Assembly (NCBI GenBank): GCA_902779845.1
Contig: CACZCZ010000016.1
Coordinates: forward strand, 1-51,061
Direction: 5' to 3'
Origin: an uncultured Bacteroidales bacterium
Lineage (GTDB): Bacteria; Bacteroidota; Bacteroidia; Bacteroidales; Bacteroidaceae
DNA length: 51,061 nt
The notes under the pieces were generated by a model, which was not told where the DNA came from, did no database searches, and was given only the letters and a program-made list of their open reading frames with translations. Positions 1 to 51,061 of this stretch are shown here, one piece after another. Each line of letters opens with the position of its first letter. Position 1 is the first letter of the stretch. The position numbers and the translations under genes are program-made.

Positions 1-285
1 CAAGGAGACGATGACGGGATGGCGGCGCTTCAAGAAGTCGAGTGTCAAGTGGTATGCGATGCGGCAGAGCCATGTGCCGAGCGAGGACTGCCGCGCGTCA
101 TAGCGGTCGATGTTGCGGAAGGCTTTCAGGAACGTGTCCTGCGTCAGCTCCTGCGCATCCATCTCGTCCGTGACCTGCTTGACAATCATGGCAAAGACTT
201 GACTGGCGTAGCGGCGGACCATCTCGTCCTGCCCCTCGCGCTTGCCGCTGCTCACGGCCTCCACTATCTGTTTTTCTGTCTGCAC
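1..285 (-). CDS. ECF RNA polymerase sigma factor, C-terminally cut by the window edge
   Basis: Only the first 95 or so residues are present; the gene runs off the left edge. Reading the minus strand from a GTG at 285 gives a protein beginning MQTEKQIVEAV, followed by a sigma-70 region 2: the stretches AQELTQDTFLKAF and GTWLCRIAYHLTLDFLKR match the core-binding and -10-recognition helices of ECF sigma factors. An in-frame TAA lies three codons upstream of the GTG, so the start cannot be much further out. It presumably directs core polymerase to a small regulon; its anti-sigma factor, if any, is outside the window. The 185 bases between it and the next gene hold no other gene I can support. Confidence 0.75.
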   Translation of the reverse strand, partial: MQTEKQIVEAVSSGKREGQDEMVRRYASQVFAMIVKQVTDEMDAQELTQDTFLKAFRNIDRYDARQSSLGTWLCRIAYHLTLDFLKRRHPVIVSL

Positions 286-470
286 GGTCTCGTTTTAATA
301 ATGACTCTCTACTTATTATACGACAAAATCCACAAAATATCGCGCACCGTCGCCACCTTTTTTCAAAAGAATGGTTAATTGCCTCCAACCAAGTTAAGCC
401 CCGACGAGCTTCACAGCCCATCGGAGCAGTCATCATAGATAGGAAGAATTACCTTGTCTATTCACTTTTT

Positions 471-2225
471 TCAATCCCCTACTCGTTCGACGATGAAGTC
501 GCAGGCAGAGAACCAGCGGCTGCCGAATTGGTGGGAGTTGGTGATTTCGGGACGGGTGCTGACACCGTAGGTAAGAGTGCCGTCGCGCACGATGATGTCT
601 TCTATGTAAATGCGGTTCCACCCGAAACCCTGGCCGCCGTTGGCCGTAGCCTTGTTGATGTCCATGGCATTTACTTCCCCTTCATTCACACCACGCATGT
701 AACGGAAATAAGCCGAGAACCACACATTGCCACCCGTGTCGTTGTCACCTGGAATTTCGCGTTGATAGAGTTCTGTATTCAGTCCTTCGCCCGTCTCACA
801 GAAGATGTAGATACCGGAATGCTCGGCTTTGTCAGCACGCACGACGGCAGACATTCGATATCGACCAGGAGGCAGGTTGTGAATGGTGTATTCGGCATGG
901 AATCCCGAGTAATTCTCAAACTGGACTTCCAGATAGCTCTGGTGCGTATCGCCTGTGTAATGTGCTCCCTGAGCAACAAAGTATGGCCACGGACTGTCAG
1001 CCGGCTGGTATTTCACAGGCCCATGACAGAGTTTCCAGAAATTACGGTTTAAGTATTCCTGTTCTATCTCGCTTAGGCTATCAATGTCGGCAGTCTGGTT
1101 CTCCAAGTTCTCGATTTGATGATTAGCAAAGAGCACGTGTTGCTCCAGTTCCTCAGGGATGACATCGGCGATCTCCTTGACATAGCATTGCAGTTCCGCA
1201 GCATGTCTGTGCGAAAGCATGAACGGGTAGGTGCTCATCTCCTGATGCAGTGTATAGCAAATGGCTTTCAGCTCGGTGGGGTTGGCCGTGCTGCTCAGCT
1301 CTGCCATGCGACGAACCTTGCTCAGCAAGGCATTATAGCCGGTGTTGAGTTTTGTCTCTACGGGCACATTGAAGAGCCTCTGAAGCATTTTGTGGAACAC
1401 GTATGGAGATTTCTCAGCCACCGTGTCTGTCAACAATTGGAACTGCCGTTCAGTGTCGTACTTCAAGATTTGGTTGACTATACTATGTGCTACGCCCAAA
1501 CTGGTGTTCATCCTATTCAGATATTCATCCGGGTCGTAAGACTTCACTTGAGGTGCGGCCGTCATCTTCGGGCAATGAAATTCATAGATAAGTCCCTCGA
1601 CTTCGTATTTTCTGCGAGAGCTCTCTACGCTGTCCGTCTCTGAGCTGAGCCAAGTGAGGAGATAGGTAGAGCGGAACCCGTCGTCGTCCTTGAAGCCAAT
1701 AATTCGGACATTCATTGACGGATGAAGTTGCAAGGGGAAGGTCTGTCCTTCTTCGCCCCAAGCAATGCTGATGCCGGGGAAGGTCGCCTGTTCATCGCCC
1801 GCCACGTAGCTGTAGTAACTGTTGGCATAACGGGCTTGCTTGTCGAAAGCGTCCAGGAGCGGCCGCAAGGGTAGAGTAGGATCATCGGGCACCTGCTCGA
1901 AACGGAATCGGTGACCGTCGATGTACAATGGCCCAACGGCAACTGCAACGTTCGACTTGCTCTTTGAGAGTTTCACCACGTGAATCTTCTCTTTGGGAAC
2001 CAGCCCACCACCGTCGAGGGCTCCCCATTGTCCCCAAGCCACAGTTAGAGAGTCCTCATTCATGCGTTTCAACTGAGCCTTTATCCCTTTTGTGTACTTG
2101 CCGTGAATGGCCTCGATGAAGGCAGTGTGCATTGCCTGGGCATGCTTATTCTCTTGGGCTTGCAGCCATCCAACGGGGATGAAGAGGAGGGCAGCCAGCA
2201 ACTGGCGTCTGATAGATGTTCTCAT
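471..2225 (-). CDS. Exported protein of unknown function with a C-terminal beta-rich domain shared with the PspC protein
   Basis: A 584-residue protein with a signal peptide (positively charged start, hydrophobic stretch to about residue 22, ending LQAQ). I do not recognise a family for the N-terminal 400 residues. The last 130 residues look like a jelly-roll type domain: PGRYRMSAVVRAD, then GGNVWFSAYFRY, then GFGWNRIYIEDI, then YGVSTRPEIT and RWFSACDFIVERV. The same pattern closes the large PspC protein at 10698-12671 (PGTYQLTACVRAD, GYGWNRD, YGVTTNPAIT, KWFSATDFELIRV), so this is a real shared module. The gene is the last of an operon with the membrane protein and ECF sigma factor upstream (14-base gap), suggesting it is part of, or a target of, that signalling unit. 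Function is unknown. Confidence 0.6.
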   Translation of the reverse strand: MRTSIRRQLLAALLFIPVGWLQAQENKHAQAMHTAFIEAIHGKYTKGIKAQLKRMNEDSLTVAWGQWGALDGGGLVPKEKIHVVKLSKSKSNVAVAVGPLYIDGHRFRFEQVPDDPTLPLRPLLDAFDKQARYANSYYSYVAGDEQATFPGISIAWGEEGQTFPLQLHPSMNVRIIGFKDDDGFRSTYLLTWLSSETDSVESSRRKYEVEGLIYEFHCPKMTAAPQVKSYDPDEYLNRMNTSLGVAHSIVNQILKYDTERQFQLLTDTVAEKSPYVFHKMLQRLFNVPVETKLNTGYNALLSKVRRMAELSSTANPTELKAICYTLHQEMSTYPFMLSHRHAAELQCYVKEIADVIPEELEQHVLFANHQIENLENQTADIDSLSEIEQEYLNRNFWKLCHGPVKYQPADSPWPYFVAQGAHYTGDTHQSYLEVQFENYSGFHAEYTIHNLPPGRYRMSAVVRADKAEHSGIYIFCETGEGLNTELYQREIPGDNDTGGNVWFSAYFRYMRGVNEGEVNAMDINKATANGGQGFGWNRIYIEDIIVRDGTLTYGVSTRPEITNSHQFGSRWFSACDFIVERVGD

Positions 2226-2239
2226 TTTGCTGATTTGAT

Positions 2240-2902
2240 TTAGAAGTTGAGATAATCTGTGGTACTATCTGGCTTTGCAACGTTCAGGGCTTGTTGCACT
2301 TCGCCGTTGACGATTCGGTTAACCAATTGACGCAAACGTGCATCCGCGGAGATGAGCTTTTCTAATTGTGCCAAGCTCACGCTGTCGTCCATAGCCTCCA
2401 TCTCCGACTCTAAGCGTGCAAGATAATAATCGAAACTATCGCTGCGGAGTGCTTCTGATTCTACAGCCACTTCTTGATGTGTCAGGTTCTCATCCGTTCG
2501 TCTCACTGGAACACTCTGAACTATCACTTGGGGCTCTTGGACAATCATAGGCACATGCCTCTTTTCTTTTTTCACATCAATCACATCCTGTTTTTCGGGC
2601 TGTTGTACCTCAGCGATAACGACCTGCTGTTCAGGCTGTTCGATTGTCTTTTCCTGACGCTCCGGCCACAGCAGGAAGGTGAGAATGACAGCGGCGGCAA
2701 TGGAAAGGACCCACCCCCAACCCCTCCCGTAATGGAGGGGAGTGCCGGCGCGATGACGGCTGAGTTCATTCTGTTCGCTCACGCAGCGGTCATACTCCGC
2801 TTCCGCTGCCTCCAGTTCTGCGTCCGTGGGCAAGGCTGTCCGCTCCGGCTGCAAGGGCTGTCGGCCCGCCAGGTATTGTTCCAAAGAGAATTTGTTTGTC
2901 AT
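2240..2902 (-). CDS. Single-pass membrane protein, likely anti-sigma factor of the adjacent ECF sigma
   Basis: A 220-residue protein with a charged cytoplasmic N-terminus (1-60), one transmembrane helix at about 62-80 (WVLSIAAAVILTFLLW) and an acidic, Gln/Glu-rich periplasmic part. It overlaps the upstream sigma gene by four bases (ATGA), which is the usual layout of an ECF sigma / anti-sigma pair. There is no recognisable zinc anti-sigma (HxxxCxxC) motif, so the role is inferred from topology and position. Just before the membrane helix the coding sequence contains a GC-rich hairpin repeat (about 2701-2735, encoding LHYGRGWGW) of a family also found inside two other genes of the window. Confidence 0.5.
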   Translation of the reverse strand: MTNKFSLEQYLAGRQPLQPERTALPTDAELEAAEAEYDRCVSEQNELSRHRAGTPLHYGRGWGWVLSIAAAVILTFLLWPERQEKTIEQPEQQVVIAEVQQPEKQDVIDVKKEKRHVPMIVQEPQVIVQSVPVRRTDENLTHQEVAVESEALRSDSFDYYLARLESEMEAMDDSVSLAQLEKLISADARLRQLVNRIVNGEVQQALNVAKPDSTTDYLNF

Positions 2903-3408
2903 AGGAAACCTCCTTTCTTCAATTCGTTCATAATCTTATGTCGTGCTGTGCTGAGCATCGCGCTTACGGTGCGGGGATGGATGGCTGTGGCAGCAGCTAT
3001 CTGTGCAGTTTCCATCTGCGCCTCGGCAAACATGGTCCATAATCGTCGCTCCGATGGCCGCAGCAGGCTTACCGCTCTCGCCATAGCCTCACGCAGCTCA
3101 CGCTCTTGCAGCGCCTCCGATGCTGTCCGTCCGCTTGAAGCATCCACCCTTTGCATCGCCTCCAGAGATTGCATCACGTCGGTGTGCTGTCGCCTCTGTA
3201 TGTCGATGCAGGCGTGTTTGGTCAGGCGCACTGCCAATCGCTCCGCGTCGGTCTCTGTCGGTAACTGCTGCCATGCCGTCCACAGCCTCATCATCGCCTC
3301 TTGCACGGCATCCTCTGCCGCATCGCCGTCGCCGAAAAAGTTACGCCCCAAGGCCAGTAGCCTCGGGCGCAGCGCTTGTGCGACGGATGTAAACTCAGCA
3401 GGTGCCAT
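2899..3408 (-). CDS. ECF RNA polymerase sigma factor
   Basis: A 169-residue sigma-70 family protein. Region 2 is recognisable around residues 25-70 (GDGDAAEDAVQEAMMRLW), and region 4 with its helix-turn-helix around 115-160 (LRPSERRLWTMFAEAQ, then IAAATAIHPRTVSAMLSTAR). It is translationally coupled (ATGA overlap) to the membrane protein downstream, its probable anti-sigma factor, and the three genes 3408-471 form one operon. A 24-base inverted repeat lies just upstream of the start and may be a control site. Confidence 0.85.
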   Translation of the reverse strand: MAPAEFTSVAQALRPRLLALGRNFFGDGDAAEDAVQEAMMRLWTAWQQLPTETDAERLAVRLTKHACIDIQRRQHTDVMQSLEAMQRVDASSGRTASEALQERELREAMARAVSLLRPSERRLWTMFAEAQMETAQIAAATAIHPRTVSAMLSTARHKIMNELKKGGFL

Positions 3409-3434
3409 ACATCAATAAAACGTTGGATGCCACG

Positions 3435-3458
3435 CAATGTTATGCGCCGTTAACATTG
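3435..3458. promoter_or_regulatory. Inverted repeat upstream of the ECF sigma operon
   Basis: CAATGTTA, an 8-base spacer and TAACATTG form a perfect 8-bp inverted repeat 27 bases upstream of the sigma start codon. Its position suits an operator or a 5'-leader hairpin. There is no direct evidence for a binding protein. Confidence 0.35.
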
Positions 3459-3492
3459 TTTAATGCTAACGTTGACATGCAACCCCGATGAG

Positions 3493-3546
3493 GGCCTCGA
3501 CCTCCCCTGTCACCGCGTTGTCAACAGCGTAGGGCGCACCGTTCCC
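3493..3546 (+). pseudogene. Fragment of an MGMT-type gene (active-site segment only)
   Basis: Translating the plus strand gives LPCHRVVNSVGRTVP, identical to the active-site segment of the intact MGMT-type gene at 6047-6361. The DNA is about 80-85% identical to 6205-6257 by eye, with the differences mostly at third codon positions. Neither the N-terminal helix-turn-helix part nor the tail is present, and the surrounding reading frame does not look like a protein. It is best read as a relic of a second, divergent copy of the gene. Confidence 0.6.
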
Positions 3547-3588
3547 ATCCCCGTTCATCTTCAGTATTCAACATTTTTCCGTTTCTTA

Positions 3589-3786
3589 CTACTCATACTC
3601 CAAGATGTCGCCCGGCTGGCATTCGAGGGCTTGGCAGAGAGCATCGAGAGTAGAAAAACGGATGGCTTTGGCCTTACCCGTTTTCAGGATGGAAAGGTTG
3701 GCAAGGGTAATACCCACGCGGTCGGCCAGTTCGGTAAGAGACATCTTACGACGGGCCATCATGACATCGAGGGTTATGCGTATCAT
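3589..3786 (-). CDS. Cro/CI-type helix-turn-helix regulator (YozG-like)
   Basis: A 65-residue single-domain XRE-family DNA-binding protein: the helix-turn-helix is at about 16-45 (LTELADRVGITLANLSILKTGK), followed by the usual LDALCQALECQPGDILEY close. Small regulators of this kind are normally encoded next to a DUF2975 membrane protein, as here: its ATG overlaps the stop of the upstream DUF2975 gene by four bases. The pair is thought to be a membrane-linked regulatory unit; the signal is unknown. Confidence 0.85.
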   Translation of the reverse strand: MIRITLDVMMARRKMSLTELADRVGITLANLSILKTGKAKAIRFSTLDALCQALECQPGDILEYE

Positions 3787-4196
3787 ACCGTCAATTGATT
3801 TTCTTCACTCACGTCAGTAGCCAGGTCATAGAGCAGAGCCATGAGCATGATACCCGAGAAGAGAGCGAGGTTATTTATTGTCTGTGCAACAAGTGCCGTT
3901 AGAGCCAAACTGTAGCCACCAGATATGAGACACATATGCACTAACCGAAAAATGATGCTGAGGAGAGGCTGCCATGCCCCAGCATAGAGCCAGCGAGCAT
4001 TGCCGGGAACGAATATCTTCCCATGCTTAAGTCCACGGAACAGGCGGACGAAGAACACGACGAAGCAGCAGAAGAAAAGCAGATGTGCAAGGACAAACCC
4101 GAGTTCGATGATTCCCTCCAATTCTGGAGACTGGTTGGAGAACACCGCATCGAACTCTGGCATAAATGCCGGTAAGATGCGATAAATGATTGACAC
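3783..4196 (-). CDS. DUF2975-type integral membrane protein
   Basis: A 137-residue hydrophobic protein with about four predicted membrane segments (around 33-52, 72-90, 92-108 and 110-128). The LFRGLKHGKIF segment between the first two segments and the NNLALFSGIMLMALL C-terminal helix fit the DUF2975 family. It is the first gene of a two-gene operon with the YozG-like regulator (ATGA overlap). It probably holds or senses something for that regulator; no enzymatic residues are visible. Confidence 0.65.
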   Translation of the reverse strand: MSIIYRILPAFMPEFDAVFSNQSPELEGIIELGFVLAHLLFFCCFVVFFVRLFRGLKHGKIFVPGNARWLYAGAWQPLLSIIFRLVHMCLISGGYSLALTALVAQTINNLALFSGIMLMALLYDLATDVSEENQLTV

Positions 4197-4197
4197 G

Positions 4198-5145
4198 TCA
4201 TGTCTTCCGTAAAACCTCTATTCGCTGTTGAATCAGTGCCTTGGACTTTTGTTTTTGCTCGTCGGAAACAAAAGAGGCATCAATGCAGGGGAACCACTTA
4301 CGGGGCAGATCGATAAAGCGGTTAATGACTCGCTCAGCCACCTGAGAACTCAGGCCTGTCGCCTCCATCGCCTGCATGAAATCCATGCGCATCAGTTTCT
4401 TCTTGAAACCATTAAGCGGGAGGGCAAGTTCCTCCGTGTCTTCTGGCATGACAATGGCTGTAGAGACTTGGTCATAAGTAGGTGTTAGGACGTATCTGCC
4501 CAGCTTCTCACTGATGAGCGAAAAGTTCTTGAGGTGCATGTCGGCATTACCTACAATCCAAGAGAAGATGACCTGTTCCCAGTAGTTGACGATGTCAAGA
4601 TTCGCCACACTCGAATACCGACGAATCAGCTCTGTTATCATCTCGTAGCTTCCCTGATATTTCTGTTCTGTAAGACGACCTGCCAGCTGGCACATGTCTT
4701 CCATGGGGAGCTTGCGCCCGTCGGCGGTACGGTCAATACGGCGGGTGATATAGTTCAGCTCTCCGTCCTGAAAGCGAATCAGGGCATGAGGCACAACCTG
4801 AAGCCTGGCAATTTCTGCCAGATGCATCGTAAGGTCTTCCATCTCGGGCAGACACTCGAACTGTTCCGTCTGGGGCTTAAGGATATAACGTCCCATCACC
4901 CCAACGATGGTGAGTCGTTGTGGATTACCGGCAGCATCATGCTCCAGGTCCATCGACAGCTTAGCCTGTACACCTGTGACGGCCGTCCTATTCTGGACAA
5001 CGACTTGCGCCAATTTGTTGATGTCCTTTCGTGTATAGGGCAAGGTCGGAGCGGGATAGCAGCCGAAGAACCGACGGGCACACATGGGATGATAATCCAC
5101 CTCCCCTGCGTGCAGAGGCTTGTAGCAACAAAGACACTTATTCAT
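4198..5145 (-). CDS. hipT: HipT-type serine/threonine kinase toxin (HipA C-terminal domain)
   Basis: A 315-residue HipA-fold kinase lacking the N-terminal HipA subdomain, which is encoded by the separate gene upstream. Visible motifs: glycine-rich loop TGVQAKLS at 57-64, ATP-binding lysine in ILKP (K90), catalytic loop NADMHLKN with D202, and metal-binding D225 in TYDQ. The E. coli HipT loop carries an SIS autophosphorylation motif; here the matching residues are A55, V56 and T57. The N-terminus has CLCC and HPMC cysteine clusters that may bind zinc. I start the gene at 5145, where ATG overlaps the hipS stop (ATGA), rather than at an upstream ATG inside hipS. E. coli HipT phosphorylates tryptophanyl-tRNA synthetase; the target here is unknown. 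Confidence 0.85.
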   Translation of the reverse strand: MNKCLCCYKPLHAGEVDYHPMCARRFFGCYPAPTLPYTRKDINKLAQVVVQNRTAVTGVQAKLSMDLEHDAAGNPQRLTIVGVMGRYILKPQTEQFECLPEMEDLTMHLAEIARLQVVPHALIRFQDGELNYITRRIDRTADGRKLPMEDMCQLAGRLTEQKYQGSYEMITELIRRYSSVANLDIVNYWEQVIFSWIVGNADMHLKNFSLISEKLGRYVLTPTYDQVSTAIVMPEDTEELALPLNGFKKKLMRMDFMQAMEATGLSSQVAERVINRFIDLPRKWFPCIDASFVSDEQKQKSKALIQQRIEVLRKT

Positions 5146-5474
5146 GAGCGTCCCTCCTCTGCTATGGGTACGACACAGACGTTTCCGATACAGTCGCGAC
5201 AGCAAGCCAGCAGCAGAGCCATGCGATCACGGCGGTTGATTTTCCAGTTGCGCTCAGCGATGTTAAGCATCCAGCCTTCAGGTATCAGGCCGTCGAAGAA
5301 CGAGAAGAGCACATTATTCCGAAACGGCTCGCGCTGCAAGGGCAGCGTCAGGCTGACAGGCTGAGGCTGAGGACTATTCAGATATGCCTCATCATAGGTA
5401 AAAGAATAGCCTTGCTCATCCTCCGTGATGATACCTGCAAACACATTATTATAATATACCTTTCCCTGTCGCAT
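5142..5474 (-). CDS. hipS: HipS-type antitoxin (separate HipA N-terminal subdomain)
   Basis: A 110-residue protein matching the HipA N-terminal subdomain (couple_hipA family): GKVYYNNVFAGIITED, SLTLPLQREPF, LFSFFDGLIPEGWMLN and the closing CIGNVCVVP. In single-chain HipA this part precedes the kinase; here it is a separate gene between hipB and the kinase, with one-base and four-base overlaps. That is the organisation of HipBST, in which the small HipS protein, not HipB, neutralises the kinase. Its antitoxin role here is inferred from that system. Confidence 0.8.
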   Translation of the reverse strand: MRQGKVYYNNVFAGIITEDEQGYSFTYDEAYLNSPQPQPVSLTLPLQREPFRNNVLFSFFDGLIPEGWMLNIAERNWKINRRDRMALLLACCRDCIGNVCVVPIAEEGRS

Positions 5475-5689
5475 CAGTCAGCCCTCCTTTCTTGTGCAAT
5501 AGGTCCTAATACCATATTAAACAGATTGAGCACCTGATTGACTTTGTCCATGCGGAGCGTCTGTTTGCCCTGCTCCAGTTCACGAACAAAGCGCAACCCT
5601 ACGCCCGACTTATAAGCCAGGTCTTCTTGTGTGAGATGGTACTCCTTGCGAAGTGCCTTCACGGTTTGCGATAAAGTGAGTCCTTCCAT
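5474..5689 (-). CDS. hipB: HipB-type helix-turn-helix autoregulator
   Basis: A 71-residue XRE-family protein (TVKALRKEYHLTQEDLAYKSGVG... pattern at 9-40) that ends VLGPIAQERRAD. I place the start at the ATG at 5689 (MEGLTLSQ), preceded by AAAAGG. An upstream TTG at 5716 would extend the protein through one of the three operator copies, which argues against it. First gene of the hipB-hipS-hipT operon; it probably binds the repeats just upstream and represses the operon, alone or with HipS and HipT. Confidence 0.8.
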   Translation of the reverse strand: MEGLTLSQTVKALRKEYHLTQEDLAYKSGVGLRFVRELEQGKQTLRMDKVNQVLNLFNMVLGPIAQERRAD

Positions 5690-5695
5690 ACGCTT

Positions 5696-5806
5696 TTTAT
5701 ACCTTTTCGGGTGCAATATTACTGCTTTTCCACCATACCGCCAAGAAAGAATCCCGAAAGGGTATAAAACTTAACGTTATTTAACCACTTTATACCTTTT
5801 CGGGTG
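5696..5806 (-). promoter_or_regulatory. Three-copy operator of the hipBST operon
   Basis: The 18-base word TTTATACCTTTTCGGGTG occurs identically at 5696-5713 and 5789-5806. Between them, at 5753-5768, lies an inverted copy with one change (CCCGAAAGGGTATAAA). The three sites span the stretch immediately upstream of hipB and overlap the only plausible promoter position. This arrangement fits autoregulation by HipB with looping or cooperative binding. Confidence 0.7.
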
Positions 5807-5830
5807 TACACAACTCAACAGAGCATCCAA

Positions 5831-5871
5831 AGAAAAAATATTTCTTAACAAATTTCATGCGCACGCCGCAC
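5831..5871 (-). repeat. Copy A of a recurrent upstream block
   Basis: Read on the minus strand: GTGCGG, GTGCG, then TGTTAAGAAATATTT followed by a T-rich run. The same ordered words occur at 32795-32870, 36242-36315, 37195-37280 and 41794-41868. Here it lies upstream of the hipBST operators. The rest of the 5690-6046 gap holds only these operators and the promoter of the next gene. Confidence 0.5.
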
Positions 5872-5973
5872 AGAAATGATAAAACTGCTACGGGAATCAT
5901 GCATAGAGTCGATGATTCAGGCCAGAATGCATGAAAAATGTGGTAAAACATGAAAAAACATTCATGAAAGAGC

Positions 5974-6002
5974 TTGTTTCTCAGCTGTTATGTTTACCTT
6001 TG
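5974..6002 (+). promoter_or_regulatory. Promoter of the MGMT-type gene
   Basis: A TTG-type -33 element (TTGTTTC at 5974) and a -7 element TACCTTTG at 5995-6002, spaced as in Bacteroidota promoters. The start codon follows 45 bases downstream. Confidence 0.5.
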
Positions 6003-6046
6003 CTCTCTCGAATGAACATTTTTGTTCTGCGCATTGAAAACAAAGG

Positions 6047-6361
6047 ATGAAGACTCCCGACACCGATAGGTTCTATGCGGAGGTGTATGACGTTGTGCGT
6101 CAGATACCGCCCGGGCATGTGCTGTCCTATGGCCGCATTGCCGAGCTCATAGGCTGGCCCAACCACTCCCGCCTCGTGGGACGTGCGATGCACGATGCTC
6201 CGCTGGCCCTCGGCCTGCCTTGCCACCGCGTCGTCAACAGCGTCGGTCGCACCGTGCCGGGCTGGCACCAGCAAGCCATTCTTCTCATGTCCGAGGGTGT
6301 CCGCATCAAAGCCAATGGCTGCGTGGACATGAAGGCTCACGAGTGGCAGCCATTATCGTAA
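6047..6361 (+). CDS. Short MGMT-family protein (DNA-binding/active-site domain only)
   Basis: A 104-residue protein consisting of the C-terminal domain of O6-alkylguanine-DNA alkyltransferase. It shows the DNA-binding helix-turn-helix (PPGHVLSYGRIAELIGWPNHSRLVGRA region, 22-48) and the active-site loop LPCHRVVNSVGRTVPG with the acceptor cysteine intact. The N-terminal domain of Ogt/Ada-type enzymes is missing. Alkyltransferase-like proteins of this size usually carry PWHR; here the cysteine is kept, so it may still transfer alkyl groups. Alone under its own promoter. A partial second copy of the active-site segment lies at 3493-3546. After it, 6362-6614 holds a 22-codon open frame (6377-6445) I do not trust and a palindromic repeat. 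Confidence 0.85.
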   Translation: MKTPDTDRFYAEVYDVVRQIPPGHVLSYGRIAELIGWPNHSRLVGRAMHDAPLALGLPCHRVVNSVGRTVPGWHQQAILLMSEGVRIKANGCVDMKAHEWQPLS

Positions 6362-6480
6362 TAAGCATTAAGCTATATGAAACGAATCATCACACTCCTG
6401 AAGGAAACCCGTCGTCGCGGCTACGACACCACCAAACTCATCTGAATGAAGCAGAATTAGTCAAACATCCGCCTCTTTTG

Positions 6481-6528
6481 ATGAATCCATCATGATGGAT
6501 TCATGAAGCCATCACGATGGATTCATCT
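6481..6528. repeat. Perfect 24-bp palindrome plus partial third arm
   Basis: ATGAATCCATCA followed by its reverse complement TGATGGATTCAT forms an exact palindrome at 6481-6504. A further CCATCACGATGGATTCAT follows at 6509-6526, so the word GATGGATTCAT or its complement occurs three times. It lies between convergent genes and could act as a bidirectional terminator or a binding site. Confidence 0.6.
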
Positions 6529-6614
6529 AAACACCCTTATCTTCCGTACATGTCTTTCTCATCTTCTGCCCGATGCACCCCCTCTCTCTTCCTCTGGAAG
6601 CAGGCTTTCTCACG

Positions 6615-7064
6615 TCAGTTGGAGGCGAGGATGGCGTAGTTGATGCCGTCGCATTGGATGGAGGTACATTCGTCCGCTGATGAGTCGGCGGATGCTGTTT
6701 CTGCAATGGCTGCGGACGTGTCGGGCGACGGTGCAGCTATTCCGACCACCGCCAAAGCTGGAGCGGGCTTCTGCACCAAGCGTTCCTTTTCCACAACCTG
6801 CGTGAGGTAGAGCGTGTCGTGCACAGGTTGGAAGATGCGGATGGTGTCTGTGGAGCGGGCAAGGGAATCGCCGGGAGCATTGCCCAGGAAGAGATGCAGG
6901 GACATGCCCATGACGAGGCCTATGACGGCAGCGGCAGGCGCGGCTACCCAGCCCCAATAGGTGCGCTTCTGCTGCAGCGGGTTCTGTGGGACATGCAAGC
7001 GCTGGTTTTCCTGTTGAGCCAGGCGGCGGGCTGATGCTCGGAGTTGGTCTTCAAACTGTATCAT
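6615..7064 (-). CDS. Single-pass membrane protein, likely anti-sigma partner
   Basis: A 149-residue protein: cytoplasmic N-terminal part (1-37, starting MIQFEDQLRASARRLAQQE), one membrane helix at about 40-60 (VAAPAAAVIGLVMGMSLHLFL) and a periplasmic tail. Its start overlaps the end of the upstream ECF sigma gene by 14 bases. The size, topology and coupling mirror the sigma/membrane-protein pair at 2240-3408, so an anti-sigma role is likely but unproven. No zinc-binding motif is seen. Confidence 0.5.
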   Translation of the reverse strand: MIQFEDQLRASARRLAQQENQRLHVPQNPLQQKRTYWGWVAAPAAAVIGLVMGMSLHLFLGNAPGDSLARSTDTIRIFQPVHDTLYLTQVVEKERLVQKPAPALAVVGIAAPSPDTSAAIAETASADSSADECTSIQCDGINYAILASN

Positions 7065-7656
7065 GATGGTTGAGTTTTTGTTTCAGAAGTTGGGTTAGTG
7101 TATAGAGTCGCGACTTCACGGTGCCTTCCGGCAACGACATCACCTGTGCTATCTGCGGCACGGTGAGTTCTTCTTCGAAGCGGAGCGAGAACAGCAGCCG
7201 GCGCTCTGGCGGCATCGCCTCCAACAGCTGGCCAAGGTCATGGTCGAAGGCCTGTTGGTCGAGTTGGTCGATGATGTTGCTGTCGCGGGCCTCCTCCTGA
7301 GTCTGCATGGCGAACGATTCGTAGTCCTTCTCGTGTTCGCTGTGCCGGTAGTGGTTCTTGAGGAGGTTGTAGGCGATGGTGAGGAGCCATGTGCGGAAAC
7401 TTGAAACCTGAGACCTGGAACCTGAAACTTGAAACTTATTGCGCGCTGTCCACACTCTCATGAAAGCGTCCTGCGTCAGGTCGGCAGCCAGAGCCTCATC
7501 TCCCCCACCCAGCCTGAAGAAGAAGCCCATGAGGCGGCGGGCATGACGATGGTAGAGCTCGCCGTAAGCCCTGTCATCGTCATGGCCGCGCACGCGCTGC
7601 ATCAGTTCGTCGTCCGTGAGTGCAGCGAGGGGTTTGAACAGATGGGAGATGATCAT
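7051..7656 (-). CDS. ECF RNA polymerase sigma factor
   Basis: A 201-residue sigma-70 family protein starting MIISHLFKPLAAL. Region 2 spans about 25-95 (AYGELYHRHARRLMGFFF, DLTQDAFMRVWTARN, FRTWLLTIAYNLLKNHYR). Region 4 spans about 140-195 (MPPERRLLFSLRFEEELTVPQIAQVMSLPEGTVKSRL pattern). The start at 7656 overlaps the stop of the upstream gene (ATGA). Inside region 2, just before FRTWLLT, a short tandem word repeat (7395-7437) encodes FQVSGSRSQVSS, an insertion not expected in the family. Likely controlled by the membrane protein encoded next. Confidence 0.85.
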   Translation of the reverse strand: MIISHLFKPLAALTDDELMQRVRGHDDDRAYGELYHRHARRLMGFFFRLGGGDEALAADLTQDAFMRVWTARNKFQVSGSRSQVSSFRTWLLTIAYNLLKNHYRHSEHEKDYESFAMQTQEEARDSNIIDQLDQQAFDHDLGQLLEAMPPERRLLFSLRFEEELTVPQIAQVMSLPEGTVKSRLYTLTQLLKQKLNHHDTV

Positions 7657-8882
7657 TGGAGTTGTTTCTTCAGCAATTTCTCGTAATAAGCCTTCCTGTC
7701 CTCCATGGGATACTCTTGGGAGTAGGAGTCGCTCTGTCTGGGCACGCATCGCTCCACACACTTGCTAAGGATATTGTACAGACGCATGGCCTGATCCTCA
7801 TCGCCTTTCTTCCTGAACTTAGCTATCAGGTGCGCCAGGAGCGTCACATGGTTCAAGTCAACCATCGCGCTCGTCTCCCACGAGTCATAGACGAGGTCCG
7901 GCTCGGCCAGGTACTCCAGATCGTACACCTCCTTCACGTTGTGCATGGCCACGTCGAAATTGTTGTATGGCTTAGGACTGTACTTCAGCACCAGACCTTC
8001 GTTGAAGATGCTGTCCGTGTCGAGGATAGACACTTTGGGATTCGTGGGCGAGAAGTAAGCCGGGCGCTTGCTCTCATTGATGAGATACATGATGATGTCG
8101 GCCTCGTAGTACTGGAGCCACTTCTCGCCATATTTGTCGCCATAGTCCTGCACGTTCAAGGTCAGCGGCGCGATGTTCAACTTCTTATATAGCGCGTCCA
8201 TGAAAGTCGTGGCGTGCAGGAAGCTGAGGTTGATGATGATCACGTCCGTGCGCTCGCCCAGTGCCTCCTGCAACATCTTCATGGGTTCCGTGTCGAGGTC
8301 GCCGTTGGAGAAGTAGAGGGCATTCGGCTGCATGCTCTGGAGCATGTTATGATTGAAGTGCATGTGGCGGGAAGGGAAATACCGGCTCTGATACGACTTG
8401 GTGTAGAGCTCCTTGACACGCGGGTTGTCGGGGTCGTTAATCCACAGGCGCACGGCCAGAAATTCAAGGTCTTCAGGGCAGATGTCCTCCGGCATCAACT
8501 CTATGGCGCGGAGTATGTTGTCGCCCCGCTTGGCAGCCTCGTCGGTCTTCAGGCAGAAGCGTCCCTTGCAGAGGTTCAGCACAAAGCTGTCAGGCAGCGT
8601 AGCCTCCATTCGGCGGATGACGTCGGCCGTCCTTGATTCATCCTGGTTCTCTCCCCATCCGCCAGTGAACTGTTCGTAGTAACAGGTGGCCCTGAACAGA
8701 TTCCTCCATGCCCACTGGTCCTGCGGGTTTTCATCCACTCTTTTTTGCCAGGCCTCAGCCTGAGCCGCATACCACTCCGGTTCGTGGCTGTTGGCAGTGA
8801 TGGATTCTATGGTTTCCGCCTGCTGTGCGTTTGCGATGCAGTGACTGACCAATGCCAGTATGATAACGATTGTCTTTCTCAT
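7653..8882 (-). CDS. Exported TPR-like protein related to the soluble part of DUF2723 proteins
   Basis: A 409-residue protein with a signal peptide (MRKTIVIILALVSHCIANAQ). The N-terminal half looks like helical repeats (WQKRVDENPQDQWAWRNLF). The segment NALYFSNGDLDTEPMKMLQE followed by RTDVIIINLSFL resembles the periplasmic C-terminal region of DUF2723 membrane proteins. There are no membrane helices beyond the signal, so it acts in the periplasm or on the surface. It is the first gene of an operon with the ECF sigma factor and membrane protein (ATGA overlap), suggesting it contributes to, or is sensed by, that pathway. Function unknown. Confidence 0.55.
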   Translation of the reverse strand: MRKTIVIILALVSHCIANAQQAETIESITANSHEPEWYAAQAEAWQKRVDENPQDQWAWRNLFRATCYYEQFTGGWGENQDESRTADVIRRMEATLPDSFVLNLCKGRFCLKTDEAAKRGDNILRAIELMPEDICPEDLEFLAVRLWINDPDNPRVKELYTKSYQSRYFPSRHMHFNHNMLQSMQPNALYFSNGDLDTEPMKMLQEALGERTDVIIINLSFLHATTFMDALYKKLNIAPLTLNVQDYGDKYGEKWLQYYEADIIMYLINESKRPAYFSPTNPKVSILDTDSIFNEGLVLKYSPKPYNNFDVAMHNVKEVYDLEYLAEPDLVYDSWETSAMVDLNHVTLLAHLIAKFRKKGDEDQAMRLYNILSKCVERCVPRQSDSYSQEYPMEDRKAYYEKLLKKQLQ

Positions 8883-8973
8883 CGTGATAGTTTTCTATTG
8901 AATGTTATACCATTTCTGAGGCGCTCTCATAATGATATACACCCGACGGAGAAAAACGTTCGGTGGGAATCTG

Positions 8974-9795
8974 CTATTTGAAGACAATCATGTCCGCCAG
9001 ACGCAGGAAGTAGTCGTTGGACCAGATGTCAAGCTCGCGGGGATTATCAATGAAGCCAAGCACATCCTGCTTGACCAGCTCAATATCCGTGGAGGACAGC
9101 TTATCCCGAAGCAGCTGCATGAACGTTTCCCTCTCCACTACTTCACCACTGAACTCACGAATGCGTTCCTGAAGGTGACTATAGTCAAGAGGTATCTGAT
9201 GACGCACATACCACTCGAAGTCATACCAGTCGCGCCCCTTCACCCTGCGCTGCCAAGCCCGATAGACCAGCGCGTGCATCTTGCCTGCATAGAGGTAGGG
9301 CAGAGTGAAGCAACGGGTCATGAAAGTATAGGGCATGACCAACATCCTCTGCTCAGTCTCGAAAGCCAAGGGAGGGTCAACATCCAGCTCAATCTTCACC
9401 TTCACGGTCTTCTTCGTCTGGAACTTGATGTCGTATGCCTCGGTGTTCTCCTTCAGGAAAGCCGACTCCACGCGCCCGAAGATTTTCTTCTCCTTCTTTA
9501 CGATATTCACCTCGTGACCTGCCAACTTGAACTCCTCAATGATGGAGGGGAAATAGTCTTCAAGGTGAATGTCCTCGCGCTTTTCGATGAGTGAGAAATC
9601 CATGTCCTCAGAGAAACGCGGCAAGTTGTGGAAGATGCGCAGACACGTGCCTCCGTAGAAAGCTGCATGTTGGAAAAAGCCTCCTCGATGAAGCCCAGCA
9701 AGCGCTATACGCTGCATCACTTCCTGTTCCACATTTGGGGTGGCGGTTCCAGCGATTTCTGCACGCTGTGCCACCATATCATCATAAACGCTCAT
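8974..9795 (-). CDS. abiEii: AbiEii-type nucleotidyltransferase toxin
   Basis: A 273-residue member of the AbiEii/AbiGii family. The nucleotidyltransferase signature YGGTCLRIF is at 47-55, followed by RFSEDMDFSL with D64 and D66. The later motif KMHALVYRAWQRRVKGRDWYD is typical of the family. Characterised relatives are GTP-dependent or tRNA-targeting nucleotidyltransferases that stop growth and protect against phage. The ATG at 9795 overlaps the antitoxin stop (ATGA); a longer open frame starting within the antitoxin gene is rejected. The pair is a type IV toxin-antitoxin unit. Confidence 0.88.
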   Translation of the reverse strand: MSVYDDMVAQRAEIAGTATPNVEQEVMQRIALAGLHRGGFFQHAAFYGGTCLRIFHNLPRFSEDMDFSLIEKREDIHLEDYFPSIIEEFKLAGHEVNIVKKEKKIFGRVESAFLKENTEAYDIKFQTKKTVKVKIELDVDPPLAFETEQRMLVMPYTFMTRCFTLPYLYAGKMHALVYRAWQRRVKGRDWYDFEWYVRHQIPLDYSHLQERIREFSGEVVERETFMQLLRDKLSSTDIELVKQDVLGFIDNPRELDIWSNDYFLRLADMIVFK

Positions 9796-10424
9796 AACTT
9801 CTTGATAATCTTTAGTAAGTTGTTGAAAATATTGGCCTTCATGCCTGTGGCTGCACAAGCTTCAATGATGCTGACATCAAAGTCAGCCAATGCGTCTGTA
9901 TCGAAACGCATATCCTCTTCCAGATACACCCACAGGCTTTTCACCGACTGCGAAGGCACGTAGGAATCATAGAGTATCGTGTCGCACAGCGCCTTCTCGG
10001 GCCTTGCCATCAGGAAACAAACACCGCTCTCCTCCACGCTCCTGATGCCGATGGGGAAATAGGCCGGCTTCACTTGATCATAGGAAAAACGCCCCAGCTT
10101 ATTCTCGAACAAGCGACTGCGTTTGATGGTGACAGAAGTCATCGTATAGACCCGCTCCGGTATCAGTCCATACCAGCGCAATGCCCATTGCTCTGAGACG
10201 TATGACGGACCATAGATATGGTTAGCGCAGAGAGGTACGCAGATGTCCTTGCCGCTCACCTGCTTGCTGACGACATACAGTCCTCGCTTCAACCTTATCA
10301 ATTGCTCATCCCGCTCCAGAGCGCGTATCTTCTCACTGGGCGACGACAAGTAATCGAAACACGCTGCAACCGTCCCCGTCTGCACGGGAACATTTCCCAG
10401 CTTTATCAATGGATTTTCCTTCAT
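9792..10424 (-). CDS. abiEi: AbiEi-type antitoxin / transcriptional repressor
   Basis: A 210-residue protein with the AbiEi layout: an N-terminal winged-helix part (about 1-60, including FDYLSSPSEKIRALERDEQLIRLKRGLYV, split over two helices) and a C-terminal antitoxin domain (IYGPSYVSEQWALRWYGLIPE, MARPEKALCDTI). I start it at the ATG at 10424; codons upstream would read through the promoter. AbiEi proteins repress their own operon by binding inverted repeats and block the toxin without a stable complex. An almost perfect inverted repeat overlaps the promoter here. Confidence 0.85.
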   Translation of the reverse strand: MKENPLIKLGNVPVQTGTVAACFDYLSSPSEKIRALERDEQLIRLKRGLYVVSKQVSGKDICVPLCANHIYGPSYVSEQWALRWYGLIPERVYTMTSVTIKRSRLFENKLGRFSYDQVKPAYFPIGIRSVEESGVCFLMARPEKALCDTILYDSYVPSQSVKSLWVYLEEDMRFDTDALADFDVSIIEACAATGMKANIFNNLLKIIKKL

Positions 10425-10444
10425 GAATGTTCGCTTTTCGGCTG

Positions 10445-10497
10445 CAAAGTTATATAATATTGCACAGAAAACCAAGAAAAACCTTGTTTTCTGTGCA
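10445..10497 (-). promoter_or_regulatory. abiE promoter with overlapping inverted-repeat operator
   Basis: On the minus strand: -33 TTGG (about 10472-10475), 20 bases, -7 TAACTTTG (10445-10452). The inverted repeat TGCACAGAAAAC...GTTTTCTGTGCA spans 10461-10497 and covers the -33 element and spacer. Its arms match over 15 bases with one extra C in one arm. This is the expected AbiEi operator. Confidence 0.7.
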
Positions 10498-10632
10498 GAG
10501 ATTAATACTTTTTAGCCTTCCGTATGGCTGCAATGGTAAAGCTTTATCTCCTAATCTTCAAATTTCAAGGGCATTAAATGACAAAGAACAACTGTAAACG
10601 GCCAAAAATGTCTAAACAGAGTTAAAGAGATA

Positions 10633-10663
10633 GCCCCAACACGCAAGTTGTACGCGTTGGGGC
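10633..10663 (-). terminator. Hairpin terminator after the PspC operon
   Basis: GCCCCAACACGC pairs with GCGTTGGGGC across an 8-9 base loop, 35 bases beyond the stop codon of the large PspC gene. The following T run is weak. Confidence 0.6.
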
Positions 10664-10697
10664 ATTGCTGTCGGATTTTGCAGCATTATTACAATAG

Positions 10698-12671
10698 CTA
10701 CTCCACGCGAATGAGCTCGAAGTCAGTAGCGGAGAACCATTTGCCAAGCCAGGTCTGATGCGTGATGGCCGGGTTGGTGGTGACGCCATAGCGTAGGCGG
10801 GCAGGGCGCTTGCTAATCCTGATTTCAGGCAGCGTGTCGCGATTCCAACCGTAACCCCTGCCCTCGTTGGCCGCAGCAAGGGCGCACATGCGCTCATAGA
10901 TAGGACCTTCCATAGTGCCGCCCCGCTCCTCGGCAGCCTTTTCAGCAGCAGCTTTCTGCAGGACGGCCTCCCGCCATACATCGCCACCTTCGTTGCCGCT
11001 GGCAGGAATCTCACATAAATAAGCTGCATTGTCATTATCGTCTATAATGGCATACAAACAAGCTCCTTGCCCATCAGCGCGGACACAAGCCGTCAGCTGA
11101 TATGTGCCAGGCTGCAAGGTGTCTGTGTGCTCGATGGTGAACAACTGTTTTCCACCATAAGTGTCAATATAACGTGTCCATCGATCCTCTCCGTAGTACT
11201 CGCCATGCGCAGTATAGCGGTCGTTACATCCCTCGGCACGCACTACGCGCCATCCCTGTTGCGAGAGAAACTCCCACTCATGGGGCTGATAGTAGATGCC
11301 GTCGTGTGTGTTCTCAATCCGACTTCTTTCGTCATATTCATTCCATACCCGCTTATTATATTTATTCGCAGCGTCAATCATGGTAATCCAACGGGAACCT
11401 AATGCTGCGCCTGCCACAAGAATCCCCATTATCCACATCACAAGCAAAGCGATACGCTGACGATAAGGCATGGAAGACATCTGCCTGAACTCGTTCAAGA
11501 GGCTGTGAATGATGGCGTATGCTGTGATGGAGAGCACGACAATGGAAGATATGAGGAAGATGACAAAAGGCACCTTCAATGTGGGCAATATCTCCGCAAA
11601 CTCGGGTGAGGATATCCAGCTGCTACTGAAGACTTTATCAACAGGATTGAACGCAACCACAAAAAGCATGAAGATACCAATCAGGCACATCACGGCAAGG
11701 AACGCGCCAAAAGCATAGATGCACCAGCGGAACAAGGTCGTGATGACCGTCCAAAGGGCTATGAAGAAACCGCCGATACAGCCAATTGTACCACTAATGC
11801 AGCCAGAGGGACCACGGTGGCCTTTACCCCAAGCCCCGCTCCCCACTCCCCCCGTGCGGGGAAGAGGCTCGTCTCCACTTGTGGGGGTGGGATTACAAGA
11901 TGTAGTTTCAGAGGATAAGGGGTCCTCCCCTCCACGGGTGGAGCGGGGAGAGGGGCTGTGTGAGGAACTTATCTCCTCCGCCAGGTTCTGCGGATTCACC
12001 TCCTTTCCCTTCATCCTTAGGCGGTCTTCGGGTGTCTCTGCCACAGGCATGAGGACAGCAAAGACGATGTAGCAGAAGACAAGCAGAAGAGAATTGAGAA
12101 TTGCGCCATCCTCATAGACAAAGCTATTTCTAACAAACACAAAGCGAATGATCGAGAGGGGCATAACCCAAGGCATCATCCATATCAACATCAAGAGCCC
12201 CACGTAACCCAGACGCCACCACAGCACATCACCGCCAAAGTATGCTGCTAAGCCCGACAGCACACCCAACACCTTCCTGTCGGAAGGGTTACGATAGAGG
12301 CGCTTAGTGGCCTTGCTTGTCCCTCCTACGGTCCCGGAAGAGGCTTCTGTTCCGTTGCTGGCTGAGGACGAAGCATCCGTAGCCCCCTCGGGGGCTGAAT
12401 GGGGGTCCACTTCTTCCATTTCTTCCGGCTTCCCTATCCGATGTATAATCTCCGTGACGTGTTCGATGGTCACGGCTTCAACACCCTGTGCCTTCAGTTC
12501 GTCCAAGAGTTCGGCGATGCGCGCTTCGATGTCCTCGGCGATTTCCTCGCCACCCTCACGAGAACGGAAATAGTTGCGGAGCGACTGCTCGTAGGTGGAC
12601 AGCATCTCGTAAGCATCCTCGTCGATGGCAAAGAGGCGTCCGCAAAGGTTGATGGTAATATTCTTTTTCAT
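10698..12671 (-). CDS. PspC-domain membrane protein with C-terminal sensor-like domain
   Basis: A 657-residue protein. Residues 1-90 form the helical N-terminal domain usual for Bacteroidota PspC proteins (MKKNITINLCGRLFAIDEDA, ending EIIHRIGKPEEME). The PspC domain follows at about 122-170 (RLYRNPSDRKVLGVLSGLAAYFGG) with membrane helices there and at about 190-215, 295-330, 365-390 and 405-425. The C-terminal 200 residues carry the beta-rich domain shared with the protein at 471-2225. A Ser/Pro-rich linker near 235-295 is encoded by GC-rich hairpin repeats (11824-11960) and is probably a repeat insertion. It is coupled to the PadR gene (ATGA overlap) and probably takes part in envelope-stress control. 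Confidence 0.75.
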   Translation of the reverse strand: MKKNITINLCGRLFAIDEDAYEMLSTYEQSLRNYFRSREGGEEIAEDIEARIAELLDELKAQGVEAVTIEHVTEIIHRIGKPEEMEEVDPHSAPEGATDASSSASNGTEASSGTVGGTSKATKRLYRNPSDRKVLGVLSGLAAYFGGDVLWWRLGYVGLLMLIWMMPWVMPLSIIRFVFVRNSFVYEDGAILNSLLLVFCYIVFAVLMPVAETPEDRLRMKGKEVNPQNLAEEISSSHSPSPRSTRGGEDPLSSETTSCNPTPTSGDEPLPRTGGVGSGAWGKGHRGPSGCISGTIGCIGGFFIALWTVITTLFRWCIYAFGAFLAVMCLIGIFMLFVVAFNPVDKVFSSSWISSPEFAEILPTLKVPFVIFLISSIVVLSITAYAIIHSLLNEFRQMSSMPYRQRIALLVMWIMGILVAGAALGSRWITMIDAANKYNKRVWNEYDERSRIENTHDGIYYQPHEWEFLSQQGWRVVRAEGCNDRYTAHGEYYGEDRWTRYIDTYGGKQLFTIEHTDTLQPGTYQLTACVRADGQGACLYAIIDDNDNAAYLCEIPASGNEGGDVWREAVLQKAAAEKAAEERGGTMEGPIYERMCALAAANEGRGYGWNRDTLPEIRISKRPARLRYGVTTNPAITHQTWLGKWFSATDFELIRVE

Positions 12672-12994
12672 TTCTTCAAGTAATTTACGGTGTTAGAGAT
12701 TTCGCCCCAAGCCTTGTCCAGTTCATCGAGGAACTGCTGCCCGAGCGGAGTGAGTTCGTAATACTTGCGGGGCGGGCCTTGTGTGCTCTCCTGCCATTCG
12801 TAGGCGAGCAGGCCGTCCTTCTTCAGACGCGTCAGCAGCGGGTACAATGTACCTTCGACCACCAGCAGTTCAGCTTCTTTCAGCTGCTGAATGATGTCGG
12901 AGGCATAAGCCGGCTGCCGCTTCAAGAGCAGAAGGATGCAATATTCGAGCATACCCTTGCGCATCTGGGATTTGGCATTTGACACATCCATCAT
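12668..12994 (-). CDS. PadR-family transcriptional regulator
   Basis: A 108-residue PadR winged-helix protein: RKGMLEYCILLLLKRQPAYA at 12-31, the wing region EGTLYPLLTRLKKDGLL at 48-64, and the RKYYELTPLGQQFLDEL close. It is the middle gene of a pspC-padR-pspC operon, a frequent arrangement in Bacteroidota in which PadR represses the operon. It is translationally coupled to the large PspC gene. Just upstream of its ATG lies an AT-rich tandem word repeat (12999-13033). Confidence 0.9.
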   Translation of the reverse strand: MMDVSNAKSQMRKGMLEYCILLLLKRQPAYASDIIQQLKEAELLVVEGTLYPLLTRLKKDGLLAYEWQESTQGPPRKYYELTPLGQQFLDELDKAWGEISNTVNYLKK

Positions 12995-12998
12995 CTTG

Positions 12999-13033
12999 AT
13001 TTACAATTTGAAGATTTACAATTTACAATTTGC
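12999..13033. repeat. AT-rich tandem word repeat before padR
   Basis: The word TTTACAATTTG or TTTACAATT is repeated three times (GATTTACAATTTG, AAGATTTACAATT, TACAATTTGC). It fills the 43-base gap between the small PspC gene and the PadR start. Similar word repeats precede purN, leuB and the VirE-type gene. Confidence 0.6.
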
Positions 13034-13037
13034 GGAT

Positions 13038-13226
13038 TCACTCCTGCGGCATGATAAGCCATAGAATCAGATAAATAATACCGCCGCAGAAGGCAGTGCT
13101 GACTGTCAGAAGAACCCAAATGAGACGCAGTAAATCTGCATTCCATCCAAAATATTCAGCTATTCCGCCGCATACGCCAGCAATCCATTTATTATTAGGT
13201 GTGCGTGCTAATCTTCCTTGTGCCAT
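13038..13226 (-). CDS. Small PspC-domain membrane protein
   Basis: A 62-residue protein that is just one PspC domain: LARTPNNKWIAGVCGGIAEY at 5-24, followed by FGWNADLLRLIWVLL and a second hydrophobic stretch ending LILWLIMPQE. PspC proteins sit in the inner membrane and report envelope damage. First gene of the pspC-padR-pspC operon. Confidence 0.9.
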   Translation of the reverse strand: MAQGRLARTPNNKWIAGVCGGIAEYFGWNADLLRLIWVLLTVSTAFCGGIIYLILWLIMPQE

Positions 13227-13276
13227 AATGAGTCTTTCTTTTAGGGTTTAACAATACTTCTTTGCTTAAGCGAGGG

Positions 13277-13316
13277 CAAAGGTATGCTAAATCTAAGTAC
13301 CTTGCAATACATAGTA
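13277..13316 (-). promoter_or_regulatory. Promoter and possible PadR site of the pspC operon
   Basis: On the minus strand: -33 TTGCAAGG (TTG at 13305-13307), 20 bases, -7 TACCTTTG at 13277-13284. The word GGTACT occurs twice as a direct repeat across the -33 region (about 13296-13316) and could be the PadR operator; that part is a guess. Confidence 0.55.
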
Positions 13317-13407
13317 CCTATTAAAAGGCGGATAATAACACAATTTAACAGAATCAGGCTGAGAAAGAGAAAAAAGAAGCCTGAGTGCGATGTGCGCATA
13401 AAGAAGC

Positions 13408-13437
13408 GCCCCGCCGCATCTCACAACGCAGCGGGGC
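13408..13437 (-). terminator. Hairpin downstream of the 13525-14022 region
   Basis: GCCCCGC and GCGGGGC pair across a 16-base loop (GCATCTCACAACGCA region). It lies downstream of the minus-strand gene 13525-14022. An almost identical unit with the same flanking GCCTATAGGACTT occurs at 15309-15338. Confidence 0.55.
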
Positions 13438-13524
13438 TCGGTGTGCCTATAGGACTTCAACTAATTAACTACTATTTAAAAACTGCTTTAGGAAATCAAT
13501 TAAACAACATTAGCTTGAAGAGCG

Positions 13525-14022
13525 CTACTTGAAGAAGTTCTGCTTCAAGAGCTGCTGGATGTCATCGGGCGCGTTCTTCATTTTGCAGCACTCAACGATG
13601 TAGCGTGTCAGCTTCTCGGGCATGGCCGTCTGCTTCTTCCAAATGTCGTGGCGTTTCATCCATGTGCCTTGGGTTGTGGTCTTGTCAATCCAGATGATGG
13701 CATCCTTGATGGCCGGGCGGCCCATCTCTGAATACCATCCGTCCTTGAGGGAATAGGTGCCATACTCATGGGGCATCACCACACACTTCCCATCCTTCGT
13801 GAGTGCAATCTCGGCGCAGGCATATTCGCCATCCGCGCCATAGTACTTGAACTGTGTGTAGCCGCTGGCCTTGCCGCAGACCACTTTCTTCTCGCCCTCC
13901 CATTGCATAGACTCCATCATCCATACGCCTACAATCTCTTTGTCAGAGATCTTGTTGGTTTGTGCTGTGAGCTGTGCTGCGCACGCCAGCACCATTGCCA
14001 TTGTCAGAAACATCTTTTTCAT
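13525..14022 (-). CDS. Small exported protein, possibly DUF4488-like
   Basis: A 165-residue protein with a clear signal peptide (MKKMFLTMAMVLACAAQLTAQ). The mature part has a lipocalin-like start (EIVGVWMMESMQWEG) and the beta pattern YTQFKYYGADGEYACAEI, consistent with the DUF4488 family of Bacteroidota exported proteins; I am not certain of that family. It acts in the periplasm. It stands alone, with a hairpin about 90 bases downstream. Confidence 0.5.
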   Translation of the reverse strand: MKKMFLTMAMVLACAAQLTAQTNKISDKEIVGVWMMESMQWEGEKKVVCGKASGYTQFKYYGADGEYACAEIALTKDGKCVVMPHEYGTYSLKDGWYSEMGRPAIKDAIIWIDKTTTQGTWMKRHDIWKKQTAMPEKLTRYIVECCKMKNAPDDIQQLLKQNFFK

Positions 14023-14196
14023 AATCTTTTGTTTTTAGAGGTTTAACATGGTGCGAAGTGTTGCCTCGCACTTTCATCGTTTATCGCCGGCAAAGGTACG
14101 GGGTTTCCGGTGCATGGGCAAGAATCTCTGTTTGCATCTGTTTGGCATTAGAGTTGCAAACTATTTGCAAGCACATTCTTCATTCTTCATTCTCCT

Positions 14197-15216
14197 TCAT
14201 GCTCCCATGGAGAGGATGAAGTCATCCCATTCGCGGGCACCGCCTTTCCGCCCGAATACTTTCTTGTAAAGTCGGCTGCGGACGGTGCTGATGGTGCTTA
14301 CGTCGCGAGAGAGCACAGCAGCGATGTCCGTGGGTGCGATGCGCAGCTTGATGAGCAGCGATGTCTGGTATTCCAGTTCCGACATCGGATAGAGCATGCG
14401 CAGCTGACTGGTGAAGCCGGGATAGACTTTCTTCATCTGTTCCTCAATGCTGCTCCAGTCATCCTCTTTCAGCCTCAGCCCCGTGGCGATGCGACGCTGT
14501 AGTGTCTGGTAGTCTTGGGAACTGAAATACTCGTTCACTATCCGCTCGATAGCATTGCGAATGGGTTGTGGGCGCTCGTCGTGCTCTTCGCGAATCTGCC
14601 GTAGCTGCAGTTGCAGACGAAGCTTCTCCCTGCGATTGTTCAAGGCGATGTGTGCAATCAACAGAATCAGGAGAACGCAAAAGATGGTGGAATAGATGAG
14701 CACATGAATGACATTGGCCTGCGTCCGTTCCTTGGCTGAGAGCACAAAGCGGTGCGTTTCCTCTTCCTGGCTATTGCTGAGAATGATGGCGCTTATCTCT
14801 TCACCCCACTCATCGGCTATCTCGTCGGCACGATGCCATGTGTAGAGGATGCCGTTGCGCTGAATCGTCATCGTCGTGTCATCCTGCATGGTTAATGGTC
14901 GTGGGTCGCCATCTTCTAAATAGAGGTATTCACCGCCGCCTTTGTTGATGAACGTGATGCCGCATTGCTGGTAAGGCTGATGAACGACCATAGCCGATGC
15001 TGTCCGCGTGAGGCCACATTGGAGCATCATGCTGTCACCCTCGTAGATGCGCAGCGGCCTCATGTCCTGAACGGGGAAGGTCTCTACGCCGCCCATCGGA
15101 TATTCCACTTTCGACAGCACCCACGCCCCTTGCAGCAGGTGTTCACGTGGTTCCTCGGAAGAGCTGCAAGCTGTCAGCAGCAGGCTTAATAATAAGTAAG
15201 AGTGTATTTTCATCAT
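14197..15216 (-). CDS. Membrane-anchored regulator: lipoprotein-like sensor, one TM helix, cytoplasmic helix-turn-helix
   Basis: A 339-residue protein. It starts with a signal and lipobox-like cysteine (LLLTACSSS). Residues 20-150 form a lipocalin-like domain (QGAWVLSKVEYPMGG). A membrane helix at about 171-192 (VLIYSTIFCVLLILLIAHIAL) is followed by a charged coiled coil. The C-terminal domain ends with a helix-turn-helix of the LuxR type (RIAPTDIAAVLSRDVSTIST, then RSRLYKKVFGRKGG). Such one-piece regulators occur in Bacteroidota. How a lipoprotein-type N-terminus and a cytoplasmic DNA-binding end coexist is unclear; the N-terminal segment may be an uncleaved membrane helix. Target genes unknown. 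Confidence 0.6.
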   Translation of the reverse strand: MMKIHSYLLLSLLLTACSSSEEPREHLLQGAWVLSKVEYPMGGVETFPVQDMRPLRIYEGDSMMLQCGLTRTASAMVVHQPYQQCGITFINKGGGEYLYLEDGDPRPLTMQDDTTMTIQRNGILYTWHRADEIADEWGEEISAIILSNSQEEETHRFVLSAKERTQANVIHVLIYSTIFCVLLILLIAHIALNNRREKLRLQLQLRQIREEHDERPQPIRNAIERIVNEYFSSQDYQTLQRRIATGLRLKEDDWSSIEEQMKKVYPGFTSQLRMLYPMSELEYQTSLLIKLRIAPTDIAAVLSRDVSTISTVRSRLYKKVFGRKGGAREWDDFILSMGA

Positions 15217-15308
15217 TCTTCGCTTTGTTTAGCGTGTGCAAAGATAGGCTTATTCTTCTATATATCGGTCTGAAACGACTTTGCAAAGTGTTTGCATCAA
15301 GACAAAAT

Positions 15309-15338
15309 GTCCCGCCGCATCTCACGACGCAGCGGGGC
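15309..15338 (-). terminator. Hairpin after the BlaI/BlaR1 operon
   Basis: GTCCCGC pairs with GCGGGGC across a loop almost identical to that of the 13408-13437 hairpin, and GCCTATAGGACTT is again found nearby at about 15344-15357. The hairpin lies 50 bases downstream of the BlaR1-like gene and may stop its transcript. Confidence 0.55.
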
Positions 15339-15387
15339 GTAGCGCCTATAGGACTTTTTAGCGTTTACTCACTAAATACGAACTGCT

Positions 15388-17181
15388 TTATCGCAGTCGG
15401 AACGAGATGGGCAGGTGGAAGCTGACGCGGACTGGTTGCCCGTGTTGCCTGCCGGGCTTCCAACGTTCGGGGAGCGCCTTAACCGCACGTTCGGCTTCGC
15501 CTTTCAGCGCTTTTACGCCCTCTGTCCGATGCTTAGCAGCTTCAATCTGTTCGGGAGTCGGCTTCTGGCTATAGGCCATCACCACCACATCTGCAAGCTC
15601 CTGTCCGCTCTCGGGATCAACCACTTTCGAAGCGCTGATGTTGGAGAGCGTGCCGTCCTTCTCCACGATGAAGTGGACGAAGACACGTCCCTGCACACCC
15701 CACTCCTGCGCGGCCTTGGGATAGCGGATGTTTTGAGCTATGAACTGGTAGAGTGCTGCTTCGCCACCTGAATACTCAGGCATATGCTCAACGGTCTCAT
15801 AGATGTTATCGTCGGCTTCGTAAAGTGTCTGAACGACGGTCTTAACAGCAGGCTCATCGGCATTAGCTGCCGCTTTCTTTGTGCGCAACTCCATTTGGGT
15901 GATGTTACCTTCTGCATCCTCTGTGATGGTGACATTGCTGATATCTATGCTTTCAAGCCATTGACCGGTTAAAGGAGTTACTTTAGTCACGGGCTTTCCA
16001 TCCACGATGAGAGCTGTAAGGGATTTCCCCTCCCATTTCTTCAAGTTTGCAGAAGAAGAGGACCCTTTGGTTAGGTCTAGTGAATAGGTCCGATACTGCG
16101 AAGAGGCATTATCATCGACCAATTCTATCGGCTTCTTGACATTGTCAGCAATCGTGCGAGCCAGCGAATCGATATTGGAAAGTAGCAGCATGGCAGCTGC
16201 CACGGGCACGAAGAGGATGTACTTGACCATTCCTGTTCGGCGGGTTCTGCGTAAGTTCATCATAATGATTCTACGTTTTAAGGGTAAGACATTGAAGTTA
16301 TTTGCAATCGTAGCTACGTTCGTTTGAAGAGAGAAACCGAGGAGGCGGTATTGGTAATCCCGGATAAGTGAAAAATGAAAAATGTCGGCTTGGCCTCCAA
16401 GTGAAAAATATGATTTGTCTTTCAACTCTGACGGTAAAACATCTTTTTCACTTTTCACTCTTTCACTTTTCACTAAGACATCACACACCGCCTTGTCCGC
16501 TATGAATTCGAGATTCATGCGCACCTCGCGGCGCATGAGCCAGGCGGCGGGGTTCCACCAGAAGAGGATGCAGACCACCTGCGAGAAGAGGATGTCGAGG
16601 GTGTGCCAGCCGCGCACGTGGGCTTGCTCGTGGATGAGCACCTCGCGCAATGTCTGCTCGTCTAAGCCCTCGGGATAGATGAAAATCCACGGACCGAAGG
16701 AGAAGGGGCTGCAAGGACGGGGAAAACACCTCACCCCCGCCCCCTCTCCGAAAGGCGAGGGGAGCTGCTTGATGAGCGGACACGTACACCTTAAATATAT
16801 AATGTACGCAATCTGCCAGAGCAGTTTCAACGTCATCCACACGACGGGAATGAGGTAGAGAATCGCCCAGATAGCCATCATGCCTACGAACCACATGCCG
16901 CAGCCGGGCTCGCTCTGCTCAATGCCCAACGTGGAGACACGCATGGCGGTGACTTCAATGGTGGGTAGCACGTAGCTGGCGTATGCTTCGGCCATGTCCG
17001 TGGCAGCAGTATCGGCAGTCAAGAGTGCTTGCACGTCGCACAATGGCAACAAAAAGGCGGTGGCATAGATCCCCCACAGCATCAGTCGGCGCACGCCGAA
17101 GAAGGTGTCCCTGTGCATCAGCACTTGGAACAGCAGGCACAGCAGTGCAAGGATGAGGTTGAGTTTGATAAAGTAAATCAT
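15388..17181 (-). CDS. M56-family (BlaR1-like) membrane protease with C-terminal TonB domain
   Basis: A 597-residue protein with membrane helices at about 3-20, 32-50 and 97-130, then the M56 zinc-protease motif HEQAH at 184-188 with downstream EFIADKAVCD. The C-terminal 110 residues are a TonB domain (RYPKAAQEWGVQGRVFVHFIVEKDG, in two halves). In BlaR1 systems a signal activates the protease, which relieves BlaI repression; fusion to TonB is common in Bacteroidota. Two in-frame repeat insertions are visible: GC-rich LPSPFGEGAGVRCF at about 140-153 and a 109-base stretch (16367-16475) encoding residues around 236-272. They sit in loops, so the enzyme may still work. Coupled to blaI by ATGA. 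Confidence 0.8.
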   Translation of the reverse strand: MIYFIKLNLILALLCLLFQVLMHRDTFFGVRRLMLWGIYATAFLLPLCDVQALLTADTAATDMAEAYASYVLPTIEVTAMRVSTLGIEQSEPGCGMWFVGMMAIWAILYLIPVVWMTLKLLWQIAYIIYLRCTCPLIKQLPSPFGEGAGVRCFPRPCSPFSFGPWIFIYPEGLDEQTLREVLIHEQAHVRGWHTLDILFSQVVCILFWWNPAAWLMRREVRMNLEFIADKAVCDVLVKSERVKSEKDVLPSELKDKSYFSLGGQADIFHFSLIRDYQYRLLGFSLQTNVATIANNFNVLPLKRRIIMMNLRRTRRTGMVKYILFVPVAAAMLLLSNIDSLARTIADNVKKPIELVDDNASSQYRTYSLDLTKGSSSSANLKKWEGKSLTALIVDGKPVTKVTPLTGQWLESIDISNVTITEDAEGNITQMELRTKKAAANADEPAVKTVVQTLYEADDNIYETVEHMPEYSGGEAALYQFIAQNIRYPKAAQEWGVQGRVFVHFIVEKDGTLSNISASKVVDPESGQELADVVVMAYSQKPTPEQIEAAKHRTEGVKALKGEAERAVKALPERWKPGRQHGQPVRVSFHLPISFRLR

Positions 17182-17546
17182 AGTATGGGGTGGGTCTTTT
17201 CTATCTCATTGATAATCTCTCTCAGTTCCTCTGCGCTGAGCTTTTGCTCGCGGGCAAAGAACGAGACGACATCCTTGATGGAGCCGTCGAGGTAGCGGTC
17301 GATGAGCGAGCCGAGGCGCGAGTGGCCATAGTCCTTCTTCTCCACGACGGGCCAATAGACATAGCCGCGCCCTTCGCGCCGGTGGTCGAGGTAGCCTTTG
17401 CGCTCCAGCGACTGGAACACATTCTGGATGCCGTTGAGCAGCGGTTGCGGTTCAGGATAGCGCATGAGCACGTCGCGTGGCGTACATTCGCCCAGCTGCC
17501 AGATGTGCTCCATCACTTCTTCTTCCTTTTGACTGAGTTTGATCAT
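17178..17546 (-). CDS. BlaI/MecI/CopY-family repressor
   Basis: A 122-residue winged-helix repressor: LSQKEEEVMEHIWQLGECTPRD at 4-25, the recognition part GIQNVFQSLERKGYLDHRR and wing GRGYVYWPVV, then the dimerisation helices. It is the first gene of the blaI/blaR1-like operon and overlaps the protease gene by four bases. It presumably represses this operon until the protease is activated. The 318 bases between it and purN hold its promoter region (a TTCCTTTG -7-like element near 17625-17632) and no gene I can support. Confidence 0.9.
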   Translation of the reverse strand: MIKLSQKEEEVMEHIWQLGECTPRDVLMRYPEPQPLLNGIQNVFQSLERKGYLDHRREGRGYVYWPVVEKKDYGHSRLGSLIDRYLDGSIKDVVSFFAREQKLSAEELREIINEIEKTHPIL

Positions 17547-17864
17547 AACGAGAATGCTTGGTTTAATGGTTTGAGAATTCTATATTATGGTCGAATAAAA
17601 ACGTGAAATACGATTCCGACGGTGCAAAGGAAAGGAGAATAAATCAAATATGCAAGAACGAGGCTGTGTATTTAACATTTCCTAAATGTTGAATCGCATA
17701 TAAGGGAAATCGGGGAAGGTTCATCTTGTTTATAGCAGCCTGTGGCCAAGCAGGCGTAAACCATCAAAGGAACACCTGCCACAGAAAACAGCCATGGCAT
17801 CATCATCCAAGATGGACAGAAAAACCGTAAAGGAATAATTGGGAATACGAAAGAGGAGGATGGG

Positions 17865-18434
17865 TTATGAGGCACTACTCCACAGCTGTTCAAGGACAGC
17901 GGGGAAGTGCTTCATTTCCAGCAGATGGACTTTTTCGGCGATGGTGTCGGGGGTGTCCTCGGGGGTGAGGGCTGTGGAGTACTGGGCGATAATCTCTCCG
18001 CCATCGCACACGGGAGACACATAGTGGATAGTAATGCCAGTTTCAGTTTCGCCAGCGGCCTTAACAGCTTCGTGGACGTGGTGTCCCCACATGCCTTTGC
18101 CGCCGTATTTGGGCAGCAGGGCTGGATGGATGTTGACGATGCGTCGTGGGTAGGCTTCGATGAGGAAGTCAGGCACTAAGGGTAGGAAACCCGCGAGGAC
18201 GATGAAGTCTATCTGATGCTGGCGCAGCAGGGGGAGGATCACCTCGGGGCTATTCAACTCGGTCTTCGGAACAACGGCAGAAGGCACGCCCAGACGTTTG
18301 GCACGCTCCAGAGCCTGGGCATCGGCACGGTTGCTGACAACGAGGGCCATGTGGTAGGCCGCAGAGCCACGAAAGTACTGTATGATGTTCTCACAGTTGG
18401 TGCCGCTGCCGGACACGAAGATGGCGATATTCAT
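17865..18434 (-). CDS. purN: Phosphoribosylglycinamide formyltransferase
   Basis: A 189-residue GART enzyme that transfers a formyl group from 10-formyl-tetrahydrofolate to GAR in purine synthesis. Visible motifs: the N-terminal phosphate-binding loop FVSGSGTNCENI, LAGFLPLVPDFL, the catalytic NIHPALLPKYGGKGMWG with N and H, and the DGGEIIAQ motif with its aspartate. I start at the ATG at 18434; a longer frame would run through the promoter. A -7 element TACCTTTG lies at 18476-18483, and a short tandem word repeat (CGTCATTC-type) fills the 5' leader. Divergent from the GH27 gene. Stand-alone, as usual for purN in this group. Confidence 0.93.
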   Translation of the reverse strand: MNIAIFVSGSGTNCENIIQYFRGSAAYHMALVVSNRADAQALERAKRLGVPSAVVPKTELNSPEVILPLLRQHQIDFIVLAGFLPLVPDFLIEAYPRRIVNIHPALLPKYGGKGMWGHHVHEAVKAAGETETGITIHYVSPVCDGGEIIAQYSTALTPEDTPDTIAEKVHLLEMKHFPAVLEQLWSSAS

Positions 18435-18619
18435 TTTGAGTGACGAATGACGAGTGAGGAATGACGAATTTTGCGCAAAGGTAATGAAAAAGTGGGAAAA
18501 GGAAGGTGCGAAATGACAAATAATTATAAAAAATAGGGTACGAAAGACTAAAAGTAGCACCGGAAAGCGCAAAAAACACTACCTTTACGCCACCAAACGC
18601 ACATATATTCATTTTCCTT

Positions 18620-20188
18620 ATGCGAAGAAACACACTTTTCGTGCTCTTGTTATCGGCCACCGCCGCACTGGCACAGCGCACGCCCACTATGGGCTGGAGT
18701 TCATGGAACACGTTCGCCCTGAACATCAACGAGGATTTAATCAAGCAGCAGGCCGATGCGATGCACAACACGGGATTGCAGCAGGCCGGCTACCAGTTCG
18801 TGAACATCGACGACGGCTACTGGGACGGTCGCGGCGAGGACGGCAAACTGCGTCTGAACATGAAGCTGTTCCCCAGCGGCATGCGTTCGCTCGTGGATTA
18901 TATCCACAGCTTAGGTCTGAAAGCCGGCATCTACAGCGATGCCGGCGATAACACCTGCGGCAGCGGCAACCGCCATGCCTGGGGCATCGGCGTGGGCTTC
19001 GCAGGCCACGAGGAGGAAGACTGCAAGCTCTACTTCCGCGACTGGGACTTCGACTTCATCAAGGTGGATTACTGCGGTGGTGCTCACATGCACCTCGACG
19101 AACAGCAACAATACACCAAGATCTCCAATGCCATCAAGAACTGCGGCAAGCCCGGCATCGTGTATAACATGTGCCGCTGGGCTTACCCCGGCACATGGAG
19201 CTCCGAGGTAGCTGACTCCTGGCGCACCACGGGCGACATTTACGATGCTTGGAAGAGCGTCAAGGGCATCCTGGCCGAGAATCTCTACATGAGTGCCTAC
19301 TGCCACGATGGACACTACAACGACATGGATATGCTGGAGGTGGGCCGCTCCATGACACAAGTCGAGGACGAGACGCACTTCGGCATGTGGTGCATCATGG
19401 CCTCTCCCCTGCTCATCGGCTGCGATATGGCCAAGATACGTCCCGAGTCGCTGAAGCTGATGTGCAACAAGGACCTCATCGCCCTGAATCAGGATCCGCT
19501 GCACCTGCAGGCTTATATCGCTGAAAAACAGGGAGAATGCTTCATCATGGTCAAGGACATCAAGAGACTACGGGGCAAGGAACGCGCCATAGCCATCTAC
19601 AACCCCAGTGATGATGAGCAGACAGTGACTCTGGCCCCCCACTCCATCGACCTCGACGGTGCCGTGCAGTACTACGACTGCATCGCGCAGACGGATGACC
19701 TCTATGACCAGAACTCCATTTCCGTGAAAGTGCCCGCCCACGGCACCAAAATCTATCGTGTCAAAGGTCAGCAACGAAAGGAGCGCAAAGTCTATGAGGC
19801 CGAGACGGCATATATCCCCACTTATCAGGAGATTCGCAATAATCAGGCTGAGAAGAGTGGCATCTACAATGCCAATAAGAAGTATTCGGGAGGCTACGCT
19901 GCCTGCTGGCTTGGCGGACGCCCCGAGAACCAACTGCAGTGGAACGATGTCTATGTTCAGAAGGTCGGCACACGCCGTATCACCTTCACCTTCTTCTGTG
20001 CTGAGGACCGCGACATGGATCTTCTGGTGAACGGAGAGAAGGTCGTCACCCTGCAAACACACTCCCGCGACTGGGACCGTCCGGCCACCATCTCCGTCAA
20101 CGTGCCGCTCCGCAAGGGGCTCAACAGCATCTGGCTGTCCAACGCCCACGCCTGGATGCCTGACATCGACAAGATGACCATTGAATAA
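18620..20188 (+). CDS. GH27 alpha-galactosidase / beta-L-arabinopyranosidase with C-terminal CBM35-like domain
   Basis: A 522-residue exported enzyme (signal peptide to about residue 19). The GH27 barrel spans about 22-290: PTMGWSSWNTF, NIDDGYWDG, the nucleophile D150 in FIKVDYCGG, and the acid/base D206 in WRTTGDI. A beta domain follows, then a CBM35-type carbohydrate-binding domain from about 388 (YEAETAYIPTYQEI ... IWLSNAHAWMPDIDKMTI). GH27 enzymes remove alpha-galactose, and some remove beta-L-arabinopyranose, from plant polysaccharides. With PL11, GH51 and GH43 next door, side chains of rhamnogalacturonan-I are the likely substrate. A weak -7 element (TACCTTTA) lies near 18579. Confidence 0.9.
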   Translation: MRRNTLFVLLLSATAALAQRTPTMGWSSWNTFALNINEDLIKQQADAMHNTGLQQAGYQFVNIDDGYWDGRGEDGKLRLNMKLFPSGMRSLVDYIHSLGLKAGIYSDAGDNTCGSGNRHAWGIGVGFAGHEEEDCKLYFRDWDFDFIKVDYCGGAHMHLDEQQQYTKISNAIKNCGKPGIVYNMCRWAYPGTWSSEVADSWRTTGDIYDAWKSVKGILAENLYMSAYCHDGHYNDMDMLEVGRSMTQVEDETHFGMWCIMASPLLIGCDMAKIRPESLKLMCNKDLIALNQDPLHLQAYIAEKQGECFIMVKDIKRLRGKERAIAIYNPSDDEQTVTLAPHSIDLDGAVQYYDCIAQTDDLYDQNSISVKVPAHGTKIYRVKGQQRKERKVYEAETAYIPTYQEIRNNQAEKSGIYNANKKYSGGYAACWLGGRPENQLQWNDVYVQKVGTRRITFTFFCAEDRDMDLLVNGEKVVTLQTHSRDWDRPATISVNVPLRKGLNSIWLSNAHAWMPDIDKMTIE

Positions 20189-20227
20189 TGACGCGCGCGC
20201 GTTCTTATTTAATTTATACGAACCCTG

Positions 20228-23200
20228 ATGAAAAAGTTCTTTTCTCTGTTTGTGCTGCTGACAGCACTTGGGACACAAGCCCTGCTGGCCGACCACGTGG
20301 ATGTGGTGTGGCCCATGAGCAGCCAAGACGATTTGAGCATCTGTAACATGACAGCCGACGCCGACGCATTGGTCACGCCCTCGTTCCTGAAGGGCTCACA
20401 TTTGACGCCCACCGGTGTGAAGCTGGCTTCGGATGCCGACGCGGGCTACACACCCGTGACTTACGAACCGGCCCTAGTGCTGCTGACACCCTCCACGCGC
20501 GTGGAGCAGAAGACAGCTGGCCACTTGGTGTCCTTCCGCGTGAAAGCACAGACGGGCCACACGTTCAAGCCCACCGTCATAGAGTTCGATGCTGCAAAAT
20601 GTGGCACTGACGGCGGCAACTTCGATGTCTATTTCAAAAATGGCTCAGGCGCAGAAACGGCGCTGGAAACAGCGGTGTCACCCCTGCGCAACAAGGTTGG
20701 AAAGAACAACAGCACAGGCAAGAGCCACCACCGCTACTCGATCTCCGACCAGCTGGTGAAAAGCGGCCAGACATTCTACATCTATCTTTACGTCTATAAC
20801 TTCAACGGCCAGGACAACGAAAACCCGAAGAGCATCGCCTTCAGCAACGTCACCATCAGCGGCGAGACCGACGAGCCCATCTACGATGCCTCGCACTATT
20901 TCACCGCCGCGTCGTGCTCGGCCGGCAACCTGATGGAAGCCATCAGCGCCTTGAAGAACGGCGAGACCATCACATGGCCCGAGAAGCTATATGCCGACCC
21001 TACGGACCTCGCCGTGACGGCGGCCGAAGGCTTCACCGCCACCATCACCTACAAGGACAAGTTCATCACACTCACGGCACTCAAGAACGGCGAGGCCGTC
21101 TTCAGCGTCAGCATCCGTTTTGTGGTCAGCTACCGTCCACCGAAACCAGACGCCAAGCCGCTGAACCGAGGACTCATGGCGGTGAAAGTGAGCAACGGCG
21201 TACTCGTCAGCTGGCGCTACCACACTACTGACAAGGCTGCCAACATCCGCTTCCGCCTCTTCCGCAACAACAAGCTCATCGGCACCAACCCCATCACCGA
21301 ACGCACGAACTTCCTTGACAGCACAGGCTCCACAAACAGCACCTATCGGCTCGAAGTGCTGAATGCCGAAGGCGAAGTCATCGAGACCCAAGAGACGAAG
21401 CCCTGGGGCAACCAGACGAAGTACATCACCCTGCAGGGCGGAGCGCCCACAGACCCCACCTCAGCAGGAGCCACCTACACGCCCAACGATGCCTCGTTCT
21501 GTGACATGGACGGCGACGGCGAGTATGACATCATCCTGAAATGGGCACCTTCCAACGAGAAGGACGCCGCCAGCAGCGGCGAAACCTCGCCCGCTTTCTA
21601 CGCCTGCTACAAGCAGGACGGCACCCGCCTGTGGATGCTCCACACCGGCCACAACATGTTCAATTCGGCCCACACGACACACTTCATCGCGTGGGATATG
21701 GACGGCGACGGCTACGGTGAGTTCATGGTGAAGACTGCCCCCGGCGCCATCGATGGGCAGGGCAACTATGTCCTCCTGCCCGGCGACGACCCCAAAGCCA
21801 ACTACAAGGGCGGCAAGGGCAAGCAGGAATCGGGCGGCGAGTACCTCACCGTCTTCGATGGCATGACGGGTGCCGAACTACAGACAATCAGATACCACAC
21901 CGCCTTTGCCGACGAGACCTCCGCCTTCTGGGGCGACAGCAACCAGAACCGCTCGGAGCGTTATCTCGCTGCCATCGCATGGCTCGATGGCGAGAACCAT
22001 AACCCCTCGGCCATCTTTGCCCGGGGCTACTACAACGGCTGCAAGATAGGCGCTTATGACTGGGACGGCGAGAACCTCACGCTGCGCTGGCTACATCGTG
22101 GTGCCAGCCCCACCAGCGGCACCGTTACCTACGGCAACGGCACCGTCAAGAACCTCACCACAACCGTCTATGGCGAAGGCTGCCACTGGATCTGCGTGGG
22201 CGATGTCACGGGCGACGGCAAGCAGGAGATACACTATGGCTCTGGTGGCCTGAAGCCCGACGGCACCACACTCTATCGCACCGGCCTCGGCCACGGCGAT
22301 GCCATGCACCTCAGCGATTTCATCCCTTCACGCCCCGGGCTGGAACTCTTCATGGTGCATGAAGAAAAACCCTACGGCATGGATCTGCGCGATGCCAAGA
22401 CAGGCGAACTCCTGTTGCACCAGACAGCAGGCGGCGACACCGGACGTGGCATCATGGCGCATTTCAATCCCGAGGCAGAGGATGCCTACTGGCAGTTCAG
22501 CGCCGATGCCAATCTCTATGACACCAGCGGCAACATCATCGCGTCGAATATCTCACACGGCGGCGGTGCCGGTCTCAGCTTCCGTGTATTCTGGAATGGT
22601 GACCTTGCCGATGATTTCTACGGCAAGAGTGTTCTTGAATACTGGAACACCGACAACAAAGCCTTCTGGCGCATTCAGGTGAATGGCGGCAATTACGTCA
22701 TCGGTAACATCAACAACTACTCTAAGCAGAACCCCTGCGTCTCCGGCGACCTGCTCGGCGACTGGCGCGAGGAGATTGTCACCTGGGATCAGTCCGACAG
22801 TGACTACCGCCTCATCATCAATGCCACCGACGTTCCCACCGACTACCGTCTGCCACACCTCATGGACGACTTCGCCTACCGCGCACAGCTCATCGCCCAG
22901 AATGTCTGCTACAACCAGCCACCCCACCTGAGCTACGACCCCATCACGCGCTATACCATTGAGCGTCAGGTTCCTGTCAGCGGTTGGGATGTCCTCTACG
23001 CCCCCTACCCGGTTCGGATTCCCGAGGGTGTCAGGGCCTACAGCGTCCAGAGCGTGGATGCCGCTGCTGACACACTGCGCTACAAAGCCATCGCCGCCCG
23101 TGCCACCATTCCCGCACGTACCGCTATCGTCTATCGCGCACCTGCAGGTTCCAAGGTATCCTTCCGTCCCAGCACCCTGAGCACAGCGACCGTCTCTGCC

Positions 23201-23557
23201 ACCTATCTGAAAGGTTGTGCTGTAGATAGCCTGCTCAGCTGCAACGAGGACACACAGGAGTACTTCTACACCTTTGGCACCAAGGAGAACGGCGCTTTAG
23301 GCTTCTTCAAGATACAGGACGCCACCACCATCCCGGCCGGCACGCCCTGGCTGCGCGTGAAAGGCACTGCCAGCAATCCCGCTCAACAGCAGTACTTCTG
23401 GACCAAGGAGGGCATCCCCACAGCCATCCAGCGCCCGACAGTTCCGTCGTCGGAGGGCACTGAGATCTTTGACCTCTCAGGCCGCCGTGTGCCAGCCAGC
23501 GCAGTCCGTTCGGGCGGCACATACATCATCAACGGCGAAAAGCGAATCGTACGTTGA
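20228..23557 (+). CDS. PL11 rhamnogalacturonan lyase, multidomain exported
   Basis: A 1109-residue exported protein (signal peptide MKKFFSLFVLLTALGTQALLA). Residues 20-310 are beta-rich accessory domains. The PL11 catalytic propeller runs from about 315 to 930, with its usual calcium-binding repeats: FCDMDGDGEYDIILKW, FIAWDMDGDGYGEFMVKTAP, AIAWLDGENHNP, GDVTGDGKQEI and GDWREEIVTWD. PL11 cleaves the rhamnose-galacturonate backbone of rhamnogalacturonan-I by beta-elimination. The C-terminus (EIFDLSGRRVPASA ... GGTYIINGEKRIV) has the short beta-domain pattern common at the end of Bacteroidales secreted proteins, possibly a sorting signal. It is 39 bases after the GH27 gene and likely co-transcribed with it. 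Confidence 0.92.
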   Translation: MKKFFSLFVLLTALGTQALLADHVDVVWPMSSQDDLSICNMTADADALVTPSFLKGSHLTPTGVKLASDADAGYTPVTYEPALVLLTPSTRVEQKTAGHLVSFRVKAQTGHTFKPTVIEFDAAKCGTDGGNFDVYFKNGSGAETALETAVSPLRNKVGKNNSTGKSHHRYSISDQLVKSGQTFYIYLYVYNFNGQDNENPKSIAFSNVTISGETDEPIYDASHYFTAASCSAGNLMEAISALKNGETITWPEKLYADPTDLAVTAAEGFTATITYKDKFITLTALKNGEAVFSVSIRFVVSYRPPKPDAKPLNRGLMAVKVSNGVLVSWRYHTTDKAANIRFRLFRNNKLIGTNPITERTNFLDSTGSTNSTYRLEVLNAEGEVIETQETKPWGNQTKYITLQGGAPTDPTSAGATYTPNDASFCDMDGDGEYDIILKWAPSNEKDAASSGETSPAFYACYKQDGTRLWMLHTGHNMFNSAHTTHFIAWDMDGDGYGEFMVKTAPGAIDGQGNYVLLPGDDPKANYKGGKGKQESGGEYLTVFDGMTGAELQTIRYHTAFADETSAFWGDSNQNRSERYLAAIAWLDGENHNPSAIFARGYYNGCKIGAYDWDGENLTLRWLHRGASPTSGTVTYGNGTVKNLTTTVYGEGCHWICVGDVTGDGKQEIHYGSGGLKPDGTTLYRTGLGHGDAMHLSDFIPSRPGLELFMVHEEKPYGMDLRDAKTGELLLHQTAGGDTGRGIMAHFNPEAEDAYWQFSADANLYDTSGNIIASNISHGGGAGLSFRVFWNGDLADDFYGKSVLEYWNTDNKAFWRIQVNGGNYVIGNINNYSKQNPCVSGDLLGDWREEIVTWDQSDSDYRLIINATDVPTDYRLPHLMDDFAYRAQLIAQNVCYNQPPHLSYDPITRYTIERQVPVSGWDVLYAPYPVRIPEGVRAYSVQSVDAAADTLRYKAIAARATIPARTAIVYRAPAGSKVSFRPSTLSTATVSATYLKGCAVDSLLSCNEDTQEYFYTFGTKENGALGFFKIQDATTIPAGTPWLRVKGTASNPAQQQYFWTKEGIPTAIQRPTVPSSEGTEIFDLSGRRVPASAVRSGGTYIINGEKRIVR

Positions 23558-23604
23558 CACTCCATCATTCAGGTACATACATAACAATTAAAAAACATAA
23601 CTCT

Positions 23605-25647
23605 ATGAACCCCAAACACATTCTCATGTTCTGCGGCATTGGAATCTTGCAATGTTTCAATGCCCCAATGTTCCATCTTTCAACGGCGTCCGCTGCCGAC
23701 CAGGTCATCACCGTCAACGCCAAGAAGCCCGGTGCAGTCATCCAGCCCACCATGTATGGCATCTTCTTTGAGGATATCAACTATGCTGCCGACGGCGGTC
23801 TCTACGGAGAATTGCTCATCAATCGCTCCTTCGAGTTCCCCAATCCCTACACAGGTTGGGACATCTCCGGCAAGGTGTCATTGCAGGACGACGGTCCCTT
23901 TGAGCGCAACCCGCACTACGTACGTCTGGCTCCCTCGGGCCACCGCGACAAGCACACGATGATTGAGAACCACGGTTTCTTCGGCATCGGCGTCAAGGGC
24001 GGCGAAGAGTACCGTCTCTCCCTCTGGGCACGCGTGCCAGACGGCGGCAGCTCCAAGCTGTGGATTGATCTCGTTGATAACGCCACGATGGACGAAGACC
24101 AGAAGCTGGGCAACGCCGGCGTAGAGATCAGCGGCAAGGAATGGAAGAAGTACAGCGTCGTCATCAAGCCACGCCGCACCTTTGCCAAGGCACACCTCCG
24201 CGTATGGGGCGACAGCAAGGTTACCACCGATGTGGAACACATCAGCCTCTTCCCCGTGAACACTTATAAGGGTCATGAGAATGGCATGCGTGCCGACGTG
24301 GCCAAAGCGCTCGAAGACCTGCATCCCGGCGTCTTCCGCTTCCCCGGCGGATGCATCGTGGAGGGCACAGACCTCGCCACGCGTTACCAATGGAAGAACA
24401 CCGTAGGTCCAGTGGAGAACCGTCCGCTCAACGAAAACCGCTGGCACTACACCTTCACACAGCGCTACTTCCCCAACTACTTCCAGAGCTACGGTCTCGG
24501 CTTCTTCGAGTACTTCCAACTCTCCGAGGAGATTGGTGCCGAGCCGCTGCCCGTGCTCAACGTGGGTATGGCCTGCCAGTTCCAGAACGGCGACGATGCC
24601 CACGCCGCCTGCACGAAGGAAGGCCTGCAGCAGTTCATCGATGACTGCATCGACCTCATTGACTTTGCCAACGGCGACCCCGCCACCAACAAATGGGCTA
24701 AGCTGCGCGCCGAGATGGGACACCCTGCACCCTTCAACCTCAAGTTCCTGGGCATCGGCAACGAGCAGTGGGAGAAGCCCTACTTCGACCGCCTCGCCAT
24801 CATCGCACCCGAAGTGCGCAAGGCACACCCCGAAATCAAGATCATCGGCACCAGCGGTCCCAACGCCGAGGACGACCACTTCTTCAACGGCTGGAAGGCC
24901 ATGCGCGAGCTGAAGGCCGACCTCGTCGATGAGCACTACTACCGCGACATCCAGTGGTACAAGAAATCCATGAACCGCTACAGCGACCGTAAGTTCTACA
25001 CCAAGGACGGTCCTCGTGTCTTCGCCGGCGAATGGGCCTGCCACGACCGCGGAAAGAAGTACAACCATGCCGGTGCCAGCATCTACGAGGCTGCCTTCAT
25101 GACCAACATCGAGCGCAATGCCGACCTGGTGCACATGGCCACCTACGCCCCTCTGTTCTCGCATGTCGAGGGCTGGCAGTGGCGTCCCGACCTCATCTGG
25201 TACGACAACCTCTCCACCGCCCGCACCGCCAGCTACTACGTGCAGCAGCTCTACTCGCTGAATCCCGGCACGAATGTCCTGCCCACGACCATCAGCATCG
25301 CCGGCGGCCAGCCCGCTGCCAACCCCGTTCCCGAGGGTGAGGACGGCCTCTTCGCCAGCGCCGTCATCGACCAGAAGAAAGGCGAGATCATCGTGAAGGT
25401 CATCAACACCCTGGGCAACGCACTGTCCGCACAGATCAACATCACGGGGCTCTCCAAGAAACAGCTGGCTGCACTGCCCGCCACCGCTGAGGTCACCAGC
25501 CTCAACTGCGCCGACTACGACGCTGAGAACCAGCCCGGACGTCCCGAGGTCATCAGCCCTGTCACTACCTCTGTGCCCCTCACCGCCGGCAGCATCCTCG
25601 CCACCATCCCCGCCAAGACATTTGCCCTCTATAAAGTTAAACTCTAA
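23605..25647 (+). CDS. GH51 alpha-L-arabinofuranosidase
   Basis: A 680-residue exported enzyme that removes arabinofuranose side groups from arabinan and arabinoxylan. Motifs: MYGIFFEDINYAADGGLYGE near the start of the mature protein, acid/base E387 in GIGNEQWE, nucleophile E476 in FAGEWACHD, and a C-terminal beta domain. I start it at the ATG at 23605; the longer frame from 23554 has a non-ATG start. The signal-peptide coding region (23636-23690) contains a word repeat (CAATGTTTCAATG, CCCAATGTTCCATC) and reads as an unusual Cys/Phe-rich signal. Part of the GH27-PL11-GH51-GH43 run. Confidence 0.93.
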   Translation: MNPKHILMFCGIGILQCFNAPMFHLSTASAADQVITVNAKKPGAVIQPTMYGIFFEDINYAADGGLYGELLINRSFEFPNPYTGWDISGKVSLQDDGPFERNPHYVRLAPSGHRDKHTMIENHGFFGIGVKGGEEYRLSLWARVPDGGSSKLWIDLVDNATMDEDQKLGNAGVEISGKEWKKYSVVIKPRRTFAKAHLRVWGDSKVTTDVEHISLFPVNTYKGHENGMRADVAKALEDLHPGVFRFPGGCIVEGTDLATRYQWKNTVGPVENRPLNENRWHYTFTQRYFPNYFQSYGLGFFEYFQLSEEIGAEPLPVLNVGMACQFQNGDDAHAACTKEGLQQFIDDCIDLIDFANGDPATNKWAKLRAEMGHPAPFNLKFLGIGNEQWEKPYFDRLAIIAPEVRKAHPEIKIIGTSGPNAEDDHFFNGWKAMRELKADLVDEHYYRDIQWYKKSMNRYSDRKFYTKDGPRVFAGEWACHDRGKKYNHAGASIYEAAFMTNIERNADLVHMATYAPLFSHVEGWQWRPDLIWYDNLSTARTASYYVQQLYSLNPGTNVLPTTISIAGGQPAANPVPEGEDGLFASAVIDQKKGEIIVKVINTLGNALSAQINITGLSKKQLAALPATAEVTSLNCADYDAENQPGRPEVISPVTTSVPLTAGSILATIPAKTFALYKVKL

Positions 25648-25665
25648 TCAAAAGGATAAAGCCCC

Positions 25666-26988
25666 ATGAAACATTTTCTCAGCCTGGCGCTCCTGACAGC
25701 AATGTGCACAACCGCTGCAATGGCGCAGGAGCCCGTCATCTCTACAAAGTACACCGCCGACCCCGCACCCTACGTGCACGGCGACACCATCTACCTCTAC
25801 ACCACCCACGATGAGGACGATGCCGAGGGTTTCAAGATGTTCGACTGGCTTCTCTACACTTCCACCGACATGGTGAACTGGACAGACCACGGCGCTGTTG
25901 CCTCACTGGACAACTTCCTGTGGTACGAAGGCAAGAACGGCGCTTGGGCCGAACAGGTCATCGAGCGCAACGGCAAATGGTACATGTACTGCCCCATCCA
26001 CGGACACGGCATCGGCGTACTCGTGGCTGACAGCCCCTATGGTCCCTTCCGCGACCCTATCGGCAAACCGTTGGTGTGGCAGCGTGAGCATTGGGAGGAC
26101 ATCGACCCCACAATCCTCATCGATGACGACGGGCAGGCCTATATGTTCTGGGGCAATCCCCACCTCTATGTCGCCCTCCTCAACGAAGACATGATCTCGC
26201 TCAAGAGCGATGCCATGCGCATGCACGGCACCCCTGAGCACTATCAGGAAGGACCTTGGGCATGGAAGAAGGACGGCAACTACTACTTGGCATTCGCCTC
26301 CACCTGCTGCCCCGAAGGCCTCGGCTACGCCATGAGCCAGAATCCGCTGGGCCCCTATGAATTCAAGGGCTATCTCATGGCTCCCACCGACCGCACACGC
26401 GGCAACCACCCCGGCATCATCAATTACAAAGGACGCTGGTATGGTTTCGGCCTGAACTACGACCTCAAGAACATCACCATCAAGGAGCATAAGGAGCGTC
26501 GCAGCGTAGGCGCCTTCCCCATGACCTACAGGCCCGACGGCACCATTGAGGAATCACCTTATTTCAAGGATGTCAAGGTGGAACAGATTGAGAACTTCAA
26601 CCCCTACCGTCCACGCATTGAAGCCGAGACGATGGCATGGGGCTACGGACTGAAGACCGTCAAGCGCGGTATTGAAGACCTCTACGTCACCGATGTGGAC
26701 AACGACGAATACATCCTGTTGCGCGGTGTGGATTTCGGCGACCGCAAGATCAGCAGCCTCCAGGCCTGCTGCGCCGCCACCGTGGGTGGCAAGATAGAAC
26801 TGCACATCGATGCCCCCAATGGCAAGACCATCGGTTCCGTCAACGTCAAATCCACAGGCAGCGACGACACCTTCCGCACCTTCACCGGACGTATCTCCAA
26901 CCCGCGTGGCGTCCACGACCTCTACCTGGTCTTCAAGGGTGCCAAGGGCCGCAAACTCATGAACTTTGACTACTGGTGCATCCAATAG
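25666..26988 (+). CDS. GH43 arabinosidase/xylosidase with CBM6-like domain
   Basis: A 440-residue exported enzyme (signal peptide ending AMAQ). The five-bladed GH43 propeller shows all three catalytic acids: D32 in TADPAPYV, D147 in EDIDPTIL and E195 in YQEGPWAW. The C-terminal 125 residues (RIEAETMAWGYGLKT ... VHDLYLVFKGAKG) form a CBM6-type carbohydrate-binding domain. Together with the adjacent GH51 it probably trims arabinose-containing side chains. It begins 18 bases after the GH51 stop, so the two are likely co-transcribed. Subfamily cannot be fixed by eye. Confidence 0.9.
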   Translation: MKHFLSLALLTAMCTTAAMAQEPVISTKYTADPAPYVHGDTIYLYTTHDEDDAEGFKMFDWLLYTSTDMVNWTDHGAVASLDNFLWYEGKNGAWAEQVIERNGKWYMYCPIHGHGIGVLVADSPYGPFRDPIGKPLVWQREHWEDIDPTILIDDDGQAYMFWGNPHLYVALLNEDMISLKSDAMRMHGTPEHYQEGPWAWKKDGNYYLAFASTCCPEGLGYAMSQNPLGPYEFKGYLMAPTDRTRGNHPGIINYKGRWYGFGLNYDLKNITIKEHKERRSVGAFPMTYRPDGTIEESPYFKDVKVEQIENFNPYRPRIEAETMAWGYGLKTVKRGIEDLYVTDVDNDEYILLRGVDFGDRKISSLQACCAATVGGKIELHIDAPNGKTIGSVNVKSTGSDDTFRTFTGRISNPRGVHDLYLVFKGAKGRKLMNFDYWCIQ

Positions 26989-26994
26989 GTTCCA

Positions 26995-28023
26995 ATGATG
27001 AGAGTGGTGATTCTCGACGGTTTTTCCGTCACACAAAACGATTTGAACTGGCAGGCGCTGGAGGCGCTGGACGTGCAGCTAACGGTCTATGACCGCACCA
27101 GCGCCGCCCAGACCTTCGAGCGGTGCCGTGATGCCGTGGCCGTGCTCACGAACAAGGTAGTGCTCTCGGCCGACATCATCGCCGCACTGCCTCACCTGCG
27201 CTATATCGGTGTACTGGCCACGGGCTACAACGTCGTCGATGGAACTGCTGCACGTCGCCACGGCATCGCAGTGACAAACATCCCTGCCTACAGCACCAAC
27301 TCGGTGGCACAGCTGGTGTTCGCCCACCTGCTGAACGTTACCAACAGCGTGGCACACTACGCCGACGAGAACCATCAGTGCAGCCCGGCATCCATCCAGG
27401 AGGACTGCCACTGTGCCCGTCGGTTCTCCGACAGGGTAACTTCCCCCTCCCGCTGGCCCCTGTCGCCCGACTTCCTGTGGATGGACACGCCGCTCACAGA
27501 GCTGGCCTCAAAGACCTTTGCCATCTACGGTCTCGGGAACATCGGCACAGCCGTTGCGCGCATCGCACAGGCTTTCGGCATGAATGTCCTCGCTGTGACA
27601 AGCCAGCAACAGGAAGCGCTGCCCATGGGCATTGAGAAGGTGACATGGGAGACAGCACTGCGCGAGGCCGACGTGCTCTCGCTCCACTGTCCGCTGACAC
27701 CCGAGACCCGCGCGATGATCAACGCCACGACCCTGGCGCTGATGAAGCCTACTGCCATCCTCATCAACACTGGACGCGGCCCCCTCATCAATGAGCAGGA
27801 CGTGGCCCAGGCCCTTCATGACAACCGTCTCGCGGCCTACTGCGCCGACGTCCTTTCCACCGAGCCTCCTGCCGCCGACAACCCATTGCTCACGGCACCA
27901 CACTGCTACCTCACGCCCCATATTGCCTGGGCCACGCACGAGGCTCGCAGCCGCCTCATCACCATTGCCACCGACAACCTCCGGGCATTCATCAACGGAC
28001 AGCCGCAAAATGTTGTCAACTAA
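26995..28023 (+). CDS. D-2-hydroxyacid dehydrogenase (NAD-dependent) with in-frame insertion
   Basis: A 342-residue member of the D-isomer-specific 2-hydroxyacid dehydrogenase family. The NAD-binding motif is GLGNIGTAVARIAQ; the catalytic arginine is in INTGRGPLIN, the glutamate in DVLSTEPP and the histidine in YLTPHIAWAT. The family is usually about 318 residues: here some 24 extra residues (about 128-152) separate HYADENHQ from RWPLSPDFLWMDTP. The extra DNA contains a CCCGTCGG-TTCT-CCGAC(A)GGG hairpin (27416-27436). The substrate (glycerate, pyruvate or similar) is unknown. Six bases after GH43, on the same strand. Confidence 0.85.
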   Translation: MMRVVILDGFSVTQNDLNWQALEALDVQLTVYDRTSAAQTFERCRDAVAVLTNKVVLSADIIAALPHLRYIGVLATGYNVVDGTAARRHGIAVTNIPAYSTNSVAQLVFAHLLNVTNSVAHYADENHQCSPASIQEDCHCARRFSDRVTSPSRWPLSPDFLWMDTPLTELASKTFAIYGLGNIGTAVARIAQAFGMNVLAVTSQQQEALPMGIEKVTWETALREADVLSLHCPLTPETRAMINATTLALMKPTAILINTGRGPLINEQDVAQALHDNRLAAYCADVLSTEPPAADNPLLTAPHCYLTPHIAWATHEARSRLITIATDNLRAFINGQPQNVVN

Positions 28024-28027
28024 ATTT

Positions 28028-28062
28028 AAATTGTCAAATTGTAAATTGTCAAATTGTCAAAT
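28028..28062. repeat. AT-rich tandem word repeat before leuB
   Basis: The word AAATTGTCAAATTGT and shorter AATTGTC words repeat four to five times in the gap directly before the leuB start codon. This is the same kind of leader repeat as before padR, purN and the VirE-type gene. Confidence 0.6.
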
Positions 28063-28068
28063 CAACTG

Positions 28069-29145
28069 ATGGAATTCAAGATAGCAGTTCTCCCCGGCGA
28101 CGGCATCGGGCCGGAGATCAGTGAACAAGGCGTAGCCGTGATGACAGCGGTCTGCGAGAAGTTTGGCCACAAGGTGACGTATGACTACGCCATCTGCGGC
28201 GCCGATGCCATTGACAAAGTCGGCGACCCCTTCCCCGAAGAGACTTTCCATACATGTTTGCACGCTGATGCAGTGTTGTTCAGCGCTGTCGGCGACCCGA
28301 AATATGACAACGACCCCACTGCCAAGGTGCGCCCCGAACAGGGCTTGCTGGCGATGCGCAAGAAGCTGGGCCTCTATGCCAACATCCGTCCCGTGGAGAC
28401 CTTCGACTGCCTGATCCACAAGTCGCCGCTGAAGGACGAGTTGGTGCGCGGTGCAGACTTCATCTGCATCCGTGAACTCACGGGCGGGATGTACTTCGGC
28501 GAGAAGTACCAGGACAACGACAAAGCCTACGACACCAATTTCTATTCGCGTCCCGAGATAGAGCGCATTCTGCGCATCGGCTACGAATATGCCCGTCGCC
28601 GCCACAAGCACCTGACAGTCATTGACAAAGCTAACATCCTGGCATCGAGCCGTCTGTGGCGACAGATTGCCAAGGAGATGGCACCGCAGTACCCCGACGT
28701 GCTCACCGACTTCATGTATGTCGATAACGCCTCCATGCGAATGCTACAGGAGCCCCGCTTCTTCGATGTCATGGTCACGGAGAACACCTTCGGCGACATC
28801 CTCACCGACGAGGGCTCGTGCATCACCGGCTCCATGGGGCTGCTGCCCTCTGCCAGCACCGGCGACCACACACCCGTCTTTGAGCCCATCCACGGCTCAT
28901 GGCCGCAGGCCAAGGGCCAGGACATCGCCAACCCGCTCGCACAGATCCTCTCCGTTGCCATGCTCTTCGAGTACTTCGGCCTGGAAGCTGAAGGCCGCCT
29001 CATCCGTAAGGCCGTCAGTGCCAGCCTCGACGCCAACGTGCGCACACCTGAAATTCAGGTCGAAGGCGGTGCCAAGTACGGCACAAAGGAAGTGGGAGCG
29101 TGGATTGTACGCTTCATTGAATCATCCAACGACATCTCAAATTGA
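28069..29145 (+). CDS. leuB: 3-isopropylmalate dehydrogenase
   Basis: A 358-residue enzyme of leucine synthesis that oxidises and decarboxylates 3-isopropylmalate. Motifs: [11 protein letters not shown] at the start, [21 protein letters not shown] (in pieces) for substrate binding, [21 protein letters not shown], the metal-binding DNASMRML / [11 protein letters not shown] aspartates and the NAD-binding [10 protein letters not shown] ... [10 protein letters not shown] start at the ATG at 28069 ([10 protein letters not shown]); the open frame extends to a TTG at 28054 inside an AT-rich word repeat. The other leu genes are not in the window. Confidence 0.95.
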
Positions 29146-29972
29146 AAAAGATTCTTCTCATGTCTATGCTGTTGGTCTGCGCCATCGCGATGGCACAGAC
29201 CAACAGCTATCAACTACTGGTACGTCAGGCTGTCACAGCCATGGAGGACGACAGCCTGCGACTGGCCGAGCAACTGTTCCGTCAGGCGCTGAAGGAATCG
29301 CCGCAGGCACAAGGCAATGTCATCATCTGGAGCCATCTGGCCAGCATCGCTGAGCGCACAGGACGCGAAGATGAGGCCATGGAGGACTACCGCCAGGCAC
29401 TGTTGCTGGCACCCGGCACCACGGGATTGCTGCTGAACCGCGCCTCGCTCTATCTGAAGATGGGCAACGAGTCGCGCGCACTGGCCGACTACAACGAAGT
29501 CCTCGACAAACACCCAGACCACGCCGAAGCACTGCTCATGCGGGCATACATCCGACAGCGGAAGAACATGCTGAAGGATGCACGCAGAGACTATGAGCAC
29601 CTGTTGCGCCTCGACCCCAACCATGAACAGGCACTTCTGGGACTGGCACTGGTGAACGACAACGACCGCCGTCCCCAGGAGGCGATGGAGAACATCAACC
29701 GCGTCATAGACCTCTACCCCACACATGCCGCTGGCTATGCCATCAGGGCAGGGATGGAGTTCGACCGCAAGCTTTATGAGGTGGCCGAGGTGGACTACAG
29801 CAAGGCCATCGAGATTGAGCCCGAGAACATCAGCTTCCGGCTGGCACGCGCCCATTTCTACAACAAAACCAAGCGCAAGAAAGAGGCCCGGGAGGACGTG
29901 CGCGTTGCAGCACGCTTAGGCGCGACGCCGGCTGAAGTGGCAGGTGCAGCAGGCATCAAGCCAAAGAAATAA
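29142..29972 (+). CDS. Exported tetratricopeptide-repeat protein
   Basis: A 276-residue protein with a signal peptide ([19 protein letters not shown]) and about six TPR units ([60 protein letters not shown] and so on). It probably scaffolds other exported proteins. The start is a TTG that overlaps the leuB stop (TTGA); no ATG gives the signal peptide, so the rare start is preferred. No link to leucine synthesis is evident. Confidence 0.75.
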
Positions 29973-29983
29973 CAAGCTGCAAA

Positions 29984-32317
29984 TCAAACCTCTCCAGCCA
30001 ACCGCTCAAGCATCGCAACAACCCTTTGACGGGTCGGTTCGTCAGCCTGCAGGAGGCGCGAGAGCAAACGCATCAGCGCAGCTACGTCGGCATCCGGCGA
30101 GGCTGCGTTTGTTGTTTCTGTGGTGGCTGCGGCATTGGCGGCAACGGCGGCGGGCTCGTCAAATGAGAGTTCCGTCTGCACAGCCTCGCGATGCTGTTCC
30201 TCTTCGGAGACCGCGATGCCCAGCAACGGTTCCACCCCACCCTCTTCCATATAATCCTGCAGACCGGAGAGGAGGCTGTCAAAGTTGTCGTTGCCCAGGA
30301 AGACAGCATCCTCGCCACTGTCCAGAACGCCCTCGAAGAGCGAAGCCTTGAAGCGGAGCTTAGACAGCATGTCCTCTTCAATGGTGCCGGCAGAGATCAG
30401 ATTGATGACCTCCACGCCGCGCTGCTGACCGATGCGGTGAATGCGTCCGATGCGCTGCTCCAGCACTGCGGGATTCCAGGGCACATCAACATTGATGACC
30501 ACGCTGGCCGACTGCAGATTCAGGCCTACACTGCCGGCATCTGTAGAAAGGAACACGCGCACAGCAGGGTCTGTGGCGAAGGCCTCCACACGCTCCTGAC
30601 GCTCGCGAGCCGGAACATTGCCATGGAGATACACGAACTCCACCCCACTCTGCTCCAGTTCCTGCGCCACAAGGCGGGTCATACGTTCCCACTGGCTGAA
30701 AATCACCACCTTCACAGTGCTTCGTTCCTCGTCAGTAGAGAACATGCCATTCTCCGTCACACCGCATTCGTCCAGGATATTCATCACCTCCTCCACCTTC
30801 GTGTCATAGCGGCTGTGCTCGTCGAGCACGTAGAGGCTGTCGCAGGTCATCCGCATCTGCGACAGCGTCAGCAGTAGTTGTTTGCGATCAATCTCCGAGA
30901 GAAAGTGCTGACGGTGCCATTTCGCCACGAGGCGTGCCGCCTGCTGCTTCAGCGAGTGGTGAGCATCCAGCTGCTCGGTGGTCATGGGAACAAAGAGATT
31001 CTTGTCAATGCGCGATGGCAGTTGCAGAGCCACGTCAGCCTTGCGGCGTCGCAGCAAAATCGGTTTGATGCGCTCCGCCACCTCCTGCAGGTTGCGATAG
31101 CCCACCGTGCGCCCCGTCTCGTCGGTAACCAGATAGCGGTCGCGGAACAGGTAGTAGGGCGACAGCAGGAACTGATCCACCAATTCCACTATGCTGTAGA
31201 GCTCCTCCAGACGGTTCTCCAAGGGCGTTCCGGAGAGAATCAGGGCGTAGCGCGAGTGGATGCGACGCACAGAACGCGCAATCTGCGTGTTCCAGTTCTT
31301 CAGGCGTTGCACTTCGTCCATGATGACCATGTCCGTGGTGAGCTCCGGCAGCTCCTTCAGATCCTGATTGATGCTGCTGTAGGAGGCTATCTTGTACGGC
31401 GCAGAAAGCTGCAGCAGCTCGCGGCGCTGCTCCGGCGTGCCCTCGACGAGCACCACCTCGGCCCCCGTAAAACGCTCTATCTCACGCTTCCACTGATATT
31501 TCAGCGTCGTGGGACACAGCACCAGCGCCTGCTCGATGAAACACTCACGGCGCAGCAACTCAGCCGTGGCGACAGCCTGCACCGTCTTCCCAAGCCCCAT
31601 CTCGTCCGCCAGGATGGCACGTCCAGCCTGAGCACAGAAGCGCACCCCGGCCTTCTGATAGTCGTACAGCGTTGTACGCAACAAGCCGTCGAGGGCAGCA
31701 TCGTCGTAGTTATTCTCGATAACCTTTCGCCGACGGATATCCTCGCGGCGTGCCAGCACGAAGTCGGCAGCGTCGGGGTAGTAGCGGAAGGAGGCATCCA
31801 GCGCCTTCGCCTCACGGATGAAGGTGTCAAAGGTCTCATAGGCCGTGGGCTGCAGCTCGTCCAGATCGTTGAAGTAGCGGCCCACCAGCTTGCGCAGCGC
31901 CTCGCTGGCTGAGGCCCCCACCCTCACTTTCACGCGGCGGTCGTTGCCGCGATAGCTCAGATAGACGCTGGTGTAGGCAGGCAGATCCCAGTGGATGCGT
32001 TTGTGGTGCTGCGCTATCCACTGCCGTGCCGCCTCAATATGCTTACATGTGCCCAGCTGTGATGTCTTGAAATCCATGCAGTCGCAGTAGTTCCAAGGGC
32101 TCTTCGCCCCACGGAACACCACCTTATAGATGCCTCCAGAATGGGGACTCTGCACGCGGTACTCGCCAGGGTTATAGCGTTCGCTGACGCATTCCACCTG
32201 CAAGTCCTCACGCTGAGCCTGCTGCATTCTGAGCATCACCTGCCACTCCTCCAGCGTCGTCCCTGCGGGCTTCACCAGATGGCTGATCTTCTGTTTGGGT
32301 AAGTCGGCGTATTTCAT
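29984..32317 (-). CDS. SWIM-domain SNF2-family helicase
   Basis: A 777-residue protein. A SWIM zinc finger lies at about 78-93 (C78, C80, C91, H93). The SNF2 ATPase follows: Walker A DEMGLGKT, the DEVQ box in MDEVQRLKN, GTPLENRLEEL, and the C-terminal helicase half ending QRIGRIHRIGQQRG. The tail (about 690-777) is Ala/Glu-rich and low in complexity. SNF2 proteins of this type move along DNA and may displace proteins or help repair; the bacterial role is not established. Two bases before the Nudix gene's stop, so the two probably share a transcript. Confidence 0.88.
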   Translation of the reverse strand: MKYADLPKQKISHLVKPAGTTLEEWQVMLRMQQAQREDLQVECVSERYNPGEYRVQSPHSGGIYKVVFRGAKSPWNYCDCMDFKTSQLGTCKHIEAARQWIAQHHKRIHWDLPAYTSVYLSYRGNDRRVKVRVGASASEALRKLVGRYFNDLDELQPTAYETFDTFIREAKALDASFRYYPDAADFVLARREDIRRRKVIENNYDDAALDGLLRTTLYDYQKAGVRFCAQAGRAILADEMGLGKTVQAVATAELLRRECFIEQALVLCPTTLKYQWKREIERFTGAEVVLVEGTPEQRRELLQLSAPYKIASYSSINQDLKELPELTTDMVIMDEVQRLKNWNTQIARSVRRIHSRYALILSGTPLENRLEELYSIVELVDQFLLSPYYLFRDRYLVTDETGRTVGYRNLQEVAERIKPILLRRRKADVALQLPSRIDKNLFVPMTTEQLDAHHSLKQQAARLVAKWHRQHFLSEIDRKQLLLTLSQMRMTCDSLYVLDEHSRYDTKVEEVMNILDECGVTENGMFSTDEERSTVKVVIFSQWERMTRLVAQELEQSGVEFVYLHGNVPARERQERVEAFATDPAVRVFLSTDAGSVGLNLQSASVVINVDVPWNPAVLEQRIGRIHRIGQQRGVEVINLISAGTIEEDMLSKLRFKASLFEGVLDSGEDAVFLGNDNFDSLLSGLQDYMEEGGVEPLLGIAVSEEEQHREAVQTELSFDEPAAVAANAAATTETTNAASPDADVAALMRLLSRLLQADEPTRQRVVAMLERLAGEV

Positions 32318-32318
32318 A

Positions 32319-32714
32319 TCATTTAAGTTTCATCAGAGTTCGTATTTTGTCTATCACCTGTATATCAGCAGGCAGCCACTTCACGCTGTCCAGCTCGTCC
32401 TTCGCAAGCCATTTCGCCGCCTCGTGTTCATTCAGGTGCAGCGCTTCCGTCAATAGTGAGCACAGGTAGCAATGCATCGTGAGATGAAACTTCGGATAAT
32501 CCCACTCCACCGTACAAAGCAACTCATCCACACGGATCTCCGCAGACAGTTCCTCGCGGATTTCCCTCACGAGCGCCTCCTCTGGCGTCTCCCCTGCCTC
32601 CATCTTACCGCCGGGAAACTCCCACCAGTCCTTCCATTCGCCATACCCACGCTGTGTGGCAAATATCTTGTCATCCTTTCGGATAATCGCTGCTACGACT
32701 TCTATGCATTTCAT
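32319..32714 (-). CDS. Nudix (deoxy)nucleoside triphosphate pyrophosphohydrolase, MutT-like
   Basis: A 131-residue Nudix hydrolase starting MKCIEVVAAIIRKDDKIF. The Nudix box is GGKMEAGETPEEALVREI followed by REELSAE, matching the family pattern except for S in place of the final G. WWEFPGGK before the box is typical of 8-oxo-dGTP/CTP-type hydrolases that clean the nucleotide pool. First gene of a two-gene unit with the SNF2 helicase. Its promoter carries copy B of the recurrent upstream block. Confidence 0.9.
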   Translation of the reverse strand: MKCIEVVAAIIRKDDKIFATQRGYGEWKDWWEFPGGKMEAGETPEEALVREIREELSAEIRVDELLCTVEWDYPKFHLTMHCYLCSLLTEALHLNEHEAAKWLAKDELDSVKWLPADIQVIDKIRTLMKLK

Positions 32715-32794
32715 GTCTCTGTATCAATTATTTGCGCTCACAGGCCACTACACCTTCGTCGTCCTGTTCGCCGCACAGATTAAAATCCGCCTAC

Positions 32795-32870
32795 AAAGAT
32801 AATGCGTTTTTATGGAATAACATCCTCAAAAAATAATTCTTAACATACTTTATGCGCACACATCGCTACT
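32795..32870 (-). promoter_or_regulatory. Copy B of the recurrent block with promoter of the Nudix gene
   Basis: On the minus strand, GTGTGCG, TGTTAAGAATTA, a TTTTTTGAGG -33 region and -7 TATCTTTG (rev. comp. of CAAAGATA near 32794-32801), about 80 bases upstream of the ATG. The rest of the 32715-33011 gap holds the start of the S41 leader, including a TATATTTG -7 element at 32942-32949 on the plus strand. Confidence 0.55.
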
Positions 32871-33011
32871 CGGGCATCCCATATATCATAAACAATCCTA
32901 AATTTGTGGCCCAAAATATAAACTATCGAAGAAAAAGGCGTATATTTGCCCATCTTTTGAATCTTATTTGAAGACATCCCATTAATCTGACCCGCAAAAA
33001 CAATTGTTTCT

Positions 33012-34913
33012 ATGAACCATAGCTCATCTGCAGACAAAGCAATACAAGGTCGCGCCAACCATATCATTCGTTCCGGTAGGATGGGAATGATAGCGACCCT
33101 GTTGCTGGCATTCATGGTAATGACAGCATGTTCGGACAACGATGAAGCCTCTGGTGATAACACCCAACAGACACCTGTCGATGTAGGACCTGCATATACC
33201 GACAAGATGGTGGATGTGAACCGCGACGGCAAAGTCAGCGGACAGGTATCACTGCGCTTCTATAATGATATGCCCAGTGTAGCTTATGTCTCCGTGGCAG
33301 ACTTCCACAAGGTGATGACAGGTGGCGAGACGATGAAGGTGACGCGCCAGGGCGACCTCTACCAGTTGGCCACGCGTAAGGGTACTGCTACCGTAGATGT
33401 CAAGGCAGACAATCTCTCTTCCACGACCTATGCTGGCTTCGTGGATCTGCTGTGGATGACAGCCCCGGCTCTTGCACCCAATGCCATGTACGACGGCAGC
33501 AAGTATATCCATTTCGTCAGCATGGAAAACGTATCGACATTCAAGCCTTCCAACGGTGTCCGCCTGGACTTTAGCAAATACAGCATCGACCTGCACGACG
33601 ATGGCAGCAATGTCTTCTTCCCTTTTGCCACGCTGGCCGACATCTATTCCGACTGCAACTTCCACAACATCTCCTATCACGACGACCTCGTGGTGGTAAG
33701 CACCAAGAATGACCTCTATACCATCAATGAAATAGCCCCAGAATATGCTGCCAAGCCCTACCTGCGGGCAGAGGTGACGGCCGACATGGCCAAGTTCCGC
33801 TATCAGGAGCTGTGCTTCGTGTTCGACAACATCTTCGGCTTCCCAGGCAGCTCTATCATGGAACAAAACGGAATGGAAGAGAAGGGGTTCAATGCCACCC
33901 TGGACGTGATACAGGATGGCAAGATCGTGAAGAAGCTGCTGCAGTCAACCGACAATATGGATTTTGCCTGGGGACGCATGGCACTGCAGCAGCTCGTTCA
34001 TGATGGCGGTCACACCAGAATAGATGCCCCGGCAGGACTACCAGAGGACATCGCAGCCGACTATATGTCCCGTATGAAGGCAACTGCCAGCAAATATCCC
34101 GAGGCTGCAGCCTTGTATTTCAAGTGGGAAAAACGGATGGTAGAACGCACTGAGAATGAAGAGACGCTGGAGAATATGCACCAGCAGGCTTACGGCGATA
34201 ACCTTTATAAGGCCAACGACAGCAAGACCACAGCAGTCATCCTCATCAACTCGTTCGCCGATATGGACGAGGCCGCCTGGAACAAATACTATGCCAGTGC
34301 GAAGACTGATGCCGACTGGCAGGAGCTGTTGAAAAACTATCGTAGCGACAACCTCATCGCCTTGCTCTATGGACTGCAGCAGGCGAAAGCCGACGGTGTG
34401 AAAAACCTGATCATCGACATCGCGGAGAATAGCGGCGGTTCCTGTGACCTTGTAGGTGCTTCTGTAGCCCTGCTACGCAAGAGCCGGACGGTGCAGTTCT
34501 GCTCGCAAGACGCCCTGGAAGGCAAGAACAAGATAGCCACATACTATGTGGACAGAAATTTCGACGGCGTATTCGATGAGAAAGACGACACCCAACCCAA
34601 GTTCGACTGCAGCGACATGAATATCGGTGTGCTCACCAGCAGCGTGTCCTTCTCGTGCGGCAACCAGTTTTCTACCATCATGAAGGATTACGGCTTCACC
34701 ATGATGGGTGAGCGTTCTGGTGGCGGTGCCTGTTGCATACAGGTTATGCAGACGGCAGACGGACAGAACTACAGTATCTCAACCTATCGTGACCGTTCCA
34801 CCGGCAAGAACTTTGTGAACAATGATTCAGGTGTACAACCCTCCGAGGGCTGCACCTTCAGCCTCGACAACTTCTGCGACCTGGACTTCATGGGCGCGAA
34901 GTTGCATCAATAA
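33012..34913 (+). CDS. S41-family serine peptidase lipoprotein
   Basis: A 633-residue lipoprotein; the lipobox is MVMTACSDN. If the start is at 33081 (MGMIATLLL) the signal is of normal length; the upstream ATG at 33012 gives a long N-region, so the later start is a serious alternative. The middle part is beta-rich and unrecognised. The C-terminal S41 domain has LIIDIAENSGGSCD, the catalytic serine in TSSVSFSCGNQFS and GERSGGGACC. S41 peptidases act on the outer or periplasmic face; the substrate is unknown. Confidence 0.85.
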   Translation: MNHSSSADKAIQGRANHIIRSGRMGMIATLLLAFMVMTACSDNDEASGDNTQQTPVDVGPAYTDKMVDVNRDGKVSGQVSLRFYNDMPSVAYVSVADFHKVMTGGETMKVTRQGDLYQLATRKGTATVDVKADNLSSTTYAGFVDLLWMTAPALAPNAMYDGSKYIHFVSMENVSTFKPSNGVRLDFSKYSIDLHDDGSNVFFPFATLADIYSDCNFHNISYHDDLVVVSTKNDLYTINEIAPEYAAKPYLRAEVTADMAKFRYQELCFVFDNIFGFPGSSIMEQNGMEEKGFNATLDVIQDGKIVKKLLQSTDNMDFAWGRMALQQLVHDGGHTRIDAPAGLPEDIAADYMSRMKATASKYPEAAALYFKWEKRMVERTENEETLENMHQQAYGDNLYKANDSKTTAVILINSFADMDEAAWNKYYASAKTDADWQELLKNYRSDNLIALLYGLQQAKADGVKNLIIDIAENSGGSCDLVGASVALLRKSRTVQFCSQDALEGKNKIATYYVDRNFDGVFDEKDDTQPKFDCSDMNIGVLTSSVSFSCGNQFSTIMKDYGFTMMGERSGGGACCIQVMQTADGQNYSISTYRDRSTGKNFVNNDSGVQPSEGCTFSLDNFCDLDFMGAKLHQ

Positions 34914-34943
34914 TCCATAACAGCGCCCTCGTCCTGCCCCCTC

Positions 34944-35158
34944 TCTGCGGCTTCCATCCGCTCCCCTTTGTCCACTCCCTCTCGTCCGCTCCCTCTCGTC
35001 CGCTCCCTCTCGTCCCGTCTCTTCCTTGCGGATTTTATCCGCAAAGTCCCTTCCCTGTGGCTTCCATCCGCAACAACGCCCTCATCCCGCCTCTTCCCTG
35101 CGGATTCTATCCGCAAAGTCCCGTCCTTTCTCTGCGGATTCTATCCGCAGAATCATCC
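34944..35158. repeat. REP-like hairpin array downstream of the RAYT gene (5 units)
   Basis: Five units with the core CTGCGGATTYTATCCGCA or CTGTGGCTTCCATCCGCA at about 34945, 35027, 35054, 35097 and 35130. The perfect units fold as TGCGGAT-loop-ATCCGCA. Units are joined by CCCGTCCCTT-type linkers; the first is followed by three copies of a 15-base word (CGTCCGCTCCCTCT type). The last unit abuts the transposase stop codon (35153-35155). Same orientation as the array at 36361-36715. Confidence 0.85.
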
Positions 35159-36187
35159 CTCCCGTCCCCTCTCAACCAGCATCCGCCCAATCTCGTTCAA
35201 GGCCACAAAGCGGTACCGCAGCGATTCCACCGGAACACGTACATAACTATAGTGCTTCGCTTCAGCCTTCCGTCTTAATGTCTCTTCAGTAGCCGCCATT
35301 ACCGCCTCATTGACAAAAGCGCTCTCATCAGGCTCCATCAGCAAAAGCTGCCCTTTAGAACAAGCCTCAAAGTAAACCCCGCCAGGTTTATAGAAGCGCT
35401 CCTGAGGAGAGCCCGCTGCCGGGAAGCCATCGTTCAGCAACACCACCAGCGGATAACCCTGTTCACGCAGCGTCCTTGCAATCTTCTGTTCACCTTTACT
35501 TATCGCAGCCGTATAAGTCACCGCCCCGTTATGAGCAGCCGCCAACACCGCCCTCAGTCTATCCTCTACCTGATCGTCACTGGCACTTCGGCTCATCTCC
35601 ACCAGCTGTCTGTCAGGCCAGTCCAACAAGAAATGGTTACCCATCGACGTAAACTGCAGCCCACACACTTCCGTCCTGCGATGCATGCGGAAAAGATCAG
35701 GATTCTGCCTGCGCTGCCAAGCACGTTCAGCGTTAGCCTTCACATATTCTATCATAGCATGTAGCTGGCCTTTGTGCGTCAGCACACGAAAGAACGGTGG
35801 CGCATCATACAGATTCTCCGCAAACCCCAGCTTACGAGCCTCCCCTTTACAACCTTGCATGTAGCCACGCACCACCTCCCTGATGCTGCGAGGCATTGTC
35901 CGCAGAACCTGAAGCACCATGTGGTGATGGTCAGGCATCACCTTGTCAGCAAGAATCTTTATTACAGGACACATTTCCAACAGCCGGCGCTGCTGATTGA
36001 TGACCGCCCAACCAATCGGAGTCTTTTCCACCACCGCCTCAAAACCATTATGCGAGAGTTGGCCGAACAACGCCTGCCGTGAGTTGGCTACCATTGTCAC
36101 ATGCACGATGCACGGCTTGCGCCAAGTTCCCGGCTCCAGCCACGTAAACGTTTCATTCTTAGGTATGCTTGAGTTCTCGTTGGGCAT
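35153..36187 (-). CDS. RAYT-like HUH (Y1) transposase with a C-terminal Rossmann-like extension
   Basis: A 344-residue protein. The Y1 transposase core is in the first 165 residues: CIVHVTMVANSRQALF, the metal-binding HUH motif MPDHHHMVL (H87, H89) and the catalytic tyrosine Y148 in MIEYVKANAERA. In REP-associated transposases this core cuts single-stranded hairpins. The C-terminal 150 residues (ISKGEQKIARTLREQGYPLV, KPGGVYFEACSKGQLLLMEP) resemble a DprA-type Rossmann fold; that is a tentative reading. The gene is flanked on both sides by hairpin arrays, as for RAYT/REP pairs. I start at the ATG at 36187, because the longer frame (TTG 36247) overlaps the -7 promoter element. Confidence 0.78.
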   Translation of the reverse strand: MPNENSSIPKNETFTWLEPGTWRKPCIVHVTMVANSRQALFGQLSHNGFEAVVEKTPIGWAVINQQRRLLEMCPVIKILADKVMPDHHHMVLQVLRTMPRSIREVVRGYMQGCKGEARKLGFAENLYDAPPFFRVLTHKGQLHAMIEYVKANAERAWQRRQNPDLFRMHRRTEVCGLQFTSMGNHFLLDWPDRQLVEMSRSASDDQVEDRLRAVLAAAHNGAVTYTAAISKGEQKIARTLREQGYPLVVLLNDGFPAAGSPQERFYKPGGVYFEACSKGQLLLMEPDESAFVNEAVMAATEETLRRKAEAKHYSYVRVPVESLRYRFVALNEIGRMLVERGREG

Positions 36188-36241
36188 CAATAAATGCAAT
36201 TTACAGCCAAGTGACGGGACAACCGCACCATCTGTTTCTGC

Positions 36242-36315
36242 ATGCAAAGATACGAATTAATAAGCGCATAGCAAAAAAACGGCTATTTCTTAACATTCTT
36301 TATGCACACAGTCGA
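36242..36315 (-). promoter_or_regulatory. Promoter of the RAYT gene with copy C of the recurrent block
   Basis: On the minus strand: GTGTGCAT, TGTTAAGAAATA, -33 TTTG near 36270, -7 TATCTTTG at 36245-36252. The transcript should start near 36238, leaving a leader of about 50 bases before the ATG at 36187. Confidence 0.6.
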
Positions 36316-36360
36316 ACCAGCAACCATCAACTACACATCGTCTGGCGAAACCTCCGCAGC

Positions 36361-36715
36361 CACCCGCAACAACGCCCCCTCGTCCCCTCCCTTCCCTGTG
36401 GCTTCCATCCGCAATGCCCCGTCCCTTCTCTGCGGCTTCCATCCGCAAGGCCCCCCTCGTCCCTTCCCTGCGGCTTCCATCCTCAAAGCCCCCCTCGTCC
36501 CGTCCCTTCCCTGCGGATTTCATCCGCAATGCCCCGTCCCTTCCCTGCGGCTTCCATCCTCAAAGCCCTCCTCGTCCCGTCCCTTCCCTGCGGATTTCAT
36601 CCGCAATGCCCCGTCCCTGCGGCTTCCATCCTCAAAGCCCCCCTCGTCCCGTCCCTGCGGCTTCCATCCTCAAAGTCCCCTCGTCCCTTCCCTTCCCTGC
36701 GGATTTCATCCGCAC
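36361..36715. repeat. REP-like hairpin array upstream of the RAYT gene (9-10 units)
   Basis: Nine clear units of about 33-44 bases, starting CCTGTGG at 36395 and ending at the vsr fragment. Three have the perfect hairpin core TGCGGATTTCATCCGCA; the others have TGCGGCTTCCATCCKCA. Linkers are AATGCCCCGTCCCTTCC or AAAGCCCCCCTCGTCCCGTC. All run in the same direction, with no spacers of the CRISPR kind. Reading frames stay open through the array on several strands, giving false proline/serine-rich ORFs. Nothing else is coded in 36188-36709 apart from the promoter. Confidence 0.88.
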
Positions 36716-36799
36716 AATCATCTCCTGCCTCGTGTCCTTCGACCGTATCGCCGCCATATTCGCGTGCCGCTGCTGTGGAGAGAGCTTATCCGTAGACAT
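36710..36799 (-). pseudogene. vsr: Truncated vsr (first 30 codons) cut by the repeat array
   Basis: The first 30 residues (MSTDKLSPQQRHANMAAIRS then KDTRQEMIVR) match the start of the intact Vsr endonuclease at 37318-37971 at 23-24 positions. Similarity ends exactly where the last hairpin unit begins: the CCGCA of the hairpin doubles as the vsr sequence. The frame then runs on for 26 meaningless codons in the repeats. The remaining catalytic part is missing, so this is a relic. Confidence 0.8.
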
Positions 36800-36830
36800 T
36801 CTATTGCTCTTTTTCACATCTTATATCGAA

Positions 36831-37151
36831 TCAATCCCAGCCCTCTTCATCATCATTCTCCATATAGCGGCTCATGCCGTTATCATCCGTGTCATCCTCG
36901 AACGCAGGATCGAAGCCCCGCATATTGTCATAGTCATCTGATTCGTAAGAGGATGATGAGGAATACCCTGCGGAAGCACTTGACTCCACTCCTCCCGTAG
37001 GCGTTTCTTCCATTACAGGAACTGCCACCGTATCAGATTCCATCCGCTCAATAGCAGGCCGTTCGTCATTGGACATTGGCTCTGCCTGACGGTCCTTGCT
37101 GCCACACCCCAAAAGCAGAGGCACCAATACTATCGTCCATTCAGATCTCAT
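36831..37151 (-). CDS. Small acidic lipoprotein
   Basis: A 106-residue protein with a lipobox (VPLLLGCGSK) after a short signal. The mature part is acidic, disordered and Ser/Asp/Glu-rich (ASAGYSSSSSYESDDYDN; ends NDDEEGWD). No family recognised. It has its own promoter with copy D of the recurrent block and lies between the truncated and intact vsr genes. Confidence 0.55.
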   Translation of the reverse strand: MRSEWTIVLVPLLLGCGSKDRQAEPMSNDERPAIERMESDTVAVPVMEETPTGGVESSASAGYSSSSSYESDDYDNMRGFDPAFEDDTDDNGMSRYMENDDEEGWD

Positions 37152-37194
37152 ATCTTATCACTCATTATCAAGTTCGGCTTACTGATTGTTTCTG

Positions 37195-37280
37195 CCGCAA
37201 AGATAATTCGTTTTTACGGAACAGCCGCAAATAATTAAATATTTCTTAACAAAAAAACATCGCACTCCGCACGAACGACG
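37195..37280 (-). promoter_or_regulatory. Copy D of the recurrent block with promoter of the small lipoprotein
   Basis: On the minus strand: GTGCGG, GTGCG, TGTTAAGAAATATTT, -33 TTTGCGG (near 37228), -7 TATCTTTG at 37198-37205. Start codon about 45 bases downstream at 37151. This is the clearest of the five copies. Confidence 0.65.
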
Positions 37281-37317
37281 TTGATGACAAAACCCACAAG
37301 GATACAACGAGCTGTTC

Positions 37318-37971
37318 CTATTCTATCATTTTGCTGACGTCAGCAAAACGATCTGTCGAAGACAGTCCATCATCCATCTTCCCTCTTACATCTTCCATGT
37401 TTTCCGCTGCCATCGGCAGCGGAAGGTCCCCATCCTCATATATATAATAAGGTGTAACCTGTTTCTCCGTCGCCCCTTGGCTTTGCGCCCGTTCCTGCAA
37501 CCAGATATGGTTCAGCGTGAACGCTATCGAGTCCAGCGTCTCCTCACGCCTTGATGGCTTCAGCTCACACTCCCACACCGTGATGCAATGCCATCCCATC
37601 TCCGCCAGCTTGCGCAGCTCTTTCCTATCCCGTTCCTTATTTCTGCGGATCTTCGCCACCCAGAACTCCCTATTTGTCTTCGGGATCTTACAACACTCCG
37701 AGTTCTCAATCACATCATCCTTCTTACATCTGACATCTTCCATCCGTGGCAACGCCACGTTGTGCCCGTGCCAGAAGCACCCATTCACAAAGATGCACGT
37801 GCGGTACTTCCTCAGCACCAAGTCCGGATGCCCCGGCAACCGCCTGTCGTTCAGGCGATACCGAAATCCCCTCTTCCACAGTCCCCTCCGCACAATCATC
37901 TCCGGCTTCGTGTCCTTCGACCGTATCGCCGCCATATTCTTGTGACGTTGTTGGAGAGTGAGTTTATCCAT
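37318..37971 (-). CDS. vsr: Very short patch repair-type (Vsr) endonuclease
   Basis: A 217-residue Vsr-family nuclease. The N-terminal RHKNMAAIRSKDTKPEMIVR, catalytic D50 in HPDLVL and IFVNGCFWHGHN match the E. coli enzyme, which nicks T:G mismatches made by deaminated 5-methylcytosine. Vsr is usually about 135-155 residues; here two in-frame word repeats add length: residues about 73-92 (ALPRMEDVRCKKDDVIE) and the tail from about 195 (NMEDVRGKMDDGL). No DNA methyltransferase gene is adjacent. Instead it follows the DUF2357 nuclease by nine bases, so the two are probably one operon and the Vsr may act in restriction rather than repair. Confidence 0.85.
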   Translation of the reverse strand: MDKLTLQQRHKNMAAIRSKDTKPEMIVRRGLWKRGFRYRLNDRRLPGHPDLVLRKYRTCIFVNGCFWHGHNVALPRMEDVRCKKDDVIENSECCKIPKTNREFWVAKIRRNKERDRKELRKLAEMGWHCITVWECELKPSRREETLDSIAFTLNHIWLQERAQSQGATEKQVTPYYIYEDGDLPLPMAAENMEDVRGKMDDGLSSTDRFADVSKMIE

Positions 37972-37979
37972 CGGGAAAC

Positions 37980-40301
37980 CTATTTGATTCTTGCAATTTT
38001 CATTAATTCTGTTAGCCCTATAACATCAAATTTGCCATAACGGGTTAGTTTTAGCTTTTTAATATCTTCGGGATGCCATTCATATTTTTGCAGCTCTTTT
38101 TCGATACCATTTTTGTTCAGACGGAAGACAAGATATATCTTATCCTCATTGTTCTCATTGGGATTAAAAGGATATTTTCTGTCTACCATTTCCTTATAGC
38201 CAAAGACTTTTGGCCCTCCAAGATTTATTTTGAAGAGTGAAGCTTCTCTGCCGTTGTGAAGCAATATATATCGTGCTGTCACAATCTCTTTAGAAACAGC
38301 TATAGCACCACCTCTTTCTCCTGCACGCCCATTATATAGCCAATTCTTCATTATCCAATCAAGATGATCTTGATTCTTGTAATATCCGATAAGTACAGTC
38401 GTCTCGTCAGGTAAGAAATCACGATTCTCTCCTTCTGCTTCTGGCAAGCTCTCCATTGTCATTGACTTGTTTGCCTCCAAGTGAACGTCATACTGATAGT
38501 AAGACAACTTCTCGCGGTCGGATGTACGGTCCATCAAGTGAGCTTTCACTTCTGCAAGGAATTGTTTAAGATATACAGAATCCTCTTGCCAATGTCCTGG
38601 CCGGATGCTGAAAGCTCCCAAACCAGGCACAATTTCATGGAACCCGCGCATAGGCTCTCTTTTGTCTGTACCGGGATAAAGCACGTATGCTCCACTTGTT
38701 CGTCTGATAGCATCCTTATAGGCATGCATCTTCAGCAAGTCGCCTCGCTTATATATCTTCAACTCTTGTTCCTGCTTTTCTTCAGCAAGTTCTTCGTTGA
38801 TATCTTTGCCCGTATCCTTATCTTCTAACAGTACTTTGTCCAATCGATATTTTGCATCGAAATGAATATGAGTAACCAGCTCCTGCCTTTCAGCTTCCTG
38901 CTCGGTAATTTTGCCAGGCCATAACGAAAGTGTATAGTCAGGGCGCATCGTCATTGTCCAACTGCCCGCTTTATGGATTGGGTCATGGTCATCTGAAACC
39001 CTATTAAATGTCCTGTTGTAATAGAAGGCAACATTAAGAATACGTGAGAAGGTTTCCTGTTGTCCGCTTACCATTCTCATTTTGCCTTGTCTCAGACTTA
39101 GATTGATACCATCCGCATCAATTTGAACCAAATCATTCTTGCTCGCAGGCTTCAGATTAAAGAACTCGCTCACCAACTCCAACAACTTGAAAAATAACCA
39201 ATATTCGTATAGAGTCGCCACGTTCTTCTTACCTGCATCATACACATCATCACCACCTGTCCAGTTCAACTTGGCTGCAAGATCGAAAAGCAGCCAAGCC
39301 TGCAGTACTTCACGGTAGCCTTCTTTTCGCTGAAGAACCGGACTGTTCATATTCATGTGTGTAGGCTGAGAGATCTGGCGGAAGAACTGATTGTCCAAAT
39401 GCTCGTACAGGCGTTCCATTGTTTGGCTTGCTTCTGCTTTCAACTGTTCCGTAGCATTAGCATAGCCTTTAATGTCGGAACAGAAATTAACAAAAGTGCG
39501 CAGTACAAACTTAACGAACTGGTTTTCCTGATTGTCAGTGGTGTCACGCTTGTATTCCACTTCTATTCTCCGGGGGACGCTTGTAAGACATTCGGGCATA
39601 CTTGAGCGCATTCCCATTGGTACGTGAATTCGGTCTGTGCATGAAGCTATCTGACGGATATTTTTGCGGCTGAGCCTTTTTACACCAATAATGTTGCGTT
39701 CTATATTAGCATCGGTCCATTTTCTTACAGGATTGGAAACAACCTTATGAATAGCCTCGGAAAAAGCCTCGCTATCTATTAGTGAGCGTACAAACGAGAA
39801 TCGCTGGTAGAGTGTCTTCGATGAGCACGTTTGATCTATCTCTAGCCTTTGTGTCACCGGAGACCCTTGTTGCAGCACTAAATCTGTATAGTATTCTGCT
39901 ATCTCGTCAAGCATCAAGCGATAATCCTTCCTGTATTCAGACTTTGTACTTTGGATTTCCAGACTAACCCTACCCGCAGTTTCATGTGTATCCACATTAA
40001 CTACTTGCAGGGTTAAATGACCCACAAAGATACCTGTGGTCAGAGTCCCCTCTGAAGCATGATGGACTTTATTGGGATGGAACCGTATTATATCGTTTTG
40101 TTTCTCAAACTGGCAGCGGCAGTTTTCCTTCGCACCCACAAACTCATAGGCATAGGTACATCCCTCCAAGAGCTGCCACCTTGACTCACCGGGCTGTGGC
40201 TCTCTCTCCTCAAAGACCTTCGCCTTTGATGACTGCGGATACACTATCAGCCTCAAACCGCAGCACTTCCCTTCTACTGGTATATCGAGATATTCTGCCA
40301 T
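37980..40301 (-). CDS. DUF2357 (McrC-like) PD-(D/E)XK nuclease
   Basis: A 773-residue protein fitting the DUF2357 family: a beta-rich N-terminal region, helical middle (RIEVEYKRDTTDNQENQFVK; NVATLYEYWLFFKLLELVSE), and a PD-(D/E)XK nuclease with MRPDYTLSLW at about 450 and THIHFDAKYRLD at about 478. Proteins of this family normally pair with a McrB-type AAA+ GTPase or ATPase to cut modified DNA; none is encoded beside it here. Downstream is vsr (9-base gap); upstream, 90 bases away, the HATPase protein. The start is the ATG at 40301 (MAEYLDIP). AT-richer than the pectinase region, consistent with transfer. Confidence 0.8.
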   Translation of the reverse strand: MAEYLDIPVEGKCCGLRLIVYPQSSKAKVFEEREPQPGESRWQLLEGCTYAYEFVGAKENCRCQFEKQNDIIRFHPNKVHHASEGTLTTGIFVGHLTLQVVNVDTHETAGRVSLEIQSTKSEYRKDYRLMLDEIAEYYTDLVLQQGSPVTQRLEIDQTCSSKTLYQRFSFVRSLIDSEAFSEAIHKVVSNPVRKWTDANIERNIIGVKRLSRKNIRQIASCTDRIHVPMGMRSSMPECLTSVPRRIEVEYKRDTTDNQENQFVKFVLRTFVNFCSDIKGYANATEQLKAEASQTMERLYEHLDNQFFRQISQPTHMNMNSPVLQRKEGYREVLQAWLLFDLAAKLNWTGGDDVYDAGKKNVATLYEYWLFFKLLELVSEFFNLKPASKNDLVQIDADGINLSLRQGKMRMVSGQQETFSRILNVAFYYNRTFNRVSDDHDPIHKAGSWTMTMRPDYTLSLWPGKITEQEAERQELVTHIHFDAKYRLDKVLLEDKDTGKDINEELAEEKQEQELKIYKRGDLLKMHAYKDAIRRTSGAYVLYPGTDKREPMRGFHEIVPGLGAFSIRPGHWQEDSVYLKQFLAEVKAHLMDRTSDREKLSYYQYDVHLEANKSMTMESLPEAEGENRDFLPDETTVLIGYYKNQDHLDWIMKNWLYNGRAGERGGAIAVSKEIVTARYILLHNGREASLFKINLGGPKVFGYKEMVDRKYPFNPNENNEDKIYLVFRLNKNGIEKELQKYEWHPEDIKKLKLTRYGKFDVIGLTELMKIARIK

Positions 40302-40314
40302 TGTCTACTAATGC

Positions 40315-40390
40315 TTGGATTTTCTGCGAAGATAAAGAGCTATTGATTTTCAAATGGTTAACAACCGATTGGATTTTCTGCGAAGATAAA
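40315..40390 (-). repeat. Two exact 22-base direct repeats upstream of the DUF2357 gene
   Basis: TTGGATTTTCTGCGAAGATA plus AA occurs at 40315-40336 and again at 40369-40390, 54 bases apart. On the minus strand each contains TATCTTCG, close to the -7 consensus, so this may be a duplicated promoter or a pair of operators. The second copy ends two bases from the stop codon of the upstream gene. Confidence 0.6.
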
Positions 40391-40391
40391 A

Positions 40392-41663
40392 CTATGCATA
40401 AAAAGGGACGTAGGATACAAACTTCCTAGACTCAGACTCAGGGTTTGCCGATTTTATTAATCCTTTTGACAAAGTATCCGATATGATGTGAGAAGCTATT
40501 GTTCCCTGATTCTTGTTTAACCCAAAGCGTTCCCTGACAGATTGATTATTCATAGTCTCATTGTCAGCATATGCAAGACAACAATGCTGATAGCAAGCCT
40601 CTATTCTTTCTTCTCTTGTCATCGCTGAGATCCCCTTTTGGGGATACAATGTAATTCTTGTGAAGTCATCCCCACTCTCAGCCTTATATGCAGGTAATAA
40701 CATTTTCTCTAAAGCTTCCACGGCACGATCAACACCACTACCGCGCCTTTCACACAGTCCTAATTGCAACATCAATTGTGCCATCTGTTCGTTACGAGAA
40801 TGTGGAGGTAAATCAATCAGTCGATTTACATCATTGAGAGAATACCCTGGATTGGTAATGACAAGCCTGTTAGCAAATATCTCAATTGTAATGGGCATGC
40901 CTTTTATTGCAAAATCTTGGTGTACCAAGGCGTTAGCTATAAACTCACGAATAGCCACTCTGGGGTACATAGGAATTAGTTCTCTTTTTGCACCATCAAT
41001 ATGCTCGATTCCCGTATTTTTCATCACAAAAGTTATTAGCCCTTCCAGCCCGACAGCATATCCCATTGCGCCTTCCTGTTCTAAGAGTAATTGCCTGTTA
41101 TTATTTCCAACATATCTACGAACAACAACCCCCTTTCCTTTCATCGTTTCAAAAGCTGAAAGCGTATTTGCAAACAACAGGGCTCCAAGATTGGTGATAC
41201 TATACCCCACGCTGCTGCTCCGACAGAAATCAAGTTCTTCCATGAAACCTAAGACACCATCTTCTGTAGATGGAAGCTGCCGTTCAAGCAATTCAAATAT
41301 TTTTTTGTAATTCAGCAACCCAAGCACCTCAGCCCCAGTAAGTCCCTGTTTAGCTATCCTATTCTCATAACTGATGCCTTCAGAATCAGCAATCATCTGT
41401 CTAACCTGCTGGCGTGATGCTCTTACCGTATGTCCTGCTGAACGGATATAGCTATTATATATATCAGAGCCACGTAAATACATGGGCTTCTCTCGAGACT
41501 CGGGAATATATATAAATAACAAAGCATGGCCGTCATACTCCAGAACTACATGCTCTAATTGTATTGGCATGAACATTCTGTTTTGAGCTATATTATCAAG
41601 CCTATTAACAATAAGTTCTGATTCCCCTTCCGCAGCTATTGGCAGCTTTCGAACTTCGTACAT
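40392..41663 (-). CDS. AlbA_2/HATPase-type ATP-binding regulator, probably missing its N-terminus
   Basis: A 423-residue protein. The C-terminal half shows the HATPase fold common in AlbA_2 (Schlafen-related) proteins: VAIREFIANALVHQDFAIKG (N-box) and LCERRGSGVDRAVEAL (G-box), then a winged-helix end (NNQSVRERFGLNKNQGTIAS). Such proteins usually begin with an AlbA domain containing an acidic E-F/K and a GG motif; here the frame begins within that domain (YLRGSDIYNSYIRSAG remains), and there is a stop 31 codons upstream. It may be a 5'-truncated relic or a short functional form. No methionine upstream restores the missing part. Confidence 0.6.
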   Translation of the reverse strand: MYEVRKLPIAAEGESELIVNRLDNIAQNRMFMPIQLEHVVLEYDGHALLFIYIPESREKPMYLRGSDIYNSYIRSAGHTVRASRQQVRQMIADSEGISYENRIAKQGLTGAEVLGLLNYKKIFELLERQLPSTEDGVLGFMEELDFCRSSSVGYSITNLGALLFANTLSAFETMKGKGVVVRRYVGNNNRQLLLEQEGAMGYAVGLEGLITFVMKNTGIEHIDGAKRELIPMYPRVAIREFIANALVHQDFAIKGMPITIEIFANRLVITNPGYSLNDVNRLIDLPPHSRNEQMAQLMLQLGLCERRGSGVDRAVEALEKMLLPAYKAESGDDFTRITLYPQKGISAMTREERIEACYQHCCLAYADNETMNNQSVRERFGLNKNQGTIASHIISDTLSKGLIKSANPESESRKFVSYVPFYA

Positions 41664-41793
41664 TCGACGTACATCGTGAAATCCTCGTGTCGTATGGTCA
41701 GTAAATCCACAATCGTGATTTACCCAACCACAATCTATTTACCCAACCATTTTAGGTGGTGCAAACTAGTAAGACCTGCCATGAGCCTCCTCG

Positions 41794-41868
41794 TATGCTT
41801 TTTTTACGGAACAGCCACTAAAAAATAAATATTTCTTAACAAGGATAGTCCGCACACCGCACAAACAG
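41794..41868 (-). repeat. Copy E of the recurrent upstream block
   Basis: On the minus strand: GTGCGG, GTGCG, TGTTAAGAAATATTT, then GGCTGTTCCGTAAAAA as in copy D. The -7 element is not preserved (GCATACG), so this may be a decayed promoter. The rest of 41664-41883 holds two copies of TTTACCCAACCA and no gene. Confidence 0.55.
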
Positions 41869-41883
41869 ATTCAAACTATCTTC

Positions 41884-43983
41884 TTAAATCTCATCTAATC
41901 CGAGTGACTTCAAATACTCATACGTTCCGTCGTAGAATTCCGGCTGGCGCGTGTGGTCCTCATGCCTGCCCTCTGGCACACAGATGATCATACCTTGTCG
42001 AGCACGCGTCATCAGGACTCGATAGGCATTCAGCTGATACGCCTGCGCCTCCTTCTGACGAATCTTCATCCATTTACTACCACGAAACGCATTGTGGTCC
42101 CACCCAGCAGGCGTATAGCGGAAATCGCCATCCCATACCAGACACGTCCAGTCGAGTTCTAAGCCCTGAATATCGAACTCTGTGGCAGCATCCTCCAAGA
42201 ATAATGAAGAACGCACATCCTTTTTGTCAGCCAAGAACCAACTCTCTATATCAGGTTGCAGGCGCACATCAATGGCCAAGGGCTTCAATCTGTAGGCTTG
42301 CGACGACACCACCAAGCCATAGCGCTCAGAACCGCGAGCCTTCTGCTCCAGCCACACTTTTGCCTTATCTAAGTCACGCGTCAAGATGATTGGATACTTG
42401 TCCCTAAACGATTGATACAACATTCTTGCCTGTTCCACATCTCGATCCAGCAAGCAATGAACAAATTTCGACAAGTTCTCAGCACGGAACGATCGCATCG
42501 ATACGGCCAGATGCAATTTGTCAACTTGCTTTGCATTGGGATTCTTACTCACCAATTCTGCGACGTTTCCTTCTGCATATTCCTTATCTGTCAGGTGCTT
42601 CGATAGATACACCTTCCAATCAGGAAACGTCTCGTTCACAGCACGAATCCATTCGCCGATTCCAGCTTCACCAGTATTGATTTCCTGCCCTCCGCCTACC
42701 AAGCATACGATAACGGCCCAGTCTTTTCTAAGGTCAAGTGACCAAATCAAGAATTCTGCTTCTGACATCGGGAAGTCAGGCACTTTCTTCATGCCGCCAC
42801 GACTACCGCCACGCGCCAACCAGCCTGCAAGATGCTCCAAGTCCCAAGAGCGCTGAGCCTCATCAAAGATGGCCACGTGCTCCACTTCGCCATGTCCTGC
42901 TGTATGATGAGCCACAGATTTCGTTTCGTCAATCTCCAATTTTCCATTCGCTATCGGCAACTTCAACTTTGCCAACATGTTTCCACGATAGCGATGGATT
43001 ATTTGTATGAACTGCGACACCTCACGCTTGGCATCTGTAATGTTGCATTTATTGCCCTTTTCGCGCTCTCGTCGTTGCTTATCCTTAGCCAAAGCAGCTG
43101 TCAACACCTTCACCAAAGGCCCATTTCCTGACAGATAAACAGCTAAATTGCGTTCGCCCCCAGGGTCGTTCTCAGCTTTGATAGATTGTTGTATAGCTAC
43201 ATTCAATCCCACCAACGTCTTTCCTGCGCCAGGCACACCTGTTACGAAGCAGATACTCTTCTCACCATTTTCCTTGCTATGGTTAATCACATCAAGCACA
43301 TACTGCGTAGTCTCTTCTAAGGCAGCTCCAGCCGCCTCATGACGTGTAATATCTTCCACAGAATGACTTTGATACAGCGCACTTGCTGCCTCGACAATAG
43401 TGGGCGTTGGCGCATATCGGCTAATTGCCCAATCCGCAAATTCTTCAAGAGAAGAGGGTTGTACTTGTTCACGTTCCAGCACCTCATCAATTAGTCTGCC
43501 CAGATTCTCAGCATTAGTCAAAAGTGGATTATAAATATGGTCATCATAAACCGAGAAACGAAGTTCGCGACTACTCTTTTTCGCTTCCGTAGCAACAAGA
43601 ATCGGGACTATCGTACGATGGTGACTGGCTAAATGGAAATTCTTCAAGTCTAATGCATAATCCATTACCTGTTCTACTGCCGACTGTAAATAAGCATCCT
43701 CACCTGCCTTAAACTCAATAGAAAAAACAATACCTCTCAACAGCACAACAACATCTATTCGCTTACCCAAACGAGGAATAGAATACTCGAAAATGATTTC
43801 TCCATTTTCATCTTTCCATGTCAACAACACCTGCTGCATAATCTCAATCTCCTCCGTCCACGCAAACTTCTGTTCAGCCACACTATCGCCTTCATCGTTG
43901 CGAGCGATCTTGCCAAAGATGTTATCTATGGAATCCTTGACAAATTCACTCAGAGATGATTTATAGAAATAACGATTAATCAT
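41884..43983 (-). CDS. Nuclease-helicase protein (PD-(D/E)XK + DUF2075 ATPase)
   Basis: A 699-residue protein. An N-terminal nuclease-like domain has RIDVVVLLRGIVFSIEFKAG (D and E-x-K) at about 74-95. An SF1-type DUF2075 helicase follows: Walker A VTGVPGAGKTLVGLN at about 245, Walker B AIFDEAQRSW, and C-terminal QLNAYRVLMTRARQGMIICV. Schlafen-type proteins of this build are linked to phage defence. I start at the ATG at 43983 (MINRYFYKSSL). Between KLKL and ETKSVAHH an in-frame word repeat (about 42935-42965, encoding PIANGKLEIDE) interrupts the loop. Alone in its transcript, with a TATCTTTA -7-like element near 44018. Confidence 0.78.
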   Translation of the reverse strand: MINRYFYKSSLSEFVKDSIDNIFGKIARNDEGDSVAEQKFAWTEEIEIMQQVLLTWKDENGEIIFEYSIPRLGKRIDVVVLLRGIVFSIEFKAGEDAYLQSAVEQVMDYALDLKNFHLASHHRTIVPILVATEAKKSSRELRFSVYDDHIYNPLLTNAENLGRLIDEVLEREQVQPSSLEEFADWAISRYAPTPTIVEAASALYQSHSVEDITRHEAAGAALEETTQYVLDVINHSKENGEKSICFVTGVPGAGKTLVGLNVAIQQSIKAENDPGGERNLAVYLSGNGPLVKVLTAALAKDKQRREREKGNKCNITDAKREVSQFIQIIHRYRGNMLAKLKLPIANGKLEIDETKSVAHHTAGHGEVEHVAIFDEAQRSWDLEHLAGWLARGGSRGGMKKVPDFPMSEAEFLIWSLDLRKDWAVIVCLVGGGQEINTGEAGIGEWIRAVNETFPDWKVYLSKHLTDKEYAEGNVAELVSKNPNAKQVDKLHLAVSMRSFRAENLSKFVHCLLDRDVEQARMLYQSFRDKYPIILTRDLDKAKVWLEQKARGSERYGLVVSSQAYRLKPLAIDVRLQPDIESWFLADKKDVRSSLFLEDAATEFDIQGLELDWTCLVWDGDFRYTPAGWDHNAFRGSKWMKIRQKEAQAYQLNAYRVLMTRARQGMIICVPEGRHEDHTRQPEFYDGTYEYLKSLGLDEI

Positions 43984-44124
43984 TGGCGAACCAGAGCAGC
44001 ATTTTGGGTGGTATGACTGGATAAAGATATAATGTTTATTTATAGGTATTGTGTGCAAAAATTGATAAAAAAGTTTTTGTTGAAAACAATACGAACACTA
44101 CACATGTTAAGTGTTCTCGCGATT

Positions 44125-44958
44125 CTACTTTTTAGTTTTGTTTTCCAATGCCTTTTTATTTTCACTTGCTAATCTGCGTTCCACCTTTTTCACATCCTCT
44201 GCAGGTGGTAGGTCTTCGGGGACGATGCCACGTTGGATGAGCATTTGGCGAACGGCTGCGTTGTTGTCAACATGCTCTTTGGTGATCTGTGTTTCACCTT
44301 GGAGATCTTTGGCCTGCACATTCACGCTCGTCATCTCAGCAGCAAAGTCCTTGGCTTTGATACTGATGGTTGGCAGGAAATCAGCTAAAGGACGAGAAGC
44401 TGGAACACCCATCTTACTTTTCATCACATTGGTGCTGAGACGGAAGAGGGCCTGGTCGCCTTTAGAACGGATGACAGCAAAACTCTTATCGTTGACACCA
44501 CGTTCATACAGAATACCTGAAAGTTTCTTCTCTGTTTCTTGCAATTTGGCACGAGCTTTTACTCGCTCTACTTCTAACAAACGCTGCTCTATGAGTTCTG
44601 CACGACGTGTCTGCACAGCGAAATAGGTCTGAGCAAAGGCAATCTGAGGCTTTCGCGGGTCACCATTCTGTGCCACAAGGTAACATGCATAGCGAGTGAG
44701 CATGATGTCATCTACCTCACGAATGGCCCCACTGCCCAACTCTACCTTTTTATTGACGTCAATAAAATGGTCTAATATATTCTGACCCACGTTCTCGCAG
44801 GCTTCTTTAGCCTTGGCTATTACCTTAGTAAAGTTCTGCCAAAGGCTGTAGCCAAGCAACTTCTGCAAGTCTCTTGCGCTCCAACATTCCACTTGGTTCA
44901 CTTCGCAAGCGGCCTGCTCATATTCTTGAAATAATGCTAATATCTCTTCCTTTTTCAT
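44125..44958 (-). CDS. dinD: DinD-family DNA-damage-inducible protein
   Basis: A 277-residue protein matching DinD along its length: [80 protein letters not shown]. coli DinD is SOS-induced and inhibits RecA filaments. I start at the ATG at 44958. A consensus -7 element (TATCTTTG at 44963-44970) sits only four bases upstream, so the message may be leaderless. No obvious LexA site was recognised. Confidence 0.85.
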
Positions 44959-44962
44959 GTCG

Positions 44963-44970
44963 CAAAGATA
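44963..44970 (-). promoter_or_regulatory. -7 element immediately upstream of dinD
   Basis: TATCTTTG on the minus strand. Transcription would start at or within a few bases of the ATG at 44958. Confidence 0.4.
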
Positions 44971-45093
44971 ATGGTTTTCTTTCAAACTCTGCCAGTAATC
45001 TTTAAAAAACAGCTAAAACGGGCGCTCAATTAACCGAATTTTACGGAAAAAGAGCGGAAAGGTGGCTTTTATCGGCTTATGGACAGAAAATTA

Positions 45094-45125
45094 TTTGGCG
45101 TTTCACTCATTTACCCGTATCTTTG
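45094..45125 (+). promoter_or_regulatory. Promoter of the AlkD-like gene
   Basis: -33 TTTGG at 45094-45098 and -7 TATCTTTG at 45118-45125 with 19 bases between them, and a start codon 17 bases further. Divergent from dinD. Confidence 0.6.
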
Positions 45126-45141
45126 CGGGCAGTTAGATGTC

Positions 45142-45972
45142 ATGACAACAGCCAAGGAGATCATCGCACACATGGAATCGCTGCACAACGAGGAGCAGCG
45201 ACGGGTGCTCATGGGCTTTTTCAAGACAGGGCCGGGAGAGTATGGTGAAGGGGATGAGTTCCTGGGGCTGAAGGTGCCACAGACAAGAAGTGTGGTGAGC
45301 GCCGTTTGGAAGGACTTACCGCTCGGCGAGGTGCCTGAACTGCTGATGAACAGATGGCATGAGGTAAGGCTCTGCGGACTGCTGGTGTTGGTGGCGAAAT
45401 TCGAGAAATTAGCGACGAAACGGCTTGAAAATGACGAGAAAGCGATACATGGTCGGGACGAGATCGTGACGATGTATCTGCAATATGCGGAACAGGCCAA
45501 CAACTGGGACCTTGTAGATCTGTCCGTACACAAGATTCTGGGCCATTGGCTGCTGTTGCCGAGCAAGCTGGGAAGGTCGGAATCACAGAAAGACGGAGCT
45601 GCGGGAAGGTCTCAGAACTTTGACAATCAAGACTATAAGATAAAGGTCCTGGATGAGCTGGCCCAGAGCCCGTGCCTCTGGAAACAGCGAATGAGCATCG
45701 TCTGCTCGTGGAAGACAACTCAGATGGGCGACCCGTCGTGGTGCCTGCGCTATGCCGAGATTCATCTGCACCATCAGCACGACCTCATGCACAAGGCTGT
45801 GGGCTGGATGCTTCGTGAGATGGGCAAGCGAGTGAGCATGAGCCTGCTTCGCGATTTTCTGCGACAGCACGCTCATGAGATGCCTCGCACCATGTTGCGC
45901 TACGCTATCGAGAAGATGACGGAGCAAGAGCGGCTGGAGTGGATGAGCATCCCTGTTGTGAAGAGAAAGTGA
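45142..45972 (+). CDS. AlkD-like DNA alkylation repair protein with in-frame insertion
   Basis: A 276-residue HEAT-repeat-type glycosylase-family protein (MGFFKTGPGEYGEGDEFLGL, NNWDLVDLSVHKILGHWLL, LWKQRMSIVCSWKTTQMGD, DLMHKAVGWMLREMGKRV). AlkD enzymes remove N3- and N7-alkylated bases without flipping them. About 28 extra residues (45562-45648, SKLGRSESQKDGAAGRSQN...) separate HWLLLP from DELAQSPCLW, a place where the family has no insertion. I start at the ATG at 45142 (MTTAKEII) behind the promoter; the open frame runs further upstream. Confidence 0.85.
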   Translation: MTTAKEIIAHMESLHNEEQRRVLMGFFKTGPGEYGEGDEFLGLKVPQTRSVVSAVWKDLPLGEVPELLMNRWHEVRLCGLLVLVAKFEKLATKRLENDEKAIHGRDEIVTMYLQYAEQANNWDLVDLSVHKILGHWLLLPSKLGRSESQKDGAAGRSQNFDNQDYKIKVLDELAQSPCLWKQRMSIVCSWKTTQMGDPSWCLRYAEIHLHHQHDLMHKAVGWMLREMGKRVSMSLLRDFLRQHAHEMPRTMLRYAIEKMTEQERLEWMSIPVVKRK

Positions 45973-46167
45973 GCATGGTATATGCGCTCGGTCATCGCCG
46001 CTCCTTGCCGTGTTGTGTTCCTACTTTTTTAGGCATGAATGAGTACACGGTCCTGCGCGTCAGGTTCGCAACTGATGCGCTAACAATATTTTTACATTAT
46101 TGGAAAGGAGGCGTTGATATAATAAGATAAGGTTTACACACGCGCGCGTGCGTGAAATTTTCTATAT

Positions 46168-46267
46168 AAAAACCTACATACCTACATACTTACATATTTA
46201 TAAGTTTATTATCAATAAATTAGATGGGTGTAGGTTGTGGTGTAGGTTAGGTAAAAAGGTGTAGGTT
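46168..46267. repeat. Left end: terminal inverted repeat and three iterons
   Basis: 19-bp terminal repeat at 46168-46186; exact iterons GGTGTAGGTT at 46227-46236, 46239-46248 and 46258-46267. The 45973-46170 stretch outside the unit holds a run of alternating CG (46140-46152) and no gene. Confidence 0.75.
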
Positions 46268-46301
46268 TTAACGTATTTTAAGGCAATTACACGCCAAAAT
46301 A

Positions 46302-46333
46302 TTTGGATTTTCCAAGAAAATGTTGTATATTTG
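46302..46333 (+). promoter_or_regulatory. Promoter of the DUF6078-like gene
   Basis: -33 TTTGG at 46302-46306 and -7 TATATTTG at 46326-46333 with 19 bases between. It starts 35 bases beyond the last iteron, so iteron binding could control it. Confidence 0.65.
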
Positions 46334-46365
46334 CAGCGTTATTAAAACCGATAATAAATCAAAGT

Positions 46366-46833
46366 ATGATGAAGAAACTTTCCTACAAAGATGCGCCCCG
46401 CGACTGGGCCATCTGCTTCCAGAACGACTGTCCTCTCAGCGACCGCTGCCTGCGCCATGCTGTAGCGCAGCTGGCACCCTCTACCCTCACCCATCACGTC
46501 ACCGTGCTGCCCGCCGCACGTCAGGGTGATCAGTGCAGCCTCTTCGCATCCACCGAACCTGTCCGCATCGCCCGCGGCATGACGGGCATCATGAAGGGCA
46601 TCCCCTCCGGAAAGGCCACGGATCTCCGAAAAGAGCTCTATAACATCTTCGGCAGCTGTGCCCACTTCTACCGCTACCGCTCCGGACGCTATCCCGTGAC
46701 ACCCGAGCTGCAGAAGAGCGTCGCCCGCCTCTTCCACAAGCATGGCATCGAGACCGAGCCCCACTACGACGAAACCACCCTCTCCTATTACTTCCTCAAA
46801 GTGCCCCATGCGACAACACAACAGGAAGCATAG
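46366..46833 (+). CDS. DUF6078-like protein
   Basis: A 155-residue cytoplasmic protein; the first of two adjacent ATGs is at 46366 and a good promoter lies upstream. Features: CFQNDCPLSDRCLRH (three cysteines at about 13, 18 and 24), ARQGDQCSLFAS, MTGIMKGIPSGKATDLRKEL and FGSCAHFYRYRSGRYPVT. The cysteines could bind a metal. I believe this is the DUF6078 family, which I recall next to VirE-type genes in Bacteroidales, but could not check. A small regulator or a DNA-binding protein for the iterons are plausible roles; there is no direct evidence. Confidence 0.6.
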   Translation: MMKKLSYKDAPRDWAICFQNDCPLSDRCLRHAVAQLAPSTLTHHVTVLPAARQGDQCSLFASTEPVRIARGMTGIMKGIPSGKATDLRKELYNIFGSCAHFYRYRSGRYPVTPELQKSVARLFHKHGIETEPHYDETTLSYYFLKVPHATTQQEA

Positions 46834-46836
46834 GTT

Positions 46837-46921
46837 TTTCTCACTAGTGAGAAACATTTTTCTCACATGTGAGAAAACATTTTATCACGTGTGAGAAAAC
46901 ATTTTATCACATGTGAGAAAA
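46837..46921. repeat. Four tandem palindromes with 22-bp period
   Basis: TTTCTCACTAGTGAGAAA (46837-46854), TTTTCTCACATGTGAGAAAA (46858-46877), TTTTATCACGTGTGAGAAAA (46880-46899) and TTTTATCACATGTGAGAAAA (46902-46921). The spacing of two DNA turns puts all four on one face. Position between the two genes of the unit. Confidence 0.9.
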
Positions 46922-46936
46922 TACAAATCCCTTGCT

Positions 46937-47046
46937 CCTTAACTCCTTAACTCCTTAAACACCTTAAACTCTTAAACTCTTAAACCCTTAAACTCCTTAA
47001 CTCCTTAAACTCTTAAACTCCTTAACTCCTTAAACTCCTTAAACTC
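46937..47046. repeat. Tandem CTTAA(A)CTC word repeat before the VirE-type gene
   Basis: About 14 units of 7-9 bases (CTTAACTC, CTTAAACTC, CTTAAACCC) fill 110 bases and end seven bases before the start codon at 47053. Change in unit number would alter the leader of the downstream gene. Confidence 0.85.
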
Positions 47047-47052
47047 AATCAC

Positions 47053-49173
47053 ATGAAAGTATCAAGCATAAGAACAGACAAGAATGGTCAGCAGTTCCTG
47101 AAGAACTACGAATTCGGAGCCTTCCTCGACCGCATCAAGACAGACACGGCCAGTTTTCTCATCGGCTTCCTGCGCGACGAGGCCAGCCCTGAAGCGCCCA
47201 CGCGCTACCGCCACTACCACGACATCCCGCACATCTGCGTACCCATGGAACTGCGCCGACAGGAGAACGGTGCCATCGGCATGAGTGTCTTCAACGGACT
47301 GGTAGTCCTGGAGGTGCGACAGGTGATGAGCCAGAAGGCCTGCGAGGCCGTCAAGCGCGCCGCGATGGTTCTGCCGACAACGCTGGCAGCCTTCATAGGA
47401 GCCAGCGGACACGAGGTCATCATCCTCGTGCGTGTGGCACGTGCCGACGGCACACTGCCCGCCTCCGAGGTGGAAGCCGAGCCGTTCTACGCTCTGGCCT
47501 ACAAGCAAGTGGCACATCTCTATGACGCCACGCTGCCCCAGCGCGTCACCCGGATGACACCCACACCACGACACACCTTCCTGCTGCCCCTCGACAAATC
47601 GCCGCTCACGAACCCCGAGGCCGTACCGTTCCGCATCAACGCCACCGGCAATACGACAATCGATGACCAGGCTGACGAGCACCTGCTCGCGCTGCCTGAA
47701 CGCCGCGATGTACAGGAGGAGGACATGACAGCGTACTCGAACTACGAACGGGCCTACAGAGATGCCATCCAACGCGTGGCTGCGCACCTGGGCAACCCCA
47801 AGCGATGGGGAACGAAATGGTACAAGGCCTTCGTCACGGGGATGGCCACGGAACTCTATCGCGCGGCCTGGCCACAGGAGGAAGCGGTGTGCCATCTGTG
47901 GGGACACCTGACTTTCAAGGATGAGCCGGGACTGACCGAAGATTTCGTGCGCCGCACCGTGGAAGCAGTCTATGAAGAAGAGCAGACACTGAAGCACCGC
48001 CAAGACCTCGCAAGAGAAACCGAAGAGCCTGTGATGCAGCAGATTATACGTCGAATGGAGGACCGCTACGTATTCCGCCATAACACCATCATGGGCTACA
48101 CCGAATACCGCGCCAACCACACTTGGGTGACGCCCTGGCAACCCGTGACACCGCAGGTCATCAACACGTTCACCACCGACTTGTTGCTGGCCGGCCTGAA
48201 CCTGAACAACCACGACGTGCAGTACTACGTCAACTCCACCCGCATCCGCAAGTACAACCCCATCGAGGACTACCTCATGCAAACGGGCAAGTGGGACAAA
48301 CGCGACCACATACGCGCCCTCGCCGCCACCGTGCCCACACGCAACCAAGCACAATGGGCCGACTGGTTCCACACATGGTTCCTGGCGATGGTGGCCCAGT
48401 GGCAGGGCCGCGACCGCCGCTACGGCAACGCCATCGTGCCGCTGCTCATCTCCGACCAGGGCATGCACAAGAGTGCCTTCTGCCGCCTGCTGCTGCCGCC
48501 CGAACTGAGGTCATGGGGATATATGGACAACCTCTCGCTGGCCGAGGAGCGGCCTGTACACCTGGCCATGTCGCAAATGCTGATCATCAACCTCGACGAG
48601 TTCAACCGCATCTCGCCCCTGAAGCAGCAAGGCTTCCTGAAGAATATCCTGCAACTGCCGTCAGTGAAGGTAAAGCGTCCCTATTCCAGATATACCGTAG
48701 AGGTGCCGCGACTGGCATCGTTCATCGCTACGACAAACATGGCCGACGTGCTCCACGACCCCACGGGCAGCCGCCGCTTCCTGGGCATCGAAGTCACAGG
48801 CAGCATCGATGTCAGCCAGACACCCAACTACGCGCAGCTGTTCGCACAGGCAATGGAGGAACTGGACAGCGGCGCACGCTACTGGTTCAACGATGAAGAG
48901 ACGAAGGTCATCATGGCTCACAACCGTAAGTTCCAGCAGCTAAGCAGCGTCGAGCAGTTCTTCCATGAGTTCTTTGAGCCTACCCTGCCGGAGGATCCCG
49001 AGGCGGAGTGGCTCTCCGTTGCCGCCCTGATGATGATTATTAAGGAGCGTGCCGGAGCCAGTTTCAAGGCGCCTGCCCTCAACGCCTTCGGTCGCACCCT
49101 CAACGGACTGCCCGAGCTCGTACACAGACGCTCAAAAAATGGAAGCGAATATTGTGTGAAGCGCCTGTTTTAG
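47053..49173 (+). CDS. VirE/VapE-type primase-helicase (BT4734-like N-terminus)
   Basis: A 706-residue protein. The N-terminal 170 residues resemble the BT4734/BF3469-like domain found before VirE helicases in Bacteroidales. The ATPase domain is at about 420-610: a variant P-loop ISDQGMHKSAFC at 466-477, in which H472 replaces the usual glycine before KS; Walker B MLIINLDEFNR with D515 and E516; and FIATTNMADVLHDPTGSRRF. The tail is a winged-helix-like part (SVAALMMIIKERAGASF). Relatives are encoded on phages, islands and satellites and act in replication. Start is the ATG at 47053, directly behind the tandem word repeat. Confidence 0.82.
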   Translation: MKVSSIRTDKNGQQFLKNYEFGAFLDRIKTDTASFLIGFLRDEASPEAPTRYRHYHDIPHICVPMELRRQENGAIGMSVFNGLVVLEVRQVMSQKACEAVKRAAMVLPTTLAAFIGASGHEVIILVRVARADGTLPASEVEAEPFYALAYKQVAHLYDATLPQRVTRMTPTPRHTFLLPLDKSPLTNPEAVPFRINATGNTTIDDQADEHLLALPERRDVQEEDMTAYSNYERAYRDAIQRVAAHLGNPKRWGTKWYKAFVTGMATELYRAAWPQEEAVCHLWGHLTFKDEPGLTEDFVRRTVEAVYEEEQTLKHRQDLARETEEPVMQQIIRRMEDRYVFRHNTIMGYTEYRANHTWVTPWQPVTPQVINTFTTDLLLAGLNLNNHDVQYYVNSTRIRKYNPIEDYLMQTGKWDKRDHIRALAATVPTRNQAQWADWFHTWFLAMVAQWQGRDRRYGNAIVPLLISDQGMHKSAFCRLLLPPELRSWGYMDNLSLAEERPVHLAMSQMLIINLDEFNRISPLKQQGFLKNILQLPSVKVKRPYSRYTVEVPRLASFIATTNMADVLHDPTGSRRFLGIEVTGSIDVSQTPNYAQLFAQAMEELDSGARYWFNDEETKVIMAHNRKFQQLSSVEQFFHEFFEPTLPEDPEAEWLSVAALMMIIKERAGASFKAPALNAFGRTLNGLPELVHRRSKNGSEYCVKRLF

Positions 49174-49178
49174 CCCAA

Positions 49179-49278
49179 AACCTACACCTTGCGACCCTAC
49201 CTACACCCGAACCTACACTCGCATACGGCTCTATAAACCATATAGTTATCCTATGCGGGTGTAGGTATGTAGGTTTTT
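49179..49278. repeat. Right end: three inverted iterons, hairpin and terminal inverted repeat
   Basis: AACCTACACC at 49179-49188 (exact complement of the left iteron), TACCTACACC at 49198-49207 and AACCTACACT at 49210-49219 (one change each), then GGTGTAGGTA at 49258-49267 within the 19-bp terminal repeat (49260-49278). 49211-49225 and 49252-49266 pair over 15 bp (14 matches) with a further CTATA/TATAG inside, and six Ts follow at 49274-49279. The hairpin may also end the primase transcript. Confidence 0.75.
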
Positions 49279-49449
49279 TCAGGCAAAAATCATATATAGG
49301 TCTCCCACATCAGGCCGCTGTGCCATCCAGTCACTGCTCTAAAGTCACATAAGAAAAGAAAATTTTTCTCCATTATAGTTTTCTGTGGACAACGGGACTC
49401 TATTTGAGGGAAAAAGGTTATCTTTGCACCATCAAACACTATAGAACCT

Positions 49450-50880
49450 ATGGATATCAACAACTTAATAGCGTCTGTGAATGACGTGATATGGGGCGAT
49501 TTTCTCATCTACGTACTAATCGCTTGCGGCTTGTGGTTTACATGGCGGACGCGCTTTGTGCAGTTCAGAATGGTGGGCGAGATGTTTCGCCTGCTGAAGG
49601 ACGCAACGGTAGATACGGCAGGAGGAGAGAAGCAGAAGGATGAAGACAAGACGAAGAAGAACATTTCCTCATTTCAGGCGTTTATCGTGAGTGTTTCCAC
49701 TCGAGTCGGAACGGGTAACTTAGCAGGTGTAGCCTCGGCGATCGCTATAGGAGGCCCTGGCGCCGTTTTCTGGATGTGGGTGATAGCACTCATCGGTTCT
49801 GCCACGGCGTTTGTCGAGTCAACACTGGCACAGTTGTATAAGCAGAGAAACCAGGATTCGTATATCGGAGGTCCTGCCTACTATATTCAGAAGGGTTTGA
49901 AGAATCGCTGGATGGCCATCTTCTTCGCCGTGTTCATCACGTTGCAGTTTGGTCTGACCAACAACTCCATTCAGGCGAATACCATGTGTACCGCCATGGA
50001 GGAAGCCTTTGGTCTGCCGCACTTGTGGGTGGGATGTACCATGGCCGCCGTTTCCCTGTTTATCGTCTTTGGCGGCATACAGCGCATTGCCAGCGTCTGC
50101 ACGGTGTTAGTGCCGATTATGGCTATTGGTTATCTGCTTCTTGCCATCGTTGTCATTGCCCTTAACATCGAGTTGGTGCCACATGTGTTCAAGGTCATCT
50201 TCCTCGATGCCTTCGGTATTCAGCAGGTGGCCGGAGGCGGCATAGGAATGACCATTATGATGGGTGTCAAGCGCGGCCTCTTCTCTAATGAGGCTGGTGA
50301 AGGTAGCGCGCCTAACGTGGCAGCGACGGCTACCACCTCACACCCCGTGAAACAAGGTCTTATTCAGGCGTTAGGTGTCTTTACGGACACGCTGCTGCTG
50401 TGTTCCTGCACGGCATTCATTATTATCATCAGCGGACTTTACACTTCATCCGGAAACGACGGTATTGTGCTGACACAGTCAGCCCTGCAGGCAGAAGTGG
50501 GTAATGCAGGTCCCATCTTCGTGGCATTAGCCATCTTCCTCTTTGCCTACTCCACCATTATAGGAAACTACTATTATGGCGAGGCCAATGTGCGCTTCAT
50601 CACGAAAAGTCCATTGGTGATGACCATCTATCGCATCCTTTCCGGAGGTGTAATGATTCTGTTCGGGGCTGTTGCAAGCTTTGACCTGGTGTGGAACCTG
50701 GTGGACTTCTTCATGGCGTTTCTCACCATCTGCAACCTCATTGCCATTGTCATCTTAGGTCGCTATGCCTTCCGTCTGCTCGATGACTATCGCGAGCAAA
50801 AGCGCCAAGGTATTCAGGAACCCACCTTCCACCGCAGTCTGCTTCCTGAACTGGAGAAGGAGATAGAATGTTGGGAATAG
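49450..50880 (+). CDS. Alanine/glycine:cation symporter (AGCS family)
   Basis: A 476-residue inner-membrane transporter with about 11 membrane segments. The family signature is clear: VSTRVGTGNLAGVASAIAIG, GGPGAVFWMWVIALIGSATA, YIGGPAYYIQKGL, GVKRGLFSNEAGEGSAPNVA. AGCS proteins import alanine or glycine with sodium or protons. Its own -7 element TATCTTTG lies at 49419-49426. Codon use and composition look native; it lies just outside the right end of the mobile unit and before the 5S gene. Confidence 0.93.
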   Translation: MDINNLIASVNDVIWGDFLIYVLIACGLWFTWRTRFVQFRMVGEMFRLLKDATVDTAGGEKQKDEDKTKKNISSFQAFIVSVSTRVGTGNLAGVASAIAIGGPGAVFWMWVIALIGSATAFVESTLAQLYKQRNQDSYIGGPAYYIQKGLKNRWMAIFFAVFITLQFGLTNNSIQANTMCTAMEEAFGLPHLWVGCTMAAVSLFIVFGGIQRIASVCTVLVPIMAIGYLLLAIVVIALNIELVPHVFKVIFLDAFGIQQVAGGGIGMTIMMGVKRGLFSNEAGEGSAPNVAATATTSHPVKQGLIQALGVFTDTLLLCSCTAFIIIISGLYTSSGNDGIVLTQSALQAEVGNAGPIFVALAIFLFAYSTIIGNYYYGEANVRFITKSPLVMTIYRILSGGVMILFGAVASFDLVWNLVDFFMAFLTICNLIAIVILGRYAFRLLDDYREQKRQGIQEPTFHRSLLPELEKEIECWE

Positions 50881-50891
50881 CGCCTACACTG

Positions 50892-50916
50892 ACCCGTGGG
50901 AGAGTAGGTGCCTGCC
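50892..50916 (+). pseudogene. Inverted fragment of 5S rRNA 3' end
   Basis: ACCCGTGGGAGAGTAGGT at 50892-50909 is an exact inverted copy of the same 18 bases in the 5S gene (50978-50995), followed by GCCTGCC against AGCCGCC. It has the sequence of a 5S 3' end on the plus strand without the rest of the gene. Confidence 0.7.
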
Positions 50917-50926
50917 TTTACGAAGA

Positions 50927-50959
50927 AAGCCCCGACTCACATAGTGTGAATCGGGGCTT
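50927..50959. terminator. Terminator hairpin between the symporter and 5S genes
   Basis: AAGCCCCGACTCACA pairs with TGTGAATCGGGGCTT across TAG. It can serve both the plus-strand symporter and the minus-strand rRNA operon. Confidence 0.85.
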
Positions 50960-50970
50960 CTTGTAAAAGG

Positions 50971-51061
50971 GGCGGCTACCTACTCTCCCACGGGTGTGCA
51001 GTACCATCGGCGCAAGCGGGCTTAACTTCTCTGTTCGGGATGGGAAGAGGTGGAACCCCGC
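50971..51061 (-). rRNA. rrf: 5S ribosomal RNA, 3' part (window ends inside the gene)
   Basis: The reverse complement reads GGTTCCACCTCTTCCCATCC then CGAACAGAGAAGTTAAGCCC, CGCCGATGGTACTGC and GTGGGAGAGTAGGT, the standard bacterial 5S sequence from loop B to the 3' end. About 91 of roughly 112 bases are in view. The rest of the rRNA operon lies to the right. Confidence 0.93.

Follow-up and report, generated by a model that had tools for sequence, protein, structure and literature searches.

The 3.1-kb unit at positions 46168-49278 of the window (the whole 51,061-nt stretch of DNA analyzed, from an uncultured Bacteroidales bacterium) is probably, by our somewhat cautious judgement, a member of a transposon-like replicon family found across Bacteroidales. 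The initiator would be its VapE-type protein, and its two ends would be inverted copies of the cognate origin, which gene-less parasites would share. The pairing of the ends and their dispersal are well supported; we infer the origin function and the copying step. Segatella and Bacteroides elements have the same layout, and in these genera the end units are widely dispersed.

The ends of the window unit contain an exact 19-bp inverted repeat (46168-46186 and 49260-49278), the arms of which are separated by 3073 nt. Among 200 dinucleotide-shuffled versions of 46000-49400, no repeat whose arms lay more than 500 bp apart exceeded 15 bp; the ends are thus beyond chance, and the first-pass annotation was right to single them out. 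The unit it described is real, but each end proved to be larger than the claimed 19 bp, namely a stem-loop/iteron module of about 110-135 bp. The module consists of an outward tandem box, a spacer, and inward boxes, where the outward and inward parts fold together as a stem-loop. The left module (46141-46274, plus strand) has its outward arm at 46168-46186 and its inward boxes within 46226-46269, and its DNA stem-loop yielded a z of -3.0. The right module (49173-49298, minus strand) is an inverted copy located directly downstream of VapE, with the outward arm at 49260-49278, the inward boxes within 49177-49218, and a z of -4.8. These limits are those matched by R1, a sequence model built from nine modules of the source genome. 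Three identical iterons had been claimed just inside each end. This held for the left end, where GGTGTAGGTT occurs exactly at 46227, 46239, and 46258; at the right end, the only exact copy is at 49179-49188 (complement), and the other two boxes are one base off. Rfam contained no family covering these ends. GCGCGCG-rich tracts were seen just outside many, though not all, ends of several box families (e.g., 46139-46160 in the window), and may reflect either a target preference or a part of the element. At 50967-51061, the contig terminates within a 5S rRNA match.

As previously noted, DUF6078 and VapE are the only substantial genes inside, both intact, and Pfam searches of both window proteins detected neither a transposase nor a recombinase. 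The DUF6078 gene (46366-46833, plus strand, 155 aa; Pfam E = 3.1e-34) encodes a Cys cluster in its N-terminal half and a weak HTH-like fold in its C-terminal half. Sequence search found no solved relative of this protein; a fold search with its structure model (pLDDT 83) returned weak HTH-like matches only, the top Z rows being unrelated PBP chains. Both further repeat types reported between the genes were confirmed: palindromic tandem units of about 22 bp of the TTTTCTCACATGTGAGAAAA type (46836-46921), and 8-9-bp tandem repeats of the CTCCTTAAA type (about 46935-47049). Palindromes like the former are also found inside short copies.

VapE (47053-49173, plus strand, 706 aa) combines a BT4734-like primase fold, a helicase, and a C-terminal winged-helix-like DUF3874 region. 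Pfam assigned BT4734-like_N (E = 3.7e-16) and VapE, with DUF3874 just under the cut-off, and NCBIfam gave no match. The folds matched those of replication initiators (PriRep1, RepB', and the P4 origin-binding domain), in line with the proposed initiator role. Compared with the pRN1-type domain set, the folds match, the helicase core is poorly modelled, and primase motif I is off consensus: instead of hhhDhD/E, the 28 loci with the pattern (of 46 given) all have E or N at the first position. The more distant C30 protein of G003 has D at this position. Motif I looks degenerate, which makes priming doubtful.

GGTGTAGGTT occurs 19 times in the source genome, often at 31-bp spacing. Reading these sites revealed nine copies of one module, with a spacer near-fixed in length and free in sequence. 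In the C7 copy, both sides of the stem are changed (CCGTCACC/GGTGACGG) and the pairing is kept. Five modules folded better as DNA than shuffles did (z from -2.2 to -7.0), a result with which inverted protein sites in duplex DNA are equally compatible. R1 matched 11 places in the genome (E up to 1.4e-11), nine of which are its building set. Three inward-facing pairs were found, spanning 3.1 kb (window unit), 0.74 kb (C4), and 15 kb (C2), and the C4 pair has no ORF of at least 90 aa between its ends. The 15-kb stretch (C2:58534-73540, L026) contains an AbiEii-type gene, AAA ATPases, and an esterase according to Pfam; it is perhaps a composite carrying defence genes, or else two independent single ends. 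A DUF805b cis-regulatory RNA match lies inside it (L026:11128-11162). The C7 module with the changed stem (L029, C7:37028-41000) adjoins an HU-HIG gene and an AAA_21 gene.

VapE matches with E <= 1e-100 were obtained in 40 of the 139 genomes of the genus. Relatives were searched for the ends flanking the gene pair, a check that the first-pass annotation had proposed, and both end modules were present at 19 of 21 VapE loci (20 fetched and that of the window), 15 identified via an exact repeat and four by eye. G150a has the right module only, and G140 the left one only. The flanks of the 21 loci (up to 2.5 kb) were unrelated, except for the G136a/G150b locus, the position of which is shared by descent, and for matches of 127 and 111 bp. 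Among named relatives (rumen Bacteroidaceae and Prevotellaceae assemblies, Segatella, Prevotella, and Bacteroides), 40 of 74 loci have VapE between the arms of an exact inverted repeat (at least 14 bp), compared with 8 of 400 cross-pairs; many of these 74 loci are the same elements as among the 20 fetched, and six of the 80 available (L215, L236, L266, L286, L288, and L291) were omitted. The first-pass annotation would have been refuted by copies lacking terminal repeats and by a constant location; instead, such repeats are present on other copies, and the location varies. The 11 module places in the source genome, the ORF-less pair, and the mostly unrelated flanks support its view of a mobile or replicating unit. 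The self-contained nature that it proposed is putative, as neither a recombinase nor a circular form nor a base-exact empty site for a complete unit was seen. The copy numbers are lower bounds, since most genomes are drafts and several loci lie near contig ends.

The boxes vary between elements (e.g., ACCTACATACCTACA, AAAACTGCAAAACTGCCACC, CTGTCACGCTGTCACC, and AAATATCATAATATCA), and the two ends of an element match each other. The left-right box score averaged 18.2 within and 8.5 between elements, a difference reached by none of 20,000 permutations; the within-element score is inflated, because most elements were chosen by their exact repeat. The outward arm scored 13.0 against the inward region of its own end and 8.3 against those of other elements. 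Across 18 elements, box similarity tracked the VapE C-terminus (residues 631-706, r = 0.51; 0.43 when controlled for the helicase), with lower correlations for residues 181-330 (0.38), the helicase (0.32), and DUF6078 residues 63-154 (0.36; 0.23 when controlled). G150a and G136a represent a natural change: their VapE identity falls from 0.93 in the rest of the protein to 0.63 in the C-terminus, and the box is also changed (CCTTCAC against CTGCCAC). The first-pass annotation had left recognition of the ends to either protein. The correlation and the G150a/G136a pair, both sequence comparisons, point to the primase-helicase acting through its C-terminal domain. The DUF6078 protein is a less likely candidate for this role, because its divergence predicts the boxes less well and the gene is missing from two of 20 close-relative loci (G138 and G150a, with a remnant left in the latter; present in the other 18) and from the sequence read before VapE in both Bacteroides elements, L289 and L328. 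It may act as an accessory regulator.

A wing motif, RR[SAG], was present in 12 of 12 elements with CTAC/CTGC boxes and absent from nine of nine with TCAC/TCAT boxes, a rule that was noticed first and tested on the same data (21 close elements; G150b, the last ~20 residues of which look frame-shifted relative to G136a, was omitted). As a general code it was rejected: all 21 close elements fit, but only one of four distant proteins. At the ends of L189, L190, L191, and L193, the third inward box is still AAAGGTGTAGGTTT, and the other boxes are now CTGCCACC.

Another reading is that the unit is a phage or phage-satellite remnant, or a defence unit, with leftover origins as its ends. VapE-type helicases occur in phages, and the sole PADLOC match of VapE was a CRISPR-associated PrimPol model on the N-terminal domain. 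Yet even elements with widely differing VapE proteins retain two ends whose boxes co-vary, and the unit has no capsid, integrase, or packaging gene. Among viral contigs, 81 pattern matches led to no confirmed relative. This reading, already disfavoured, is very improbable. Relatives on plasmids were at most 34% identical among the 20 listed of 51 matches, with a chromosome-like context where read; plasmid and phage records together gave at most 41% identity among the matches listed. Six records were fetched, and of the four labelled as phage, one carries an end repeat of 20 bp, another a repeat of 12 bp, and two have none.

End modules are dispersed with and without genes. R1 matches with E <= 1e-6 occurred in 22 of 139 genomes. 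Surplus modules (those beyond two ends per VapE genome) were present in 12 of 24 genomes with a close VapE (best E <= 1e-190), as compared to 6 of 115 others (Fisher p = 4e-7). Eight of the 24 contain no R1 module, and their boxes may simply differ. G003 has three 0.5-0.6-kb pairs of family B and mostly single units of family C, with a box-matched VapE element for each family at C37 and C30; in G079, six of the seven inward pairs measure 514-519 bp and the seventh 640 bp. The C4 pair, the G003 family B pairs, and the G079 pairs resemble MITEs in their length (50-1000 bp), their paired inverted ends, and the sharing of these ends with a larger element, with the scan for ORFs covering the C4 pair. 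The outer limits of the short copies are uneven. In G090, 11 modules are present, and VapE is unmatched at 1e-100. Such modules lacking a close VapE, gene-less short copies, and the lack of a recombinase in the unit would suit a passenger, that is, DNA bounded by these ends and moved by an unlinked transposase or recombinase, with VapE only replicating or regulating it. We regard this as unlikely: an unrelated enzyme leaves unexplained why the boxes track the VapE C-terminus and why modules co-occur with a close VapE, and no consistent target duplication was found in 23 pairs.

When the L289 ends were compared with 16 genomes to which the loci had led, many dispersed matches were found in four of them, G155-G158, among the matches listed. 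In Bacteroides bouchesdurhonensis (G158), 14 copies align over a 117-bp head with unrelated left flanks, and short tandem or palindromic arrays come next in most of them. The arrays at L314-L327 have units of about 20-22 bp of the GAAACAAAGTGTT and AAGTTGCATTTATA types, sometimes in a larger palindrome bounded by AGTATTAATAGATAA. One of the 14, L319, is a two-headed 0.56-kb pair. In L289, a head and an array precede VapE and a second head follows it; L328 retains just a remnant of the right end. The preponderance of single heads with arrays in Bacteroides, the frequent position of modules between or after genes, and some positions shared by descent would agree with a domesticated REP-like system, in which VapE is a host gene, the modules spread slowly as regulatory or terminator repeats, and the whole element is immobile. 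Such a system is quite unlikely in view of the patchy VapE loci (40 of 139 genomes at E <= 1e-100), mostly at unrelated sites, the two 98%-identical heads 3.7 Mb apart in Bacteroides, and the uniform 514-519-bp pairs in G079.

We found no consistent target-site duplication in 23 pairs. The comparison of empty and filled sites, also proposed by the first-pass annotation, revealed no empty site exact to the base for a complete unit at the loci compared, among them the window-unit, C4, L319, and L315 loci. For the window unit, the comparison was impossible, as its two neighbours are nowhere together in the relatives listed. The empty site of the C4 short copy was rejected since the gene order differs in relatives, and that of L315 since the difference from G157 is a neighbouring gene and not a unit. 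The nearest thing to insertion evidence is a single family C unit at the C4 locus in G003, where it separates two convergent genes; in G057, G136, G150, and G152, these genes nearly adjoin each other (four of nine loci, by eye; four others have different neighbours). L319 was likewise discarded: its flanks, which lie together in G158, are split between two contigs in G157, a pattern suggestive of rearrangement between copies. At L319, L333, and L336, a head is present on each of the split G157 flanks, and chromosomes may be rearranged through recombination of such copies.

Under the replicon reading, VapE, the near-constant gene, would be a replication initiator with a primase-fold N-terminus, a PriRep1-like helicase, and a C-terminal winged helix. 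The ends would be inverted copies of its stem-loop/iteron origin, the right one in the downstream position and the left one its mirror image. The VapE C-terminus would bind the boxes, the helicase would open each end, and the segment between would be copied from both ends. With low certainty, host repair or recombination might capture the copies at new, mostly intergenic sites without target duplication, and the absence of such duplications fits this capture. Gene-less two-ended copies would be MITE-like parasites used in trans, and single ends would be remnants or a second form. Several observations count against this reading: no target duplication, no base-exact empty site, no recombinase known for the landing step, G090 modules without a close VapE, the eight of 24 genomes without an R1 module, the seemingly degenerate motif I, and loci with a position shared by descent (G136a/G150b). 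The uneven limits of the short copies and the many single modules need a further explanation under it. A bolder proposal, which we put forward tentatively and hold to be possible rather than probable, is a separate class of mobile DNA spreading by origin firing. Its initiator would copy any segment between two inverted stem-loops of its own origin without a transposase, integrase, or relaxase; winged-helix specificity would diverge together with the ends, and gene-less parasites would extend across Bacteroidales. If the initiator itself does spread the ends, genomes hold mobile DNA moving by replication alone, and a single explanation would cover many Bacteroidales genes of the BT4734/VirE type and many intergenic repeats. 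Protein pairs in which specificity has changed naturally offer a direct way of testing how winged-helix initiators recognise origins.

The ingredients, namely an initiator helicase, iterons, a stem-loop origin, and MITEs, are known; what appears to be new is their combination. This arrangement was not found in the open-access literature searched. The unit fails the tested features of IS elements, REPIN/RAYT systems, and SaPI-type islands. An insertion sequence or a DDE or HUH transposon was rejected, given the lack of a transposase gene (Pfam) and of a consistent target duplication in the 23 pairs. BrickBuilt, a MITE of Porphyromonas gingivalis, is likewise a Bacteroidales intergenic element with internal tandem repeats of about 23 nt, but it was rejected as a relative, as its ends resemble IS5-family ends and it has no known primase-helicase link (PMC4596501). 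By analogy, the closest systems appear to be the pRN1 and SaPI Rep-origin modules in how the unit may work, and REPIN/RAYT in dispersal. Replication of the plasmid pRN1 depends on three parts that together take up 3097 bp: a small partner gene, a protein combining primase, helicase, and winged helix, and a stem-loop of about 100 nt just downstream (PMC4234260). The window unit is similar in size (~3.1 kb), in its small partner gene, and in its downstream stem-loop at 49173-49298 (z = -4.8), and VapE may have a comparable domain set, given its fold matches. Unlike pRN1 as described there, the family has a second, inverted stem-loop upstream, as well as iterons, and is chromosomal and dispersed (PMC4234260). 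The window unit also differs in its degenerate-looking primase motif, and no plasmid form was found among the records listed. The C-terminal domain of SaPI Rep and SCCmec Cch2 is described as reading repeats directly downstream of its own gene (PMC7581432). VapE would likewise be an initiator helicase with iterons downstream of its gene, and a C-terminal recognition domain of this type is suggested by the box correlation and the single natural change in G150a/G136a. Those islands, however, have recombinases (PMC7581432); the window unit has none, nor SaPI-type integrase and packaging functions, and has two inverted origin-like ends. RSF1010 RepB' has a primase fold similar to the VapE N-terminus, and the plasmid uses one hairpin of about 40 nt per strand (ssiA/ssiB), but it has three separate Rep proteins, and its hairpins are not the ends of a dispersed unit (PMC4434180). 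In REPIN/RAYT, a gene lies beside palindromic repeats of its own, copies of which are scattered through the genome singly or in inverted pairs; gene and repeats co-evolve (PMC3116915). RAYT, however, is a transposase of the tyrosine type, unlike VapE, an initiator-type primase-helicase, and the REPs are much shorter than the end modules. A Y1 tyrosine (HUH) transposase was not found by Pfam or among the fold matches of the window proteins. What the family of the window unit does share with REPIN/RAYT is that the gene lies between copies of a dispersed inverted repeat of its own and co-evolves with them.
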